This document shows positions 1 to 64,000 of a stretch of DNA of 64,000 bases, in pieces. This stretch comes from an uncultured Actinomycetes bacterium (GTDB lineage Bacteria; Actinomycetota; Coriobacteriia; Coriobacteriales; Atopobiaceae), in contig OMWB01000012.1 of NCBI GenBank assembly GCA_900314645.1, positions 1 to 64,000 of the forward strand, in the 5' to 3' direction. A model generated the notes under the pieces. It searched no databases and had not been told where the DNA came from. It saw nothing but the letters and a program-made list of their open reading frames with translations. A program made the translations under genes and the position numbers. Positions within the stretch are counted from its first letter, which is position 1, and each line of letters opens with the position of its first letter.

Positions 1-2
1 TG

Positions 3-167
3 ATCGGCGGCAAGGACTACTACTTCGACTCCTCGGGCGCCATGGCCAAGAGCAAGTGGGTAGGCAACTACTACCTGAAGGCCGACGGCACCATGGCCAG
101 GAACGAGTGGGTCGACGGCGGCAGATACCACGTCGACAAGAACGGCAAGTACGACAAGAAGCGGTAA
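3..167 (+). CDS. C-terminal fragment of a surface protein with cell-wall-binding repeats (5' end outside window)
   Basis: An open frame enters from the left edge and stops at TAA 165-167. The visible 54 residues contain aromatic/glycine repeats of the choline-binding (CW_binding_1) type, such as YYFDSSGAMAKSKWVGNYYL followed by KADGTMARNEW, and end in a lysine-rich tail. In this family such repeats hold secreted proteins to cell-wall polymers. The same repeat style recurs in the surface protein at 58816-60354, so the two are probably related by family. The N-terminal domain that would define the function is not in the window. A terminator hairpin follows 30 bases downstream. Confidence 0.85.
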   Translation: MGGKDYYFDSSGAMAKSKWVGNYYLKADGTMARNEWVDGGRYHVDKNGKYDKKR

Positions 168-196
168 TCCCTAGCTAGCCAAGGGATGCCACAACG

Positions 197-226
197 GGGC
201 GGCCTCACCTTCGGGTGGGGCCGCCC
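197..226 (+). terminator. Rho-independent terminator after the surface protein
   Basis: A 13-bp stem (GGGCGGCCTCACC against GGTGGGGCCGCCC, one G-U pair) has a TTCG tetraloop and is followed by TTTG. It sits between the stop at 167 and the convergent kinase gene ending at 286, so it could serve both directions. Confidence 0.85.
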
Positions 227-285
227 TTTGTTCAACACGCTGTAAGACACCGGTCTCGAACGGCCAGGCCCTGGCTGAGCGGCAA

Positions 286-1143
286 TCAACGCAGGGGAAT
301 CATCACGGTTGCGATAAACGTGTCTCCTGCTGACTCGAACTCGGCAACGCCACCGTGGTATTGGGCGATAGTTTGCACAATACTGGTTCCCCAGCCATGC
401 TTGGACTCGCTCTGAGGCCTGATTCTTATCCTCTTCTCGCCAACTAGATGATGTCGCTGCGGATTGCGCACCTGTATGAAAAGCTGTCCAGCCTGGATGC
501 GCCCACACAGCGTGATCTCAGGCTGGCGCGTAGGATTCTCGGCACGCAGCGCCTTACACTCGTTGAGGGCGTTGTCAATCAGGTTGAACAGCAGCGAGGC
601 GACTTCAGCGTTCTGCAGCGGAAGCTCCTGCGGCAAGTCAATCTTGCTGTCAAGCCGCACGCCTGCCTCCTCGCACTCCCGTGCCTTCACCTCCATGATG
701 GCGGCTACGGTTACGTTGGCGCATGGTTGGCGCTTCATGTCTGACGCAATGTCAAGACCCAGCCAAAGGTGCTTCGTTGCGTCCTCGGCATGTCCCGCCG
801 CAAGGTCTTCGCGTGCCTTTGCAAGCTCTGCCTCGACACCCAGGCCAATCTCGCGTGTGCGCCGCTCTTCACGCTCAGCCAGCTGGCGGTAATGCTCCAG
901 CGTCTGCTGAAGCTGTTGGCTCACGTCTTGAGCGTAGACTTGCTCGATGCGGTCGAGCGCTTGTAGTAGATAGTGGGTGGCATACCAATCAGCCAATCCA
1001 AGCGCAAGGGCAATGGCTGCTGACACAACCATGTCAAGCAATTGCAGCGCTGGAGCCGCCAGTGAGTGAGCGTACGTCAGGAGGCCCAGCTGCAATACAT
1101 ACAGCGTGACACCAAGTGCGAGGATGACGTGGCGCCTATTCAT
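286..1143 (-). CDS. Membrane GHKL ATPase, catalytic half of an apparently split LytTR-system histidine kinase
   Basis: The protein has 285 residues. Two membrane segments lie near residues 7-25 and 33-52, then a coiled linker, then a GHKL-type ATPase: N-box LLFNLIDNALNEC (184-196) and a glycine-rich lid HGWGTSIVQTIAQYHGG (249-265). At the place of the phospho-acceptor helix (94-107) the sequence RTREIGLGVEAEL has no histidine. The longer in-frame start at 1284 lies inside the upstream gene. ATG 1143 overlaps that gene's stop by 8 nt (ATGAATAG), which suggests translational coupling, so it was chosen. Inference: it phosphorylates the histidine carried by the partner at 1136-2041 in a heterodimer. 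An independent regulatory ATPase is possible. Confidence 0.8.
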   Translation of the reverse strand: MNRRHVILALGVTLYVLQLGLLTYAHSLAAPALQLLDMVVSAAIALALGLADWYATHYLLQALDRIEQVYAQDVSQQLQQTLEHYRQLAEREERRTREIGLGVEAELAKAREDLAAGHAEDATKHLWLGLDIASDMKRQPCANVTVAAIMEVKARECEEAGVRLDSKIDLPQELPLQNAEVASLLFNLIDNALNECKALRAENPTRQPEITLCGRIQAGQLFIQVRNPQRHHLVGEKRIRIRPQSESKHGWGTSIVQTIAQYHGGVAEFESAGDTFIATVMIPLR

Positions 1144-2041
1144 GCTCTGCCCTAGCATCGTTGGGTGTAGGCCCAGCAAACTGGCGCACCATGTCCTGGA
1201 ATCCAGAAAGGTACTCGTCAGCCTCGGCAAAGCGGCCTTGGTCAGCAAGCGCGTGCACAATGCCAATCTGGTTTGCGAGGTCATGGCGTATGCGCCGCAT
1301 CGCCGTGGATCGGCTTGTCATGCGTTCAGCTTCTTCCATGAGGTGCTTGATTTGGCGCTTATTCGCTGCCCGAAGCGCAATCTCTCGCTTTGCGTGGGCA
1401 TCCCATCGGGCAATGCGTAAGAGCAAAAGGCTGATAGTTACGGCAAGAATCGCGCCCAGGCCCGTAACCACCGGCACGATGGCGCTCTCCACGTTGCCTA
1501 GGTCAAAGCGCACCAGAAGCATGACGAAGAACATGAACGAACTCGTCATCATGATGAATGCCGTCGGCTCAAAGGCCTCGTCCCAAGCGTCATCGGTACG
1601 GCGCAAAAGGGCTATGGCCGCCTCGCATGTGATAGTGGTCGTGAAGATGAGTACCGTATAGACCAGCGTGATGGTCAGGGGGGCGGCTTCAGAAAGGTTG
1701 GAGGGGAACGGTTGCCCGCTCAGCATGTAGTAAACAAGCGTCCCGATAATCTCCGTCAGAAGAACGACCATGTTAAGGAAGGCGATACGGGTGAGCCGCT
1801 GTCCAATCGGACCATGTGACATGACCATAGGGATGGCGAGATTTGCGAGTACGTTAACGATGAAGGCGCGGACGATGGGATTGAACCCCATAAAAAGCAT
1901 GGTGAAGCTCATGCCAAAGCAGCACAACCACAGAAGCAGAGAGAGGAGTACTGACCTAATGTCAAGCACCATGCAAAACGCTCGTCTTACGATGAGCTCA
2001 ACCGACATGCTGAAGGAAACGTAAAGTACGATGGATAGCAT
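1136..2041 (-). CDS. Multi-pass membrane protein carrying the histidine-kinase phospho-acceptor helix but no ATPase domain
   Basis: The protein has 301 residues. The first ~210 contain about six to seven hydrophobic segments. A cytoplasmic helix follows with the H-box RRIRHDLANQIG (acceptor H253), typical of GHKL/LytS-like sensor kinases. The protein stops about 48 residues after the histidine, where a normal kinase would continue into the ATPase domain. That domain is found in the next gene, which starts inside this stop codon. The response regulator ends 8 bases upstream, so the three genes form one operon. No frameshift joins the two halves: both frames are clean and the downstream half has its own membrane segments. 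Confidence 0.82.
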   Translation of the reverse strand: MLSIVLYVSFSMSVELIVRRAFCMVLDIRSVLLSLLLWLCCFGMSFTMLFMGFNPIVRAFIVNVLANLAIPMVMSHGPIGQRLTRIAFLNMVVLLTEIIGTLVYYMLSGQPFPSNLSEAAPLTITLVYTVLIFTTTITCEAAIALLRRTDDAWDEAFEPTAFIMMTSSFMFFVMLLVRFDLGNVESAIVPVVTGLGAILAVTISLLLLRIARWDAHAKREIALRAANKRQIKHLMEEAERMTSRSTAMRRIRHDLANQIGIVHALADQGRFAEADEYLSGFQDMVRQFAGPTPNDARAEHE

Positions 2042-2049
2042 GCCAGTAC

Positions 2050-2766
2050 CTACGAGCGACTCGCAAGATACATGAGAAGATCGTGCTGAAGCTCGTGTGC
2101 GCGACGACGGCTGACTGGCAGACGTGTCCCGTCGTGTAGGGTTACTTCGCTTTCGTCGAGCGAACTCACGGCAGCAAGGTTGACTACGAAGCTGCGATGG
2201 CAGCGCGAGAACGTGCTGGGGAGCTGCCTCTGCAAATCATCGAGCTTGGCATAGGTCTCCATCTCGCGGCCGAGGCAGTGCACGATTACCTTGTGCAAGC
2301 GGCTTTCAAGGTAGAGGATCGACGAGGCATTGATAAGCTGCTCCTTGTGTCCGACCTTGATGCGCAACATGGCGGGGCGCGTGCGTGAGAGCTGTGCCAA
2401 CGCACGATTCAGCGCGTCGGCCAGGCGCTCGGGATCAATGGGCTTGAGCAAAAAGTAGACGTGCTTGGTGACATATACCTCTAGTGCTTGCTGAAGGTAT
2501 CCGCTCACGTAGATGACTTGCGTTCCGCTTTCCGGTGGAAAAAGCTGGCTCACCATCTGGATGCCGGTGGGCTGCCCTTCCTGCATGATTACATCACAGA
2601 GGAGCACGTCAACCTGTGTGCCAGCACAAACGAGGTCATGCAGCTCCTGTGGCCCGCACGCGTCAATGATGACGTGGGGTAGGCCTTCGGGCAGCGCCTG
2701 TTCCACGAGCTCGTGGATGCATGACAGGCTGTGCGTATCGTCGTCACAGATGGCGATGGTAATCAT
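2050..2766 (-). CDS. LytTR-family response regulator
   Basis: The protein has 238 residues. The receiver domain starts MITIAICDDD (acidic pocket) with the phospho-acceptor in VDVLLCDVIMQEG and the conserved lysine in FLLKPID. A LytTR DNA-binding domain follows from about residue 130, with INASSILYLESRLHKVIVHC, CHRSFVVNL and LPVSRRR. LytTR proteins bind direct repeats upstream of cell-envelope, bacteriocin or quorum genes. An in-frame ATG at 2829 adds 21 unlikely residues; ATG 2766 gives the canonical receiver start, with GGGAGG about 12 nt upstream. It is the first gene of the operon with the split kinase. Its targets cannot be read from the window. Confidence 0.9.
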   Translation of the reverse strand: MITIAICDDDTHSLSCIHELVEQALPEGLPHVIIDACGPQELHDLVCAGTQVDVLLCDVIMQEGQPTGIQMVSQLFPPESGTQVIYVSGYLQQALEVYVTKHVYFLLKPIDPERLADALNRALAQLSRTRPAMLRIKVGHKEQLINASSILYLESRLHKVIVHCLGREMETYAKLDDLQRQLPSTFSRCHRSFVVNLAAVSSLDESEVTLHDGTRLPVSRRRAHELQHDLLMYLASRS

Positions 2767-3029
2767 CGGAGGGGGATGCCTCCCTCGGCTTTGGTGCGCT
2801 AGTATCATTCTACTTGAAAGGATGAACAATCTGACGAACAGGATGTAACGTTAGCATACATCTTATGCAAGTACTACACATAATGTGGCCGAACGTGTCA
2901 AATCTCAGACCAAGAATGTCGGATAGCGCCTTCAGGCACCTTAATGCACGAGAAGTATGTTAACTAAGTCGTACAGAAAGAACCGTAAATGATTGAAACA
3001 ACAGGCAATTCGTTCGAGGGGACCGCGTC

Positions 3030-3248
3030 ATGAATTTTCTGCAGCTGCTGCGAAAGCGCAAAGGCAAGAGTCAGCAAGACATGGCCGACCTGCTGGGCAT
3101 GACGCGACAGACCTACGCGCGGCGAGAATCGCATCCCGAGAGCATGACCATCGAGGAAGCCATGCTCGTAAGCCGTGTGCTCGATGTTGACGTGGGACAT
3201 CTGGCGACAGGTATCGCCCGCTTTGTTGACGAAGCGCCAAGGGAGTAA
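3030..3248 (+). CDS. Small XRE-family (Cro/CI-type) transcriptional regulator
   Basis: The protein has 72 residues and is essentially one helix-turn-helix domain: LRKRKGKSQQDMADLLGMTRQTYARRE, followed by a helix IEEAMLVSRVLDVDVGHLATG. A GAGGGG Shine-Dalgarno sequence lies 9 nt before the ATG. It is divergent from the LytTR operon across about 260 bases of relatively AT-rich DNA (2767-3029) that probably holds both promoters; no clear -35/-10 pair could be assigned. Similar stand-alone XRE proteins are often autoregulators. The target is unknown. Confidence 0.85.
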   Translation: MNFLQLLRKRKGKSQQDMADLLGMTRQTYARRESHPESMTIEEAMLVSRVLDVDVGHLATGIARFVDEAPRE

Positions 3249-3252
3249 GTAG

Positions 3253-3321
3253 AGCTACGGAAAAGGGGGCATCCCCAACCCGCATCCATCGCGGATTGGG
3301 GATGCCCCCTTTTCCGTAGCT
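3253..3321. terminator. Long bidirectional terminator hairpin between convergent genes
   Basis: The arms AGCTACGGAAAAGGGGGCAT... (3253-) and ...ATGCCCCCTTTTCCGTAGCT (-3321) form a stem of more than 25 bp with A/T runs on both sides. It lies 4 bases after the XRE gene and 12 before the end of the convergent membrane-protein gene, so it can stop transcription from both strands. Confidence 0.88.
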
Positions 3322-3333
3322 ACGTTTGTACGG

Positions 3334-4536
3334 CTAGCCCTCGTTCTCAGTGGCGCCGTCGTTAACAGGCTCTTCGACGGATCCGTCATCCTCCTGGATG
3401 GGCTCTTCGTCATCGGGCACTACGAAGGCTTGGGGCTCGGGAGCCGGGGCGGGTTCCGGTTCTGGCTCAGCTTCTACCACGGGCTCAGGCTCATATGACG
3501 TGTCATCGTAGGTGTATTCATCGTAGGATTCGTCGTACGAATCGTCGTATGTTTCCTCAATTACAACGGACTCAGACTCAGGTTCTGGCTCAGGCTCGGG
3601 CTCTGGTTCTGGCTCAGGTTCGGGCTCGGGAAGCACGGCAGTGACCTTGACTTCCTTGCCCTCAAGGTCGAGTGGGGCGTTTCCGTTGGTCTGTGGCATA
3701 CTCACGCCAGCCGCTTCCAGGGCGTCAGAAAGACTCTTGGACAGTGCATAACCGTCCGCCGCAGCCATGTACGCAGCAAGCTTTCCGCTTCTTAGTTCTC
3801 CGGGAACCTCGGATATGGCCAAGAGGTTATCACCGCCGTCAGCCTGCACAATCCACGTGAGCCCAGTGAAGAGCGTGCCCCCATCGCCTGCCTTAACTGC
3901 CACGAAGGTATCCGTGAGCTGAGCCGCAAGCGCTGAGGCGCGTCGCGCCGTCGCGACGGTGAGAGCTTTAGCATCGATAGGCTCGTTCTTCGCGAGGGTC
4001 TGTGTGACTACAACGTGGCCGTCGCGCAGGGCAACGCCTAGATGGTCGGCCGGAACGGAGACATCCACCTTCTTGAACTTGAGCTCCCCGATGAGGGCGA
4101 TGATGTCGGTAGTTGTGAGACCGGGCTCTATCTCGGGAACCTCTTCAACAGTGAGGGGTTCCTGCGTCTGGAGAACGGGTTCAGGCTCGCGGGCTGCCAT
4201 GATTCTCGGCACAAAGATGAAGGCGCAGACGAGAACGAAGGAAACGGCCACAATGCCCGAGATGAGGGCGGGGGAGAGCCCTGCGCCCCTCGTCCGTCCC
4301 TCGTCCACCCTGTGCAGATCGATGCCATATACGGGAACGCCTCCGTCAGCAAACTCTTCCGATGCGGAGGCGACGTCGGCCGCGGCGCTCAGTGGCATAA
4401 AGCCGTACTGGGAATCGAGGTTTTGCACTGCAGTGATTGCCTCTATGTGGTCCTCCTGGGCAAGGGGCGCCTCGTCATCAGGAAGATCGAGGTACTCGAG
4501 TGGCAGCTCAAGACCGTTGATCTTGTTGTCTTCCAT
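3334..4536 (-). CDS. Single-pass membrane protein with acidic Pro-Glu repeat tail, function unknown
   Basis: The protein has 400 residues and belongs to no family I recognise. The N-terminal ~85 residues are acidic and lack a signal peptide. One membrane segment (LSPALISGIVAVSFVLVCAF, about 88-107) follows. A globular outer region comes next (about 125-290, including TTDIIALIGELKFKKVDVSV), then an (EP)n repeat, a D/S/Y-rich stretch (DDSYDESYDEY) and a second Pro-Glu stretch. The layout suggests a cytosolic N-terminus and an outside C-terminus in which the repeats act as a wall-spanning spacer. AGAAGGG lies 9 nt before the ATG. It is divergent from the AmaP operon across 4537-4703. Confidence 0.75.
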   Translation of the reverse strand: MEDNKINGLELPLEYLDLPDDEAPLAQEDHIEAITAVQNLDSQYGFMPLSAAADVASASEEFADGGVPVYGIDLHRVDEGRTRGAGLSPALISGIVAVSFVLVCAFIFVPRIMAAREPEPVLQTQEPLTVEEVPEIEPGLTTTDIIALIGELKFKKVDVSVPADHLGVALRDGHVVVTQTLAKNEPIDAKALTVATARRASALAAQLTDTFVAVKAGDGGTLFTGLTWIVQADGGDNLLAISEVPGELRSGKLAAYMAAADGYALSKSLSDALEAAGVSMPQTNGNAPLDLEGKEVKVTAVLPEPEPEPEPEPEPEPEPESESVVIEETYDDSYDESYDEYTYDDTSYEPEPVVEAEPEPEPAPAPEPQAFVVPDDEEPIQEDDGSVEEPVNDGATENEG

Positions 4537-4703
4537 CCACAGAACCCTTCTTTTGTATATCTCAATCAGTTTAGAGCAGTTGGAAGATCAAGACGAGTCA
4601 CGCCCACAGTCTGCACAACACTACATGACCGCCAGAAGCGCTATCCTTAAGAGGACTCCGCATGGGGTAATTCTGGTGTGCAAGCAGGTAGGGAGCGTGG
4701 CAC

Positions 4704-5399
4704 ATGAACGTGTTCAAGCGCATAGCGTTGTTTGTGTTTGGCCTGACAGGAATCATCGCATTGGTGACGCTTATGCTGCCGTGGGTGGGCCCGTGGACAC
4801 GTGCCGCAGCTTCACTCATGGCCTTGCAGTGGTATGCCTACGTGGTGGAAGGAGCGGCGGCGGTTACGTTGGTTGGCCTCATCATCACGTTGGGTCGCGC
4901 GCTGCTGACGCCGCACAACGCCAAGACCGTGCGGGTGAGCAAGTCAAACGGTGATGAGGTGACCGTGTCTACGGCTGCCATCGCCTCGCAGGCCGCCCAT
5001 ATCGTGGAGGAAGACCGCGAGTACTTTGCCGAGAAGGTTTGGGTCACGGCTCGTCGACGCGGCAAGGTTCGCGTTGCGATACGCGTACGTCCGGCACATG
5101 CGGTGGACGTGACGGTCGAGGGCGCGCGTCTGCACGACCGGTTGGCAAAGGGTTTGGCCGCCGTGTGCGGCAAGTCGCTCGACCGTGTCGAGCTTGAGTT
5201 TGTCGAGCCAGACTCGCTTGACCCCAAGCCTGACTACCTGAAGGTATCGGCTGACGAGCAGGCAGCTCAGGAGGCGCACTACACGAACCCTGCGGCACCG
5301 CTTGAGGCCACTTACGAGGTGCCTACTGACATTACGGTGCACATGCCGGTAGCAACTCCGGTGGAGGAGTCCAACGAGAGTGAGGGGTGGCATGTCTGA
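4704..5399 (+). CDS. amaP: Alkaline shock response membrane anchor protein AmaP
   Basis: The protein has 231 residues. Two N-terminal membrane segments (IALFVFGLTGIIALVTLMLP and VVEGAAAVTLVGLIITLG, roughly 6-26 and 47-66) are followed by a soluble domain with DEVTVSTAAIASQAAHIVEE and VAIRVRPAHAVDVTVEG, the layout of AmaP. AmaP anchors the cytosolic Asp23 protein to the membrane in Gram-positive envelope-stress systems. The two genes that follow encode a DUF2273 protein and Asp23, the standard partners. The last 8 bases overlap the next start. The family call is firm; the stress role is known for the family, not shown here. Confidence 0.9.
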   Translation: MNVFKRIALFVFGLTGIIALVTLMLPWVGPWTRAAASLMALQWYAYVVEGAAAVTLVGLIITLGRALLTPHNAKTVRVSKSNGDEVTVSTAAIASQAAHIVEEDREYFAEKVWVTARRRGKVRVAIRVRPAHAVDVTVEGARLHDRLAKGLAAVCGKSLDRVELEFVEPDSLDPKPDYLKVSADEQAAQEAHYTNPAAPLEATYEVPTDITVHMPVATPVEESNESEGWHV

Positions 5400-5970
5400 G
5401 GCAAAGCTTCCCAAGGTGGTAGTCGAGCAGACGGAGCCTGCAGAGGCGCCGAACGCTGACGACGTTGCGCTGACAAAGGTCATCGTGGAGGACGAGGCGG
5501 CGCAGGATGAGGACGCTGAAGAGCTGGCGTCTGACGGCGTGATGACTGACGAGGGTGCTCTTGAGGAGGACGAGCAGGAATCCGTTGCTGCTGAGGAGGC
5601 TGAGGACGCTGCCGAGGAGGCCGCGCCTGAGGTCGAGGAGTCCGTGGAGGAGACGGTGGCGCGTGAAGAGCCTGCCGCATCGACAGAGACGCCAAAGCCG
5701 TCGCCTAAGGTTGCCGCCGCTCCCGCTTCGCCCAAACCCGCTGAGCCACCAGTGCTTAATCCCTGGCTCCACCGGCAGTTCCCTGGGCATGAGCATGCGG
5801 TGGTTGGCTGCTTGGTTGGCCTGTTCTTTGCGTTGGTGGTGCTCTATGTAGGCATCCCTCGTGGGCTGTTCATCGTCGCGTGCATGGCGGTAGGCATGTT
5901 CGTGGGTATGTACTTTGATGGTGATTCGCGTCTGACGGGTGCCGTGCGGGCGCTCCGAGGAAAGAAGTAA
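5392..5970 (+). CDS. DUF2273-type small membrane protein with a long acidic N-terminal extension
   Basis: The protein has 192 residues from ATG 5392, which overlaps the amaP stop as ATGTCTGA with GAGGGG upstream; a GTG at 5380 is the alternative. The first ~115 residues are acidic, Ala/Glu/Asp-rich and low-complexity, then Pro/Ala/Lys-rich. The C-terminal ~70 residues match DUF2273: a PGHEHAVVGCLVGLFFALVV hydrophobic segment, a second one (GLFIVACMAVGMFVGMYFDG) and a basic end. Typical DUF2273 proteins have only the ~60-residue membrane part, so the acidic extension is unusual. It may contact Asp23 or AmaP. Confidence 0.82.
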   Translation: MSEAKLPKVVVEQTEPAEAPNADDVALTKVIVEDEAAQDEDAEELASDGVMTDEGALEEDEQESVAAEEAEDAAEEAAPEVEESVEETVAREEPAASTETPKPSPKVAAAPASPKPAEPPVLNPWLHRQFPGHEHAVVGCLVGLFFALVVLYVGIPRGLFIVACMAVGMFVGMYFDGDSRLTGAVRALRGKK

Positions 5971-6015
5971 CAGTAACTGGCGGAAGCATGTCAGTGGTAC
6001 CGAAAGGAGACGACC

Positions 6016-6651
6016 ATGATCGATCTTGAGAAGAAGCTGGCGTTTGATGACGGTGACAACTTCGCCGAATACGAGGAGATAGCTGAAGAGGAGCAGGCTG
6101 AGGACGAGGCTCTCGAGGACGAGGCTGAAGACGAGGACGAGGCTCTCGAGGACGACGAGGACAGCGTCATCTTCTCTGAGGATGAGGAGGATTTGGAGTC
6201 TGAGGACTCGCTCACCTTCTCGAACGGTGTGATTGAGAAGATCGTTGCCATCGCCATGCGCAGTGTGCCCGGTGTGGTGGGCATGAAGGGCGGCCTCATC
6301 AACCGCATCCAGGATGCGTTTGGCGCCACGGACGCGCGCAAGGGCGTCTCCGTCGAGGTCACGCCCGAGAGCGCGGTGAAGGTGAACGTATCTGTGTTCA
6401 TCGAGTACGGTGCCTATGCGCCGCAGGTGTTTGAGGACGTTAAGAAGGCTATCGTCAAGCAGGTTACCGGCATGACGGGTCTGGCGGTGGCTGGTGTCAA
6501 CCTGCGCATCGAGGACGTGCTGACGCCCGAGGAGGTTGCAGCCCGCAACAGCGAGACCGAAGCTGCCGCGCCGGCGCCCGCTCCCGCGCTGGAAACGGTT
6601 GAGGAAGAGGAGGCAGCCGAGGAGGTTGTCGAGGAAGGGTCGGATGCCTAG
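6016..6651 (+). CDS. Asp23/Gls24 family envelope stress protein
   Basis: The protein has 211 residues. The Asp23 domain (about 68-175) shows LTFSNGVIEKIVAIAMRSVP, VSVEVTPESAVKVNVSVFIE and VTGMTGLAVAGVNLRIEDVL. It is preceded by a ~60-residue Glu/Asp-rich repeat stretch and followed by an Ala/Pro/Glu tail; neither belongs to the core family. AAAGGAG precedes the ATG. Asp23 proteins form a layer under the membrane, recruited by AmaP, which is encoded two genes upstream. The last 8 bases (ATGCCTAG) overlap the next start, so the acyltransferase appears translationally coupled. Confidence 0.9.
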   Translation: MIDLEKKLAFDDGDNFAEYEEIAEEEQAEDEALEDEAEDEDEALEDDEDSVIFSEDEEDLESEDSLTFSNGVIEKIVAIAMRSVPGVVGMKGGLINRIQDAFGATDARKGVSVEVTPESAVKVNVSVFIEYGAYAPQVFEDVKKAIVKQVTGMTGLAVAGVNLRIEDVLTPEEVAARNSETEAAAPAPAPALETVEEEEAAEEVVEEGSDA

Positions 6652-7684
6652 TCCCTCTCGCCACAAGGAAGACCAAAGTGCGACGCGCGGTCGGCGCGTC
6701 GCATGCTTTGAATGGGCACGTGCATTGGGCTGCGTCGCCATTGTGGCCCTGCACGTGTACACCACGCTGTGGGAATCGGTGGGGCGCGCCTCGTTTGGCC
6801 CAGCGCGCGCCTTCGTGGAGGGCTCGCTCTCCATCCTGCTGGGGCGTTGGGCCGTGCCCGTGTTCCTGATGGTTACCGGAGCGCTGCTGCTTGACCCCGA
6901 CAAAGATATGGGCTGGGAACGGTTGCGCCGCTACATAGGTCGCATGCTGTTTGTACTGGCTACGTTTGGGCTGGCGTTTTGCCTCATTGAGAGTGTGTAT
7001 GATCACCGCGCGTTCTCGATTGCCGTGGTGGGGGAAGCCATATGGCATCTGCTGACCGCGCAATCGTGGGGGCACTTATGGTACGTGTACGCACTTTTGG
7101 GCCTGTACGCGCTGACGCCCGCGTTGCGGAGGCTCACGGCGATGCGTGACCGTCGGGCGCTCGAGCTGGTGCTTGGTGTGTTGTACGTGGTCGTGCTGGG
7201 TGGGATGACGGCTCTGCATGTGGTTCAGCACACGCTGTTTTTGCGCGTGAACCTGCTGCCCGCGCTCTTCTATTATGTGCTTGGTTGGTACGTGTGGGAG
7301 TACCTGCAGCTGGATGCCCGCACGGTGGGTCTGGGCGTGGCGTCGGTGGCGGCGCTTCTCGTGTGTCAGGCCTTCGATCATGGTGAGATGGCGCTGCCGC
7401 AGTACTGCTTGGTGGCTCCCTATGGGGTGCTGGTGTTTCTGCTGCTGCGGCGTTTTGCGGTGCGACCGCCTGAAGAGGTGCCAGTCGTTGGGTTTTTGGC
7501 AGATCGCAGCTTTGGCGTGTACGTGGTGCATCCGCTTTTCCTACATGTGCTGGTGCGAGTCCTTGACCCATTGGCGTTTCCGCCGGGCCTCTACGAGCTG
7601 CTTGCCTTTGCGGTGACGCTTGCGGGCTCGCTGGTGCTGGTTGACGTGGTGCGCCGCATCCCCGGCTTTGCCGAACGCGTGTAG
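6644..7684 (+). CDS. Acyltransferase 3 family integral membrane protein
   Basis: The protein has 346 residues and about ten membrane segments. The start of the family is clear: RRVACFEWARALGCVAIVAL followed by H-V-Y, then GRWAVPVFLMVTGALLLDP and the terminal FGVYVVHPLFLHVL. These enzymes move acetyl or other acyl groups onto extracytoplasmic sugars, wall polymers or lipids. The longer frame from 6536 lies inside asp23; ATG 6644 overlaps its stop by 8 nt and is preferred. As the last gene of the envelope-stress operon it may modify a wall glycan. The first unit of the repeat array begins 5 bases after its stop. Confidence 0.85.
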   Translation: MPSPSRHKEDQSATRGRRVACFEWARALGCVAIVALHVYTTLWESVGRASFGPARAFVEGSLSILLGRWAVPVFLMVTGALLLDPDKDMGWERLRRYIGRMLFVLATFGLAFCLIESVYDHRAFSIAVVGEAIWHLLTAQSWGHLWYVYALLGLYALTPALRRLTAMRDRRALELVLGVLYVVVLGGMTALHVVQHTLFLRVNLLPALFYYVLGWYVWEYLQLDARTVGLGVASVAALLVCQAFDHGEMALPQYCLVAPYGVLVFLLLRRFAVRPPEEVPVVGFLADRSFGVYVVHPLFLHVLVRVLDPLAFPPGLYELLAFAVTLAGSLVLVDVVRRIPGFAERV

Positions 7685-7689
7685 GCGCG

Positions 7690-8003
7690 GGAACGCCATC
7701 TGGTTTCGTACCATCCCTGTCCGCTAGCTGGGAACCTTATTCGGTTTGGTACCGCACTCGAAGGGTTGCCTGGAACGCTATTCGGTTTGGTACCACGCAA
7801 TAGGCGGGTGCTGGAACGCAATTGCGTTTCGTACCACTCCTAACGGCCAACCGGGAACCTTATTCGGTTTGGTACCGCACTCTAGGCGGGGATTCTACGG
7901 TACGAAACGCAATAAGGTTCCAGCGGGAGGCTCCGCGGTGGCACCAAACGAGATAGCGTTCCAGCGAGCAACCGCACACTGTCACCAAACGCAATAAGGC
8001 TCC
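7690..8003. repeat. Array of 24-bp repeats at 41-bp period, five forward then three inverted units
   Basis: Forward 24-bp units begin at 7690, 7731, 7772, 7813 and 7854; inverted units begin at 7898, 7939 and 7980. Every step within an orientation is exactly 41 bp (24-bp unit plus 17-bp spacer), and a 20-bp centre separates the two halves. Each unit starts GGAAC, contains GGTTTGGTACC (or GTTTCGTACC) and ends A or G, so its ends are imperfectly complementary. The spacers are diverged but related. Transcribed, the halves could pair into one long imperfect hairpin. The remaining DNA to 8174 holds a shared end motif CCGTTGCAA (8039-8047) and a TTGACA (8128-8133) before the next gene. Confidence 0.93.
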
Positions 8004-8174
8004 CGCTCCAAACCGTGCTAACCACCCGTTACCGAAACCCGTTGCAACTGATCACGCGTTTTGCAGAATACCGCCCGCTAGCCGCAGTTTGCTTCCAGCC
8101 AAGTTTAGAAAGACGGCCTCCCTCCACTTGACAAGCCATATCGTCGAATGACAGGCAGCAACAGGGAGGTTCCT

Positions 8175-9269
8175 ATGGATATCGTTATCGCGGAAGCAGA
8201 TGCCATCCGCACGTACCGTCTCGCACGACGCCAGGATGCGACGATTCGTGTCGAGCCAGCACCTGAGGATCCGACTGACTTCTCGTATGGGTCGTCGGAA
8301 CGGTTCAGGGCTTGCGTGCTCGCGCCGCTCATTGAGCTTGGAATCATCGATGAAGGCTCATCGGTGCATCTTCGATTCCCACATCGCAAAGCGTCGCGAC
8401 GCGTGCGTGGCATCACGGGACATCTGTGCACCTCCAAGCTTCCCCAGGGCGCCTGTTGGAGGGTGATACCTGAAGACCGAAAGCTTGCTCAGGCATTGAG
8501 CTCTCAGGGCATACGGATCTTTGTCGACTGCCCACAGCTCTGCGTGGTTTACGTCGCAGCGCAGGCTCAAAGAACAGTGACAAAAAGCCCTCTGAGCCGA
8601 CGAGTAGTTCCCATGGCACGAACTATCGCGCTGGGATCTGAGTTTTGTGGGACATATGCCCTTGGTGCCGCAAAAGCTCTAGGCGACTTGACGGCATATG
8701 GACTTGAGCCGCTCATATCCGTTGTCGAATTACGAGAGTTTCTCTCTGAGGCATATGGCGTTGACGGTCTTATGGTGGCGCGCGGCGCCTGTGAGGTGAT
8801 TGCTGGTGGCCAGGCATCACCCGCTGAAGTCGCTTTGCATGCGGGCCTCGTGCTGAGACCCGGAATGGGAGGCTTTCACTTTGAGAGGCCTGCGACAAAT
8901 CAGACTCTACTGCCGAACGAGAGCCTGCAAGCGTTGCTCAAGCACCAGAACATCACGCCTGACCTCTACTGGGAACGCTATGGACTGGTCATCGAGTATG
9001 ACGGAGCCGTTCATTTCAGCGCCGATGGCGTCCGCGAGGATAAGCGCCGCGTGTTTGATTATCAGGCCATGGAGCTCGTCGTTCTTCCCGCAACGGCGGA
9101 GGACATTCGTACGGTCGACAGCTTCGATGCGTTTGCGCGAACGGTGTCTCGGGTCATGGAGCGCGTAGACGGCCCGTCGCTGCGACGGCGTGTCAACAAG
9201 GTTCTTGCCGATAAGGACGCTCGGATTTGTCGTTCGCTTTTGTTGAGCGGTATTCAGACGGCGCTATGA
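8175..9269 (+). CDS. DUF559/Vsr-like PD-(D/E)XK-fold protein, function unknown
   Basis: The protein has 364 residues from ATG 8175 (GGGAGG 7 nt upstream; an ATG at 8148 is less likely). The C-terminal part (about 255-330) reads ITPDLYWERYGLVIEYDG followed by A-V-H-F and DKRRVFDYQAMELVVLP. This is the D...EYDG...H pattern of DUF559 and Vsr-like endonuclease domains, with candidate metal ligands D263 and E274. The middle segment (ASPAEVALHAGLVLRPGMGG) resembles AbiEi-like proteins that I believe are common in Coriobacteriia. The N-terminus is unrecognised. Both flanks carry the same inverted-polarity repeat array, which suggests that gene and repeats belong together. Nuclease activity is inference. 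Confidence 0.72.
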   Translation: MDIVIAEADAIRTYRLARRQDATIRVEPAPEDPTDFSYGSSERFRACVLAPLIELGIIDEGSSVHLRFPHRKASRRVRGITGHLCTSKLPQGACWRVIPEDRKLAQALSSQGIRIFVDCPQLCVVYVAAQAQRTVTKSPLSRRVVPMARTIALGSEFCGTYALGAAKALGDLTAYGLEPLISVVELREFLSEAYGVDGLMVARGACEVIAGGQASPAEVALHAGLVLRPGMGGFHFERPATNQTLLPNESLQALLKHQNITPDLYWERYGLVIEYDGAVHFSADGVREDKRRVFDYQAMELVVLPATAEDIRTVDSFDAFARTVSRVMERVDGPSLRRRVNKVLADKDARICRSLLLSGIQTAL

Positions 9270-9287
9270 GCATCACGCGATGCTTTG

Positions 9288-9559
9288 GAACGTAATCGCG
9301 TTTCGTACCGTATTTGAGGCGGCTGCTGGAACGTCATTCGGTTTGGTGCCGCTGCCGGAGGCTCGTCTGGAACGTCATTCGGTTTGGTAGCACAGTTAAG
9401 GCAGGAATCTGTGGTACCAAGCGCAATGAGGTTCCTGCGGGCGGCTCCGCGGCGGTACTAAACGCAATAGGGTTCCAGCGGGAGGCTCCGCGGTGGTACC
9501 AAACGAGATAGCGTTCCAGAGGGCGGCTCCGCGGTGGCACCAAACGAGATAGCGTTCCA
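9288..9559. repeat. Second array of the same 41-bp-period repeat, three forward then four inverted units
   Basis: Forward units begin at 9288, 9329 and 9370; inverted units at 9413, 9454, 9495 and 9536, all in exact 41-bp steps, with a 19-bp centre. A fifth inverted unit would begin at 9577, where only CGGTATGC remains. The inverted-half spacers are nearly constant (AGNGGGNGGCTCCGCGG). As in the first array, it begins just after a plus-strand stop codon (19 bases) and ends near CCGTTGCAA (9599-9607). The rest, to 9677, shows only the leader of the next gene. Confidence 0.93.
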
Positions 9560-9677
9560 GAGGGCGGCTCCGTTGCGGTATGCAGGCTTGTCACCAACCG
9601 TTGCAAGAGTTGTCGGCGCGCTCCACGTCACTGCATGCGATACTTAGAAGTTAGGTTCCCGCAACAGAAGGATTCCC

Positions 9678-10871
9678 ATGGCCAACATCGTTGAGTATGC
9701 GCGCGGCTGCCGCGATACCTTTGCCGAGCGACCACTGTGCCGCGTCGACAGCTTGGTGCTGAGCTGCCTTTCCTACCTATGGCTTCCTGAGGAGGTTCCC
9801 GCCTCGACAACCGCAGAAGGTGTGGCGCTCATTGATCTTGACGATGCCAAGATGCGTCTCTCGCTTACGGCGCCCGTGGGCAACGGGGCCAAGCACGAGC
9901 AGCTCATCGCGGCCGCCGCGACCAACCCGCGCTTCTTCAACGTTCGGGCGTGCCTCTCTGCAGAGCGCTCTGACGACGAGCTCGAGCGCCAGTTTGCCGC
10001 AGTCACGTTCCGGCTGTCTACGGGGGAGCACTATGTGGCGTTTCGTGGCACCGACAACACCCTCCTGGGCTGGAAGGAAGACTTCAACATGGCCTTCCGC
10101 AACACGGTGCCCGCGCAGGAGGCGGCGCGTGACTATCTCAATGCTGTGGCTGCGCAAGTGGAGGGCCCGCTTATTGTGGGCGGCCATTCCAAGGGTGGCA
10201 ATCTGGCCGTGTTCGCCACGATGACCTGCGATCCATTGGTGCGCTCGCGGATCACGCTCTGCTACAACCATGATGGTCCAGACTTTACGGATGAGGTCGT
10301 GGCCAGCCCAGAATGGGCCAATGCGTGGGAGCTCGTCGAGAAGACGGTCCCGGGCGAGTCGCTCATCGGGCTTCTCCTTGGCAGCCATGGCCAGGATCCC
10401 ATCATTGTGCAGAGCTCTCGCGAAGGCGTGCTGCAACACGACCCCTTCTCGTGGGTTGTGGAGGAGAACGACTTTGCACGCGAAAAGGCACTGAGCTATG
10501 ACGCCTACCGCACGGGAAAGCGCGTCAATGGCTGGTTGCGCGAGAAGTCGGTTGCTGATCGTGAGCGCTTCGTAGACATCCTGTACCGCGTGGTGCGCTC
10601 AAGCGGTGAGGTGACGTTCTCTGGTCTGGTCCACAGCCTGGGTGACGGTTCGCTCTCGCTCATGCTCAAGCGCTTGGACGGGCTTCCCGAGGCCGACCGG
10701 GAGTTCTTTGTGTCGATGCTCTCTGACCTCGCGGCCACCATCCTTCTGGGGCCGGCTCCCAAGACGCCAGTGACGCCGGCGGAGAAGGCGGCCGCTGCGG
10801 TGGAGAAGGTGGATGACATCACGGCCAAGTTCAACGATACGATGGCCAGATGGGAGAAATACTTCGGTTGA
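9678..10871 (+). CDS. DUF2974 (Mbeg1-like) alpha/beta-hydrolase-fold protein
   Basis: The protein has 397 residues. The start matches DUF2974: NIVEYAR, then FAERPLCRVDSLVLSCLSYL. The nucleophile elbow GGHSKGGNLAVFA (about 170-182) has the G-H-S-K-G form of the family, and the typical FRGTDNTLLGWKEDFNMAF and YNHDGPDF segments are present. Members are cytosolic putative lipases or esterases of unknown substrate that are common in gut Firmicutes and Actinobacteria. AGAAGG lies before the ATG. No operon partner is evident: the repeat array is upstream and the restriction-type gene starts 64 bases downstream on the same strand. Confidence 0.85.
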   Translation: MANIVEYARGCRDTFAERPLCRVDSLVLSCLSYLWLPEEVPASTTAEGVALIDLDDAKMRLSLTAPVGNGAKHEQLIAAAATNPRFFNVRACLSAERSDDELERQFAAVTFRLSTGEHYVAFRGTDNTLLGWKEDFNMAFRNTVPAQEAARDYLNAVAAQVEGPLIVGGHSKGGNLAVFATMTCDPLVRSRITLCYNHDGPDFTDEVVASPEWANAWELVEKTVPGESLIGLLLGSHGQDPIIVQSSREGVLQHDPFSWVVEENDFAREKALSYDAYRTGKRVNGWLREKSVADRERFVDILYRVVRSSGEVTFSGLVHSLGDGSLSLMLKRLDGLPEADREFFVSMLSDLAATILLGPAPKTPVTPAEKAAAAVEKVDDITAKFNDTMARWEKYFG

Positions 10872-10935
10872 TCGGACATGCGACAGGTGCCTTGACCGAT
10901 GCTGCCGTGAGTTGATGGAGATAGGGGATTGAACG

Positions 10936-12996
10936 ATGGATGCCAATTCGCGCAAGATAATGGGCCTCATCAGCGAGATGAACATGCGGTTTGTGGTGCC
11001 CGTATACCAGCGGCCGTATTCGTGGGGCGAAAGCCAATGCGTGCAGCTGTGGGACGATATCCTTGCCGTGGGTCGCAAGCGCGGGGTGCCGCATTTCACG
11101 GGCTCGATTGTGACCATCCAAGATGGTCGCATGTCGGAGCAAGGCGTGACGCCACTTCTCCTGATCGACGGCCAGCAACGTATCACCACTATCATGCTGC
11201 TGCTTATTGCACTTGCTCGCTACGCACAGCGCCGTGGCGAGAAGGGCCTGCCCTTCTCACGTGACGAGATCGTGCAAGGTGGCTATCTCACCAATCGCTT
11301 CCGCACGGGAGACGACCACTACAAGCTGACGCTGTCAAAGAACGACAAGGCCATCTATCAGGCCTTGGTTGACAGTGTTGAGGCGGCGAGGCTGGATGAG
11401 GAGCCCGAGGGACTGCAAGGCTCCCGTCTAGGCCGCAATCTCGCGCTGTTCGAGCGCCGCGTGGATGCGCTCGATGATGTGGGCTCGGTGTGGGCAGGCC
11501 TGCAGCGCCTCGAGGTGGTCTCCATCTCGCTTGCGCAGGGTGCTGATGACCCGCAGGTGATCTTTGAGTCCATGAACTCGACGGGCAAGGACCTCTCGAC
11601 GGCAGACCTCGTGCGTAACTTCGTGCTGATGGGCTACCCCGTGGCCGAGCAGCGCGACCTGTACGCAACGTATTGGCTGCCCATCGAGCGAACGCTGGGC
11701 ATCGCGGGCGCCTCGTATGACGACGCGTTCGATGACTTCGTGCGGTGCTTCTTGACGGTAGCCAACGCGCCAGAGCCCTTTACCGAGCCGGATGCGTACC
11801 CCGCGTTCAAACGCCACGTGCTCTCGCGTGGGTATGCCGCGGGCGACCGCATGAAGGTGTTTGCGTTGCGCCTGAAGCGTTTCGCCGGTTACTACGCTAC
11901 GGCAGTGCGTGGCGAGATGACCAATGATGCCGAGGTCACAGCCCTGTTGCGCCACATCTCGTGGCTGGGTGTGCACGCGAGCGTCCCCCTGGTCATGGAA
12001 CTCTTGGACGGCTACGAGCGCAAGGACTTCTCGCGTGAGGACCTGCTGCTGATGCTGGGCACGCTTGAGGCGCTGCTGCTACGTCGTGCGGTCTGCGACT
12101 GCGAGCCCAGCGCGCTGGAAGGCTTCCTGCCGTCGCTGGTGGCTCGTGTCTCGGCAACGCGCAACGAGGAGGGCAATGTTGCGCAGGTGTTCCTCGCGGC
12201 TATTCTGAACGAGGAGGGGACACCGCGTCGGTTCCCGTCGGATGCAGAGTTCAGCCATGCGTTGCGCACGCGGGACATGTTCGGCTTTGCGGGCACGCAC
12301 TACCTGCTGGCCCGCGTCGAGGACAAGCGACGTCCCGGTGCGGCCGAAGAGCTCATGGCCGGGTCTTGGACTGTGGAGCACGTACTTCCGGTTGGCGCGC
12401 CTAAGGTGGGGGAGTGGCGTAGCGTCTTGGGCGAAAACCCCGAGCGCACGTACGAAGAGGTGGTTGAGGCCCTGGGCAACCTCGTGCTTACGCGCGAGAC
12501 GTTTGACCTGCAGGAATGCACGATGGCGGCTAAGCGCGAGCGCGTTGCCGCTGGAGCTCTCGCGACCTCTGCCGCCGTGTTGGAGGCATCGAGATGGGAT
12601 GCCGAGGCCATCGGCGCCCGTACGGAGGAACTGGCGTCCGAGGCGCTTTCCATCTGGCCCATGCCGCAGCTCGCGGAGGAGGCTCGCAGCGCCTACCGTG
12701 CGCATGGCCGTGCCGCGACGGCAGCTTCGGTCTCGTTTGCCGACCTCTTCGCTGCGGGCGTCGTGGAGATGGACGACATCCTGGTGAGTGCCAACCTCAT
12801 GTATGCAGGTCGTGCCACGGTGACCTCGACAGGCAAGATCATGCTGGCCAACGGCGAGATGTTTGACGATCCCACCGCTGCCTACGAGCGCTTCTTGGGA
12901 ACCGTGGGCGCTGCGGCAGGCGGACTGAATGGCTGGCTGTACTGGCGCAAGGGCGAGGGCGGTCCAACGCTCGACCAACTCCGCATGAAGCTGTAG
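10936..12996 (+). CDS. DUF262-DUF1524-RAMA protein, GmrSD-like type IV restriction candidate
   Basis: The protein has 686 residues. The N-terminal DUF262 domain has FVVPVYQRPYSWGESQC and the signature LIDGQQRITT, with FESMNSTGKDLSTADLVRNF near 200. The DUF1524 HNH-type region near 478-530 has WTVEHVLPVG and LGNLVLTRETF; the usual second Asn/His segment after it is not obvious. The C-terminal ~90 residues (SFADLFAAGVVEMDDIL, later LNGWLYWRKGEGGPTLDQLR) resemble the RAMA domain of restriction and methylase proteins. Known DUF262-DUF1524 enzymes cut modified phage DNA using NTP. The RAMA-like tail would fit DNA or modification reading. The start is preceded by GATAGGGG. Confidence 0.82.
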   Translation: MDANSRKIMGLISEMNMRFVVPVYQRPYSWGESQCVQLWDDILAVGRKRGVPHFTGSIVTIQDGRMSEQGVTPLLLIDGQQRITTIMLLLIALARYAQRRGEKGLPFSRDEIVQGGYLTNRFRTGDDHYKLTLSKNDKAIYQALVDSVEAARLDEEPEGLQGSRLGRNLALFERRVDALDDVGSVWAGLQRLEVVSISLAQGADDPQVIFESMNSTGKDLSTADLVRNFVLMGYPVAEQRDLYATYWLPIERTLGIAGASYDDAFDDFVRCFLTVANAPEPFTEPDAYPAFKRHVLSRGYAAGDRMKVFALRLKRFAGYYATAVRGEMTNDAEVTALLRHISWLGVHASVPLVMELLDGYERKDFSREDLLLMLGTLEALLLRRAVCDCEPSALEGFLPSLVARVSATRNEEGNVAQVFLAAILNEEGTPRRFPSDAEFSHALRTRDMFGFAGTHYLLARVEDKRRPGAAEELMAGSWTVEHVLPVGAPKVGEWRSVLGENPERTYEEVVEALGNLVLTRETFDLQECTMAAKRERVAAGALATSAAVLEASRWDAEAIGARTEELASEALSIWPMPQLAEEARSAYRAHGRAATAASVSFADLFAAGVVEMDDILVSANLMYAGRATVTSTGKIMLANGEMFDDPTAAYERFLGTVGAAAGGLNGWLYWRKGEGGPTLDQLRMKL

Positions 12997-13142
12997 CCAA
13001 GACAAACGCGTCAATCGGCTCGGACGTTCAGGGTGGAGCGATTGGATGGGCGTGGACAACTTAGCACGTACTAACAGGTATTGTGCTTCCGTACCCCGCA
13101 GGGTATCCTCTTCCATACGGTGCCGTACGGGGAAGGACGCGC

Positions 13143-13589
13143 GTGGGGGAAAGCTCCTCTTCAACACAAGAGCTGTGGAGCCGCCTGCTCAAGGCTCCAT
13201 CCGTCGAGGCGTATTTCTCTGAGAACGCCGACGCTTGTGCCATGCCGACGTTTGCCGACTACATCACGGCGCTCTGCGTAGCGTCCGGAGAGCGTCCCGA
13301 GCACGTTATCAATCGAAGTGGAGTCGAGCGCTCCTATGGGCACCGCCTGTTCTCTGGCGGACGTCGTCCTTCACGCGATACGGTGCTTCGGCTTGCGTTT
13401 GCCTTCGGCCTCGACGCGGACGAAGCGCAGACCCTGCTTGAAGTCGCCCGGGTGTCCACGCTGCATCCGCGAATCGCACGTGACGCGATCATCGCCTTCT
13501 GCCTGCACCATCACCTCTCGCTCATGGATGCCCAGCAGATGCTCTACGACAACGATCTGCCGCTCATGGGGAGTCGGGCTGCCTCGTAG
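13143..13589 (+). CDS. XRE-like helix-turn-helix regulator
   Basis: The protein has 148 residues from GTG 13143, with GGAAGG 6 nt upstream; an upstream in-frame start at 13083 would add 20 unlikely residues. The core (about 40-105) has TFADYITALCVASGERPEHVINRSGVE followed by RRPSRDTVLRLAFAFGLDADEAQTLLEVA, a lambda-repressor-like fold. The C-terminal ~45 residues form a helical extension seen in uncharacterised Coriobacterial and Firmicute regulators. The target is unknown. It lies between the restriction-type gene and the lipoprotein/TIR pair and could control either. Confidence 0.72.
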   Translation: MGESSSSTQELWSRLLKAPSVEAYFSENADACAMPTFADYITALCVASGERPEHVINRSGVERSYGHRLFSGGRRPSRDTVLRLAFAFGLDADEAQTLLEVARVSTLHPRIARDAIIAFCLHHHLSLMDAQQMLYDNDLPLMGSRAAS

Positions 13590-13661
13590 CGTCAACCCGT
13601 TGTGGGGTCCATGCAATCACAATTCCTCAACTAGCGTTTGGCTGACGCCTTTGGCCAAATG

Positions 13662-13691
13662 TTGTCAAGCAGGCAACTCGTCGCATACGAT
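13662..13691 (+). promoter_or_regulatory. Candidate promoter for the lipoprotein-TIR pair
   Basis: TTGTCA (13662-13667) and TACGAT (13686-13691) are separated by 18 bases and lie about 50 bases before the lipoprotein start. They are near-consensus for a primary sigma factor. Confidence 0.45.
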
Positions 13692-13740
13692 GTCTTGATA
13701 TGTTGCAACTACCTGCGGAACAACGAGAGGAAGTGTTGTT

Positions 13741-14301
13741 ATGAAGAAGCTAACTATCGGTGTGGTTATGGCGTCTTTGGCCCTCAGCTTCTCCCTTGTG
13801 GCGTGCGGCGGCTCTCAGGAGACCGCTCCACAGGCGGATGCGCCTGAAGAGGCCGCGGTAGAAGAGCAGGCTGAGCCGGAGGCGGCACCCGAGGAGAAGG
13901 TCCTCGATTCACAGGCGATAATGGATATCGTTCTTGAGGCCTGCCCGCTTGACTTGGCTCAGATTGACAACATCAAGGTTAGTGCGGTAAAGGACGGTCT
14001 CTGCACGGTTACCTTTGACTCCGAGGCTGGCCCCTTCTCGTATACGCTGAATGCCGTCACCGGTGAGATCGTCGAGAAGGTTGAGCCTGAGGTGACCGCC
14101 GAGGTCCAGGCGCACGATCCCACCGAGGAGGCAATCAATGCGTGTATGGATTCCATCGAGGGTTACAGCGGTGGTGCCGAGAACATCCATGTGAAGTTCG
14201 TAACGGTTGACGGCGTGGACCAGATCGAGGTCGAGCTCGACTGGAACGGCGAGCACTATGACATGTTCTATGATCCCGCAGCGGGCCAGGTAGTGAGCTA
14301 A
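13741..14301 (+). CDS. Small lipoprotein with two PepSY-like repeats
   Basis: The protein has 186 residues. A lipoprotein signal peptide ends in the lipobox LVAC (C22). A Glu/Ala/Pro-rich linker follows, then two similar domains of ~55 residues. Each has a helix (SQAIMDIVLEACPL; EEAINACMDSIEG), a strand pair (CTVTFDSEAGPFSYTL; IEVELDWNGEHYDMFYD) and a turn before G-E/G-Q, as in PepSY/YpeB-like modules. It is therefore predicted to be anchored on the outer face of the membrane. The TIR-receptor gene starts 13 bases after the stop, so the two are probably co-transcribed and may act together at the surface. Confidence 0.8.
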   Translation: MKKLTIGVVMASLALSFSLVACGGSQETAPQADAPEEAAVEEQAEPEAAPEEKVLDSQAIMDIVLEACPLDLAQIDNIKVSAVKDGLCTVTFDSEAGPFSYTLNAVTGEIVEKVEPEVTAEVQAHDPTEEAINACMDSIEGYSGGAENIHVKFVTVDGVDQIEVELDWNGEHYDMFYDPAAGQVVS

Positions 14302-14314
14302 GGAGAATCCTGCC

Positions 14315-15799
14315 ATGGAACGGGATGTCTTCATCAGCTATTCGCATAAAGACAAGGCCGTAGCGGACGCCATCTGCGCGAAGCTTGAGAAGCATGGCAT
14401 TCGCTGTTGGTATGCTCCCCGCGACATCGTGCCGGGCGCTGACTGGGCGGCCTCCATCGTCGAGGCCATCAAGTCCGTGAAGGTGATGATCCTCATCTTC
14501 ACCGACTACTCCAACTCCTCGCAGCAGGTATTGCGCGAGGTCAACACTGCGGTGGCCAACGGAGTGGTTATCGTTCCCTTCAAGCTTACGGAAACGCTTC
14601 CCTCTGAAGGCATGGAGTACTACCTCTCCACCGTGCACTGGCTTGACGCGATGAATCGCCCGCTTGAGCGGAGCATTGCCCAGCTCGACGCGCTGGTGTC
14701 GTCGCTGCTTGCCGGAAGCGAAATCCCGATTGACAACGAGCCGATCGTCACGCCCCCGCCTCGCCCTCGCTGGTTGATTCCTGCGATTGCTTTGGCGATT
14801 GCTGCGCTCGTGGGCCTCGGCGCATTCCTCGGCCCACGCCTCATGGGCGGAGGAGCGGGGGAGAGCGGATCCGAGGCCGTATCGTCGGGAGGCGGCACGC
14901 TCGAAACCATTGCCATTCCCACCAGCGGCAATGCCCAAGTGAGCAATCCAGAGAACTCTGGCACACAGGGTAACCTGCAGTGCAACTATCAGAACGGCGG
15001 CTATGCGGCATCTGACGGCGAGTGGTTCTACTATCGCAGCAATGACCGGATGAGCATCTACAAGATGCGCCTCGACGGGTCCGAGAAGACCAAGCTCAAC
15101 GACCAGCAGTCGAGCTACATCGGCGTCATTGACGGGTACGTGTACTACTATGCGTCGGGCGGCAACTCGGGCGTCTGGCGCATGAAGACCGACGGCAGCC
15201 AGCAGACCTGCATCTATTCTGGCACCCTGGAAGACATGTGCATCGTGGACGGGCGCATCTACTTCAAGAACTCGCTCGACGGACTCAAGCTCTACAGCAT
15301 GGAGCTGGACGGGACCGACGTCCATCGCGAGGGCGACTTGGATCACCTCTACTACCTAGCCTTCTGGGACGGCAAGATGTACTGGTCAAACCAGGACGAC
15401 GGAGGTACTCTCTACCGCGCCAACTATGACGGCAGCGAGGCCACCAGGCTGACCGATAACGCCGTGGATACCGTACGTATTACGGATGGATGGGTCTTCT
15501 ACAACGACCTTGGTGACTACCACAGCTATCTCATGAATGCGGAGACCCTCGAGACTTATGAGGTGCTCTTTGATGGCATCTATGGCACCACCATCAGCTC
15601 TTGGGGCATCATCGGCGGAAGCTCGAGCAATGACCTCAAGCTCTACCGCAATGATCTGGGCAGTAGGGCGATGAACCCCATCCTAGACATAAAGGCGGAG
15701 AACGTCTCGGTAGCGGAGGGGTACCTCTTCTACTACAACGAGGATGACCGCCAGGTCTACATGGTTGACGTGTACGGAGAGAATAACCAGGTCTTGTAG
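14315..15799 (+). CDS. TIR-domain transmembrane protein with extracellular DUF5050-type propeller
   Basis: The protein has 494 residues. The N-terminal TIR domain (1-~135) shows DVFISYSHKDKAVADAICAK, CWYAPRDIVPGADWAASI and the acidic segment QQVLREVNTAV, whose glutamate fits the NADase position. A membrane segment (WLIPAIALAIAALVGLGAFL, about 152-171) follows. The remaining ~300 residues are repeated blades such as GYVYYYASGGNSGVWRMKTD, IYFKNSLDGLKLYSMELDG and MYWSNQDDGGTLYRANYDG, as in DUF5050. The topology is cytosolic TIR, one pass, outside propeller. Its role may be sensing or defence. AGGAGA lies 9 nt before the ATG. The upstream lipoprotein is a likely partner. Confidence 0.87.
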   Translation: MERDVFISYSHKDKAVADAICAKLEKHGIRCWYAPRDIVPGADWAASIVEAIKSVKVMILIFTDYSNSSQQVLREVNTAVANGVVIVPFKLTETLPSEGMEYYLSTVHWLDAMNRPLERSIAQLDALVSSLLAGSEIPIDNEPIVTPPPRPRWLIPAIALAIAALVGLGAFLGPRLMGGGAGESGSEAVSSGGGTLETIAIPTSGNAQVSNPENSGTQGNLQCNYQNGGYAASDGEWFYYRSNDRMSIYKMRLDGSEKTKLNDQQSSYIGVIDGYVYYYASGGNSGVWRMKTDGSQQTCIYSGTLEDMCIVDGRIYFKNSLDGLKLYSMELDGTDVHREGDLDHLYYLAFWDGKMYWSNQDDGGTLYRANYDGSEATRLTDNAVDTVRITDGWVFYNDLGDYHSYLMNAETLETYEVLFDGIYGTTISSWGIIGGSSSNDLKLYRNDLGSRAMNPILDIKAENVSVAEGYLFYYNEDDRQVYMVDVYGENNQVL

Positions 15800-15825
15800 C
15801 GAGAACACCAGGTCCGTGTGAGAAT

Positions 15826-15861
15826 ACGGGCGACGCCAGGGCAATGCTCGGCGTCGCCCGT
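15826..15861. terminator. Terminator hairpin between TIR gene and SLATT gene
   Basis: A perfect 12-bp stem (ACGGGCGACGCC with GGCGTCGCCCGT) has a 12-base loop. It lies between convergent stops at 15799 and 15869 and can act for both strands. It marks one edge of the HD/SLATT cassette. Confidence 0.85.
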
Positions 15862-15868
15862 TACGTTC

Positions 15869-17158
15869 TTACAGGTTGAACGTGGGACGGTTCTCGTTAC
15901 AGTACGACATCCACGTGCCGTTCTCGATGATTTCTTCCCGAGCCAGACGCTTGAAGAGTTCACGGCGCGTCTCGGGCTCGCGCTCGTAGACTTCGGCGGC
16001 GCGCTCGAACAGCATGGACATACGCCGATGGTCATGTGCCTTGCGCTCTATGGAGAGGCTTCCGTAGTACCCGGAGACAAAGAGCGCAACGGCAGAGATG
16101 CAACCAAGGGAGATCTTGAGCCACGAACAGATGGAGACCGAAAGGACCTCGATGGGCATGACCTGCGGGAAGAAGGCCTCAAGAACACAGGTGAGCACGT
16201 AAACGACAACGGTTAGCGCGAGCGTTGCCGCAACAATTCGATCATTCACCTGGGCTTTTTCGTTTTCGCGCTCGTAGGCTCGACGATGGTAGGCAACTTG
16301 TCCATCAATCCATTCGGCCTTCACCTCGTCCTCTGTGCAGATGGGGGTCTCCTCGGCGCAGGACAGGAGCGAGCCGACGGCGGCGCGCGCCCATGCAACA
16401 TCGCCTCGTTGGGTCCACGGGAAGTTATCGGCGACATTGCCCGCGATGCGAAGCGACGCCAGATGGCTCTGGACGCGCAGCGTCTCGGCAAGAACGCGGT
16501 ACTGGATGTAGCGCTCGTGGAAGCCTCCGAGGAGCACCATTCGGTACAGCGCGGCGTACGACACGATGACGATGCCGTATGCCACGAGCATGAGTCGCAG
16601 CTCCGCCTCGTCATAGAGGAGAAATGCCAGCACCAAGAGCATGCAGCAAACCGACAGGAGGAGCATGGACGAGAGATAGTAGCGCTGGAAGTACAGGGAA
16701 AGCACGTCCGCCTCGTCACGGACGTCGCTCAGGCTCTGCGAAAAGACGTCGGCCCCGGCGCTCTCCTGAGAGAGGGTGGTGCAGTCGGCGTTGAAGTTGT
16801 CGGTTCGTACGAGCGCCTCAGAGATGATTGAGGAGACAAGTGCCGTCTCGCGATAGTACTCAATTTGCGCATGGGCGCGGCCTCCACCGAGGCCATCTAC
16901 CGCGAAGAGGTCACCATAGCCTTGCTCGGCTCGCGCATCCTCGTGGGACTGGACAACCAGCGTGCCCATCTCGGCTGCTGCCTTGGCGCAAAGGTTGCTG
17001 AACCAGTCGTCCTGCAGCTGGACAAGCACGAGACGTGAGTGGGGGTATTGCCGCGAGAGCCGCCCGAGCTCATCGCAGATGCGCTGCTCAAGCGGACCGG
17101 TGTCTTGTGGGCTCTCCACCGTGCAGGGGACAGCCTCTATCGCAATTGGTATGCTCAT
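15869..17158 (-). CDS. SLATT-type membrane effector with SLOG-like N-terminal domain
   Basis: The protein has 429 residues. The N-terminal ~145 (SRLVLVQLQDDWFSNLCAKA, GTLVVQSHED) look like a Rossmann-type SLOG/sensor domain; this part is tentative. Two membrane pairs follow (about 164-183/186-205 and 308-326/347-366). After the first pair comes HERYIQYRVLAETLRVQSHL, and the end reads LAREEIIENGTWMSYCNENR followed by P, both typical of SLATT two-TM effectors. In comparative genomics such proteins are predicted pore-forming effectors triggered by nucleotide signals in anti-phage conflict systems. It lies 46 bases downstream of the HD gene on the same strand. Confidence 0.72.
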   Translation of the reverse strand: MSIPIAIEAVPCTVESPQDTGPLEQRICDELGRLSRQYPHSRLVLVQLQDDWFSNLCAKAAAEMGTLVVQSHEDARAEQGYGDLFAVDGLGGGRAHAQIEYYRETALVSSIISEALVRTDNFNADCTTLSQESAGADVFSQSLSDVRDEADVLSLYFQRYYLSSMLLLSVCCMLLVLAFLLYDEAELRLMLVAYGIVIVSYAALYRMVLLGGFHERYIQYRVLAETLRVQSHLASLRIAGNVADNFPWTQRGDVAWARAAVGSLLSCAEETPICTEDEVKAEWIDGQVAYHRRAYERENEKAQVNDRIVAATLALTVVVYVLTCVLEAFFPQVMPIEVLSVSICSWLKISLGCISAVALFVSGYYGSLSIERKAHDHRRMSMLFERAAEVYEREPETRRELFKRLAREEIIENGTWMSYCNENRPTFNL

Positions 17159-17204
17159 GGATGCTACCCTTGCCTGTTTCTCCGTGTCTCAGCTTCGACA
17201 ACCA

Positions 17205-19190
17205 CTACATTCGGTAGATGCTCAGGCCCTCAAACTCTTGGATGAGGTCGAGCATCTTCACCATGGGCGCAGAGTCCTTGAGTGCCTCTTGGTCAGGAAG
17301 CTCTTCGAAGGGCACGAGGTCGTGGTGCAACCTGGTACGCTCTCGCATGACGTTGTCGTTCTTGCCATTGAGCCGTCCAACGTGGGCGTCACCGAGACGC
17401 CAGCCCATGGAGCGCTTCTCGACGCACCACCGTTCGTGCTCGTCAAACGCGAGGTCGTACAGCTCCAGTTCGCTGAAGGAGGTCACGAGCTCGTAGTCCA
17501 CCGCGCGATCCGTGTAGAAGCAGTCGATGGCATCGAGACGACGGGCAAATCCCTTGGCCTGGGCGATGTTGGACAGTTTGTACTCAAGCGAGAGCCCGTC
17601 CTCGAAGGCGCGCGTCGCCTCTTCGGCGCTCGATGCACCGCAATAGCGTCCGTTCAGGGCCAGCGCGAAGTCATAGAGGTTGAGATAGTTGCTGTCAGAG
17701 AGGTAGAGCCCCGTGCGCTTCTGCTTGCGCTCGATGGCCACGTGGATGGTGTCGCTCTCGTCGGGCAGGGAGGTGTTGGGCTCGAAGCCCTTGATAACGT
17801 CGGAGAGGCTCACGATCTCGTCGATGTCGTCAACAAACTTGCTGCGTCCCTCGCGCACGGCGCCAGAGCGCTTGCGGTAACCATTGCACAGCATGTTCTG
17901 GTACGACGGGGCGGCGTACACCTTCTGCTCGTAGGTCTTGTCAAAGAAGTAGGTCCACCGCATGGACTCGTCCTCAAAGGTGAGGTCGAAGTCGAAGGCG
18001 AAGATGCCGCCGCGGCTGTTCTGACCGTAGGAGGCGCGGTCCCAGCATTGAAGCTCGTCGCATAGCATGAGCAAGTAGGAGAGGGGCTGCCCGTCGTCGA
18101 GGCGCAGCGGCTCCTGCGTGTGAAGCAGCGAGCGGATGGTGAACTTGAAGAGGCTGTTGTGCTGGATGATGGCGCAGAAGGCGTCAACAAGGGCTACGGG
18201 AAGCTGGTCGTAGCTCTGAATGCCGCGGTTGCGGCTGAGGTAGGTCTTGGCAAGGACGAGCCCGCTGAAGTAGGCGTGGTCCATGTAGAGGTAGTCCAAC
18301 AAGAGCGGGTTCTTGTGGACGGCACGGTCAGCAAGGATGCCACGGAGCCGGTGCTGCACGTAGTAAGGCTCCATGTCAACCCGATCGAGGTAGCCCTCGG
18401 CGAGGCGCTCGGTGATGGCGCGAGCATAGAGATCGTTCAAGCTGCCAAGGCGCGTGAGCACGAACTCATCCATGTTGCGGTAGGACACGTACGGAGCGAA
18501 ACCAAAGCCGTCGTTGTTTCGCTTGTCGAGCTTGCAGACGTAGGCCTTCATCTGCTGGTGCGCGATTTCGAAGGGATATCCGATGTCGTGGAAAAGGGAC
18601 GTGAGACCCCAGAACTCGAGGAAGTGGCAAGCGGCGGCGGGGCCTTCCGTGAGGCCATAGCGTGCGTTGTAAGCTTCCCTGACGGCGGCGTGATTCTTGT
18701 AGATGGCGAGGCCAATGAGAAACACGTAGACGCTGTGGGAGTAGTGATCGCGATGCTTCATGAGAAGCGAGCTCGCGTTTGCCTCGTGCTCGGCTAAGAC
18801 TTCGAGGAGCAGTGCGGCGGAGTCATATCCAGGGCCAAAGGGTTTGAAGATCTCGCAGTAGCAATAGTAGATGTCGAAGGCGTCTTCGCGCGAGCCTGAG
18901 GCGAGGAAGCGGCCGATGGCCTGCTCGAGACTCAGACGGTCGAGGTCGCGCTCCATGTTGAAGGGAATGGTGTTGGGCTGCGCGCTGCGTCCATCAGAGT
19001 CCTTGAGTGCCACGCGCGTGGGATTCTCCCGATCGAACTTCAGGTCTTCGCACGAATCGCGGATGAACGTGAGGGCATCTTGGCCGTACGACCTGGCTGC
19101 GTAGGGGAGGTTGGGGATGTGCACGGAGTTGGCAATGCCGTAGTCGGCCTGATTGAGCTCCTGCATCATGCGAAGCGCGTTGTATCCCAT
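17205..19190 (-). CDS. Large HD-domain protein, putative partner of the SLATT effector
   Basis: The protein has 661 residues from ATG 19190 (AAAGGCGG about 8 nt upstream); an in-frame ATG at 19268 lies inside the terminator region. The metal-binding HD motif LTSLFHDIGYPFEIAH (H201, D202, H211) is preceded by KHRDHYSHSVYVF (H146, H149, H152), consistent with an HD phosphohydrolase. The residues outside (1-130 and 230-661, with many aromatic and charged segments) match no family I recognise. HD domains cleave phosphoester bonds of nucleotides or cyclic nucleotides. Next to a SLATT effector, it could make, destroy or sense the signal that gates the pore. It is the first gene of a two-gene cassette bounded by terminators. 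Confidence 0.7.
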   Translation of the reverse strand: MGYNALRMMQELNQADYGIANSVHIPNLPYAARSYGQDALTFIRDSCEDLKFDRENPTRVALKDSDGRSAQPNTIPFNMERDLDRLSLEQAIGRFLASGSREDAFDIYYCYCEIFKPFGPGYDSAALLLEVLAEHEANASSLLMKHRDHYSHSVYVFLIGLAIYKNHAAVREAYNARYGLTEGPAAACHFLEFWGLTSLFHDIGYPFEIAHQQMKAYVCKLDKRNNDGFGFAPYVSYRNMDEFVLTRLGSLNDLYARAITERLAEGYLDRVDMEPYYVQHRLRGILADRAVHKNPLLLDYLYMDHAYFSGLVLAKTYLSRNRGIQSYDQLPVALVDAFCAIIQHNSLFKFTIRSLLHTQEPLRLDDGQPLSYLLMLCDELQCWDRASYGQNSRGGIFAFDFDLTFEDESMRWTYFFDKTYEQKVYAAPSYQNMLCNGYRKRSGAVREGRSKFVDDIDEIVSLSDVIKGFEPNTSLPDESDTIHVAIERKQKRTGLYLSDSNYLNLYDFALALNGRYCGASSAEEATRAFEDGLSLEYKLSNIAQAKGFARRLDAIDCFYTDRAVDYELVTSFSELELYDLAFDEHERWCVEKRSMGWRLGDAHVGRLNGKNDNVMRERTRLHHDLVPFEELPDQEALKDSAPMVKMLDLIQEFEGLSIYRM

Positions 19191-19239
19191 GGCTACCGCC
19201 TTTCTCTGGTGATATCTTCCCAACTCTAACAGGCACAAA

Positions 19240-19276
19240 ACGCCCCCTTGTTGTCTGGCTGACAACAAGGGGGCGT
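19240..19276 (-). terminator. Terminator of the beta-helix lipoprotein gene
   Basis: A perfect 15-bp stem (CGCCCCCTTGTTGTC with GACAACAAGGGGGCG) with a 5-base loop is followed on the minus strand by TTTTG. It separates the lipoprotein gene from the HD/SLATT cassette, which starts 50 bases further on. Confidence 0.92.
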
Positions 19277-19289
19277 ACTGTCGAGAGAG

Positions 19290-20759
19290 CTATTCACCGG
19301 GCTTTGCGGGAGGCTCGCCATCAGGGCCACCGGGGCCGCCAGGGCCACCGGGGCCACCGCCAGGGCCGCCGTCGGGCGCTCCGCCCATGCCGCCGCCAGT
19401 GGGAAGCGTGAACTCGATGGCAGATCCGCTGCTTGCGGTGCCTGCCTCGTAGGCTACGCCGTCCACGTAGAGGGTGTGGCCGTTGAGGTCAATGGCGGCG
19501 GCATCGCAGGTGAGGGCAGTGACGTAGGAATCGCCCGTGAGAACCCACTTCGAGCCGCTCTCGATCTCAACGTAGACCGCGCCGGTGTTGTCGGCATTGA
19601 CGGCACCCGTGAGCGTGGAGCCATCACTCAGGTACAGATTGAGCTCGGACACCTCATCCACCACGATGTCGCCATCAATTGCCTGGTCAGAGGCGGTAAG
19701 CGTGACATGACCACCGTTGGAGCCTTCGCTTCCCCAGCCAGCGGCGGCGGCACGCAGGAAGACGCCTTCGGTATCCTCGTTGACGATGTCGGCGCTGGTC
19801 AAATTGATGTCAGCAACGGTGTTGTTGACGAAGAACACGTCGCCATTCTTGTTGGTGAGCGATCCGCCGTCCATGGTGAAGGAAGCCTTGCCCTCGGCAG
19901 CGTCGCCGGACATGGACTGGTAGATCATGACCGCCTGATACCAGGAGGACTTATCGCTGTTCTTGGTGGTGTTGCTTGCGGTGAGCTCGACATCATTCAG
20001 GGTCACAGAGTTCTTGCCCTCAACGACGACGCCCTGCGAGGCGGTGGACTCAAGCGTTGCCTGAGAGACGGTGACGTCGGCCGTGGAGTAGATGACTGGG
20101 GAGCCCGTGCCGTCGGTCACATAGGTGCCACCCGTGACGTTCTGGGTGCCGCCGCCACGGTCGGAGCGGATGGCCGCAGACGAGTTACCCGTGGTGTGGA
20201 TGGCCAGGTCAGTTGCGTTGAGCGTGCCTCCGCCCGTCACCATGATGCCGCCCGAGCAGTTGCCATCGGTCTCGATGACGGAGTTGGAGATGTTGAGTGT
20301 GGTGCCCTCGCCATAGCTGAAGACGGCATTGGCGTGGGTGCCACTCGTGTTGACGTAGATGCCGGACAGGTCAAGCGTGGCGCCGTTGGTCGCGAATACT
20401 GCGGCGTTGGTGCCATAGAAATCCGCCTCGTCGCCGTCGGCGGCTCCTGTCTTGATGACTTCGAGGTCCGCGTAGGAGTCGCTCGTTCCGTCGGCGGTGA
20501 TCGCGTGGCTCTCGTCCGCGTCGTCGGTGATGGTCTCGTTGATAGTGAGGTCGTCGCGCGTGAGCGAGAAGGGCTGCTTGGCCTCTGTGGCCTTAGCCTC
20601 AGCCTCGTCGGTCACCTCTGCTTGGGTGTCGTCCGTCGTCTCGGCCTCGATTGCTACCTGCTCTTCGTTTGCGGTGGTGTCGGTTTGTGTCGCCGAGCCG
20701 CAGCCACTCATGGCCACGGCTAGAGCCAGTGGCAAAGCAAAAAGCTTACTGGTCTTCAT
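19290..20759 (-). CDS. Lipoprotein with right-handed beta-helix repeats
   Basis: The protein has 489 residues from ATG 20759 (AAAGGAG upstream; the frame is open to 20909, but that extension is repeat DNA). A lipoprotein signal peptide ends at SGC (C20). After a Thr/Glu/Ala-rich linker (about 22-65), strand-turn repeats run to ~440: TLDLSGIYVNTSGTHANAVF, GGTLNATDLAIHTTGNSSAA, VTLNDVELTASN. These are typical of adhesin-like parallel beta-helices. The end is a GGPGGPGGP stretch and a proline-rich tail. Likely role: surface adhesion or polysaccharide binding. Related proteins occur widely in gut bacteria. No partner gene is evident. Confidence 0.83.
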   Translation of the reverse strand: MKTSKLFALPLALAVAMSGCGSATQTDTTANEEQVAIEAETTDDTQAEVTDEAEAKATEAKQPFSLTRDDLTINETITDDADESHAITADGTSDSYADLEVIKTGAADGDEADFYGTNAAVFATNGATLDLSGIYVNTSGTHANAVFSYGEGTTLNISNSVIETDGNCSGGIMVTGGGTLNATDLAIHTTGNSSAAIRSDRGGGTQNVTGGTYVTDGTGSPVIYSTADVTVSQATLESTASQGVVVEGKNSVTLNDVELTASNTTKNSDKSSWYQAVMIYQSMSGDAAEGKASFTMDGGSLTNKNGDVFFVNNTVADINLTSADIVNEDTEGVFLRAAAAGWGSEGSNGGHVTLTASDQAIDGDIVVDEVSELNLYLSDGSTLTGAVNADNTGAVYVEIESGSKWVLTGDSYVTALTCDAAAIDLNGHTLYVDGVAYEAGTASSGSAIEFTLPTGGGMGGAPDGGPGGGPGGPGGPGGPDGEPPAKPGE

Positions 20760-20876
20760 GGCGAATCTCCTTTCGGTTGCCGTTGGTGGACAGCATACGG
20801 CCCAAACCTTAAGGTTGCTTGAAGACAAAGATGCCCATGGATATGACATTATTCTTGAAACATTTTCAGCCCGAGA

Positions 20877-21042
20877 GTGGGACACCCAGCCCGGAGGTTT
20901 CTGTCCCACTTGGTGGGACAGAAACCTCCGGGCTGGGTGTCCCGCGGGGAAGTTCTCCCAGTTGGCTGGACTTTGCCAAACACCCGCACTGTCCCCAATG
21001 TCCCACTTGGTGGGACAGAAACCTCCGGGCTGGGTGTCCCAC
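20877..21042. repeat. 33-bp REP-like element in three copies, two forming a near-perfect hairpin
   Basis: One copy lies at 20877-20909 (minus orientation) and is followed after only 3 bases by an inverted copy (20913-20945). A third copy in the second orientation sits at 21010-21042, preceded by a 7-base remnant GTCCCAC. Each copy begins GTGGGACAG, contains CCTCCGGGCTGGG and ends GTGTCCCAC; its ends GGGACA/TGTCCC are themselves complementary. The other DNA from 20760 to 21061 holds the lipoprotein leader and nothing else I can assign. Confidence 0.9.
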
Positions 21043-21061
21043 TTTTGGAGGGGGAGGGAGG

Positions 21062-21325
21062 TTAGCGGTCGCGGTTATAGAACTCGGTTATGCGGGCTTC
21101 GGCCCACTCGCTCTTCTTGCGCTCGATCCAGCGGTCGCGCTGCTCACAGATGGCGAGCATCTCGTCAGCGATCTGCTCGGGAGGCTGAAACCCCGACCTG
21201 CGCAGGTAGGCGGTCATGCGGCGGATGGCGTTGTCGCTTCTCAGCTCGCCAGCGAGTACGAGGCCAAACTCCTCCGGGTAGCCAAGTTCCACGATGGCTG
21301 CGATGAGCTCGTCACTCGGCTGCAT
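21062..21325 (-). CDS. Small helical protein coupled to the JetD-like gene, function unknown
   Basis: The protein has 87 residues from ATG 21325, which overlaps the end of the JetD-like gene by 14 nt. The frame is open to 21373, but that part lies inside the upstream gene. It is all-alpha and charged: PSDELIAAIVELGYPEEFGL, then an internal MTAYLRRSGFQPPEQIADEM and a terminal RKKSEWAEARITEFYN. The first helix pair resembles a UBA-like three-helix unit, but no family is certain. Translational coupling suggests it acts with the JetD-like protein, perhaps as a regulator or adaptor. Confidence 0.65.
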   Translation of the reverse strand: MQPSDELIAAIVELGYPEEFGLVLAGELRSDNAIRRMTAYLRRSGFQPPEQIADEMLAICEQRDRWIERKKSEWAEARITEFYNRDR

Positions 21326-22526
21326 CGACGTCCCCTTCGGTTGTCTCCACCATGTCCACGGGTGCCTCTTCAACTTCGGCGGCCCTAAAGGGCATCCGTA
21401 TCCGGATGCGCTCCCTTTGTAGGACGTATCCGTCTACTGGCACCGCCTCCTGCGGAACGCGCAGGTCGGCCGCCATGACGCGCAAGTAGGTTTCAAGCCG
21501 CTCGCCATCGAGCTGCGACGCCAGTGCCACACCCATGTGTGGCGGAAGCTTTTGCCCACCCGAATGCGGGAGGTCATCGGCAACGGCTGCGTCGAGCATG
21601 GCCTCATAAGCTGGTACCAGAAGCTCGACCGGGCGCGTCTCGGCAAGGCGCTCGAACACCTCGATGCCCGGGCGGTCGATGTCGCCCCAGTACAGATAGC
21701 GCACGTTGTGCCCGCGCGCGAGGAGCCGTTGCGTGTTCTCAAGCGCGCCGTCTGCCAGTACGGCAAAACCCGAGCCATAGACGACCCCGTCTACGCGCTT
21801 GCCAAACAGCTTGCGTTCGCCTCGGTCAAGCAGGTCGCATATGCGCACGAAGGGCACGTGGTTCTCAACGATGAGCACGTTCAGGGTGCCCATCCTTCCC
21901 CGTGGCACGTAGTAGGGGAGTTCGCTCCCGGACAGCTCAAAGATGCGCAGCCGGTCATAGACGCCGCAGTCACGCACTATCTCGAGCAGGGTGCGGCCTT
22001 CGCGATTCTCGCCCTTGGGGTTGAGCAGCTTCTCGTTTCGGAAGATTTCAAAACTGCGTTCTTCGGGTAGCGCGGGCTCGGCGAAGACGTTCTCTGGCTC
22101 GTCCAGCCAGTCGCTCAGGCGTCGCAGCTCGTCGATCCAGGCAAGCGTCGCCTTGAGGTTGAGCGCCAAGTATCCGTTATCCGTGAGCTTGGAGCTCAGC
22201 GTGGCAAGCTCCGTGCTGAGCATCCCTGCATTTGCTGTCCCCACCATGAACACCCCTGAATGCGTGAGGTCTTCGGGCAGTTTGTCGCAGATGCGGTATT
22301 CGAGGTAGATGGGACAGTCGTCGTTGCCCCGAATGAGCTTGGTGTTTTGTGGCGTGAGGACCCCGTCCTTGATGAGCGGCCCCACGATTTTGGTGTACAC
22401 CTCGTTGCTCGCGGTGGTGCCGCAAAGGCGGTCGATGGTTTGGTAGCGCAGCGTGCATCCCAGGTGGGTTTCGATGTAGGCACGTACGTCTTTTCCAGCG
22501 GTCTCCGAGAGGCGAGTTCTTGCCAT
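21312..22526 (-). CDS. JetD-like (DUF2220) TOPRIM-fold nuclease candidate, without JetABC
   Basis: The protein has 404 residues from ATG 22526 (AAGGGA 9 nt upstream; the frame is open to 22622). The N-terminal ~90 residues look like winged-helix DNA-binding (YQTIDRLCGTTASNEVYTKI). The C-terminal half has the TOPRIM pattern of DUF2220: LNVLIVENHVPF (E221) and YLYWGDIDRPGIEVF (D282, D284). JetD is the DNA-cleaving subunit of Wadjet plasmid defence, where JetABC form an SMC complex. No SMC-like genes flank this copy; only the 87-residue protein does. It could be a stand-alone relative or a remnant, but the acidic residues are intact. Confidence 0.78.
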   Translation of the reverse strand: MARTRLSETAGKDVRAYIETHLGCTLRYQTIDRLCGTTASNEVYTKIVGPLIKDGVLTPQNTKLIRGNDDCPIYLEYRICDKLPEDLTHSGVFMVGTANAGMLSTELATLSSKLTDNGYLALNLKATLAWIDELRRLSDWLDEPENVFAEPALPEERSFEIFRNEKLLNPKGENREGRTLLEIVRDCGVYDRLRIFELSGSELPYYVPRGRMGTLNVLIVENHVPFVRICDLLDRGERKLFGKRVDGVVYGSGFAVLADGALENTQRLLARGHNVRYLYWGDIDRPGIEVFERLAETRPVELLVPAYEAMLDAAVADDLPHSGGQKLPPHMGVALASQLDGERLETYLRVMAADLRVPQEAVPVDGYVLQRERIRIRMPFRAAEVEEAPVDMVETTEGDVDAAE

Positions 22527-22720
22527 TGATGGGTCCCTTTTGGTCGCGAATGATCTGCATATATTGTAGGACTGAAGCATTTCTATTCGAGAATTAAGCG
22601 CAAATGCGTTTGAGTGCATCAAGAATTTTCTGTCTTGGATTATTTGACCTATAATTCTGATAAAAATAGTGCATAAAATTCAGTAAAAAGAGAGTGAAAA
22701 CGTCTTGTGTTGTCATACAC

Positions 22721-22726
22721 TATAAT
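22721..22726 (+). promoter_or_regulatory. Candidate -10 element of the GntR gene
   Basis: TATAAT lies 45 bases before the GntR start in a clearly AT-rich intergenic region (22580-22730), unlike the surrounding DNA. No convincing -35 box is seen at the right distance. Confidence 0.5.
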
Positions 22727-22770
22727 GCTGATAGCAGTTTCGTGCGGTAACGCAACGGAAAGGTAGCCTG

Positions 22771-23496
22771 ATGAAGCTCAACGAGAATTCGATGACGCCG
22801 CTCTATCGCCAGGTCCTTGAAGACATCAAGGCGGGCATCGTTTCTGGCCAGTACGAGCCAGGACACAAGATTCCCTCAGAGGCCGAGCTTTCTGAGATGT
22901 ACAACGTAAGTCGTGTGACGGTGCGCCGCGCCATTGATCAGCTGTCGCGTGGAGGCTTCTTGACGTCTCGCCAGGGCAAGGGCACGTTTGTGAACCAAGG
23001 CGTGCTGCGCGACAAGCTCCATCAACCGATCGACCAGCTTTCGGTTGCGGAGGCTTGCATCAACGCGGGCATGTCTGCTGGTGTGCGCATCATCGGGCGC
23101 CGTGCGATTCCCGCCAGCGCAAAGCACCAGTCCGTTTTTGGCAGCCAGTGTGAAGACGTGGTTGAGCTGGTGTGCGTCCATACCGCCAACGACGTGCCCG
23201 TGCTCGAGGAAGAAACCTATCTGCCGCTTAACGAGTTCTCGTTCCTGCTGGATTCCTCGCTGGAGAATCTCACCTCCTCTGACGCGGTGAGCCAGCGCAC
23301 CGGACGCTCTGCGGGTGGTTATGCGGAAAACACCATGGAGATCGCGGCGGCGGGTGCCAAGCTGGCCAAAGACCTCGGCATCAATGCAGGGGACCCGCTC
23401 TTCCTGCAACGCGTCGTGGTTAATGACCAGCAGGGTATGCCACTGTGCATGAGCGAGCGCTATGCAGTGGGGTCGCGCTGCCTGTTTGACTTGTAA
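22771..23496 (+). CDS. GntR-family regulator with UTRA sensor domain
   Basis: The protein has 241 residues. The winged helix (about 8-73) has PLYRQVLEDIKAGIVSGQY, KIPSEAELSEMYNVSRVTVR and the wing GKGTFV. A UTRA ligand domain follows (about 90-240) with PVLEEETYLPLNEFSFLL and PLFLQRVVVNDQQGMPL. The HutC subfamily usually senses sugars or amino acids and represses neighbouring uptake genes. A strong paralogue lies at 39516-40247. The convergent neighbour is the PTS-IIB/ROK fusion, whose sugar theme fits, though they do not share a promoter. AACGGAAAGG precedes the ATG. Confidence 0.92.
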   Translation: MKLNENSMTPLYRQVLEDIKAGIVSGQYEPGHKIPSEAELSEMYNVSRVTVRRAIDQLSRGGFLTSRQGKGTFVNQGVLRDKLHQPIDQLSVAEACINAGMSAGVRIIGRRAIPASAKHQSVFGSQCEDVVELVCVHTANDVPVLEEETYLPLNEFSFLLDSSLENLTSSDAVSQRTGRSAGGYAENTMEIAAAGAKLAKDLGINAGDPLFLQRVVVNDQQGMPLCMSERYAVGSRCLFDL

Positions 23497-23516
23497 AAAC
23501 ACACCCGATCGAAGAG

Positions 23517-23559
23517 GTTGACGCCTGCGGACCAAAGTGGCTCGCAGGCGTCAACTTTT
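23517..23559 (+). terminator. Terminator of the GntR gene
   Basis: A perfect 13-bp stem (GTTGACGCCTGCG with CGCAGGCGTCAAC) with a 13-base loop is followed by TTTT. It ends 18 bases before the convergent stop at 23577. Confidence 0.93.
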
Positions 23560-23576
23560 GTCTGTGAGGCGCCTTG

Positions 23577-25040
23577 CTAGTGCTTGCGGTGCGGACGCGG
23601 GTTATGCAGCTTCTGCAGACAGAGCGCCAGCTCGCCAATCGCGATGCGTTCGCGATAGTCCGTTACGCGGATGAAGTCAGGCACGTAGCTCTTGAGGTCC
23701 TCTCGTTCTGTAAAGTAGGAGCGCGCCACCTGGTCTTTCAAGGCGTCCATGTCGTCGAGCAGGTCGACCGCCACATAGATGGCGTCGGGGGAGACGAGCG
23801 AGATGTCCGCAGCCAAGATGGGTGCGGCAAGCTCGCGCATACCCTCTGACGTCCATGCCAAGTCCTGCAGGCGCGTCATTCCGTCACGGCCGTGGACAGC
23901 CGCAAAGAGCGGCCCAATCTCGCCTGCATAGTTCTTGCGGCCCTTCACCAGGTGGCCGTCCACCACAATGCCCTGACCTGGAACGGGCATGCCCGTCTGC
24001 TGGGTGTGCAGCACCAGCGAGTCGTATTCGTTCTGCGTCACGTAGCAACCCACCGCGGCGGCATTGGCGTTGTTGTCCACGTAGACCTTGGTGCCATAGC
24101 GCTTGGAGAGCGTACGTCCCAGCTGGTAGTCCGTGATGCCTCGGCCCGCATCCGCCACGGTGCCGCTGTTGACGATGCCAGGCACGGCGATTCCGATGGC
24201 ATCAAGCTGCGAGGGGTCCCAACCCTTCAGGCGCAGCGTTGCGAGCAGGTCCTCAATGTCGCGAAGGTCATGCGAGGGCTTGGTGACGCTGCCGAAGGCC
24301 ACCACCTCGCCCTTGTCGTAGATGCGCCAGCCAATCCACGACGAGCGGCTGCGGGCCACCACGCTGATTACCATGATGACCTTATCGTTCTTCATGTCGC
24401 GCATGAGCTTCAGGTCAGAGGAGTCCGCGGTGGGAAAGACCGCATGGTCGCTCAGCAGGTGCATGACGAGCTTCAATGCCGCGCCGGCATCGTAGGCCGC
24501 AAAGACCTTGGCGGGTATCTCCACCACGACGGCGTCGGGGAAGGCCTCTGCCACGGCCTTGCGCTGGTAGCCGACCTGCGGGGCAAGCAATACCGCGTCG
24601 TAGTCGCCGCCCTCCTCCTTGGCCTGCGCGAGCGGCAGCGCCTCGAAGGAGTAATCCAGCGAGAGGGTCTTGGCGGCCTCTGCAAGCTTGTTCGCAAACA
24701 TCGTGGTAGTGAGACCGGCCGTGCAGCACAGTAGCACCCGCGTGGTTTCAAAGAGGTCGCGCTCTTGCAACACCTGGGCCATCTCGTTGAAGAGCTCCTC
24801 GGCGTGTGCCTCGTCGTCGAGCTCAAAGTGCAAGAAGAACTTGGGGTCGTCTGGGCAGTCGATATCAATGACGCTGAGCTCGACTACCTCGGGCATATCG
24901 TCAAAGCGGTAGAAGTTGACAGCGCCCTTCGCGTCGGCGGTGAGAAGCGTGATGTGGTCATCATCGACGGCAGTTATCGTGCAACCCGGAATCTTTTGCG
25001 AGAGAACAAAGGCGCGGAAACTCTTGCCCAACCCGTCCAT
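23577..25040 (-). CDS. Fusion of a PTS IIB-like domain and a degenerate ROK-family domain
   Basis: The protein has 487 residues. Residues 1-95 are unrecognised. Residues 100-165 match PTS IIB of the lactose/cellobiose type: VLLCCTAGLTTTMFANKL, with candidate phospho-cysteine C105 or C106, and DAVLLAPQVGYQRK. From ~220 there is a ROK fold: IGIAVPGIVNSG, VYVDNNANAAAVG, GQGIVVDGHLVKG and NYAGEIGP. The catalytic Asp of the usual N-D-A-N motif is Asn (N324), the zinc-ligand His after GEIG is Pro, and the CxCG..GC cluster is missing. Kinase activity is therefore unlikely. Inference: a sugar/PTS-state sensor. GGAGGAG lies just before the ATG. Confidence 0.8.
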   Translation of the reverse strand: MDGLGKSFRAFVLSQKIPGCTITAVDDDHITLLTADAKGAVNFYRFDDMPEVVELSVIDIDCPDDPKFFLHFELDDEAHAEELFNEMAQVLQERDLFETTRVLLCCTAGLTTTMFANKLAEAAKTLSLDYSFEALPLAQAKEEGGDYDAVLLAPQVGYQRKAVAEAFPDAVVVEIPAKVFAAYDAGAALKLVMHLLSDHAVFPTADSSDLKLMRDMKNDKVIMVISVVARSRSSWIGWRIYDKGEVVAFGSVTKPSHDLRDIEDLLATLRLKGWDPSQLDAIGIAVPGIVNSGTVADAGRGITDYQLGRTLSKRYGTKVYVDNNANAAAVGCYVTQNEYDSLVLHTQQTGMPVPGQGIVVDGHLVKGRKNYAGEIGPLFAAVHGRDGMTRLQDLAWTSEGMRELAAPILAADISLVSPDAIYVAVDLLDDMDALKDQVARSYFTEREDLKSYVPDFIRVTDYRERIAIGELALCLQKLHNPRPHRKH

Positions 25041-25111
25041 GTACTCCTCCTCTGGTCACATATGACACAATTCCATGATACTCGGCGTTGGACTCATACG
25101 AATGCGACGTG

Positions 25112-25138
25112 TTGAAACAACAGGGGAGCGGCTATCAT
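25112..25138 (+). promoter_or_regulatory. Candidate promoter of the AI-2E-type exporter gene
   Basis: TTGAAA (25112-25117) and TATCAT (25133-25138) are separated by 15 bases, slightly short of the usual 17. The pair lies about 27 bases before the start codon. Confidence 0.35.
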
Positions 25139-25164
25139 AGGTACGACTGTTCCAAGGAGGCATC

Positions 25165-26343
25165 ATGCAAAGATTCTTCAAGCACCTCACTGATCGTGAC
25201 TTTGAGCTGGGTGCCTATGCGCTCATCGTCGTGGTGCTGAGTGTGGCAGCATGCGGCGTGCTGTGGTTCTCATCTGGCGCATTTCGCACCCTGTGGTCGC
25301 TCATCTGCGCGGTCATCGAGCCCCTTGCATACGGATTGATGGCAAGCTACGTGATCAACCCCATGGTGAAGTTCTTTTCCCATAGGCTGCGTCGGTACCC
25401 CCGGTTTAGGGACGATGGCGTGAAGCGGCGCAGCGTTGCCGTGATCATTACGATCAGCATTATCGTTGTTGCGCTGCTTGGCCTGTTATTGGGGCTGGCA
25501 ATCACGGTCACGCACCGTATGGCCTCGCTTGACTGGTCTACCATCGAAGCCGTATATACAGACATCACGAGTGACCTCATCGGGTTCTTGCAGACGGTGC
25601 AGGAGCGTTTGGAGAGCTGGGGTCTCATCAGCAAGGAGAGCGAGAATGCGCTGATGTCTGCCATGACCAACGTCACGAACGTTGCTTCGACGGTGCTCTT
25701 CTCGGCAATCTTCTGCGTGTACTTCCTGATTGACGGCAAGCGGCTTTTCGCCTACTTCCGCCGCGTGCTGCACAACGTGCTCGGTGCCCACGATATTGAC
25801 GCAAAACGCCTGATGGACGACGCGGACCGTGTGTTCTCAGGCTACTTCCGCGGCCAGGCGACGGACGCCGCGATAGTTGGCGTGCTTGCGGGAATTGCGC
25901 TCTCGATCGTGGGGGTGCCCTACGCACCGGTGGTTGGCCTGCTGACGGGTCTCGGAAACCTGATTCCCTACGTGGGCGGTCCCGTGGGCTATGCGTCGAT
26001 CGTTGTGGTGTGCTTTGCCGACCAGCTGTGGGGGCCTATGATTGCCGGCATCATCGCGATGTCGGTGGTCATGTTCGTCGACGGCAACATCATCAACCCG
26101 CGCGTGCTATCAAACAGCGTTGAGGTGCACCCCATACTCGTAATCATTGCGCTGATCGCGGGAGCCGCGGTAGGCGGCATAGCCGGCATGCTGGTGGCGG
26201 TACCCGTGGCGGCATGGCTGAAGATACAGCTAGACCGCTGGATGGATGCCAACGAGGCCAAGGGCAAGAACCTGGTGGACGAGATTGCCGATGCCTTTGA
26301 CGACGAGCAGGAGCAACCCGATGAGTCGGCGCAGCTTTCATAG
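25165..26343 (+). CDS. AI-2E family transporter
   Basis: The protein has 392 residues with about seven to eight membrane segments. It shows the family pattern: an N-terminal pair (LIVVVLSVAACGVLWF; ICAVIEPLAYGLMASYVINP), the loop helix ATVTHRMASLDW-like, and the conserved end VGLLTGLGNLIPYVGGPVGY, DGNIINPRVLSNSVEVHPIL and VAVPVAAWLKI. The family includes exporters of the quorum signal AI-2 and Na+/Li+ antiporters; the substrate here is unknown. AAGGAGG lies 6 nt before the ATG. The esterase gene follows after 9 bases, probably in one operon. Confidence 0.9.
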   Translation: MQRFFKHLTDRDFELGAYALIVVVLSVAACGVLWFSSGAFRTLWSLICAVIEPLAYGLMASYVINPMVKFFSHRLRRYPRFRDDGVKRRSVAVIITISIIVVALLGLLLGLAITVTHRMASLDWSTIEAVYTDITSDLIGFLQTVQERLESWGLISKESENALMSAMTNVTNVASTVLFSAIFCVYFLIDGKRLFAYFRRVLHNVLGAHDIDAKRLMDDADRVFSGYFRGQATDAAIVGVLAGIALSIVGVPYAPVVGLLTGLGNLIPYVGGPVGYASIVVVCFADQLWGPMIAGIIAMSVVMFVDGNIINPRVLSNSVEVHPILVIIALIAGAAVGGIAGMLVAVPVAAWLKIQLDRWMDANEAKGKNLVDEIADAFDDEQEQPDESAQLS

Positions 26344-26352
26344 GGTAGTGCG

Positions 26353-27204
26353 ATGAAGGTTCGCCTGAGCGCCAAAGGGCTTGACCTCAAGGTCAAGAAG
26401 GTGAAGATCGCAGCTGGCGCGCGGCATATCCCTGCGCTGGTGGTCGGTCCGCGTACGCCTGTGAATAATGCGCCGGGTGTGCTGTGGACCCACGGAGGCG
26501 GCTACCTGACGGGCATGAAGGAAATGGTCTTTATGACCCGTGCGGTCGACCTGGTCGAGCGCTTTGGAGCCGTGGTGGTGAGTCCGGGATACCGACTCTC
26601 GTGGCAGGCGCCGTATCCTGCCGCGATCAACGACTGCTGGGCAGCGCTCCTGTGGCTGCGCGACCACGCGAAGCGGCTCGGCGTGAACGATGCGCAGCTG
26701 ATGGTGGGTGGGGAGAGCGCCGGAGGCGGTCTTGCGGCGGCGCTTGCCCTGCGTGCGCGCGACACCGATGAGGTGCAGCTGGCGTATCAGATGCCGCTCT
26801 ACCCGATGATCGATAACCTCGACACGGTGAGCTCTCGCCAAAACAAGGCAAAGGTGTGGAACACGCGGCGCAACCATGCTGCATGGCGCCTGTACCTGCG
26901 ACAAGATGCCAAGAGTAGGGAAGCGGATGCCTACGCTGCCGCTGCGCGGGCGCGCGATCTCTCCGGCCTGCCGCCGCTCTACACGTTTGTGAGCACCGCC
27001 GAGCCGTTCTATGCCGAAACGCTTGCCTACGTGCTGCGGCTGCGTTCGGCAGGCGTTGCGGCCGAGGTCGACGCGTACGAAGGACTCTATCATGCGTTTG
27101 ACATGCTCGAGCCGGACTTGCCCGAAAGTATGTTGGCTCGCGAGCGATTCTGTGAGCATTTCGCCTGGGCACTCGAGCATTGCTTTGCCCCGCAGGAGCG
27201 GTAG
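26353..27204 (+). CDS. Alpha/beta-hydrolase fold-3 (HSL-type) esterase
   Basis: The protein has 283 residues. The oxyanion motif HGGGY (about 48-52), nucleophile elbow GGESAGGG (Ser about 119) and C-terminal GLYHAFD histidine are present. The acid position, normally Asp in a D-x-L-x-D-E block, reads TAEPFYAET here, so a Glu may replace Asp or the acid may lie elsewhere. The family hydrolyses short acyl esters of small molecules in the cytosol. It starts 9 bases after the exporter gene and may process or protect against the exported compound. Confidence 0.85.
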   Translation: MKVRLSAKGLDLKVKKVKIAAGARHIPALVVGPRTPVNNAPGVLWTHGGGYLTGMKEMVFMTRAVDLVERFGAVVVSPGYRLSWQAPYPAAINDCWAALLWLRDHAKRLGVNDAQLMVGGESAGGGLAAALALRARDTDEVQLAYQMPLYPMIDNLDTVSSRQNKAKVWNTRRNHAAWRLYLRQDAKSREADAYAAAARARDLSGLPPLYTFVSTAEPFYAETLAYVLRLRSAGVAAEVDAYEGLYHAFDMLEPDLPESMLARERFCEHFAWALEHCFAPQER

Positions 27205-27262
27205 CTGCTCCTTGGTGGTGCATGTGTGCGGGGCGTGAAGTCCCTTGGGTTACAAACTCCCC

Positions 27263-27290
27263 TTGACGCTCGTTAACAGAGTGGTAACAT
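27263..27290 (+). promoter_or_regulatory. Promoter of the 48-residue membrane peptide gene
   Basis: TTGACG (27263-27268) and TAACAT (27285-27290) are separated by 16 bases, with the small gene starting 52 bases downstream. Confidence 0.6.
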
Positions 27291-27341
27291 AAGAAGCGAA
27301 TTATTACGAAATTGTTTCTCACCACGGTTGGGGGAGTCGAA

Positions 27342-27488
27342 ATGGGAGCACTGTACATCATTGGCGCGATGGTCATCGCGGGGCTTGTGTCTGAGATCGT
27401 TGCCACGGCGACGGGTAACGGCAAGGTTGGCAACTACGACTATCACTTTGCCACGGGCGTCGGGGCGGTGTTTGGCAACCGCGGGTAA
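27342..27488 (+). CDS. 48-residue putative membrane peptide
   Basis: ATG 27342 to TAA 27486-27488. GGGGGAG lies before the ATG. The first ~24 residues are hydrophobic (MGALYIIGAMVIAGLVSEIV), followed by a small polar tail with Gly, Asn, Tyr and Phe (GKVGNYDYHFATGVGAVFGN). It has its own promoter upstream and a strong terminator 24 bases downstream, so it is a monocistronic unit rather than chance. The frame is too short for a family call. Possible roles include a small membrane regulator, toxin-like peptide or signal. Confidence 0.65.
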   Translation: MGALYIIGAMVIAGLVSEIVATATGNGKVGNYDYHFATGVGAVFGNRG

Positions 27489-27512
27489 GCACACCCAACA
27501 AAGCGACTCGGT

Positions 27513-27560
27513 CTGGGGGTATCCCTCGCACGCGCAGGCGTGGGGATACCCCCAGATTTT
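27513..27560 (+). terminator. Terminator of the small peptide gene
   Basis: A perfect 13-bp stem (CTGGGGGTATCCC with GGGATACCCCCAG) with a GC-rich loop is followed by ATTTT. Confidence 0.93.
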
Positions 27561-27595
27561 GTGTCCACGCCTTGTGATGACGAACACGCATCAGC

Positions 27596-27641
27596 AGAGC
27601 GCCGGGGCCGTCACGTTCCTTCGTGACGGCCCCGGCGCTCT
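27596..27641. terminator. 19-bp hairpin downstream of the GH3 gene
   Basis: A perfect stem (AGAGCGCCGGGGCCGTCAC with its complement) has an 8-base loop. It lies 24 bases beyond the GH3 stop. No T-run follows on either strand, so it may act as a 3'-end stabiliser or weak terminator. Confidence 0.6.
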
Positions 27642-27664
27642 GTCTCAGATCATTCGACCGTGCG

Positions 27665-30600
27665 CTAGTTCTTCTTGAAGAGGCCCTTCACGCGGTCAAG
27701 CAGGCTAGTCGCTTTGTCAGCGCCGGGAACGGCACCGGCAACCGCGGCGGTGGGATCGGCCGCCATGCGCTCGAGCTGGCGCTTCTTGTGGTTAATCCAC
27801 CCGGTGATGCCGATGGCACCGATGCCGCCGCCACCGATGATGTTCACCGCAAGGCGAAGCTTGTCAACTGCCTGCATGCCGTTCTTGTACTCGCTGCCCG
27901 GGACAGCGCCGTTCATGGCGCGGCTGTTGGCCGTGGTGTACAGGAGGTGGTGGGCAGCCTCACGGGCGTAGTGGTACTCGGCCGCGTTCGTCGGGTCAAA
28001 GAGGTACGTGTTCTCGTTGGAGCGCAGGAACGCGTCGCCACCAGCACGGATCATCTGGCTCTGGTCGAAGGCCGGGCTACCCGCGTTGGCGGAGTCGGTG
28101 ATAATGAAGCCATTGAAGCCCCACTCGTTACGCACGAGCTGCTGCAGCAGGGGATAGCAGCCACCGGTCCACGTGGCACCGATGCGGTTGAAGGCGGTCA
28201 TGATGCCCTGGCAGGCGCGCTGCGTGCGCGTGTTGAGCGTGTAGGTGCCGTCCTCGCCCAGCGTGTAGTACGTCAGCTCGACATCGGGTGCGTGCATGCA
28301 GAGCTCAAACGGGCGCAGATAGATCTCGCGGGCTGCCTGCTCGCCCATCCAGGTGCTCACGGACTTGTCGATGCCGCCGTCGCCACGGTGGTTCTCCTGG
28401 TCATTGAAGGCAAAGTGCTTGATGGTGGAGTACATGCCCAGCTCGGCCGCGCCGTGCATCTCGTGCGCCGCGACGGTGCCGGAGATGATCGGGTCCTCGC
28501 TGTAGTACTCGGCGGCACGGCCGGTGAAGGGCGTGCGATGGATGTTCATCGAGGGAGCGTACCAGCCAGCGGTGCCGCTCGTGCCGGAGAGGTTGGCCTC
28601 GGAAGCCAGCATGCGGCCGTAGCTCTCAGCCAGCTCCTGGTTCCAGGTCTGAGCCATCACGATTGAGGAGGGGAACATGCGGCCGCCCATGCCGTGCGGG
28701 GTGCCGTAGATGAGGCCTGCGGCGGTGTCAGCGTCGATGACGAAGGGCTTGCCAACGCTCTTCAGATACTCCGAGCCATAGCCAGAGTGGCCCACGATCT
28801 CGCGGTAGTCCTCAATGGTGAGCTGGTCAAGAAGCTCGTCCCATGCGGGGTCGTCGTAATCAAGGCCGCGAAGCTCGATGAGGGTCTTGCCATTCTTGGC
28901 GCCATAGACGGGCTCGTCGGTGATGGTCGCGTCGTCGGTCGGGTTCAGGGAGTCCTTGCTCTCAAGCTGCTCGAGCAGCTCTGCTGAGGCCTGCTTGCCC
29001 CACACGAGCGAGGCGGGGTTGCCTTCTGCGTCCGTGCCGTTGATCGCGTTGCCCCAGGTAGAGATATCACCCTCGATGGGGGTACCATCGCTCGCGGGGA
29101 AGGTGCCTTCCCAGTCGGCGCGCGTCAGCTGCGTCCCCTCGACATCGGCGAAGCCCAGAAGTGCCTGGATCTTGTTGCCGGTGTAGGCATCCGTCGAGAA
29201 GGTAGTGGCGTCAACGGTCTTCTGGTCCTTCATGGCGCGCTTGGAGTTGATGGTCAACTCGTGTGTGGCCGCCAGCGAGGCATCGCCTCCCACGCTCTGG
29301 CCCTTGGCGGCAAGCACGTTCTGCACTGCGTCATGGGAGTCATGACCAGCCACAATGTAGTAGGTGCCGTTCTCGATGATATAGGTGCCGGCACCCTTGG
29401 CGTCAAAGCTGGCGAGGAGCGCGGGGTCAACATCGATGGTGAGCGTCTCGGACGCGCCAGGCTCAAGCACATCCGTCTTGCCGTAGGCCACGAGCGCCAC
29501 GGAAGCCTTCTCCACGCCGTAGCTCTTGTCGTAGCTCGTGTAGGGAGCCTGCGCATAGATCTCGACGACGTCCTTGCCGGTGACGTTTCCGGTGTTGGTG
29601 ACGGTCACCTTGGCGGTGATGGCCTTGAGGCCGTCCCACGTCACGTCGAGGTCGCTCCAGTCAAAGGTCGTGTAGCTGAGGCCGTGGCCAAACGGATAGA
29701 CCACCTCGGCATCGTAGTCAAAGTCTCCGGCGTTGCCTTGGCCCAGAACGCTGTCCTCGTAGCGGGTCTCGTAATAGCGGTAGCCTACGTAAATGCCCTC
29801 GAGGTAGCTCACGTAGTTGTAGCTCGTAGGGTTGCCGTCAGCGTCCACAAACTCAAAGTCGCCGTAGTTCTTGCCGGCAGGGGAGGCGAGCGCATCGGCC
29901 ACGAAAGTGTCGACGGTCTTGCCGGAGGGGCTCACGTTGCCACAGAAGATGTCCGCAAGGGCGTCGGTACCGCAGGTGCCGGTGGAGGGAACGAACAGGA
30001 TGCTCTTGATGTTGGGGAACTGTGCCACCCAGTCAAGCTGCAGGGCGCTCGCGGTGTTGACGAGCAGCACCACGTTCTCATAGTTGTCGTTGAGGTAGCT
30101 CAGGATCTCGAGCTCGGTGGTGTCCGGCTCGAGGTAGCTCTTGACCTTGTCCTCGGCGTTGTCCGCATGGTTGTACATGGAGCGCGGCATGTCGCGGCCC
30201 TCGCCGGCAACGCGGCGCCACACGAAGACGGGCACGGTGTCCTGAGCGGAGTCGAGTACGCCTTCGGCTGCCTCAAGCTCGGAAAGCGGGCACTCGTTGA
30301 TGTGGAAGTCCTCGGCTGCACCAAAGTTGATGGAGCCAACGCCCATCGTGTAAGCCGATCCAGCGCCCTTGCTGTAGAACTCCATGAGGGTGGGGTTCAC
30401 GTGCAGGCCCTTGGCCTCGAAGGAGGCGGTGAGCTTGTCCTGGTCTCCCGAGGCACCCGTGAACATCGTCATGATGGACTGCGTGGCCGTGAGGTTCTTG
30501 ACGTTCTCGGAGAAGAAGGAGAACGTGGTGCCCTGCTCGAAGGGCATCGTTGCGTCATCGTTCTTCAGGAGCACGAAGCCCTCGGAAGCAATGGCGTAAT

Positions 30601-30865
30601 CAAGGGCATCTTCGGCAGCCTCAAGCTCGTCTGCCGTGAAGTCGCTCTTGTAGTAGTCGGCATCCAGGTCCTTGGCGCCAGCGGGCGTAGTCCAACTCTG
30701 CTGGTAGCCGAGCATGTCGTTGGCCATGCGCGAGATCATGCCCATGCGCGGCAGGATGACGTTGACGCCAACCATGGCTGCTGACAGGACGAGTGCCAGC
30801 GCTGCCTTGACGATGGTCTTCACCACCCGTCCGATCTTGCGTGCTGTCGATATTTGCTGTGCCAT
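27665..30865 (-). CDS. Glycoside hydrolase family 3 protein with reversed domain order
   Basis: The protein has 1,066 residues. A basic N-terminus and one hydrophobic segment (about 20-40) suggest membrane anchoring or secretion. Residues ~80-400 are the GH3 alpha/beta-sandwich domain (ASEGFVLLKND, GTCGTDALADIFCGNVSPSG). An Fn3-like domain follows (VTVTNTGNVTGKDVVEIYAQ). The TIM-barrel comes last: MNIHRTPFTGRAAEYYSEDP, IKHFAFNDQENHR and nucleophile D924 in GFIITDSANAG. The sandwich-first order is known in some Ruminococcus and yeast GH3 enzymes. The substrate is probably a beta-glucoside, not determinable here. A C-terminal hydrophobic segment (VNIIGGGGIGAIGITGW) may add an anchor. GGAAGGGG precedes the ATG. 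Confidence 0.9.
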   Translation of the reverse strand: MAQQISTARKIGRVVKTIVKAALALVLSAAMVGVNVILPRMGMISRMANDMLGYQQSWTTPAGAKDLDADYYKSDFTADELEAAEDALDYAIASEGFVLLKNDDATMPFEQGTTFSFFSENVKNLTATQSIMTMFTGASGDQDKLTASFEAKGLHVNPTLMEFYSKGAGSAYTMGVGSINFGAAEDFHINECPLSELEAAEGVLDSAQDTVPVFVWRRVAGEGRDMPRSMYNHADNAEDKVKSYLEPDTTELEILSYLNDNYENVVLLVNTASALQLDWVAQFPNIKSILFVPSTGTCGTDALADIFCGNVSPSGKTVDTFVADALASPAGKNYGDFEFVDADGNPTSYNYVSYLEGIYVGYRYYETRYEDSVLGQGNAGDFDYDAEVVYPFGHGLSYTTFDWSDLDVTWDGLKAITAKVTVTNTGNVTGKDVVEIYAQAPYTSYDKSYGVEKASVALVAYGKTDVLEPGASETLTIDVDPALLASFDAKGAGTYIIENGTYYIVAGHDSHDAVQNVLAAKGQSVGGDASLAATHELTINSKRAMKDQKTVDATTFSTDAYTGNKIQALLGFADVEGTQLTRADWEGTFPASDGTPIEGDISTWGNAINGTDAEGNPASLVWGKQASAELLEQLESKDSLNPTDDATITDEPVYGAKNGKTLIELRGLDYDDPAWDELLDQLTIEDYREIVGHSGYGSEYLKSVGKPFVIDADTAAGLIYGTPHGMGGRMFPSSIVMAQTWNQELAESYGRMLASEANLSGTSGTAGWYAPSMNIHRTPFTGRAAEYYSEDPIISGTVAAHEMHGAAELGMYSTIKHFAFNDQENHRGDGGIDKSVSTWMGEQAAREIYLRPFELCMHAPDVELTYYTLGEDGTYTLNTRTQRACQGIMTAFNRIGATWTGGCYPLLQQLVRNEWGFNGFIITDSANAGSPAFDQSQMIRAGGDAFLRSNENTYLFDPTNAAEYHYAREAAHHLLYTTANSRAMNGAVPGSEYKNGMQAVDKLRLAVNIIGGGGIGAIGITGWINHKKRQLERMAADPTAAVAGAVPGADKATSLLDRVKGLFKKN

Positions 30866-31016
30866 ACGTGCCCCTTCCTCTGTGGACGAACGTCATTACC
30901 TTACCGATTTCACCTTAGCCCGTGAGCAGGCCGCGCCTGAAGGTTCGTCCAAATCGGTCGATAGCGTGTCAAAACCGGGACACCTCGTGTGCCACAATGT
31001 AAGGCGGGGAGGGGAC

Positions 31017-31733
31017 ATGCTGCGCATCCTGATAGTTGAGGACACACCTGAAGAGGCCGCCGTGCTGCAGGCACATCTTGAGCGCTATGCCACAGAGCAT
31101 GGGCTTGACCTCAACGTGGCCTGGCTCAACAATGCGCTCGACTTCCTCGAGGACCGCCCGCAGGCTGACCTCATCTTCATGGACATCGATATGCCGGGCA
31201 TTAACGGGTTGGATGCGGCGCGGCAGCTGCGCGAACATGACGCGATGACGCCGCTCGTATTCGTGACCAATCTCGCCCAGTATGCGGTACGCGGCTACGA
31301 GGTCGATGCCGTCGACTTCATGGTGAAGCCCGTGCGCTATGCGGATTTCAGCATGCGCATGGCACGCGCGCTACGCGCGGTTGACCGAACCGCCCGGCGT
31401 TCCCTAACGGTGAAGACGCGTGACGGCTTGCAGATCTTCTCGGCATCTGACCTGCTTTTTGTTGATACGCAGGGTCATGACGTTGCGTATCACGTGGCAG
31501 GGGAGCGGGCTCCCTTTGTCGTGCGTGATTCGCTGCGCAACGTGGAGGCTGAGCTGAGCGGTCTGCCGTTCGTCCGGCTCTCGAGCAGCGCTCTCGCGAA
31601 CATGGCTCACGTGCGCCGTGTCCGCGGGGACGAGGTGACGCTCTCAGACGGAACCGTGCTTTTCATGTCACGCGCAAAGAAGCGTGAGGCACAGGCAGCC
31701 ATCGCGACGTACCTGGGTGGTGGCGCTGGGTGA
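31017..31733 (+). CDS. LytTR-family response regulator
   Basis: The protein has 238 residues. The receiver starts MLRILIVEDTPEE, with the phospho-Asp in ADLIFMDIDMPGINGLDAA and lysine in VDFMVKPVRYADF. The LytTR domain (about 135-235) shows IFSASDLLFVDTQGHDVAYH, LPFVRLSSSALANM and VLFMSRAKK. The frame is open to 30714, but ATG 31017 with GGGGAGGGG 5 nt upstream gives the normal receiver start. It overlaps the kinase gene by 4 nt (GTGA), so the pair is an operon. The ABC transporter at 33200 is the natural candidate target. Confidence 0.92.
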   Translation: MLRILIVEDTPEEAAVLQAHLERYATEHGLDLNVAWLNNALDFLEDRPQADLIFMDIDMPGINGLDAARQLREHDAMTPLVFVTNLAQYAVRGYEVDAVDFMVKPVRYADFSMRMARALRAVDRTARRSLTVKTRDGLQIFSASDLLFVDTQGHDVAYHVAGERAPFVVRDSLRNVEAELSGLPFVRLSSSALANMAHVRRVRGDEVTLSDGTVLFMSRAKKREAQAAIATYLGGGAG

Positions 31734-33088
31734 GGCTGCTCATTGACATGCTGCAACCGCTCGGCGCCGTCGTAACCATTGTCCTTGGCATCTGGGTTCT
31801 TGCGGAGCCGTCGGGTCAGCGTGAGCCGCGGCTGAGGCGCGCATGCGAGGTTGCCCTGCCCCTTGTGAGCGGCATCGTCTTCTTCAGCTGGTTTGGCACG
31901 GTTGCCCACCCTGAGCTCACCATCAATGGCACGTCCCAATTGATTGGCCAATTCCTGGTGTTCACGCTCTTGTATGTGTTTGGCGTCTGGGGAGCGCACC
32001 ACGTCTTCGAGGTGTCGTGGCGCCATGCGATGTTCTGCGGTTCTGCGGCCTACATCATGCAAAACCTGGCAAGCGGTATCGAAGGCCTGCTTCTGCTCCT
32101 TGCGATGCGCTGGACGGGGGCTCGGGAGGGAGATGTCCTGCTCCGTACGGCAATCAGCCTATTGTCGCTTGCACTGGCCTACGTGCCCTGCTACGTCTTC
32201 TTTGTCAAGTCTGTGCGACACGCGGGTCCCGTGCAGGTGGAGGACCGCGGCATCACGGGCGTGTTTGGCCTCGTGATCCTGCTGGTCATTCTCTTTGACA
32301 TCATGAACAAGGCGCTCGCCTATGGGCCCACTCCGCTCTTCATTCTGGTGACGCTGCGTGTGGTGCATGGCGCCATCTGCGTCTTCATGCTGTACGCCCA
32401 GTACGAGATACTCTTTGCGCAGCGCGCGCGGAGCGAGGCGGCCACGGCGCAACGTCTCCTGGCGGAGAGTCAGCGCCAATACGAGCTCTCACGTGAGAAC
32501 ATCGAGGCCATCAACATCAAATGCCACGATATCAGACATCAGATTCGTCACCTGGGCGAGCAGGGCATGGCAGTTGACGCGGACGTGTTGGCTGACATCG
32601 CGCGCGAGGTGAGCGTATACGACGCGGTCGTACGCACGGGCAACGACGCGCTGGACACGATCCTCACCGAGAAGAGCCTCGTGTGCGAACGTGAAGGCAT
32701 CGCGTTGACCTGCATAGCTGATGGCTCGTCGCTCGGTTTCCTCACGCCGGCAGAGCTGTACTCGCTCTTTGGCAACGCGCTCGACAACGCAATCGAGGCG
32801 ACACGACAGGTTGAGGATCCTGAAGGGCGGAGCATCTCGCTTCTGGTGCGCAGGGCTGGCGACATGGTGTCCATCCATGTGGAGAACACCTGCGCGGGTA
32901 AAGCCGAATTTGAGGATGGATTGCCACGCACGACGAAGCGCGACGCTCAAGGTATGCGCGACGAGATGAACCATGGTATCGGTACGCGCTCGATGCGTGC
33001 GCTGGCCGAGCACTATGGTGGCATTTTCTCGGCGGCGCAGGACGGCGGCATCTTCTGCCTGGATATCGTGCTCCCGCTTCCCGACTAG
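31730..33088 (+). CDS. GHKL-type membrane sensor histidine kinase
   Basis: The protein has 452 residues, starting at GTG 31730 inside the regulator's stop. Six or so membrane segments occupy the first ~220 residues. The H-box KCHDIRHQIRHL (about 263-274) and a complete GHKL ATPase with LYSLFGNALDNAIEATRQV and NHGIGTRSMRALAEHYGG follow. It is thus a normal one-chain kinase and a useful contrast with the split pair at 286-2041. Kinases of this type sense peptides or envelope stress and phosphorylate a LytTR partner. Confidence 0.9.
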   Translation: MRLLIDMLQPLGAVVTIVLGIWVLAEPSGQREPRLRRACEVALPLVSGIVFFSWFGTVAHPELTINGTSQLIGQFLVFTLLYVFGVWGAHHVFEVSWRHAMFCGSAAYIMQNLASGIEGLLLLLAMRWTGAREGDVLLRTAISLLSLALAYVPCYVFFVKSVRHAGPVQVEDRGITGVFGLVILLVILFDIMNKALAYGPTPLFILVTLRVVHGAICVFMLYAQYEILFAQRARSEAATAQRLLAESQRQYELSRENIEAINIKCHDIRHQIRHLGEQGMAVDADVLADIAREVSVYDAVVRTGNDALDTILTEKSLVCEREGIALTCIADGSSLGFLTPAELYSLFGNALDNAIEATRQVEDPEGRSISLLVRRAGDMVSIHVENTCAGKAEFEDGLPRTTKRDAQGMRDEMNHGIGTRSMRALAEHYGGIFSAAQDGGIFCLDIVLPLPD

Positions 33089-33092
33089 GTGC

Positions 33093-33147
33093 CACTTGCA
33101 AGTGTGAATGGGACGTGACACAGGGCTGCGGTACCATTAGGTACCTA
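33093..33147. promoter_or_regulatory. Two palindromes in the ABC-transporter promoter region
   Basis: CACTTGCAAGTG (33093-33104) and TAGGTACCTA (33138-33147) are perfect palindromes in the 111-base gap before the transporter gene. A T-rich stretch (TTCTTTTTTGAAGG) with the Shine-Dalgarno sequence follows. They may be operator sites; the binding protein is unknown. Confidence 0.4.
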
Positions 33148-33199
33148 CCGAATTGGGTATGCTCGGTTGTACACAATTCTTTTTTGAAGGACCAAGTTC

Positions 33200-36100
33200 A
33201 TGCTTGAGCTGAAAAACATCCGCAAGGCGTACGTCACGGCCGGCTTCACGCAGGTGGCCCTCGACGACGTCTCGGTGGCGTTTCGCGACAACGAGTTTGT
33301 GGCCGTGCTCGGTGCCTCGGGCTCCGGCAAGACCACCATGCTCAACATCCTTGGCGGCCTTGACCACGCGGACTCGGGTGACATCGTCATCAACGGCATC
33401 TCAACCAAGGACTACACCGACAAGGACTGGGATACCTACCGCAACCATCGCATCGGTTTCATCTTCCAGAGCTACAACCTCATCCCGCACCAGACGGTGC
33501 TCTCCAACGTAGAGCTGGCGCTGACGCTCGCAGGCATCTCCGCCTCGGAGCGCAAGGAGCGGGCCCGTGCCGCACTTGAGCGCGTGGGCCTCGGCGATCA
33601 CGTCAACAAACGCCCGGCACAGCTTTCCGGTGGACAGATGCAGCGCGTCGCAATCGCCCGCGCCTTGGTCAATGACCCCGACATCGTACTTGCCGACGAG
33701 CCCACCGGCGCCCTGGATACCGAGACGGGTATCCAGGTGATGGACCTTCTCAAGGAGATTGCCGACGAGCGCCTGGTCATCATGGTCACGCATAACCCCG
33801 AGCTGGCCGAGGAGTACGCCACGCGCATCGTGCGTCTGAAGGATGGCCACATCATCGATGACTCCGACCCGGTGAAGGCCGTGCCGGTGGCCATTCCCGC
33901 GGGCACGACGCGCACGGAGAAGCCCAAGCGCCACGCTTCGATGTCGTTTCTCACGGCGCTTGCGCTGTCGTTCAACAACCTCATGACCAAAAAGGGCCGC
34001 ACCTTCATGACGGCCTTCGCCGGTTCCATCGGCATCATCGGCATCGCCGCCATCCTGGCACTCTCCAACGGCGTCAACGGCTACATCGCCGATACCGAGG
34101 AGGAGGCGCTGTCCTCCTATCCGCTTACCATCACCAAGAGCAGCTTTGACTTGACGAGCATGATGATGGCAAGCGTCGAGGCTGACGAGGAGAGTGTCGA
34201 GGCCAGCGAGGAAGCGGAGCTTCAAGAGGCAGCAGACACTACCTCTGACCAGCAGGTTATTCCTGAGTACACCATCATGAGCGATATGTTTGCGCGCGTG
34301 AAAAACAACGACCTCGCGCGTTTCAAGGCGTTCCTTGAGAGCGGTGACTCGGGCATTGAGCCCTACGTCAACACCATCCAGTACACCTATGGTGTCACGC
34401 CGCTCATCTACTCGTCGGACACTTCGGGCGGTGTGACGCGCCTTAACCCCTCAAAGATGTCCCAGACCATGACCAACGGCATCATGGGCTCGTCGTTTGT
34501 GGGCGGCATGACGGCGGGTGCCTTCCAAGAGCTGCTTGCAGATCAGCATTTGCTCGACAAACAGGCCGTGGTAGAGGTGGGCCGTTGGCCCGAGGCTTAC
34601 GACGAGTGCGTGCTGGTCACCACGCGCGGTGGATGGCTGAGCGACTACACCCTCTACAGCCTTGGCGTTCACAACACCAAGGACATGGAGGACATGCTCA
34701 CCCAGGCCCTCAACGGCGAGGACGTAGAGGTGCCTGAGATTGAGAGCACGTTCACCAAAGACGACGCGCTCAACCTCACCTTCAAGGTGGTTCCGGCCGT
34801 CAATCTGTACCAGAAGAATGTTGATCAGGGTACCTGGACGGACATGACGGGCGACAAAGCCTTCATGAAGAAGGTAGTGGACAACGGCATCACACTCAAG
34901 GTGGTAGGCATCGTACATCGTGCGGATGACGCCACTTCAAGTTCGCTCTCCGAAGGCATCGCATACTCTCCGCTGTTGACCGAGCACCTGATGGAGTTGG
35001 CAGCCGCGTCTGACATCGTGGGCGAGCAGATCGCTGACCACGATGTGGACGTCTTCACGGGCAAGACCTTTGAGGAGCTGCAGAACGACGACCAAAACCA
35101 GCTGGACATGGACTCCATCTTCACGGTGGACGAGGAGAAGCTGCAGCAGGCGTTCCAGTTTGACTCGAGCGCGTTTGAAGGCGTTGGCCAGGGCATGGAC
35201 CTCTCGGGGCTGGACCTGAGTAGCGCCTTCTCGGGGATGGACCTCTCCAGCATGGACTTCTCCCAGATGGACACGAGTGCGTTGGCCTCGCTTTTTGACA
35301 GCGACAGCCTGGGCGATCTGATGGGGTCGATGCCCGCCTACACGGGGCAGGACATGGACCTTTCTGGCGAGCTGAGCAACCTGGATATTGCCTCAAAGCT
35401 CGCGCCGCGTGCCGGCGAGCTGGTGGATGGCTTCGCGAGCTTCCTGGTAGACTACCTCGCTGGCGAGGAGGGAGACGAGCCTCGAGAGCTCGACATAGAG
35501 GCGCTCATCGAGGCGTACCAGCAGACCGACGGCGCGCAGGCCATCATTCAGGGGCTTGTTGACACGGTTGCCGAGGATCTCGGCGACGGCGAGGCGGCGC
35601 GTGCCATCATCGACAGCTACTTCAGCGAACAGTTCCTGCCGTATCTGCAGCAGGCGTTCGCAGACCTAGATGTGACGCAGCTCAGCGAGGAGACCATCAG
35701 GCAGATCATCGCGCAGGTACCGCCGCTGGGTCTGGATGCCTTGGGGGAGGCCATCAGCATGGAGGCCATCACCGAGGCGACGGCTGGCGCGGCAAACAGC
35801 CTGGCAGCCGACTTTGCCGCATGGCTCCTTCAGAACCCCTCGTACCTGCTGGGCGATGACCCGGAAGACCCCAAGAGCTACGGGGACCTCGTAAACCGCT
35901 ACCTAGAGACCGACTCTGCCAAGAAGATCATCAACGAGCTGATGGGAGGCCTCGGTAGCGAGGTGAGCGACACCGTGGTTCAGGCGGTGAACGCCTCGCT
36001 TTCCAACTACATGACGACTGCGGGCTCTGCGATGTCGAGCGCCCTTGAGGAGAAGATGGGTGCCGTTACGGCAGAGCTGGGAAAGCAGCTGGGACAGACC

Positions 36101-36937
36101 TTCTTTGCCCAGCTCTCAGACCAGATGGCGCAGGCGTCGCAGAATGTGGGCGCGGCCATCGCGAGCCAGATCTCTGCCAGCATGGCCCAGATGAGCAGCT
36201 CTATGGAGAACGCATTCAGTGTGGACGGTAACGCCTTCGCCGAGGCCATCCAGTTCAACATGACGCAGGATGACCTCGCGTCAATTCTCTCCAACTACAT
36301 GAACGCAGAAGAGCTGAGCTACGACGCAAATCTCAAGAAGCTTGGTTATGCCACGCTTACAGATCCTGAGTCCATCAGCATCTATCCCATCGACTTCCCG
36401 TCCAAGGAGGCGGTGCTGCGCATCATCGATACCTACAACGATCGTGTGACGGCGGATGGTGACGAGGACGCAAGCATCGTGTACTCGGACTTCGCGGGCG
36501 TGCTTATGGGGTCGGTGACCGATATCGTGAACACCATCTCGCTGGTGCTGATCGCGTTCGTGTCTATTTCGCTGGTGGTGAGCTCCATCATGATCAGCAT
36601 CATCACCTACATCTCCGTGCTGGAGCGTAAGAAGGAGATTGGTATCCTGCGCGCGATGGGCGCAAGCAAGCTGAACGTGGCCAACATCTTCAATGCGGAG
36701 ACGGTCATCGAGGGCTTCATTGCCGGCGTGCTCGCCATTGCCGTGGTGTATGCGGCGTCAGTGCCCGTAAACGCCTTCATTCTGGAGACGCGTGATGTGC
36801 CCAACATCATGAAGCTGCCGTGGGAGAACGCGCTTGCGCTCGTGGGTGTCTCGGTGGGCTTGACGCTTATCGCGGGCTTGATTCCGTCCTCGGCTGCCGC
36901 TCGACGCGATCCAGTTGAGGCACTCCGCAGCGAGTAG
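33200..36937 (+). CDS. ABC transporter with fused ATPase and FtsX/MacB-type permease
   Basis: The protein has 1,245 residues. ATPase (1-~230): Walker A GASGSGKTT, signature [15 protein letters not shown], Walker [13 protein letters not shown]-loop VTHNPEL. The permease begins at ~250 with one membrane segment (TFMTAFAGSIGIIGIAAILA). An outside region of ~800 residues follows, rich in Met/Asp/Leu/Ser repeats (SGLDLSSAFSGMDLSSMDFS), then three membrane segments and the FtsX end (SVLERKKEIGILRAMGASKL; AARRDPVEALRSE). MacB-type systems couple ATP hydrolysis to movement of large outside domains and export or resist peptides. It follows the LytTR pair, as in bacitracin-type detoxification modules. 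Confidence 0.92.
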   Translation: MLELKNIRKAYVTAGFTQVALDDVSVAFRDNEFVAVLGASGSGKTTMLNILGGLDHADSGDIVINGISTKDYTDKDWDTYRNHRIGFIFQSYNLIPHQTVLSNVELALTLAGISASERKERARAALERVGLGDHVNKRPAQLSGGQMQRVAIARALVNDPDIVLADEPTGALDTETGIQVMDLLKEIADERLVIMVTHNPELAEEYATRIVRLKDGHIIDDSDPVKAVPVAIPAGTTRTEKPKRHASMSFLTALALSFNNLMTKKGRTFMTAFAGSIGIIGIAAILALSNGVNGYIADTEEEALSSYPLTITKSSFDLTSMMMASVEADEESVEASEEAELQEAADTTSDQQVIPEYTIMSDMFARVKNNDLARFKAFLESGDSGIEPYVNTIQYTYGVTPLIYSSDTSGGVTRLNPSKMSQTMTNGIMGSSFVGGMTAGAFQELLADQHLLDKQAVVEVGRWPEAYDECVLVTTRGGWLSDYTLYSLGVHNTKDMEDMLTQALNGEDVEVPEIESTFTKDDALNLTFKVVPAVNLYQKNVDQGTWTDMTGDKAFMKKVVDNGITLKVVGIVHRADDATSSSLSEGIAYSPLLTEHLMELAAASDIVGEQIADHDVDVFTGKTFEELQNDDQNQLDMDSIFTVDEEKLQQAFQFDSSAFEGVGQGMDLSGLDLSSAFSGMDLSSMDFSQMDTSALASLFDSDSLGDLMGSMPAYTGQDMDLSGELSNLDIASKLAPRAGELVDGFASFLVDYLAGEEGDEPRELDIEALIEAYQQTDGAQAIIQGLVDTVAEDLGDGEAARAIIDSYFSEQFLPYLQQAFADLDVTQLSEETIRQIIAQVPPLGLDALGEAISMEAITEATAGAANSLAADFAAWLLQNPSYLLGDDPEDPKSYGDLVNRYLETDSAKKIINELMGGLGSEVSDTVVQAVNASLSNYMTTAGSAMSSALEEKMGAVTAELGKQLGQTFFAQLSDQMAQASQNVGAAIASQISASMAQMSSSMENAFSVDGNAFAEAIQFNMTQDDLASILSNYMNAEELSYDANLKKLGYATLTDPESISIYPIDFPSKEAVLRIIDTYNDRVTADGDEDASIVYSDFAGVLMGSVTDIVNTISLVLIAFVSISLVVSSIMISIITYISVLERKKEIGILRAMGASKLNVANIFNAETVIEGFIAGVLAIAVVYAASVPVNAFILETRDVPNIMKLPWENALALVGVSVGLTLIAGLIPSSAAARRDPVEALRSE

Positions 36938-36974
36938 CAACAGGCGATTGTTGACCGGAAAGGGCCGTCTGATG

Positions 36975-37157
36975 TCAACATTCGCAATTCGGGCGGTCCT
37001 TCTGGGCCTCCAGCACCTTGCGTTCCTGCTCGGCGAGCGCCTCGCGGAAGCCCTTGAGCGGGTCAAACGGGATGAAGATCTTCGCACGGTCTGCAAGCGG
37101 CATCCGAGGGTGTCCGTAGTGCAGATCGGTTGCTTCAGAGCGCTCTTGCTCAGCCAC
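36975..37157 (-). CDS. YolD-like small partner of the Y-family polymerase
   Basis: The protein has 60 residues from GTG 37157 (GGGGGT 7 nt upstream; a TTG at 37172 is the alternative). The start overlaps the polymerase stop by 8 nt (GTGGCTGA). The core HPRMPLADRAKIFIPFDPLK followed by GFREAL matches the HPxM...RAxxFxPFxxLxG pattern of YolD-like proteins encoded next to UmuC/UvrX-type polymerases in Gram-positives. The family is proposed to take the place of UmuD in SOS mutagenesis. It ends in a Cys pair (PNCEC). Confidence 0.75.
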   Translation of the reverse strand: MAEQERSEATDLHYGHPRMPLADRAKIFIPFDPLKGFREALAEQERKVLEAQKDRPNCEC

Positions 37158-38505
37158 TGCGATGACCCCCAATCTGCTCGTTGCGCTCGCGTGCGGTGGC
37201 CTGCGGCAGCAGGTCCATGGCCCTCAGGAGCGAGTTCTTACCGAACTTCTCCCGAACAGCGTTGACGGCTTGCTGGCGGCGCTGCTCGCGCTCCTGCGTC
37301 GCGGGGTCAGCGAAGAGGTCTAGCTGTAGCCCGCTCGCGTCCTGCGGAACCACGTCGTTGAGCGAGACGGAGAGGCGATGCACCATGCGGTTTCTGCTCA
37401 CCACCTGGCCAAACAGGCTGACGAGCTCCCGCTGGATGGTTGCCCGTGACTGAGTGGCCGTCACAAAGCTTGCAGAGCCGTGTGCGTGCGCAAACGCATA
37501 GCACCAGTACGCGCCATGCTCATCCTGATCGGGCTGTTTGGCCTTGGCCTCGGCGCGTTCCTCGGCCGTTGCCCGATAGCCCACGCCCAGCGTGATGGAA
37601 CGTGCAACAAGCCCCTGCTCAACGAGCTGCAGCGTCAGCGCGTCGGCCATTTCCTTGGCCACCAGGAGCGCGTCGTCAAAGGGATAATCGGTGCCCAGCA
37701 CCTGGCCGTTGGAGAGCGAATGCGATTGGGAGCGATATCCCTTGATGTCAGAGATGCGCACGGGCTCGATGCCCCAGGCGTGGTCGATGAGTATCTCGGC
37801 GTCGACGCCGAAAGAGCGATAGACGGGCTCGGTGGGGGAAAGCGCAAGCTGGCCCATGGTATGGATGCCGAGCTCCTCCAGACGGCGCGCGGTGCCTGCG
37901 CCCACGCGCCAGAAATCCGTGATGGGCTGATGGTTCCAGAGCGTCTCGCGGTAGGTCTCTTCGTCCAGCTCTCCAAAGAAGTTGGGTGAGTGCTTGGCCG
38001 TGATATCGAGGGCGATTTTCGCGAGATACAGGTTGGTGCCCAACCCACACGTAGCCGGGATGCCAGTCGTCGACGTGACATCCGCGCGGATGCGCTCGCC
38101 CAACTCGCGCGGCGTGCATCCGTACAGGTCAAGATACGGCGTGACCTCCATAAAGGCCTCGTCGATGGAGTAGACATGGATGTCGTCAGGAGAAATCCAC
38201 CGCAGGTAGACGCCATAGATCTCCGCCGACTTCTGCACATAGCGAGCCATGCGCGGCGGAGCGATCACCGTCTTTGCCCTCAGCTGAGGCGGCACCTCAA
38301 AGAGCCTGCAGCGGTTACGAACGCCCTTAGCCTTGAGCGAAGGTGACACCGCCAAGCAAATGGTCTTGTCCGTGCGTGATTCATCCGCCACCACCAGATC
38401 AGTAGTCAACGGATCCAACCCCCGGTCCACGCATTCCACAGAAGCGTAAAAACTCTTGAGGTCAATGCAAAGATAACTACTCTGTTCCCGCCTGCGTGTA
38501 TTCAT
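37150..38505 (-). CDS. Y-family DNA polymerase (UmuC/UvrX/DinB type)
   Basis: The protein has 451 residues from ATG 38505 (the frame is open to 38670). It begins with the catalytic block SSYLCIDLKSFYASVECVDR, then VYSIDEAFMEVTPYL with the SIDE/D-E catalytic pair. Thumb and little-finger domains follow (FWRVGAGTARRLEELGIHTM; a helix-hairpin-helix). The C-terminal LQLDLFADP resembles a beta-clamp-binding motif. The enzyme copies damaged DNA with low fidelity. No Shine-Dalgarno sequence is seen; a -10-like TATGGT lies 13 bases before the ATG, so the mRNA may be nearly leaderless. A LexA-box-like site abuts the start. Confidence 0.92.
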   Translation of the reverse strand: MNTRRREQSSYLCIDLKSFYASVECVDRGLDPLTTDLVVADESRTDKTICLAVSPSLKAKGVRNRCRLFEVPPQLRAKTVIAPPRMARYVQKSAEIYGVYLRWISPDDIHVYSIDEAFMEVTPYLDLYGCTPRELGERIRADVTSTTGIPATCGLGTNLYLAKIALDITAKHSPNFFGELDEETYRETLWNHQPITDFWRVGAGTARRLEELGIHTMGQLALSPTEPVYRSFGVDAEILIDHAWGIEPVRISDIKGYRSQSHSLSNGQVLGTDYPFDDALLVAKEMADALTLQLVEQGLVARSITLGVGYRATAEERAEAKAKQPDQDEHGAYWCYAFAHAHGSASFVTATQSRATIQRELVSLFGQVVSRNRMVHRLSVSLNDVVPQDASGLQLDLFADPATQEREQRRQQAVNAVREKFGKNSLLRAMDLLPQATARERNEQIGGHRSG

Positions 38506-38506
38506 G

Positions 38507-38520
38507 CGAACAAGTGTACC
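38507..38520 (-). promoter_or_regulatory. Candidate LexA/SOS box at the polymerase start
   Basis: CGAACAAGTGTACC fits the Gram-positive LexA box CGAACNNNNGTTCG at the first five bases and GT-C of the second half, with two mismatches. It lies 1 base before the start codon and downstream of a -35/-10-like pair TTGTTA...TATGGT, where a bound repressor would block initiation. Confidence 0.45.
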
Positions 38521-38598
38521 ATAAAGCCACTTGTCCGTCCGGATAACAAGATTGGTTACAACAAGAATGTGATTCCCACCAGCCTGTAAGCGTCGAAA

Positions 38599-38684
38599 GC
38601 GGCCCTCGGGCCTTTGGGTGTGGCGCATTCCGCAGGCGCGCTCTTTGCGCCGAGGACGCGCCACACCCAAAGGCCCGAGGGCCG
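38599..38684 (-). terminator. 28-bp perfect inverted repeat downstream of the DJ-1 gene
   Basis: The arms at 38599-38626 and 38657-38684 (GCGGCCCTCGGGCC... and its complement) are perfect over 28 bp. The 30-base loop has its own stem (GGCGCG...TTGCGCC). There is no T-run. It lies 15 bases past the DJ-1 gene stop and upstream of the polymerase promoter on the same strand, so it may insulate the two. Confidence 0.7.
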
Positions 38685-38699
38685 CGTCCGGGGAAGACC

Positions 38700-39281
38700 C
38701 TAGCAGCTGTACACGATTCCGCGGGACAAGCGGTCAGCCTCTTCCTGGCCCTTGACCTGGGCGATGATCGAAAGCGCGAAGTCGATGGCGGTGCCCATGC
38801 CGCGGCTGGTGGTCAGGTTGCCGTCAACAACCACGCTGCCCTCGTCAACGATGGCGCCATGCTCAACGAGGGTGGGCAGTCGGTCTGGGTAGCAGGTGGC
38901 ATGGCGACCCTCAAGAAGGCCGAGCTCGGCCAAGATCGTGGGCGCGGCGCAGATGGCGGCAACTGGCTCGTCTGCGGCCATGCGGCGGCACAGTTCGTCG
39001 GTCAGCGGCTTGCAGGCAGCAAGGTTGGGCGTGCCGGGAACGCCACCAGGCAAGACTACGAGTCCGTAATCAGCAAAGCTGAAGTCCTCATCGGCGAGGG
39101 AGCGGTCGCACACGATGGTGACCTTATGGGATGAGGTTACCGTGCGCTCTGGCACGATGGAGATCGTATCACATGGAATGCCAGCACGAAACAGCAGGTC
39201 AACCACCGTGAGGCCCTCAATCTCCTCAAGACCTTCGGCCACGAGCAAGGCAACGCGATTTGGAGCAAGTTTGCAACACAT
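38700..39281 (-). CDS. DJ-1/PfpI family protein
   Basis: The protein has 193 residues. The family pattern is complete: VALLVAEGLEEIEGLTVVDL (with the acidic residue near 17), GLVVLPGGVPGTPNLAACKP, the nucleophile elbow VAAICAAPTILAELGLLEG (Cys about 111) and VVDGNLTTSRGMGTAIDFAL. DJ-1 proteins are cytosolic and are linked to repair of glycation or oxidative-stress responses; the substrate here is open. It is a single gene, divergent from the second GntR regulator across 234 AT-rich bases (39282-39515), where I could not place a firm promoter. Confidence 0.92.
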   Translation of the reverse strand: MCCKLAPNRVALLVAEGLEEIEGLTVVDLLFRAGIPCDTISIVPERTVTSSHKVTIVCDRSLADEDFSFADYGLVVLPGGVPGTPNLAACKPLTDELCRRMAADEPVAAICAAPTILAELGLLEGRHATCYPDRLPTLVEHGAIVDEGSVVVDGNLTTSRGMGTAIDFALSIIAQVKGQEEADRLSRGIVYSC

Positions 39282-39515
39282 GGTGACTCCTTAACAACGT
39301 GAAACGGTGCTTCTGCAAGTATAAAGGTATGCTAACCACCAACGGAACGAGGGTGCTTTTCGGTGCCCGTGTGCTTGTATGTTTGTTTGTATACGTTACC
39401 ATTGTGTCGATAATCAGAAATATAGCTGGTGATACTTTTTGTACAGCTGGCAGCATAGTCGCTTTGGTAGCATGATTAAATAATTGTTGTCAGGTTAGGG
39501 GGGGGATGAAAGCGA

Positions 39516-40247
39516 ATGAGGCTCGAAGGTGATTCGCTCGTACCTTTGTACCAGCAAGTCATTGACGACATTCGGCTGGGAATCGATGATGGCCGCTATC
39601 AGGTGGGCCAGAAGATTCCGTCTGAGTCTGAGCTCTCCGAGATCTACTCGGTGAGTCGCATCACCATCCGCCGCGCCATCGAGGAGCTTTCGACGTCTGG
39701 CTACCTTACCAAGAAGCAAGGCAAGGGCACCTATGTGAATCCTCCCAAGATTCGCAAGAAGGTACTGCAGACCTCTCCGGTTCAGAGCTTTACCAGCATG
39801 TGCGAAGCTGCCGGACGCGTTCCCGGTGCCCGCTTGATCGAGCGTGAGCGCGGCCTCCCCAGAAGCTGCGAGGCCAAGCTGCTGGGCATTGACGAAAGCA
39901 CCGAGGTCATGGCCATCCGCCGCGTGCGTACCGCAGATGGCATCCCCGTAAACTACGAGACCGTCATCCTGCCGCTCGCAGAGTTCTCGTACCTGTTGGA
40001 AGAGGACCTGAACGACGCATCGCTGACCGAGACCATGTCGCGTCACGGCGCGCACTTGCCGGGCAGGGTGATGGATACCAACATGGAGCTCATTCGTGCG
40101 GATAGCGAACTGGCGGAGCTTCTTGAGGTCAGCTTGGGCGAGCCGCTCTTTGACGAGAAGGGTGTCTTTGCTGACGCAGAGGGCAATCCGCTCTACCTTG
40201 GTCACGGCCGTATTGTGGCCAGCATGTTTAGCTACAGCCTGTGGTAA
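39516..40247 (+). CDS. GntR-family regulator with UTRA domain, paralogue of the one at 22771
   Basis: The protein has 243 residues. The HTH reads PLYQQVIDDIRLGIDDGRYQ, KIPSESELSEIYSVSRITIR and GKGTYV, nearly parallel to the 22771 copy. The UTRA domain has PVNYETVILPLAEFSYLLEE and PLFDEKGVFADAEGNPLYLG. GGGGGGATG-rich DNA lies just upstream, with a GGGGGG run 12 nt before the start. A terminator follows at 40293, so it is monocistronic. No sugar operon adjoins it, so its targets are probably distant; the neighbouring FtsX system is another option. Confidence 0.92.
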   Translation: MRLEGDSLVPLYQQVIDDIRLGIDDGRYQVGQKIPSESELSEIYSVSRITIRRAIEELSTSGYLTKKQGKGTYVNPPKIRKKVLQTSPVQSFTSMCEAAGRVPGARLIERERGLPRSCEAKLLGIDESTEVMAIRRVRTADGIPVNYETVILPLAEFSYLLEEDLNDASLTETMSRHGAHLPGRVMDTNMELIRADSELAELLEVSLGEPLFDEKGVFADAEGNPLYLGHGRIVASMFSYSLW

Positions 40248-40292
40248 GGGGCCAACGGCCTAAGGTGCTTCAAAACTTGTGGAAGAATCCAT

Positions 40293-40327
40293 GTGCCATT
40301 GGTGCCCTCGCCAATGGCACTTTCTTT
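40293..40327 (+). terminator. Terminator of the second GntR gene
   Basis: A perfect 10-bp stem (GTGCCATTGG with CCAATGGCAC) with an 8-base loop is followed by TTTCTTT. Confidence 0.92.
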
Positions 40328-40373
40328 GTGCAAATCGCCTTGGGTACAATTGAAGGTGAGCAAAGGAGCGGCG

Positions 40374-41075
40374 ATGGCATTTGTGGAGTTCAAGGACGTC
40401 TGCAAGACCTATCACATGGGGTCTGTGGAGGTCCGTGCCGTTGATCGCATGAACTTCACCATCGAGCGCGGTGAGCTGGTCGTTATTGTAGGGCCATCGG
40501 GTGCGGGCAAGACCACGGTACTCAACATGCTGGGCGGCATGGACAGCGCCACCTCTGGAACCATCATGCTCGATGGTCGCGAGGTCTCGGGCCTCTCCGA
40601 GCGCGAGCTCACTCTATACCGGCGTCACGACATCGGCTTTGTGTTCCAGTTCTACAACCTGGTGCAGAACTTGACCGCCCTTGAGAACGTGGAGCTGGCG
40701 AGCCAGATCTGTCTTGACCCCCTGCCGGCCGACGAGGTGTTGCGGCAAGTCGGCCTTGGCCATCGCATGGACAACTTCCCGGCCCAGCTCTCCGGTGGTG
40801 AGCAGCAGCGCGTCGCCATCGCTCGCGCTCTGGCCAAGAACCCCAAGCTCCTGCTGTGCGACGAGCCGACCGGAGCACTCGACTACAAGACCGGCAAGCA
40901 GATTCTGAAGCTCTTGCAGGACACCTGCCGTGAGACGGGCCACACGGTGGCAATCGTCACCCACAACTCTGCCTTCACGCAGATTGCCGACCGCGTCATC
41001 GAGGTGCGCGAAGGCAAGGCATCCCGCATCGTCCTGAATGAGGCGCCGCAAGACGCCATGCTTGTCGAGTGGTAG
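40374..41075 (+). CDS. ABC transporter ATP-binding protein (LolD/MacB type)
   Basis: The protein has 233 residues from ATG 40374 (AAGGAG 8 nt upstream; the frame is open to 40293 through the preceding terminator). Walker [11 protein letters not shown]-loop [11 protein letters not shown], signature [15 protein letters not shown], Walker [13 protein letters not shown] and H-loop VTHNSA are all intact, so it is catalytically competent. It is followed 6 bases later by a very large FtsX-type permease and forms a two-gene exporter or mechanotransmission system. A -10-like TACAAT lies at 40345-40350. Confidence 0.93.
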
Positions 41076-41081
41076 TTGGCC

Positions 41082-44000
41082 ATGGGGTCTGCCTTCCTCA
41101 AAGACGTGCTCCGCAGCGTCCGGGGATCGCTGGGGCGCTTTCTGGCCATCATGGGCATTTCTGCGCTGGGGTGTGGCTTCTATGCCGGCCTGCAGATGAG
41201 TGGCCCAGACATGCGTGCGGCGGGAGACGCCTTCTATGACGGGACCTCCCTCTATGACATTCGACTGGTGTCGACCTTGGGATTCGCAGACGGGGACGTC
41301 GCACGCATTGCGGCCGTCGAGGGTGCCGGCGCGACCATGCCCGCCATCACCTGTGACGTCATGGCCAAGCTCGGGCAGGACCGTCTGGCCGTCCGCATCT
41401 CGTCTTTGGACGTGAGGTCTGCGGAGAAGTCGGAAGCCGTCTCGGATTACGCAGTCTCCTCAGACAACGCCAACTACCTCAATCGCCTCTTCCTGCGCGA
41501 AGGGCGCTGGCCTTCGTTGCCGGACGAGTGCGTGATCACGGCTGATAAGGACTATCCCGTCGGGTTTGGTGTGGGCGATGTGGTCGAGGTGCTGTACGGT
41601 ACGCAGGACGTCGATGACCTGCTGGTCACGCGAACCTTCACGGTGGTCGGCCGCGTGAGCTCCTCGTACTATCCCTACACGGGGTCCTTTGGCTCGACGT
41701 CGTTGGGCTCGGGGATGATCGGCCAGTACCTCTATGTGACGCCCGAGTCGTTTGCTGATGACGTGCCCTTCACGGAGGTCTACATCGAGGTGCCGGACGC
41801 AGAGCCCCTCACGAGCGGGTCTGACGACTATCAGGCGGTCGTTTCCGAAGTCAAGGAGCGCTACGAGCATGACGCGGAGCTCTTGGCCACCGCACGCCTT
41901 GCGGACGTGAAGAGGGACGCGCAGGAAACGCTCGACGAGAAGTACGACGAATACCGCAGCGAGCGAGCAGACGCCGAACGCAAGCTGGACGACGCGAAGG
42001 CCGAGCTCGAGGATGCCCAGAAGGAGCTGGCAGATGGCAAGGCGGAGCTTGATGACGCTGCCGCCGAGCTCGCGGATGGCGAGCGCCAGCTTGCTGACGG
42101 CAAACGACAGCTCGACGAGTCGGCGCAGGAGCTTGCTGACGGCAGACTGCAGCTCGACGACGCCGAGACTCAGCTTGCCTCGGCCGAGCGGGAGCTCGAC
42201 GATGGCGAGCGCGAGCTGGCGGCATCCAAGCGGCAGCTTGACGAGGCCGAGGCCCAGCTCGCCAGCGGAAAGAAAACCCTTGACGAGAGTGCGGAACAGC
42301 TCGCTGATGCCAAGGCTCAGCTCGATGATGGCGAACGCGAGCTGCAGGAAGGCCAGGCGAGCTACGACCAAGGCGTGAGGGATCTTGAGGAGGGACGTCA
42401 GCAAGCGGCCCGCGAACTCGAAGAGGGACAGAGGCAGCTCGACGAGAACGAGCGCATGCTGGATGACGCAGAGGCGCAGCTGGGCATGACGCAGCAGGAT
42501 ATCGATGCGGCGAAGGCGGAATTCGTCCAAAGTGAGCAGGAATGGAACGAGCAACGGGCTGCGCTGCTCGAGGCCGAGGACGATCTGGATACGTGCCTGT
42601 CTGCGGTCGAGGCCATAGCTGACCTGACCCAGGTTGACGGGACGCCCACCCAAGAGCAGATTGACGCCTGTGTGGAACAGGTCCAGGCGGGAATAGCCGC
42701 GGTGGAGGACCTGCTTGATTCGGGGCTGATCGACGTCGAGGACGAGGCTGCCCTCTCGCAGATTCAGGGGGTTCTCGAGCAGGTGAGTGCCGCGCTCGAG
42801 TACATGACTATCACCGGGGACACTATACCCGCAGCGATCATCGCGCAGCTGCGGGATGTCATGCCGGGCCTGTATGACCAAGCGGCCTCGGCGACACAGG
42901 GGGCTGTGGCCCAGATCGAGGAGGGCGTGGCGCAGGGCGATGCGGCCATCGCGGAGGCACGCGACCAACTCGAGCTGGCCCAACAGACGCGCGATCTTAT
43001 CGACAATGGCCGTGACGAGCTTGAGCGGGGCAGGCAGGCCCTTGCCGAGGGGCAGGAAGAAGCCGCGCGCAAGCTTGAGGAGGGGCAAAGGAAGCTCGAT
43101 GACGCGGCTGAGGAGCTCAAGGCGGCTCGTCAACAGCTTGACGAGGGATGGGCCGAGTATGAGAGGGGAGAGGCGACCTATCAGGCTGGCCTCTCCGATT
43201 ACCAGAAGGGCTATGCGGACTACGAGGCGGGCCTGGCGCTCTACGAAGAGGGTTACGCCGAATGGGAACGTGGCCGTGCTGAGTACGAGAGCGGCTTGGC
43301 AAAGTATCTGTCGAGCAAGGCCACATACGAAGATGGCCTTGCCCAGTATCAGGAGGGGCGTGCGACCTACGAGCAAAGCTTGGCGGATTACCAAGACGGT
43401 TTGGCCAAGTATCGGGACGGCGTGGCTGAGTACGAGAAGGGTCGATCCGAGTATGAGGACGGCCTGGCGGAGTATCTCGATGCCCGCGCGGAAGCCGACG
43501 AGAAGTTCAGCGACGCCGAGGCGCAGCTTGCTGACGCGCAGCGTGAGATCGACGATCTTGAGAAGCCGGACATCTATGCGCTCGACCGGTCCCAGAGCGA
43601 GGGGGCGGTCACCTATAACGATGACACGCTGCGCATGGACTCCATTGCCGACGTGTTCCCGTTCATGTTCTTCCTGGTGGCGGCCCTCGTCTCACTGACG
43701 ACGATGACGCGCATGGTCGAGGATGACCGCATCCTCATCGGCACCTATAAGGCCTTGGGGTACTCGAAGGGCAAGATTGCGGTCAAGTACCTGGCATACG
43801 CGGGGGCTGCCGGCGCAGTGGGGGCGACGATCGGCATCCTGTTGCTCTCGCAGGTGCTACCCTATATCGTCATCATCTCGTACGCCATCATCTATGCAGT
43901 GCCCGTGCATGCGTTCCCCATGCCCATCGACGCCGGGATCGCCCTGCTCTCAGGAGGGCTTGGGGTTGGTGTGACGCTCCTGGCCACGTGGTTTGCCGTG

Positions 44001-45272
44001 GTGTCCAGCTTGCGCGAGGCCCCTGCGACGCTCATGCTGCCCCGTGCGCCCAAGGCGGGAAAGCGCATCCTTCTTGAGCGGGTTGGGCCCATCTGGCGCA
44101 GGATGTCCTTCTCATGGAAGGTGACCTGCAGGAACATGTTCCGCTACAAGCGACGCATGGCCATGACCGTCATTGGCATCGCTGGCTGCACGGCCTTGTT
44201 GCTGACGGGGTTTGGCCTGCATGACTCCATCTGGGATATCATCGACAACCAGTACGGCCCCATCGTCCACTTTGACACCACTATCGGCCTGGACGACGAC
44301 GCTATCGGCTTGGATGCCGATCGCGTGGAGGACTACCTGTCCAAGCGAGGGAACGTCAACAACATTGCCCGCGTGCAGCAAGAGAACATGCAGGCGGGGT
44401 CGAAGGGGTATGACGGGGCGCTCATGCGCGTGTCAGTCATCATCCCGCGTACGCCCGCGGAGCTGAATGAGTCGCAAACCCTGCACAACCGCCTCGGCAA
44501 CTTCGACATCGCCTTCGATGACGATTCCGTTGTCATCACGGAGAAGCTCTCCATGAAGATGGGTATCGACGTGGGCGACGACGTCGTGATTTATGACCAA
44601 GACACGGTTGGCAATGCGGTTGGGTCAGGGTATGCGCTGACCGTCACGGGGGTCGCGGAAAACTACGTCGGAAGCTCCGTCTTCATCGGCCGCAATGTCT
44701 GGAAGACGGTGGATACCGTACCGCCCGTGTTCCAGACCATCTACTGCAACGTGGCGCCCGAAGGAAACGTCCGCGAGGCCCTCTCCGAGAACCTGCAGGA
44801 TATGGATAACGTCTCGACGGTCATCTTCTCTGACGAGACCATCAACCTGTACCGCAACATGCTCAGGGTCGTGGACCTTATCGTCGTGGTGCTCATCGTG
44901 AGTGCCGCGGCACTCGCCTTCATTGTGCTGTACAACCTGACCAACATCAACGTAAGCGAGCGCGTGCGCGAGATCGCGAGCCTCAAGGTGCTGGGGTTCA
45001 CGAACGGTGAGGTCTATGCGTACATCTTCCGCGAAATCGCCCTGCTCTCCGTGCTGGGCGATGCCTTGGGCATGGTCTTGGGGACGTGGATGGCGCGCTT
45101 TGTCGTGACCACCGCCGAGGTGGACTACGTGATGTTTGGCAGAACCATCCACTGGCCGAGCTACGTCTACGCGTTTGTCCTGACGTTGGTGTTCACCGGC
45201 CTCGTGATCCTCTTCATGCGCAAGAAGCTCGACCGCGTGAACATGGTGGAATCCCTGAAATCGGTCGACTGA
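41082..45272 (+). CDS. FtsX-type ABC permease with a ~570-residue extracellular coiled coil
   Basis: The protein has 1,396 residues from ATG 41082 (a TTG at 41076 is the alternative). An N-terminal membrane segment (FLAIMGISALGCGFYAGLQM) is followed by an outside domain. A coiled coil runs from ~255 to ~828, made of LDDAKAELEDAQKELADGKA-type heptads and then about 15 tyrosine/glycine heptads (YQKGYADYEAGLALYEEGYA). Then come three membrane segments, a middle domain and a second FtsX core at the C-terminus (VREIASLKVLGFTNGEVYAY; FMRKKLDRVNMVESLKS). Such coiled coils can span the wall. It works with the ATPase upstream. The substrate is unknown; a wall-hydrolase-activating role like FtsEX is possible. 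Confidence 0.9.
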   Translation: MGSAFLKDVLRSVRGSLGRFLAIMGISALGCGFYAGLQMSGPDMRAAGDAFYDGTSLYDIRLVSTLGFADGDVARIAAVEGAGATMPAITCDVMAKLGQDRLAVRISSLDVRSAEKSEAVSDYAVSSDNANYLNRLFLREGRWPSLPDECVITADKDYPVGFGVGDVVEVLYGTQDVDDLLVTRTFTVVGRVSSSYYPYTGSFGSTSLGSGMIGQYLYVTPESFADDVPFTEVYIEVPDAEPLTSGSDDYQAVVSEVKERYEHDAELLATARLADVKRDAQETLDEKYDEYRSERADAERKLDDAKAELEDAQKELADGKAELDDAAAELADGERQLADGKRQLDESAQELADGRLQLDDAETQLASAERELDDGERELAASKRQLDEAEAQLASGKKTLDESAEQLADAKAQLDDGERELQEGQASYDQGVRDLEEGRQQAARELEEGQRQLDENERMLDDAEAQLGMTQQDIDAAKAEFVQSEQEWNEQRAALLEAEDDLDTCLSAVEAIADLTQVDGTPTQEQIDACVEQVQAGIAAVEDLLDSGLIDVEDEAALSQIQGVLEQVSAALEYMTITGDTIPAAIIAQLRDVMPGLYDQAASATQGAVAQIEEGVAQGDAAIAEARDQLELAQQTRDLIDNGRDELERGRQALAEGQEEAARKLEEGQRKLDDAAEELKAARQQLDEGWAEYERGEATYQAGLSDYQKGYADYEAGLALYEEGYAEWERGRAEYESGLAKYLSSKATYEDGLAQYQEGRATYEQSLADYQDGLAKYRDGVAEYEKGRSEYEDGLAEYLDARAEADEKFSDAEAQLADAQREIDDLEKPDIYALDRSQSEGAVTYNDDTLRMDSIADVFPFMFFLVAALVSLTTMTRMVEDDRILIGTYKALGYSKGKIAVKYLAYAGAAGAVGATIGILLLSQVLPYIVIISYAIIYAVPVHAFPMPIDAGIALLSGGLGVGVTLLATWFAVVSSLREAPATLMLPRAPKAGKRILLERVGPIWRRMSFSWKVTCRNMFRYKRRMAMTVIGIAGCTALLLTGFGLHDSIWDIIDNQYGPIVHFDTTIGLDDDAIGLDADRVEDYLSKRGNVNNIARVQQENMQAGSKGYDGALMRVSVIIPRTPAELNESQTLHNRLGNFDIAFDDDSVVITEKLSMKMGIDVGDDVVIYDQDTVGNAVGSGYALTVTGVAENYVGSSVFIGRNVWKTVDTVPPVFQTIYCNVAPEGNVREALSENLQDMDNVSTVIFSDETINLYRNMLRVVDLIVVVLIVSAAALAFIVLYNLTNINVSERVREIASLKVLGFTNGEVYAYIFREIALLSVLGDALGMVLGTWMARFVVTTAEVDYVMFGRTIHWPSYVYAFVLTLVFTGLVILFMRKKLDRVNMVESLKSVD

Positions 45273-45331
45273 CGGCGGCGCCTATCCGCGCAGCTTGGGC
45301 GGCGTCTGCCGAGACAACGCAGGATGCGTTG

Positions 45332-45355
45332 CTGACACGGTATAAAATGTGTCAG
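45332..45355 (+). promoter_or_regulatory. Promoter -10 within an inverted repeat, before the MFS gene
   Basis: CTGACAC (45332-45338) and GTGTCAG (45349-45355) are perfect inverted arms around TATAAAAT, which looks like a -10 element. The spacing centres the palindrome on the promoter, the layout of a repressor operator. The MFS start is 30 bases downstream. Confidence 0.6.
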
Positions 45356-45384
45356 TTATCGTATGTCGCGAGGAGGGTGCGCTG

Positions 45385-46665
45385 ATGGCAAAGACGAAAC
45401 TGACCACCGCGGAGAAGAGCTGGATTCTGTACGACGTGGGCAACTCCGCGTTCACGATGCTCGCCTGCTCGTTGATTCCCATCTGGTTCAAGGACCTCGC
45501 GATTGGTACGGCACCCGGCCAAATCACTGGCGACCAGGCAACGGCTTACTACTCCCTCGCCATTTCCATCGTCACGGTCATCGTTGCGGTGCTTGGTCCC
45601 ATCATGGGTGTGCTTGCCGACCACAAGGGCAGGAAGAAGATCTTCTTCACGACGACGGTGGCGCTTGGTGTCACTGGCTGCATCCTGAACGGCTTTGCGA
45701 CGAGCTGGGTCGCCTTCATCCTGATCTACGTGCTCGCCAGGATCTTCTACCAGATGTCGCTCGTCATCTACGACTCGATGCTAGGTGACGTCACCACCGA
45801 AGAACGTATGGACGAGGTCTCCTCCTACGGTTACGCGTGGGGCTACATCGGCAGCTGCATCCCCTTCATCGTGGCGATGGTTGCCTACATTCTCTCGGGC
45901 GGCCTGTCCGAGGACCTCATGCTCTTCTCGCCGCAACTGGGCAAGATCATCGGCTACGGCGTGACGGGCCTGTGGTGGTTCATCGTCACCGTGCCGCTGC
46001 TCAAGAACTATGAGCAGGTCAACTACACCGAGTCGCATCACGGCGACATTGCCATGGTGTTCAAGAAGATCTTTGGCACGATCAAGAAGATCTCGACCGA
46101 GGACAAGAAGGTCTTCTACTTCCTGATCGCCTTCTTCCTGTACATCGATGGCGTGGGAACCATCATCGACAACTGCATCAACATCGGTACCGACCTTGGT
46201 CTTCCCACGGTTGGTCAGGTGGTCTTCCTGCTTGCTACGCAGGTGGTGGCGTTTGGCGGATCGTTGGTGTTCGCACGGCTGTCCAGGAAGTTCGATACCG
46301 TGACGCTGATTCTCGTCTGCATCGTGGGCTACTTCTGCGTCTGCCTGTATGCGCTCACGCTGCATACCCTCCTTGACTTCGGCATCCTCGCCTTTGGCGT
46401 GGGCTGCTTCCAGGGCTCCATCCAGTCGCTCTCGCGTAGCTACTTCTCCAAGATCATCCCCGCTGAGAACTCCGGCGAGTACTTTGGCATCTACGACATC
46501 TTCTCCAAGGGCGCCTCGTTCCTCGGCTCCGCCGTTATCGCGTGGGTCAAGCTCGCCGGCGGCACCATCAACATCGCCGTGGCGTCGCTCGCCGTGTTCT
46601 TCGCGCTGGGCTTCGTCTTCCTGAAGCTTGCCGACAAGCAGCCGCTCGCCCGCACGACAGAGTAG
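45385..46665 (+). CDS. MFS transporter of the UMF1/Atg22-like type
   Basis: The protein has 426 residues and about 12 membrane segments. The start TTAEKSWILYDVGNSAFTML is the typical UMF1 signature (YDxxNSAF). Later segments include PIMGVLADHKGRKKIFF (MFS loop motif), SSYGYAWGYIGSCIPFI, GTIIDNCINIGTDLGLP and GCFQGSIQSLSRSYFSKIIP. The family is predicted to export small metabolites or amino acids; the substrate is unknown. GAGGAGGG precedes ATG 45385 (the frame is open to 45349). An operator-like palindrome covers its promoter. Confidence 0.9.
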   Translation: MAKTKLTTAEKSWILYDVGNSAFTMLACSLIPIWFKDLAIGTAPGQITGDQATAYYSLAISIVTVIVAVLGPIMGVLADHKGRKKIFFTTTVALGVTGCILNGFATSWVAFILIYVLARIFYQMSLVIYDSMLGDVTTEERMDEVSSYGYAWGYIGSCIPFIVAMVAYILSGGLSEDLMLFSPQLGKIIGYGVTGLWWFIVTVPLLKNYEQVNYTESHHGDIAMVFKKIFGTIKKISTEDKKVFYFLIAFFLYIDGVGTIIDNCINIGTDLGLPTVGQVVFLLATQVVAFGGSLVFARLSRKFDTVTLILVCIVGYFCVCLYALTLHTLLDFGILAFGVGCFQGSIQSLSRSYFSKIIPAENSGEYFGIYDIFSKGASFLGSAVIAWVKLAGGTINIAVASLAVFFALGFVFLKLADKQPLARTTE

Positions 46666-46700
46666 CGTTCGTTCGAGGGTAGCTGACCAAGGAGGCCGCC

Positions 46701-47675
46701 ATGCCTGCCGTTCTCACGCACGACTTCTTTGCCCGTGACGCTTGGCCGCAGGTGGCGGCCCAGTTGGGGCTTTCGGGAACTGGCCAGCACGATGCGTTCC
46801 TGCTGGGCAACCAAGGGCCTGATCCGCTCTTCTATGTGAAGATCTTCCCGTGGGTTGAGAAGCGAAACCGCGTGGGTGACCTTATGCACCACGCTCATCC
46901 TGCGCATGTCCTGGCGTCCTTCCGCGAGGCGCTCGGCATGCTCAGCGCGGCAGAGCGTCCGGTGGGGCAGGCGTATGTGGCAGGCTTCTGCTGCCACTAT
47001 CTGCTTGATGCCACCATGCACCCTCTCGTATTTGCCATGGAGCAGGGCATCTGCAACGCGGGCGTGGAAGGGTTGGGCCCCGAGGACCACGGTGATGTCC
47101 ACGCGGAGATAGAGCGAGACCTTGACGAGATGGTCCTTTACACCAAGCTTGGGCAGACCATCAAGACGTTCCGCACCTACGCCGAGGTGCTGCGCGCTTC
47201 GGACGAAGTGCTCGCCATCATTGACAAGCTCTACTTCTACGTCTGCCTGTGGACCTACAACATCACCCTTGATCCCGGCACCTTTACGCAGGCGGTGAAG
47301 GCGTTTCGTATCATGCAGCGCGTGTTTTGGTCGCCGAGTGGGCTTTTGCACCGCGTGTTTGGTACGATTGAGCTCAAGTTTCTTGGAAAGCGCTACTCGT
47401 TCTATGGTGCGATGGCGCATCGCGTGCGCGCGGAGGCTGTCTCCAGCTTTGCGAACGCCGAGCACCTGCCCTGGAAGAACCCCTTTACGGGCGAGGTCTC
47501 TACCGAGAGCTTCTGGGATCTGTATGAGGAGGCTCAGGAGAAGGTCTTTGATGCCGAGGCGGCACTGATGTCAGAGGGGTTTGACGTGGCGGCGGCCGAG
47601 AAGCTGGCAGGCGGCCTGAACTTCTCGGGCGAGCCCGTGGGGGAGGACGACTCCTTCGAGGTTCCGGGAGCATAG
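46701..47675 (+). CDS. Zinc-dependent phospholipase C family protein
   Basis: The protein has 324 residues without a signal peptide. It starts PAVLTHDFFARDAW and has the family's metal-ligand pattern: LLGNQGPDPLFY, MHHAHPAHVLASF and AYVAGFCCHYLLDATMHPLV (H-x3-D-x3-H). Proteins of this group (PF00882-like) occur widely in Firmicutes and Actinobacteria as cytosolic hydrolases of unknown substrate; the name comes from fold similarity to bacterial phospholipase C. AAGGAGG lies 6 nt before the ATG. The Vsr gene follows after 7 bases, so the two share a transcript. Confidence 0.88.
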   Translation: MPAVLTHDFFARDAWPQVAAQLGLSGTGQHDAFLLGNQGPDPLFYVKIFPWVEKRNRVGDLMHHAHPAHVLASFREALGMLSAAERPVGQAYVAGFCCHYLLDATMHPLVFAMEQGICNAGVEGLGPEDHGDVHAEIERDLDEMVLYTKLGQTIKTFRTYAEVLRASDEVLAIIDKLYFYVCLWTYNITLDPGTFTQAVKAFRIMQRVFWSPSGLLHRVFGTIELKFLGKRYSFYGAMAHRVRAEAVSSFANAEHLPWKNPFTGEVSTESFWDLYEEAQEKVFDAEAALMSEGFDVAAAEKLAGGLNFSGEPVGEDDSFEVPGA

Positions 47676-47682
47676 GCTGCGC

Positions 47683-48192
47683 ATGGATCGAGCGACGGCT
47701 ACGCGTCATGTGATGCAGGCCAACAAGAGCAAGGACACGGGTCCCGAGCTGCGGGTGCGCTTTGCGCTGCGGGAGGCGGGGCTGCCGGGCTACCGCCTGC
47801 ACTGGAAGAAGGCCGCGGGGCGGCCAGACATCTGCTATCCCGGGCGCCACGTGGCCATCTTTGTGAATGGGTGCTACTGGCATCGCTGCCCGTGGTGCAG
47901 CATGCCGCGGCCCCGCACCAACCAAGAGTTTTGGAACGACAAGTTTGCGCGCAACCAGGCCCGCGATCAGCGAAACCATGACGAGCTGGTGGCCGCGGGC
48001 TGGACGGTGCTGGTGGCATGGGAGTGCCGCCTGAAGAAGGACCGCCTTGCGAAGACCATGGTGGAGATTGTGGACGAGGTCACACGGGCAGGCGAGGAGC
48101 ACGGAGAAGGTCGCTTGATTGAGGTCGGCGCGCCCGAGGGATGGAAGCTTCGAGTGGCACGTCGGCGCATCACGCGACATCGCCGCGCCTAG
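47683..48192 (+). CDS. vsr: Very short patch repair endonuclease
   Basis: The protein has 169 residues. Vsr signatures are complete: MQANKSKDTGPELRVRFALR, GRPDICYPGRHVAIFVNGCY (metal-binding Asp), W-H-R-C and PRTNQEFWNDKFARNQARDQ. Vsr nicks T:G mismatches that arise by deamination of 5-methylcytosine, and its gene normally adjoins a C5 methyltransferase gene. No methyltransferase is in the window; the neighbours are a phospholipase-like and a phosphoesterase gene. The ~35-residue basic C-terminus (GWKLRVARRRITRHRRA) is longer than in E. coli Vsr and could bind DNA. Confidence 0.93.
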   Translation: MDRATATRHVMQANKSKDTGPELRVRFALREAGLPGYRLHWKKAAGRPDICYPGRHVAIFVNGCYWHRCPWCSMPRPRTNQEFWNDKFARNQARDQRNHDELVAAGWTVLVAWECRLKKDRLAKTMVEIVDEVTRAGEEHGEGRLIEVGAPEGWKLRVARRRITRHRRA

Positions 48193-48296
48193 CTACCCGT
48201 GAGTGTTGGCCAGAGCCCGCCGCCCGTGGGCGCCAACATTCGCGTCGTTTTGCCTTACTTGGTATGATGCTCAATACCCAAAAGAAAGGGGCCGAG

Positions 48297-49097
48297 ATGG
48301 CCACCTATGTCTTTTCAGATGTGCATGGACACGCGGCTCCGCTCGACCGTTTGCTCGAGCGCGTGTCGCCTTCGGATGGCGATGCCATCTACATGTTGGG
48401 CGACATGATTGACCGTGGGCCCGACCCGCTGCGCGTCATGCAGCTCTGTCGCAACCTCCCAGGCTGCACCACTTTGCGTGGCAACCACGAGGATTTGATG
48501 CTCTCGTTCTTCGAGAAACCGCATGACGCCATGGCACAGTTCAACTGGGTCATCAACGGGGGCGGAACAACGGCTGAGCAGCTTGCGGAGCTTCCTGGCG
48601 CAGGGTGTGCGGAATGGCTTGAGTGGGTCGAGTCGCTGCCGCTCTCCGCGCACACGCGTGTCAATGGCCGCGCCTATCTGCTGGTACATGCTGGCCTGAG
48701 GCCCATCGGCCTCGCTGGCTTTGGTGACTGCACCGACGAAGAGCTGGACATGCTCATTGCCACCCAGGCTCCCGAGGACCTGCTGTGGATTCGCGAGGAG
48801 TTTTGGGAAGAGCCCACGGGCCTGATTGACGAGACCGGCGCTGGTGCCATTGTTATTGCCGGTCACACGCCCACGCCCTACCTTGAGCGGATGTATGTAG
48901 ACCTCGACCGATCAGTCTACGGGGATGATGGCCTGGCACGCATGGTTAGGGTAGGTGCGGGTCCCAAGACAGGTGGCATTGCGGACCGCTGGAACATCGA
49001 CTGCTGTGCCGCTGCGGGCCACCCGCGCGGACAGGTGCTCATGCTGCGTCTTGACGACGGTGAGGAGTTCTACGAGCCGGTGGGCGAGGGCGAGTAA
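48297..49097 (+). CDS. PPP-type metallophosphoesterase
   Basis: The protein has 266 residues from ATG 48297 (AAAGGGG 6 nt upstream). The metal-binding blocks are all present: FSDVHGH, YMLGDMIDRGPDPL, LRGNHEDLM and VIAGHTPTPY. This is the serine/threonine-phosphatase-like group that also includes ApaH-type diadenosine tetraphosphatases. It is cytosolic. A -10-like TATGAT lies at 48263-48268. No partner is obvious. As the window encodes a Ser/Thr kinase at 52138, it could be a matching phosphatase, but nothing in the sequence ties them. Confidence 0.9.
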   Translation: MATYVFSDVHGHAAPLDRLLERVSPSDGDAIYMLGDMIDRGPDPLRVMQLCRNLPGCTTLRGNHEDLMLSFFEKPHDAMAQFNWVINGGGTTAEQLAELPGAGCAEWLEWVESLPLSAHTRVNGRAYLLVHAGLRPIGLAGFGDCTDEELDMLIATQAPEDLLWIREEFWEEPTGLIDETGAGAIVIAGHTPTPYLERMYVDLDRSVYGDDGLARMVRVGAGPKTGGIADRWNIDCCAAAGHPRGQVLMLRLDDGEEFYEPVGEGE

Positions 49098-49132
49098 ACG
49101 TCACGCTCTGCGTGTTACCCGAAACGCTGCGA

Positions 49133-49786
49133 CTAGCGATCTTCTCCGAAGTGCTCGATGACCTTGACCTGCGGGGGCATGCCAGGCTGCTCAAGTGAGG
49201 AGAGGTCTGCCACAAAGACGTCCTTGCAGGTAAAGATGCCCTGGTCATACTCGTAAACATATGTCAGGCAGTTGGAGAACATGAGGCGGTGCACCTCTGA
49301 GTGCGCAAGCCAGTTGTTGAAGAACTGTATGGCGATGCCTCCGTGGCTGCAGCAAAGGATGCTCTCGCCGTCGTGATGCTCGGCCAGGTCAGCGAGGGTG
49401 TTCTGCAGGCGGAGCGCCGCCTCGTCAAAGTCCTCGCCGCCAAACTGCACGTAGAAGTGATTGAAGTCACCAGCGTGGTTCTCGAGGAACTGGTCTTTAC
49501 CCTCATAAGCGCCAAAGTATAGCTCCTTCAGGCCCTTGAGGCGCTCGTAAGGCATCGGCTTGCCATAGGCGGCCTCGGTCATGATTTCGAGCGTGTCGCA
49601 GCAGCGCTCGGACGTGGAGGAGAAGGCGTGGTCAAGCTTGATGCCGCGCCGCGCGTACTCAAGGCCGGTGAGACGCGCCTGCTCGATGCCACGCTCGGTG
49701 AGCGGAGAGTCGCACCATCCCTGCGTCTTTCCCTGCACGTTGAAGAGGGTTTCGGCATGACGAAGCAGGTAGATGGTGGTGGACAC
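49133..49786 (-). CDS. Histidine phosphatase superfamily (phosphoglycerate-mutase-like) protein
   Basis: The protein has 217 residues from GTG 49786 with GAGAGGAG 7 nt upstream. The catalytic start IYLLRHAETLFNVQGKTQGW (RHxE/G), the SSTSERCCDTLEI arginine block, GLKELYFGAYEGK and the second histidine in LCCSHGGIAIQFF are intact. It is a cytosolic phosphatase or mutase; close relatives act on sugar phosphates, alpha-ribazole phosphate or 3-phosphoglycerate. It is divergent from rarA with only ~50 bases between the starts. Confidence 0.92.
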   Translation of the reverse strand: MSTTIYLLRHAETLFNVQGKTQGWCDSPLTERGIEQARLTGLEYARRGIKLDHAFSSTSERCCDTLEIMTEAAYGKPMPYERLKGLKELYFGAYEGKDQFLENHAGDFNHFYVQFGGEDFDEAALRLQNTLADLAEHHDGESILCCSHGGIAIQFFNNWLAHSEVHRLMFSNCLTYVYEYDQGIFTCKDVFVADLSSLEQPGMPPQVKVIEHFGEDR

Positions 49787-49838
49787 GACACGCTCCTCTC
49801 ACAAATGGTTGCAACTTCTCTATTGTACAATGACTCCC

Positions 49839-51170
49839 ATGGAAACTCTGTTCTCAAACATAGAGCGCTACCAGCGCAAGACCAACGCCCCGCTTGCAGT
49901 GCGCATGCGGCCCCAGACGCTTGACGGCTTTGTGGGCCAGGAGCAGGCGGTGGGCGAGGGCTCGTGGCTGCGGAGGGCCATCGAGCGCGACGCGCTCTCG
50001 TCCGTCATTCTGTACGGCCCCGCCGGCACCGGAAAGACGACGCTGGCGCGCATCATCGCCAACACCACGCATGCGGAGTTTGTCGAGGTCTCGGCCGTCA
50101 CGGGCACGGTCAAGGACCTGCGGCGCGAGACTGAGGCGGCCGAGAGTCGGCTTTTGCAGTCGGGCCGCCGCACCATCCTCTTCGTGGACGAGATTCACCG
50201 CTTCAACCGATCTCAGCAGGATGCGCTGCTCCATGCGGTGGAGGACCGGGTGGTGGTCCTCATTGGCGCCACCACCGAGAACCCGTACTTCGAGGTCAAC
50301 TCCGCGCTGATCAGCCGTTCTCGCGTGATAGAGCTGACGCATTTGGATGACGATTCCGTGCGGCAGCTCGTGTTGCGAGCGATTGATGACCCAGACGGGT
50401 TGGCTGGTGCGTTTACGCTGGACGAGGATGCGCTTGAAGACATCGTGATGCTGGCTGGGGGAGACGGCCGTGCGGCATTGACGTCGCTTGAGCTGGCGAG
50501 CCAGATGGCACTGCCTCCGGTTGGGGAGCCACAGCCCACGGCCGCGGCGCCAGTGGCCATCACGGTGGAGCACGTGCGTGAGGCAAATCCCAGGCGCGGG
50601 CTCACCTACGACAAGTCTGGCGATATGCATTACGACGTCATCTCGGCGTTCATCAAGAGCATGCGAGGGTCGGACCCCGATGCGGCGCTGTACTGGCTGG
50701 CCCGCATGATCGACGCAGGGGAGGATCCCAAGTTCATCGCGCGTCGCATCTTCATCTTGGCGAGCGAGGACATTGGCAACGCCGATCCACAGGCGCTCCT
50801 GGTGGCGGAGGCGGCGTTCAAGGCCACCGAGGTCATTGGCTATCCCGAGTGCTCCATCAACTTGGCGCAGGCAGTGACCTACATGTGCCTGGCCCCCAAG
50901 AGCAATGCGAGTTACATGGGTCTGGCGCGCGCACAGGAGGAAGTGCGCAGCGGTCCTGCGCGCGAAGTGCCTAATCACCTCCGCGATCGCCACCGTCCCG
51001 GTTCTGAATCGTACGGGCCCTACCAGTATCCGCACGACTTCCCTGGTGGGTGGGTTGACCAGCAGTATCTGCCGGACGGCCTCGATCGTGGGGCGTTCTA
51101 TGAGCCTGGCCCACGTGGCTGGGAGGCATGGCGGACCGAAGCCATCGGGCGTGACCGCGCGGGGGAGTAA
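49839..51170 (+). CDS. rarA: Replication-associated recombination protein A (MgsA/RarA AAA+ ATPase)
   Basis: The protein has 443 residues from ATG 49839; ATG 49830 is equally possible. The N-terminus METLFSNIERYQR precedes PLAVRMRPQTLDGFVGQEQA. AAA+ motifs follow: Walker A LYGPAGTGKTTLARI, Walker B ILFVDEIHRFNRSQQDALL, sensor-1 IGATTENPYFEVNSALISR. The C-terminal MgsA domain has RGLTYDKSGDMHYDVISAFI and KSMRGSDPDAALYWLARMID. RarA acts at stalled replication forks. No Shine-Dalgarno sequence is visible; TACAAT (49826-49831) lies 7 bases before ATG 49839, so the mRNA may be leaderless. Confidence 0.95.
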   Translation: METLFSNIERYQRKTNAPLAVRMRPQTLDGFVGQEQAVGEGSWLRRAIERDALSSVILYGPAGTGKTTLARIIANTTHAEFVEVSAVTGTVKDLRRETEAAESRLLQSGRRTILFVDEIHRFNRSQQDALLHAVEDRVVVLIGATTENPYFEVNSALISRSRVIELTHLDDDSVRQLVLRAIDDPDGLAGAFTLDEDALEDIVMLAGGDGRAALTSLELASQMALPPVGEPQPTAAAPVAITVEHVREANPRRGLTYDKSGDMHYDVISAFIKSMRGSDPDAALYWLARMIDAGEDPKFIARRIFILASEDIGNADPQALLVAEAAFKATEVIGYPECSINLAQAVTYMCLAPKSNASYMGLARAQEEVRSGPAREVPNHLRDRHRPGSESYGPYQYPHDFPGGWVDQQYLPDGLDRGAFYEPGPRGWEAWRTEAIGRDRAGE

Positions 51171-51200
51171 GCCCCAAAGCGATTCTTGACACTGGGAGCC

Positions 51201-51833
51201 CTAGACGAGCTCTCCGGACGCCTGGTACCAGAACACGGTGCCCCTGATGTCGAGCTGCTCCACGTCTACCACGATGTCCTCTTGGTCGGCCTCGTAGCTC
51301 TCGGCTGAGAGCAGCGCCTTGGTGGAACCCAGGTGCAGGCGGCGTACCGCCAGCTCGGCCTTGTCACCCAACATGACCTTCGCTAGTACGATGGCCCCGT
51401 TTGTGGGCTGTATCTGCGGGTCAACAAAGGCAAGGCAGCCGGCGGGCAGTACGCGCGACATGGACGAGTCCATCTCGATGGCGTAGGCGTCAGGGTGCTC
51501 ACTCCAGAGGATGTCGCTGACGTAGGGGATAGCTGCGAGGGACGCCCTAGCTGGCGCTGCGCCTTCCGCCTGTGGATGAACCTCCGTGGAGCCTGCGACC
51601 ATATGGGCATGAAGCTGGGCCGCAAGCCCTTTGTACTCGGAGCGTAGGTCATCCATCGAGAGTCCATAGTGCTCACGCAGCAGGGCAAGGTTGCGCTCAC
51701 GGACAGACTCGATGGTGCCGTTCTCCCACTTGTTGACGGTTTCCCGCGATACGTGGACGGCCGCGGCAAGCTCCTGTTGCGTGATGCCCTTCAGTTCGCG
51801 CAAAGCACGTATGTTGTCCCCCACGATGCTCAT
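51201..51833 (-). CDS. XRE regulator with a LexA/S24-like C-terminal domain lacking the catalytic lysine
   Basis: The protein has 210 residues from ATG 51833 (GGAGGGG 5 nt upstream). The HTH spans 7-60: IRALRELKGITQQELAAAVH, VSRETVNKWENG. The C-terminal domain (about 100-210) follows the S24 layout: EMDSSMSRVLPAGCLAFVDP (Ser at S124) and ELAVRRLHLG, where the catalytic Lys of active S24 peptidases is Arg. Self-cleavage is therefore unlikely; the domain may bind a ligand or dimerise. An inverted repeat (AACATCACAT...ATGTGATGTT) lies just upstream of its own start, and a copy of one arm lies before the kinase operon, suggesting autoregulation and control of that operon. Confidence 0.82.
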   Translation of the reverse strand: MSIVGDNIRALRELKGITQQELAAAVHVSRETVNKWENGTIESVRERNLALLREHYGLSMDDLRSEYKGLAAQLHAHMVAGSTEVHPQAEGAAPARASLAAIPYVSDILWSEHPDAYAIEMDSSMSRVLPAGCLAFVDPQIQPTNGAIVLAKVMLGDKAELAVRRLHLGSTKALLSAESYEADQEDIVVDVEQLDIRGTVFWYQASGELV

Positions 51834-51857
51834 GAAGCCCCTCCAGACCTGAATCAA

Positions 51858-51887
51858 AACATCACATCAAGTATAGCATGTGATGTT
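51858..51887. promoter_or_regulatory. Operator-like inverted repeat upstream of the XRE/S24 gene
   Basis: AACATCACAT (51858-51867) and ATGTGATGTT (51878-51887) are perfect 10-bp arms separated by 10 bases, 25 bases before the regulator's start codon. The site is a likely autoregulatory operator. Confidence 0.75.
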
Positions 51888-52007
51888 ATGGTGTGAATAG
51901 CAAGTAGATGCTGCATCCCATTCTACGTCATAAGGAGGGAGTATCAAGAACAATTCTCGCTCGAGTGAGAACTTGTCTGCCTTTGTACGGAAATGTACGT
52001 GAATTTA

Positions 52008-52039
52008 AACATCACATTTGCGTCACCATGCGCTATGAT
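52008..52039 (+). promoter_or_regulatory. Half-operator AACATCACAT plus -10 element of the kinase operon
   Basis: The same 10-mer, AACATCACAT, occurs at 52008-52017, in the -35 region of TATGAT (52034-52039). This places the XRE/S24 regulator's site at the putative kinase-operon promoter. The DNA between 51888 and 52007 shows nothing else I can assign. Confidence 0.55.
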
Positions 52040-52080
52040 AGCGCTCTCACCAACGCAGCCTAACCGTTCTCATACACAGA

Positions 52081-52107
52081 GCCAGCGCTCATAGCGCTGG
52101 CTTGTTT
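52081..52107 (+). terminator. Hairpin with T-run in the leader of the kinase operon
   Basis: A perfect 9-bp stem (GCCAGCGCT, loop CAT, AGCGCTGGC) is followed by TTGTTTC, between the putative promoter (TATGAT 52034) and the kinase start (52138). It could be an attenuator, or end a ~60-nt small RNA. Nothing else in 51888-52137 explains it. Confidence 0.6.
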
Positions 52108-52137
52108 CATCGGCTCGCAATAGAGGGACGAAGTTGC

Positions 52138-54069
52138 ATGGCAGAGAAGGGCATCGGCAGGGTCATTGACAACAAGTACGAGCTTATTGCCGCCCTTGGC
52201 AAAGGCGGCATGTCAATCGTGTGGCTCGCGCGCGATCAGCGCCTTGACAAGCTGTGGGCAATCAAAGAGGTCAAGCCCAACGCTGTGGGCGCGCAGGGGA
52301 AGGCCAGCCGCCAAGCGGTGGTTGACGAGGCAAACTTCATGAAGCGGCTCGATCATCCCGCGATTCCTCGCGTGGTGGACATCATTGATGACGGGCAGAC
52401 GGTCTTCGTGGTGATGGACTATGTCAATGGGTGCGCGCTTTCGCGCATGCTTCGCCAACAAGGAGAGCCCTTCAGCCAGGAGGACGTGATTAATTGGGGT
52501 ATCCAACTCTGTGATGTCTTGGGCTACCTGCACAGCCTGACCCCGCCCGTCATCTATCGCGACATGAAGCCAGGCAACGTCATTCTGCGCGATGACGGGA
52601 CGGTCAAGCTCATCGACTTCGGCATCGCCTGCGAGCTGTTGCCCAATGCGGCCGCGGATGGCCGGCGCATAGGATCTCCTGGTTATTCGGCGCCAGAGCA
52701 GATAGAACCGGAAACGCACGAATCCGTGCCAACTGACACGCGAGCTGATATCTACGCCCTGGGAACCACGCTGTACGCGCTGGCGACCGGCATCACCCCG
52801 CGCCGTGTGGTGGAAGAAGACGGAACGAAGCGCGTCGCTTTTGACCTCAGGCCACTTCGCGAGGTCAACCCCGCCCTATCTGAGGGTCTTGAGCGGGTTA
52901 TTGCACGCGCTACGAGGCTTGACCCTACCCAGCGATACCAAACCATCGAGGAGATGCGTCATGACCTCATGCACCACGAAGAGCTCACGCAGGCGTATCG
53001 CGTCGCACAGCAGCGCAAGGTTGACATCTTTTGGGCACGGGTGCGAGCTGCGTGTGTCGTGCTGGCGGCTAGCGCTGCCTGCATAGTGGGCGGGATGGTG
53101 CTGAGAAACGCCTCGTATGACGAACTCATGCACCGGGCAAGCATTGCCAGTACCGAGGAAGTCCGGGTGGTTTCTGACGGGGCTTCCCGTGCGGTGGTGG
53201 GCGGTGCGGACGCCTCGGAGGCGGAGGAGGGCTATGCGCATGCCATCGAGGTCGCGCCTTCGCGCTTTGATGCATACGCGCGGTTGCTTGAGGTGTACAA
53301 GGCTGACGGTGTCTTCACGCCCACCGAGGCGCGTCGCTTTGCGCGTCTTTGGCAGACGAACGGCCAGAGGCTCGTGGGTACCAGCCGCTATGCACGCCTG
53401 TGCTACGACGTGGGCATTCTGTACCTATGCTATTACGACTACCTTGGCATCAAAGGCAAGGCTGATGAGCTGTCGATGCCTGCTGTCACAGGCCAAGGCG
53501 CCGTGGTGAATGCCACGCAAGCCAGCGTCTGGTTTGAGCGGGCGCTTGAAGCGTGTTGCCCGGACGAGGGGGATTACGCCGGGCTTGAGGTGGACGAGCA
53601 GGTGAATGAGTACGCCGCGGTGCAGGTGTACCACACTATCGCCTGCTTCCATACGGCCTTTTCTCAAGCGAGTCGCGAAGGCCGTGACGTCACGGTGCGT
53701 TCCCAAGCGTTTTGGGATGCCTTGCGACAGGTGATATGCGCGGACGGAGATGCTCGGCCGCTCGTGGAAGAGGCTGAGCCCATCGTCCAACTGCGGCTCT
53801 ACCAGGTGGCCTTCGAGTCCATCGCAAGCCCCACGTATCTCTCCGGGTTTTTGCGTGCTGGCGTGGACGAGCAGGACGTCATGAGCATGCTTGAGACCAT
53901 CAAGGGCGCGACTGACACCCTCGGTAGCTTTGTCGCGACAAACCCTTCGGCGTCCGAGGCCATCTATCGCGAGATCGAGGACGGCTTTGATGCGGCCAAG
54001 CAAAACGTGCAGCGCATCTACAACGGACCGGTGGCGAAACAGTTGGCAGGCGCGAGGGGAGGGCGATGA
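52138..54069 (+). CDS. Transmembrane serine/threonine protein kinase
   Basis: The protein has 643 residues. Kinase domain (1-~280): glycine loop LGKGGMSIVW, VAIK-type lysine in WAIKEVK (K43), catalytic loop VIYRDMKPGNVIL (Tyr in place of the HRD His), DFG in LIDFGIACEL and the activation segment GSPGYSAPEQ. A membrane segment follows (CVVLAASAACIVGGMVL, near 305-322), then a ~320-residue outside region that is helical and tetratricopeptide-like (YAHAIEVAPSRFDAYARLLE). No PASTA repeats, so the outside sensor differs from PknB. The operon continues with a small membrane protein, a giant Ig-like protein and an FHA protein, the last a likely reader of its phosphorylation. Confidence 0.92.
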   Translation: MAEKGIGRVIDNKYELIAALGKGGMSIVWLARDQRLDKLWAIKEVKPNAVGAQGKASRQAVVDEANFMKRLDHPAIPRVVDIIDDGQTVFVVMDYVNGCALSRMLRQQGEPFSQEDVINWGIQLCDVLGYLHSLTPPVIYRDMKPGNVILRDDGTVKLIDFGIACELLPNAAADGRRIGSPGYSAPEQIEPETHESVPTDTRADIYALGTTLYALATGITPRRVVEEDGTKRVAFDLRPLREVNPALSEGLERVIARATRLDPTQRYQTIEEMRHDLMHHEELTQAYRVAQQRKVDIFWARVRAACVVLAASAACIVGGMVLRNASYDELMHRASIASTEEVRVVSDGASRAVVGGADASEAEEGYAHAIEVAPSRFDAYARLLEVYKADGVFTPTEARRFARLWQTNGQRLVGTSRYARLCYDVGILYLCYYDYLGIKGKADELSMPAVTGQGAVVNATQASVWFERALEACCPDEGDYAGLEVDEQVNEYAAVQVYHTIACFHTAFSQASREGRDVTVRSQAFWDALRQVICADGDARPLVEEAEPIVQLRLYQVAFESIASPTYLSGFLRAGVDEQDVMSMLETIKGATDTLGSFVATNPSASEAIYREIEDGFDAAKQNVQRIYNGPVAKQLAGARGGR

Positions 54070-54070
54070 C

Positions 54071-54274
54071 ATGGCCGTGTGGAGGGCGGTGGTTTCTCTC
54101 GGGGTTGGGTTGTTTGCGGTGGCTGTCGCATTGGCTGTTTGGGCCACGTATACCTTCGTGGCCCTCGACGTGCGCGCTGCCATGGACTGCCTTGCGGAGA
54201 GGAGGCGTGCGGACGGGACGTGTTGTCACGCTGACGAGGGGGTGATGAGTGATGAGGTGCATACCATTGCGTAG
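54071..54274 (+). CDS. 67-residue single-pass membrane protein in the kinase operon
   Basis: ATG 54071 lies 1 base after the kinase stop, with GAGGGGAGGGCG upstream; the stop overlaps the next gene by 23 bases. One membrane segment (VVSLGVGLFAVAVALAVWAT, about 6-25) is followed by a short Cys-containing tail (DGTCCHADEG). It matches no family I know. Its tight place between the kinase and the Ig-like gene argues for a real, co-translated gene, perhaps a kinase subunit. Confidence 0.6.
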   Translation: MAVWRAVVSLGVGLFAVAVALAVWATYTFVALDVRAAMDCLAERRRADGTCCHADEGVMSDEVHTIA

Positions 54275-57200
54275 CCAGTCGAGGCCAAGCGCCAAGGGCA
54301 TGTGGAAGCGTTCGGGAAGGGCGCTGACCAAAAGTGCGCTCTACGCGTTGCTTGTCGTGGCGCTCGTCAGTGCGTCGGCGCGGTTTGTCTTTGCAACGGA
54401 AGGCGATGACGCCCTGCCTGAGACGGGAGACAACGATGGGGAGCTCGTGCAGGCAGACACTCGGGCCCCCGAGATAAAGAGCGTCTACGTCACAGCTAAT
54501 CCTCTGCCAGCAGGCAATGCGGATGAGACGGGAGAGCTCTTCTTCGGTGCGGACGGCACGGCCGTGATTCTCGAAATCGAGGACACAGGCTGCGGGTTGG
54601 TGGATTCAGAGGGCAACGTACTAGTCGCCCTGGAAGATCCCGCTGGCGCCTACCTCGAGGCTGACGTCACACAAAGCGATGGCGGTTTTGCCACGGTCAC
54701 CATCCCGCTCAAGGAGGGCGTGCCCTTTGACGCGTCCGTTCTCGTGACGGTGAGCGACGCTGTGGGCAACGCGCGTAGGTGGTCGCTTGCTCGGGAGGGT
54801 GACGTCGTCGAGGGTGGTGTGTCGGAGGTTGCCGAAAACGAACCGTTGAGGCTTCCCAACAAGGAAGATGTGGTTACGCCCGCGCATCCATCGTGCTTGC
54901 TTCTCGATACCATCGCTCCGGAATTTGAGCTTTCGGGAGCATCCGATGGCTCGTGCTTTGGAGGGGCGGCCGAGCTGGGGCTGAGCATTGTCGAAGAAAG
55001 CTTGGGCCGTCTTGTCGAGCTCGATCCAGAGCGCGACGTGCTTACCATCTTCCGGCGTGGCGAGGGGAACGAGCCAGACCTTCCCGTGAAGACCTATACC
55101 GTCAGCGATGTGGCGACAGACGGAACGCTCGCCTTTGACCTCAGCGACTATGGTGATGGCTGCTATGACATCGTTGGTTCCCTTACGGACCTTGCGGGCA
55201 ATACCGGCGAGGCGGGCCTTTTGGGTGTCACCGTGGATACGGTTGCTCCTGTCGTCAGCGTGACCTTTGACAACAATCATGCGGTGGGCGGTCGGTACTT
55301 TGATGCGCCGCGTACAGCTACGTTGTTGGTCTTGGACCGTAGCTTTGATGCCGAGCGGTCGGTCGTCGAGCTTAACGCTTCCGAATGGTCTGACCCACAA
55401 CCCTCGGTTCAGGGGTGGGAGCAAGACCAGCTGAACCCCGAACTCTGGACAACCACGATTCCCTTCATCTCAGACGGCACCTATTCGCTTGCCGTGACGG
55501 CACAAGACAGGGCGGGCAATGCCGCCGAGCGTCTGGTGGTTGACGAGTTTGTTATCGATACGACGTGTCCTCAGGTGGCCATCGAGCGTGATGGGGAAGA
55601 CTTCGACAAGGTGCTGGAAGCACAGGCGGTTTCGTTTGAGGATGTCCTCTACGTTAATGCCCCGCAAGCCATCACCATCATGGTCACTGACCGCAACCTC
55701 GACATGCAGGACACAACGGTCATGATTGACGGCGATGCCGTTGAGGAGCGTGCGTGGTCTCAGCAACAGCTCGGCCACGGCGAGACGATGTATACCTGTA
55801 CCTATACCTACGGCGAAACGTCCGATGCGGGCAGCTCAAAGGAGGGGCTGAGCCAAACTCCTGACGTTCGCGTGATTGACCGCGCCGGCAACGAGAGCGT
55901 TCACCACGCCAGGCCCTTCGTGGTTGATCTGAGCGCTCCAGGGATAATGAGCGTGACGGTAGACGCGAGGCCTACCTCCTCCGGTGTTGATGATGCCTCT
56001 GGGGGCGATCCGGTCCAGTTCTACAACGAGAGGGCAACGATGACCTTTGCCGTCTCGGATGCTCACCGACTTGAGAAGATTGAGCTGTGTGACCCATCAG
56101 GTGGCTTCTATGTGGGGACCTCTCACACCAAGCGAGGCGCCTATAAGGGTTCCTATGCCTTAGAGCTTGTCGACGGTGCTGGCCAGGAACTGGACACGGT
56201 GTTTGATCGTGATATCTACCTGCTGGTTACTGACGTGGCAGGCAATGCGCGGGTGTGGTCGATGGGCCGTGACGCGGCTATCACGGGCTCCGGCGAGGCG
56301 GATTCCACGCATGTCGTGACTATCAATGACGATGGCGCACATCCCTTTTCCCTTATCAAGGACGTGACGGCACCAGTGGTCGAGCTCTCTGGAGTGGTGG
56401 CTGGCTCGTACTACAACGCCGCACAGACCGTCCAGGCTCTCATTGATGAGCTCAACTTTTCATACCTACAACGTTTTGACGACGGCCGAGCCGTGCTACG
56501 CATAACCAAGCAGGAGGGTGATGAAGGACGTGCCACATCCGTCCTCGAGGTTCCAGCGTCGCGGTTTGAGGGCCTTGGGATGCAGTGGCTCTGGCAGGAA
56601 ACCCTTACGTCCGACGGTCACTATGTGGTAGAGGCGAGCTTTAACGACTTCGCCAACAACGCCTCGAATGTCGAGCGCATCGGCGAGTTCACCATTGACA
56701 TGACGCCTCCTTGGATTGAGCTGGCGTTTGATAGCGATGACGCGCGTAACGGCAGCTACTACAACGCTGCACGTACGGCCACTATCACGGTGGTGGAGCA
56801 TAACTTCGACGAGAGGCTCATCAGCATCCAGACCACGGGCGTCGTTGGGAGCTGGGCATCTGAGGGCGACACGCACGTGTGCACCGTGTTCTTTGGCGAA
56901 GGGGACCGTCATACCCTGACGGTCTCTGGAGTCGACCGAGCTGGTAACGAGGCCGAGCCCGTCACGGTCCAACCATTCACCATTGACCTCACGCCGCCAA
57001 GCATCACCATGGGCGGGGTGGCCCAGCGTCTGGGCGATGCAGTCGAGGATGATACTTCTGAGGGCATCCTTCAATCGGGATGCGCCTACAACGGAGTGGT
57101 CGCCCCGCGCATCGTGCTCGAGGACGAGACGGCCCTTGAGGACCTGGGCACTTCGTTTACCTTGACGGGCAACAAGCTGGGTGACGTGAGCGATCGCTTT

Positions 57201-58223
57201 GGGTTTGAGCGGCTCACGGATTCCGACGTGGAGGTCATCCAGTTTGCCGATATCGGTCTTGTGGGAGCCGACAGATCCTATGACGTCGACGCTGATGATA
57301 TCTATACGCTGAGTGCCCACGCACGCGACCTGGCGGGCAATGAGGCCGAGGAATCCATCACCTTTTCGGTCAACCGGTTCGGATCAAACTACCTTGTGTC
57401 GGTCGAAGAGGGCGGACAGCAGGTCAACCTTTCTGCTGAGCCTATCCTCAACGAGGCGCCCACCATCACCGTGCACGAGATCAATGTCTCGGGTATTCAG
57501 CTGGAAGGCGACCGTCATGTCACAAAGGAATACGCCAATGTGACGAGCGAAATCGAGCGGGACGACGATGGATCCTCGGAAGGATATCGACTCGATGCCC
57601 TTGACCGTGGTCAAACTGACTATGGTTGGGCCGAGTACATCTACACCATACGAAGCGAGAACTTTGGCATGGGAAGCAGCTCTGATTCCGGTGATGGTGG
57701 TCAGGGTGTCTATCGGGTGAACGTCGCCTCCGACGATGCCGCCTCTAACTACAACAGCACCGCGAGCTATTGGGCGTCCGACGAAGAGCGCGCTGAGGCG
57801 GTAGCCAAAGTGGGTACGGCTGAGTTTACGCTTGATGAGGTGCCACCCGTCATCGACGAGGTCAATCTGCCTGTGCCCGTCGCGTCGGGCGGCGCGTACC
57901 ACGCATCGTTTCATGTGAGCGATGCCATTACCAAAGGTATACGCGTGGAGGTGCTTGTTGACGGAGAGCCTGTTGCCGTGACGCATGAGGGCGACCGTGT
58001 TGGCACAGGAGACTATGTGGGAGAGGGGTCGTTTGGCTTTACCGTTCCCGCCCGTTCCTTCGCGGCGCGCACGGTGGTCATCAGGGTAAGCGACTATGCA
58101 GGGCGCAGTGATGAGGTTCGAAGAGGTGGCTTTGTCGTGACCACATGCATCCCCGAGGCTATCTCGGCGCTGGGGCTTGTCGTCGCGCTTGTGTGCATAG
58201 GAAGAGGTGGCAAACATGCCTGA
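54252..58223 (+). CDS. Giant Ig-like-repeat surface protein of the kinase operon
   Basis: The protein has 1,323 residues from ATG 54252 (GTG 54249 just before). It has a signal-like segment (LYALLVVALVSASARFVFA, about 30-48) and a C-terminal membrane anchor (ISALGLVVALVCIGRGG). Between them are about ten Ig-like repeats, each with T-P/A-P at the start and a DLAGN/DRAGN motif in the strand (LTDLAGNTGEAGLLGVTVDT; FNDFANNASNVERIGEFTID). This is typical of bacterial Ig-like (Big) adhesins. No LPXTG motif is seen; the terminal membrane segment anchors it. It probably displays the protein on the cell surface. Its last 8 bases overlap the FHA gene. Confidence 0.85.
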   Translation: MRCIPLRSQSRPSAKGMWKRSGRALTKSALYALLVVALVSASARFVFATEGDDALPETGDNDGELVQADTRAPEIKSVYVTANPLPAGNADETGELFFGADGTAVILEIEDTGCGLVDSEGNVLVALEDPAGAYLEADVTQSDGGFATVTIPLKEGVPFDASVLVTVSDAVGNARRWSLAREGDVVEGGVSEVAENEPLRLPNKEDVVTPAHPSCLLLDTIAPEFELSGASDGSCFGGAAELGLSIVEESLGRLVELDPERDVLTIFRRGEGNEPDLPVKTYTVSDVATDGTLAFDLSDYGDGCYDIVGSLTDLAGNTGEAGLLGVTVDTVAPVVSVTFDNNHAVGGRYFDAPRTATLLVLDRSFDAERSVVELNASEWSDPQPSVQGWEQDQLNPELWTTTIPFISDGTYSLAVTAQDRAGNAAERLVVDEFVIDTTCPQVAIERDGEDFDKVLEAQAVSFEDVLYVNAPQAITIMVTDRNLDMQDTTVMIDGDAVEERAWSQQQLGHGETMYTCTYTYGETSDAGSSKEGLSQTPDVRVIDRAGNESVHHARPFVVDLSAPGIMSVTVDARPTSSGVDDASGGDPVQFYNERATMTFAVSDAHRLEKIELCDPSGGFYVGTSHTKRGAYKGSYALELVDGAGQELDTVFDRDIYLLVTDVAGNARVWSMGRDAAITGSGEADSTHVVTINDDGAHPFSLIKDVTAPVVELSGVVAGSYYNAAQTVQALIDELNFSYLQRFDDGRAVLRITKQEGDEGRATSVLEVPASRFEGLGMQWLWQETLTSDGHYVVEASFNDFANNASNVERIGEFTIDMTPPWIELAFDSDDARNGSYYNAARTATITVVEHNFDERLISIQTTGVVGSWASEGDTHVCTVFFGEGDRHTLTVSGVDRAGNEAEPVTVQPFTIDLTPPSITMGGVAQRLGDAVEDDTSEGILQSGCAYNGVVAPRIVLEDETALEDLGTSFTLTGNKLGDVSDRFGFERLTDSDVEVIQFADIGLVGADRSYDVDADDIYTLSAHARDLAGNEAEESITFSVNRFGSNYLVSVEEGGQQVNLSAEPILNEAPTITVHEINVSGIQLEGDRHVTKEYANVTSEIERDDDGSSEGYRLDALDRGQTDYGWAEYIYTIRSENFGMGSSSDSGDGGQGVYRVNVASDDAASNYNSTASYWASDEERAEAVAKVGTAEFTLDEVPPVIDEVNLPVPVASGGAYHASFHVSDAITKGIRVEVLVDGEPVAVTHEGDRVGTGDYVGEGSFGFTVPARSFAARTVVIRVSDYAGRSDEVRRGGFVVTTCIPEAISALGLVVALVCIGRGGKHA

Positions 58224-58728
58224 GGAGAGAGGGAAGCACATGGAACTGGGCACGCAGGGACTCAAGACGATGACTGCTCGGCAAGGTGGGTACGTCGTGG
58301 ATGACACCGCGTCGTTTGACGGCTCCCCAGAGGAGTGGTCCTGGCCTTTGCTGGGGGAAGTCTCAGAGGATGACTGCTACACCATGGTGATAGATGACGA
58401 CGACCCAGACGCCCCCACATTCGTGTTCGTAAACGAGCCGGTGCTCACCCTTACGCGTCTGAGTAACGATGAGACCATCCAGCTGGAGCTTCCAGCGCTG
58501 ATAGGCAGGGGGACCAAAGCCACGGCTCGTGTCTCGGGCAACCGTGCCATCAGCCGGGTGCATGCGCGTATCACGCATGGAGAGGAGCGCTACCTCTTGG
58601 AAGACAACGATTCGTCCAACGGTACGTTCGTGGACGAGGTGCGTCTAGAACCCCATGACACCGTTTGCTTGGAAGACGGCATGGTGTTTCGTCTTGCGGA
58701 CGAGGACTTTGCGTTTCACGTTACGTAA
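58216..58728 (+). CDS. FHA-domain protein, likely reader of the kinase operon
   Basis: The protein has 170 residues from ATG 58216 (ATGCCTGA overlaps the upstream stop; a GTG at 58207 is the alternative). The N-terminal ~85 residues are acidic and unrecognised. The C-terminal FHA domain has the phosphothreonine-binding loops: ALIGRGTKATARVSGNRAIS, R-V-H-A-R and LLEDNDSSNGTFVDEVRL. FHA domains bind phosphothreonine. Placed last in an operon that starts with a Ser/Thr kinase, it probably reads that kinase's autophosphorylation or substrates. It is cytosolic, without membrane segments. Confidence 0.9.
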   Translation: MPEERGKHMELGTQGLKTMTARQGGYVVDDTASFDGSPEEWSWPLLGEVSEDDCYTMVIDDDDPDAPTFVFVNEPVLTLTRLSNDETIQLELPALIGRGTKATARVSGNRAISRVHARITHGEERYLLEDNDSSNGTFVDEVRLEPHDTVCLEDGMVFRLADEDFAFHVT

Positions 58729-58768
58729 TTGCGAGGTGCCTAGGCGTTAGAGGCACAGTGTCCCACCG

Positions 58769-58774
58769 TATAAT
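58769..58774 (+). promoter_or_regulatory. -10 element of the Big2/cell-wall-binding gene
   Basis: Perfect TATAAT lies 42 bases before the start of the surface protein gene. A weak -35 (TTAGAG, 58747-58752) sits 16 bases upstream. Confidence 0.55.
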
Positions 58775-58815
58775 GGGCCATCAAAGAGGCATTATTCTGG
58801 CTGCTTGGAGGAATC

Positions 58816-60354
58816 ATGGTTAGGCAGATGGCGTCATCGGCAAGGGTTCCACTCGGAATTGCGCTCTCCTTCGTGCTCGCGCTTTCAAATCTTCCCGTGC
58901 AAGCGCTAGCAGAGGCCACCGATGCGCCTCAGGCTGAACTTGAGGCAGAGGCGCTGGAAGTCGTGGATAACGAGGCTCTTGCTGAGGAGGATGAGCTCTC
59001 TGCCGAGGATGCCACGGTGAAGGCCGAGGAGCCCGAGCTTACCGCTGAGACACAGCCAGACGAGTCTCCCGAGACGTACGTGGAAGACGAAGCCGCGCTG
59101 ATCGGCGAAGACGCGCCTGCTGACGATGCCGCCCAAGCCAATGACGCTGAGTTGGCAGACGAGCCCATCGTAGAAGTCGCTACACCTGCGGAGGCCGTTG
59201 AAGAGCCGGATGGTATCGAGCTGGAAGCACAGGATAGCGAGATTGAAGGAACCATCGGCCTGCTTCCGAGCGGGCCAACGGGCACCCTCTCCAAGAAGAT
59301 GCAGACCATCACGGCGTCAAACAAGACCGTAGACATGGCATCTACCGTCTCGCTGGGTGCGAAGGCAAGCGCGGGCGGCAAGCTCACGTATAAGAGCACT
59401 AACACCAAGGTTGCCACGGTCAATGCCAAGGGCGTGGTGACAGGCCTGAAGGGTGGAACCGTCAAGATCACTATCACTGCGGCAGCCACCAGTACGCACA
59501 GTCAGGCAACCAAGACGGTTACCGTGACAGTGCGCGCCGGCTCTTGGCAGAAGGACTCCGGCGGCTGGTGGTGGCGGCGCGCAAACGGCAGCTACCCCAA
59601 GTCGTGCTTCCTCACCATTGAAGGTGTGCGCTATTACTTCGACGCCAACGGCTACGTGGCTACGGGCTGGAAGAAGGTCAGCGGCGCGTGGTACCACTTC
59701 TCGGGTTCTGGCGCGATGCAGACGGGCTGGCAACAGGTCGACGGACAGTGGTATTGGTTTGCCTCCAACGGCAAGATGGCAACGGGTCTTAGGACCATCA
59801 ACAAGAGCATCTACTACTTTGGGACGTCAGGCGCGATGCGCACTGGCTGGCAACAGGTTGGCTCCAAGTGGTATCACTTCAGGAATAGTGGCGCTGCAGA
59901 CACTTCCACGTGGGTGGGGGATTACTACGTTAACGCGAAGGGCGTGATGCTCACCAATACCGTGACGCCCGATGGCTGGCAGGTGGACAAGAACGGCCTG
60001 GCCCGTGGCAAGTACATGCCTAACAGCACCAAGGAGTCCACGCTCTACGTCACCAAAGTCACCATGAGTGACTTCGTCGTGACGGTTCCGAAGTCATGGG
60101 TTGGTTCGTGGTCTATGTATAAGAACACTCGTTATGACAACGCGTGGCACTTCAGTCACATCGTCAAGAACTATGGCGGTGGTGGGTGCAGCGTAGTGGT
60201 GACAGACACCTATACCAAGCCGGGCAATTCGTACACGTATGCAACCTACGTAGGAATGTCATCACGAGGCAAATACGTCTGGCTGGCTGACATGGCGGGT
60301 GGCAAGGTGTTTGACGACGTGAATACGTCGTACGCACAGATCACGCTGAGGTAG
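58816..60354 (+). CDS. Secreted surface protein with Big2 domain and cell-wall-binding repeats
   Basis: The protein has 512 residues with GGAGGA before the ATG. The signal peptide ends near VQALAEA (about 33). A ~110-residue Glu/Ala/Asp-rich stretch follows, then a Big2 domain (KTVDMASTVSLGAKASAGGK, TKVATVNAKGVVTGLKGGTV). Next come five or so CW_binding_1 repeats with the GWxxxxGxWYxF pattern (GWKKVSGAWYHFSGSGAMQT). The C-terminal ~110 residues (MSDFVVTVPKSWVGSWSMYK, YVGMSSRGKYVWLADMAGG) are unrecognised. Predicted role: a wall-attached surface adhesin. The fragment at 3-167 has the same repeat type. Confidence 0.85.
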   Translation: MVRQMASSARVPLGIALSFVLALSNLPVQALAEATDAPQAELEAEALEVVDNEALAEEDELSAEDATVKAEEPELTAETQPDESPETYVEDEAALIGEDAPADDAAQANDAELADEPIVEVATPAEAVEEPDGIELEAQDSEIEGTIGLLPSGPTGTLSKKMQTITASNKTVDMASTVSLGAKASAGGKLTYKSTNTKVATVNAKGVVTGLKGGTVKITITAAATSTHSQATKTVTVTVRAGSWQKDSGGWWWRRANGSYPKSCFLTIEGVRYYFDANGYVATGWKKVSGAWYHFSGSGAMQTGWQQVDGQWYWFASNGKMATGLRTINKSIYYFGTSGAMRTGWQQVGSKWYHFRNSGAADTSTWVGDYYVNAKGVMLTNTVTPDGWQVDKNGLARGKYMPNSTKESTLYVTKVTMSDFVVTVPKSWVGSWSMYKNTRYDNAWHFSHIVKNYGGGGCSVVVTDTYTKPGNSYTYATYVGMSSRGKYVWLADMAGGKVFDDVNTSYAQITLR

Positions 60355-60367
60355 CAGGTTGCGGACT

Positions 60368-60394
60368 GTTGATGTGGGACGCTCCCACATCAAC
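60368..60394 (+). terminator. Terminator-like hairpin after the surface protein
   Basis: A perfect 12-bp stem (GTTGATGTGGGA with TCCCACATCAAC) has a 3-base loop and is followed by ACTTG, lacking a clear T-run. Confidence 0.7.
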
Positions 60395-60505
60395 ACTTGC
60401 GTTCGACCGAGGTCTCAGATTGAGCACAGCTTCGAAGGGGTAGAATGACCCTGAATGTAGCTATGCTGCAGCATGTCTGTACGCTCGCGGGATAAGGACC
60501 TCATC

Positions 60506-61036
60506 ATGATCTTCGAACCCACACCCCTCAATATCGCCCTCCTCGTGCTGGTGGCAGTTGGCATCTGGGCACTCGTCGAGCTTGCGCTTACCATTCGCAA
60601 GGCTCGCACTGTCGTGGACGAGCTGTCTCATACCGCCAACGACACCGTGGGCCAGATTCAGCCACTCATCGGCAAGGTGGATGGACTCATGGATGACATC
60701 CAGCCCTCCATCAAGGAGATTCAGCCTCTGCTTGAGAAGACGGGCGTCGCCCTCGATGAGGCCTCTGGCTCTCTTGGCCACGTTAACGAGATTCTGGGTG
60801 ACGTCAGCTCAATGAGCTCTGCTCCGTCCGCAGTTGCCGATTCGGTCAAAAACGTAGCCGTGACGGCCGCTAACTCGGTCGCTACCGCGGTCAACCGCAT
60901 TACCGGTCGCGCTGCCCGTTCGTCAGCGGCTGCCCTGGCTGAGAGCACGGGCGCTGAGCCCGAGTCCACTGCCGATCCGATTCCGCCGGCACCCAAGGAC
61001 AACGGCTACGTGACGTACGGCCCCAAGAACGAGTAG
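60506..61036 (+). CDS. DUF948 domain membrane protein
   Basis: The protein has 176 residues from ATG 60506 (AAGGA 8 nt upstream; the frame is open to 60473). One N-terminal membrane segment (NIALLVLVAVGIWALVELAL, about 8-27) is followed by long helices typical of DUF948 (VDELSHTANDTVGQIQPLIG, DIQPSIKEIQPLLEKTG) and an Ala-rich tail. The family is often near general-stress or envelope genes in Gram-positives; its role is not established. The RsbW-like gene follows after 13 bases, so it belongs to the sigma-factor operon. A weak -10 TAGAAT lies at 60441-60446. Confidence 0.82.
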   Translation: MIFEPTPLNIALLVLVAVGIWALVELALTIRKARTVVDELSHTANDTVGQIQPLIGKVDGLMDDIQPSIKEIQPLLEKTGVALDEASGSLGHVNEILGDVSSMSSAPSAVADSVKNVAVTAANSVATAVNRITGRAARSSAAALAESTGAEPESTADPIPPAPKDNGYVTYGPKNE

Positions 61037-61049
61037 GGGAGATTCACCT

Positions 61050-61424
61050 ATGATCTCAGATTCCATTCGCCTCTGCGTTCCGGCGGAGGCTGCCTACGCG
61101 CGTGTCGTTCGCATGACCGCGTCCAACTTGGCCGTCTTGGCTGACATGGACGTGGACGATGTCGACGACGTCCGCATGGCTGCCGAAGAGGGCTTTGTCT
61201 ATGCATGCGCCACGGCGCCCACCGCGTGCGACGTCGCCTTCATCGTCTCACCTGAAGAAATGCGCATCGACTTCGCCTTGGGCGACAAGGATGCTGCCGA
61301 TGACGAGCAGACCGACCTTGACCTTATCGAGGCATTGCTCAATGCCGTGTGCGACGACTTCGGCTTCTCTGATGACGGATCCAGCCTCGTGCTGATCAAG
61401 AAGGCGGGGTCGCATGCCCGCTGA
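61050..61424 (+). CDS. RsbW-like anti-sigma factor homologue with degenerate ATP-binding motifs
   Basis: The protein has 124 residues. It aligns with RsbW/SpoIIAB: an N-terminal strand-helix (SIRLCVPAEAAYARVVRMTA), DVDDVRMAAEEGFVYACA in the N-box place and a final strand pair (GSSLVLIKK). The conserved N-box Asn is Tyr here (Y51), and the D-x-G-x-G box is not recognisable, so kinase activity is doubtful. The sigma gene starts inside its last 11 bases, the usual order. It is likely to bind the sigma factor directly; no RsbV-like anti-anti-sigma gene is visible nearby. Confidence 0.75.
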   Translation: MISDSIRLCVPAEAAYARVVRMTASNLAVLADMDVDDVDDVRMAAEEGFVYACATAPTACDVAFIVSPEEMRIDFALGDKDAADDEQTDLDLIEALLNAVCDDFGFSDDGSSLVLIKKAGSHAR

Positions 61425-62220
61425 TGAGGCGCTGGAGCGCAAGCGCCTGCGCCGCTCGACCCGTGTGGGCCGGGGCCGACTGGCGTGGGACAAAGACCGT
61501 ACCCGCGAGCTGTTTCGCCGGTACAAGGAAGAGGGCGATGAGGAGGCGCGCGAGCAGCTGATTGAGAGCCATCTCAACCTGGTGCGCTTCCTGGCCTCAA
61601 AGTTCAAGAATCGCGGCGAGCCGCTCGAGGACCTCGTGCAGGTAGGTTCGCTGGGCCTCATCAAGGCTATCGACCGCTTCGATCCCGACCGGGGCTTGGA
61701 GTTCACCACCTTCGCGACGCCTACCATCATGGGAGAGATAAAGCGCCACTTCCGTGACAAGGGCTGGTCCGTCCGCGTGCCGCGACGCCTGCAAGAGCTC
61801 TCGGCACGTGTCAACCAGGTGACGGACGATCTCACGAGCGAGCTCAATCGCACTCCCACCGTCGAGGAGGTTGCCGAGCGTCTGGATACGAGCGTCGACG
61901 AGGTGCTTGAGGCCATGGAGTCGTCGAGCGCCTACAGCTCGGTGCCGCTCGAAGGTGGAACCACCGAAGACGAGGATGCGCCCGGCATCATCGATCGCTT
62001 TGCCACGGAAGACGCCGACCTTATCTCCTCTGACGACCGCATCGTCATCGAGGAGACCCTCGCCAGCTTCTCGCCGCGCGAGCAGGATGCCATCCGCATG
62101 CGGTTTGTGGAAGGGCTCACACAGGTCGAGATTGCCGAGAAGCTGGGAATCTCCCAGGTGCAGGTGTCTCGTTTGCTGCGTCGCGCCCTCAAGCGCGTGC
62201 AGGAGCGCCTGGAAGAGTAG
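61414..62220 (+). CDS. SigB/SigF/SigG-family RNA polymerase sigma factor
   Basis: The protein has 268 residues. Region 2 is clear: EQLIESHLNLVRFLASKFKN, LEDLVQVGSLGLIKAIDRFD and EFTTFATPTIMGEIKRHFRD. Region 3 follows (VRVPRRLQELSARVNQVTDD), then region 4 with the helix-turn-helix EGLTQVEIAEKLGISQVQVS. It belongs to the alternative-sigma group that controls general stress (SigB) or, in spore-formers, SigF/SigG; here a stress role is likely. It overlaps the RsbW-like gene by 11 nt and is the last gene of the operon. Confidence 0.93.
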   Translation: MPADEALERKRLRRSTRVGRGRLAWDKDRTRELFRRYKEEGDEEAREQLIESHLNLVRFLASKFKNRGEPLEDLVQVGSLGLIKAIDRFDPDRGLEFTTFATPTIMGEIKRHFRDKGWSVRVPRRLQELSARVNQVTDDLTSELNRTPTVEEVAERLDTSVDEVLEAMESSSAYSSVPLEGGTTEDEDAPGIIDRFATEDADLISSDDRIVIEETLASFSPREQDAIRMRFVEGLTQVEIAEKLGISQVQVSRLLRRALKRVQERLEE

Positions 62221-62246
62221 CTTCGAACCCCGAAATCGAAGAGCCC

Positions 62247-62288
62247 AAACGGGGACTTATGTAGTATTCGCTTCATAAGTCCCCGTTT
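62247..62288 (+). terminator. Terminator of the sigma-factor operon
   Basis: A perfect 15-bp stem (AAACGGGGACTTATG with CATAAGTCCCCGTTT) with a 12-base loop lies 27 bases past the stop. A -10-like TAAAAT (62326-62331) of the next gene follows. Confidence 0.9.
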
Positions 62289-62370
62289 GCGCTTGTACCT
62301 CAGGGGGAATGTGGCCGCGCATTGCTAAAATACCCGTTTGGACGTTTCCGCACCTGATGCGAGGAGAACC

Positions 62371-64000
62371 ATGAGCACCGACTACAAGACCATGACGACG
62401 GCCGAGATCCGCGACGACTTCCTGCACTTCTTTGAGGCGAAGGGCTGCAAGCTCTATCCCTCCTCGTCGCTGGTTCCCGACGATCCGTCGCTGCTTTTGA
62501 CCAACGCTGGCATGAACCAGTTCAAGGAGTACTACCAGGGCATCAAGACCATGCCCGAGATTGGTGCCTGCTCCTGCCAGAAGTGCCTGCGCACCAACGA
62601 CATCGACAACATCGGCGACTCGCGCCACCTGTCGTTCTTCGAGATGCTGGGCAACTTCAGCTTCGGCGGTTACTCCAAGGCCGATGCCATCGCGTGGGCG
62701 TGGGAGTTCATCACCGCCCCTGAGCACCTCGGCCTTCCCAAGGACCGCCTGTACATGACCGTCTTTGAGGACGACAACGAGGCCATCGAGCTGTGGCACA
62801 GCCACGGTGTGCCGTATGACCACATCAGCCGCCTCGGCGAGGACGATAACTTCTGGGCTGCAGGTCCCACTGGCCCCTGCGGTCCCTGCTCCGAGATCTA
62901 CTTTGACCAGGGTCCGGAGTACGAGGGCGAGACCCCGGGCGATGACGGTGACCGCTACCTCGAGTTCTGGAACCTCGTGTTCACGCAGTACGACCGCCAG
63001 GAGGACGGCTCGATGCCGGACCTGCCGCACAAGAACATCGACACAGGCATGGGCCTCGAGCGCATCGCGGCCATCATGCAGCACAAGGGCACCAACTATG
63101 ACGGTGACGTCCTGACCTCCCTGATCGGTGTGGGCGAGACCCTCTCGGGCCGCACCTACGGCGAGGATGCCAAGGCCGACCGTTCCATGCGCATCGTGGC
63201 TGACCACAGCCGCTCCGTCACCTTCATGATCGGCGACGGCATCCTGCCGTCCAACGAGGGCCGCGGCTACGTGCTGCGTCGTCTGCTTCGTCGCGCGGTC
63301 TACCACGGCCGCCTGCTGGGCATCCAGGGCACCTTCCTCTCCACGTACTCCGAGGAGGTCATGCGCCTGATGGCCGACGTGTATCCGGAGCTCATCGAGA
63401 ACAAGGCCCTCATCCTGCAGCTGCTGACCGCCGAGGAGGAGCGCTTCAACGGCACGCTCGACGCGGGCGAGGCCAAGCTCGAGGCTGCCATCGCGGAACT
63501 TGACGAGGGCCAGGACCTCCCTGGCGAGGTCGCCTTCCAGCTGCACGACACCTACGGGTTCCCCATCGACCTCACCCGCGAGATCTGCGAGGCCGCGAAC
63601 CACGAGGTCGACATGGACGGCTTTGACCGCTGCATGACTGAGCAGCGTGAGCGCGCCCGCGCGCATGCCGAGCAGGACGCCTGGGGCACGTTCAACGACG
63701 TGTGGGTTGCGCTTTCCGACAAGCTCGACGCCACCGAGTTCTGCGGCTACGAGGACGACGCCCTTGAGGGCGCCCGCGTAATCGCGCTTGTGGTCGACGG
63801 CGCCGAGGCTGATGCTGCGACGCTGGGCAGCCACGTCGACGTGGTGCTCGACCGCACGCCGTTCTACGCCGAGATGGGCGGCCAGGTGGGCGACACCGGC
63901 AAGCTCACGGGTGACGGCTTCTCTCTGAAGGTCACCGACACGCGTCAGCATGAGGGCATCTACGCGCACGTGGCCGAGGTCATGGCTGGTGAAGTGCGCG
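62371..64000 (+). CDS. alaS: Alanyl-tRNA synthetase, 5' part (runs off right edge)
   Basis: ATG 62371 with GAGGAG 6 nt upstream; 543 codons are visible. The class II core is clear: TTAEIRDDFLHFFEAKGCKL, LTNAGMNQFKEYYQGIK, TNDIDNIGDSRHLSFFEMLG (motif-2 region), TGPCGPCSEIYF and the motif-3 region NIDTGMGLERIAAIMQHKG. The enzyme charges tRNA-Ala. The editing (HxxxH) and C-Ala domains lie beyond the window edge. No T-box is seen in the short leader. Confidence 0.97.
   Translation, partial: MSTDYKTMTTAEIRDDFLHFFEAKGCKLYPSSSLVPDDPSLLLTNAGMNQFKEYYQGIKTMPEIGACSCQKCLRTNDIDNIGDSRHLSFFEMLGNFSFGGYSKADAIAWAWEFITAPEHLGLPKDRLYMTVFEDDNEAIELWHSHGVPYDHISRLGEDDNFWAAGPTGPCGPCSEIYFDQGPEYEGETPGDDGDRYLEFWNLVFTQYDRQEDGSMPDLPHKNIDTGMGLERIAAIMQHKGTNYDGDVLTSLIGVGETLSGRTYGEDAKADRSMRIVADHSRSVTFMIGDGILPSNEGRGYVLRRLLRRAVYHGRLLGIQGTFLSTYSEEVMRLMADVYPELIENKALILQLLTAEEERFNGTLDAGEAKLEAAIAELDEGQDLPGEVAFQLHDTYGFPIDLTREICEAANHEVDMDGFDRCMTEQRERARAHAEQDAWGTFNDVWVALSDKLDATEFCGYEDDALEGARVIALVVDGAEADAATLGSHVDVVLDRTPFYAEMGGQVGDTGKLTGDGFSLKVTDTRQHEGIYAHVAEVMAGEVR

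Follow-up and report, generated by a model that had tools for sequence, protein, structure and literature searches.

A candidate sensor kinase with its histidine and its ATPase on two membrane proteins, from an Atopobiaceae LytTR operon and related loci of the same order

Sensor kinases are normally homodimers with both activities, and the locus described here raises the question of how one could operate with its phosphoacceptor histidine and its ATP-binding domain on two different membrane proteins. In the stretch of DNA that we analysed (64,000 nucleotides, hereafter the window), one operon on the minus strand encodes a LytTR response regulator of 238 aa (2050..2766), a histidine-bearing protein of 301 aa (H, 1136..2041) and an ATPase-bearing protein of 285 aa (A, 286..1143). 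The regulator, the first gene, matches the Pfam LytTR and receiver families over the cut-off (79.9 and 39.1 bits, respectively), and its likely phosphoacceptor is Asp58 (codon 2593-2595, minus strand). It is separated from H by a gap of 8 nt, and H and A overlap by 8 nt, so that the overlap, the preceding regulator and the coordinates all agree with the preliminary description of this DNA. The reading that we prefer, with a probability of roughly 0.85, is that H and A would form an obligately two-protein sensor kinase, in which A would phosphorylate H in trans and H would pass the phosphate to the LytTR regulator.

Along the H chain, several hydrophobic segments forming a multi-TM sensor part are followed by a DHp hairpin with the H-box RRIRHDLANQIG, in which His253 (codon 1283..1285, minus strand) is the predicted phosphoacceptor. 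The chain then stops at residue 301, 48 residues past this histidine and with no ATPase domain, as the preliminary description had it. A simple hydropathy window overcounts TM segments, and such counts are not used here as numbers. The histidine occupies the H-box column in all 78 of the H homologues, and the R, H, D and N of the RHDxxN motif are invariant in an alignment of a diverse subset. No Pfam or NCBIfam family matched H over its curated cut-off, which is why annotation pipelines tend to miss this protein, and a sequence search against solved structures returned no meaningful match.

The A protein has the complementary composition. Two hydrophobic segments and a long helix lead into a DHp-like hairpin and a GHKL ATPase domain, which matches HATPase_c_5 at 40.6 bits (Pfam cut-off 22) and has the N box NLIDNA (first codon 583..585, residue 187) and the G2 box HGWG (first codon 397..399, residue 249), both on the minus strand. 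Residues N187, D190, N191, H249, G250 and G252 are invariant in an alignment of a diverse subset of A proteins. At the position of the phosphoacceptor histidine the alignment places Leu101 (codon 841..843, minus strand), thereby confirming the earlier claim of an intact GHKL ATPase without the matching histidine. The same column holds R, E, A, L, T, Q, S, D or G, and no histidine, in 58 of the 59 A proteins, the sole exception (locus L141) reading ARHRVAEEV, where the following acid is absent. The surroundings of the H-box are still recognisable in many A proteins (e.g. VREDVACEL vs LRHDLRNQV). The predicted model of A (pLDDT 86.5) has the AgrC kinase module as its best fold match (6e52; Z 16.8 over 195 residues, rmsd 7.9), and its ATPase domain alone compares with 4bxi at Z 16.4 and an rmsd of 2.1. 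In plasmid and phage records we found only partial GHKL matches of low identity.

In regards to the gene boundaries, the A frame continues upstream without a stop as far as 1284, but homologues share the Met at 1143 as their conserved start, and the bounds 286-1143 are therefore correct. This conserved start, the two TM segments and DHp-like hairpin that A has of its own, and the recurrence of the arrangement in many genomes rule out a frameshift or an assembly error, and the earlier statement that this is not a frameshifted single gene stands.

To place the locus among its relatives we used an annotated set of 59 A loci from the order and 78 H proteins. The loci were picked from search matches, many of the genomes are incomplete and related loci are not independent samples. 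Most of the loci came from a profile of H only, with which we scanned genus, family and order, so that A was not pre-selected there. At the further loci reached in this way an A gene once more adjoins H, and a LytTR regulator is usually present (49 of the 59 A loci have one). One H gene is found at 41 A loci, two at 14, three at two and four at one, and at the remaining locus of the 59 the H gene is on the opposite strand. Three families (f1, f2 and f10) of the order, which judging by gene content is probably Coriobacteriales, gave full-length, strong matches to A; outside the order, in a sample of 398 genomes of the class, only three genomes matched, weakly. One or both ATP motifs are kept in A at 51 of the 59 loci, with an intact H-box beside them. 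Judged by these 59 loci with complementary conserved motifs, the pattern is beyond chance, and the survey of related genomes that the preliminary description had proposed finds the two-gene form recurring in independent genomes. A search of the open-access literature on Coriobacteriia, Eggerthella, Atopobiaceae and heterodimeric histidine kinases did not find this arrangement.

The preliminary description had also pointed to homologues fused as one chain as a ground for doubt. Such fusions exist (622-680 residues, at loci L117, L126/L170, L153, L105 and L148), but they keep H and A complete: the H membrane part and a DHp with RHD are followed by more TM segments, a second DHp-like hairpin and the ATPase. 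The second hairpin has R, E, M or S at the histidine position, and only the first has the histidine. That both DHp modules persist in one chain, with the histidine in the first only, supports the pairing of H with A. The model of the fused L153 protein (pLDDT 77.5, pTM 0.57) again has AgrC as its best fold match. Family f5 has ORFs of about 612-637 aa that were considered as further fusions but rejected as conventional 7TMR-DISM kinases with one DHp. A tree built from the ATPase domains groups 13 conventional kinases on one side, with a support of 93/98, and has the fused proteins branching from within the A proteins at two places at least; in this sample, H and A were thus joined or separated more than once, and in doing so appear never to have gone back to a single DHp. 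Since the H and A profiles match each other across the last TM segments and the DHp, the cross-matches suggest that an ordinary kinase was duplicated and that complementary losses followed.

A further link between the two proteins comes from the loci where A has decayed. Both ATP motifs are gone from A at 8 of the 59 loci, and at five of these eight (L042, L043, L096, L097 and L098) the acid after the H-box histidine is gone as well, with H reading RHS, RHA or HHV, vs none of the other 51 loci, where every H keeps RHD. Counter-examples are L091 and L093, in which A is degenerate and H has kept RHD. The hypergeometric chance of this pairing is about 1e-5 (calculated by hand, with loci treated as independent), a figure that overstates the true weight of the evidence because the five decayed loci belong to about three lineages or fewer. 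The frames at these five loci are still open despite the lost motifs, and the loci may have taken another role.

Where several H genes stand in tandem, their membrane parts are 21-56% identical, and at 16 of 16 such loci the DHp parts resemble each other more closely than in other H pairs of equal membrane identity, an excess that reaches about 6 standard deviations. The simplest reading is that several sensors would feed into a small number of catalytic subunits and a single regulator. The DHp similarity could instead come from a shared regulator or from gene conversion; more generally, binding to a common regulator, gene conversion and shared locus ancestry could each be a source of both the correlated decay and the tandem similarity.

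The genome of the window comprises 3.04 Mb in 52 contigs, and the window begins at the end of contig C8. It encodes two paralogues of A, and full-length homologues are found in other species of the genus; each of these paralogues and homologues adjoins one to three H genes. The second locus of this genome (L036:3305-6848, contig C32) has three tandem H, whose DHp parts are 77-89% identical and whose membrane parts are 27-39% identical, and the third is L037:3076-4898 (contig C37). Neither has a LytTR regulator nearby. The regulator of the window is the only copy of the cognate type in the genome, the next best LytTR regulator being 31% identical, and the two other loci may share it. An internal control is provided by a LytTR regulator and a conventional one-chain GHKL kinase within the window (30714-33088, plus strand; H-box IKCHDIRHQ), after which comes a protein of 1245 aa that has ABC_tran and FtsX domains (33200-36937, plus strand). 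Divergent from the operon lies a small HTH_3 (XRE-type) regulator (3030-3248, plus strand), and the contig end holds the last part of a protein with repeats that by eye resemble choline/cell-wall-binding ones (1-167, plus strand), whose gene and that of A are convergent. The window also has an intergenic array of repeats of about 41 nt with a GGTACCAAACCGAAT-like core (7684-8006, and again 9295-9468), the first half in one orientation and the second half inverted; repeats of the same kind lie near the three-H locus (L036:7047-7341), and the repeat gave 9 matches vs 0.9 expected.

In the mechanism that we propose, the membrane part of H would sense the signal and its DHp hairpin would present the phosphoacceptor, and A, whose own DHp-like hairpin has lost the histidine, would supply the sole ATP-binding domain. 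Pairing of the two proteins would most likely involve both DHp hairpins and give a heterodimer or a higher-order H/A assembly, with His253 phosphorylated in trans by A and the phosphate then handed from H to Asp58 of the regulator. At loci where several H adjoin one A, different sensors would probably plug into a common catalytic subunit. That trans action is obligate we infer from the residues missing in each protein, and we likewise infer the physical pairing of H and A, the direction of phosphotransfer and the sharing of A. We favour the two-protein kinase because H keeps RHDxxN and A, from which the histidine alone is lost, retains its N box and HGxG, because the natural fusions, the operon linkage and the correlated decay connect the two, and because the DHp similarity of the tandem H, the AgrC-like fold of A and the precedent of FasBC, discussed below, all agree with it.

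The same evidence can be set against other explanations. H could be a phosphotransferase like Spo0B, fed by another kinase, with A as a phosphatase or inhibitor. Spo0B is a soluble phosphorelay protein that has a DHp hairpin with a phosphoacceptor histidine and no active kinase domain, and H has a weak match to SPOB_a (24.5 bits, under the Pfam cut-off of 28.1). H differs from it as a membrane sensor, with several hydrophobic segments before the DHp and a dedicated ATPase partner, in an operon without a relay receiver; the ATP-binding motifs kept in A, the fusions and the correlated decay, which link H to A, make this explanation improbable. Even less credible is that the two genes are what is left of an ordinary kinase in decay, or that they arose through an error of sequencing or assembly: A and H do degenerate together at a minority of loci (L042, L043, L096-L098), but the 51 loci with one or both ATP motifs beside an intact H-box, the intact frames in many independent genomes and the conserved start and TM segments of A leave this a negligible chance.

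An alternative closer to the preferred reading concerns the geometry of the complex. H could form a homodimeric DHp four-helix bundle to which A merely docks its ATPase domain, with no DHp:DHp' heterodimer, given that ordinary kinases homodimerise via DHp, that the H-box hairpin of H is complete and that the CheA3/CheA4 pair operates by transient docking (PMC3591291). However, a DHp-like hairpin is kept in A throughout the order and would be superfluous for docking an ATPase, each fused chain has one DHp of each kind, and FasB and FasC gave no homodimers in two-hybrid assays (PMC12675982). We regard docking onto an H homodimer as rather unlikely, but as the most serious of the alternatives.

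AgrC too works with a LytTR regulator, but unlike H/A it has the sensor, the phosphoacceptor histidine and the ATPase on one chain. What A shares with AgrC/HPK10-type kinases is the DHp-plus-GHKL fold and an HATPase_c_5-type ATPase (PDB 6e52, 4bxi). The closest precedent for the two-protein kinase is streptococcal FasBC. In group A Streptococcus, FasB, FasC and FasA are two kinase-like membrane proteins and a LytTR/ComE-type regulator of one operon (Baral et al. 2025, PMC12675982). FasB and FasC each have six TM segments, a DHp and an HATPase, and they heterodimerise in two-hybrid assays; the work is done by the histidine of FasC (H246) and the ATPase of FasB, the TM and DHp of FasC plus the DHp and HATPase of FasB suffice, and candidate histidines remain in FasB (PMC12675982). 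By the published description, both systems thus have a TM+DHp(His) partner, a DHp+HATPase partner and a LytTR regulator in one operon. Unlike FasBC, where both proteins have the full TM-DHp-HATPase complement, H has no HATPase, A has two TM segments and no DHp histidine, and several H genes may adjoin one A; H/A looks like the engineered FasBC truncations made permanent by evolution.

More distant split kinases are also on record. CheA3 and CheA4 of Rhodobacter sphaeroides divide ATP binding and the phosphoacceptor function between them and are active only together (PMC3591291), and H/A likewise has, in the sense of that work, its phosphoacceptor histidine and its ATP-binding domain on two distinct proteins. 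Unlike H/A, CheA3/CheA4 are chemotaxis kinases of the CheA family, in which P1 is a separate domain; they have a cytoplasmic cluster, a CheY partner and no membrane sensor. In Synechocystis, PilL-N/PilL-C (Hik36/Hik43) is a kinase split into two genes that forms one two-component system with its regulator (PMC7656254), but it is of the CheA type and not a membrane sensor kinase. Amin et al. counted HisKA proteins without an HATPase as possible split kinases. With these systems known, the general idea is not new; H/A would add several sensors per ATPase to it.

Split kinases are predicted to show ultrasensitivity (PMC3591291), and the cleanly separable H and A subunits would allow tests of trans phosphorylation, of the partition between kinase and phosphatase, and of ultrasensitivity. 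As to the wider generalisation, that the order has obligate hetero-complex membrane kinases whose single ATPase subunit works with between one and four interchangeable sensors that bear the histidine, with signals converging, often on one regulator, we see the case as evenly balanced. Tandem sensors placed beside one ATPase subunit would offer an easy means of wiring several inputs into one regulator.
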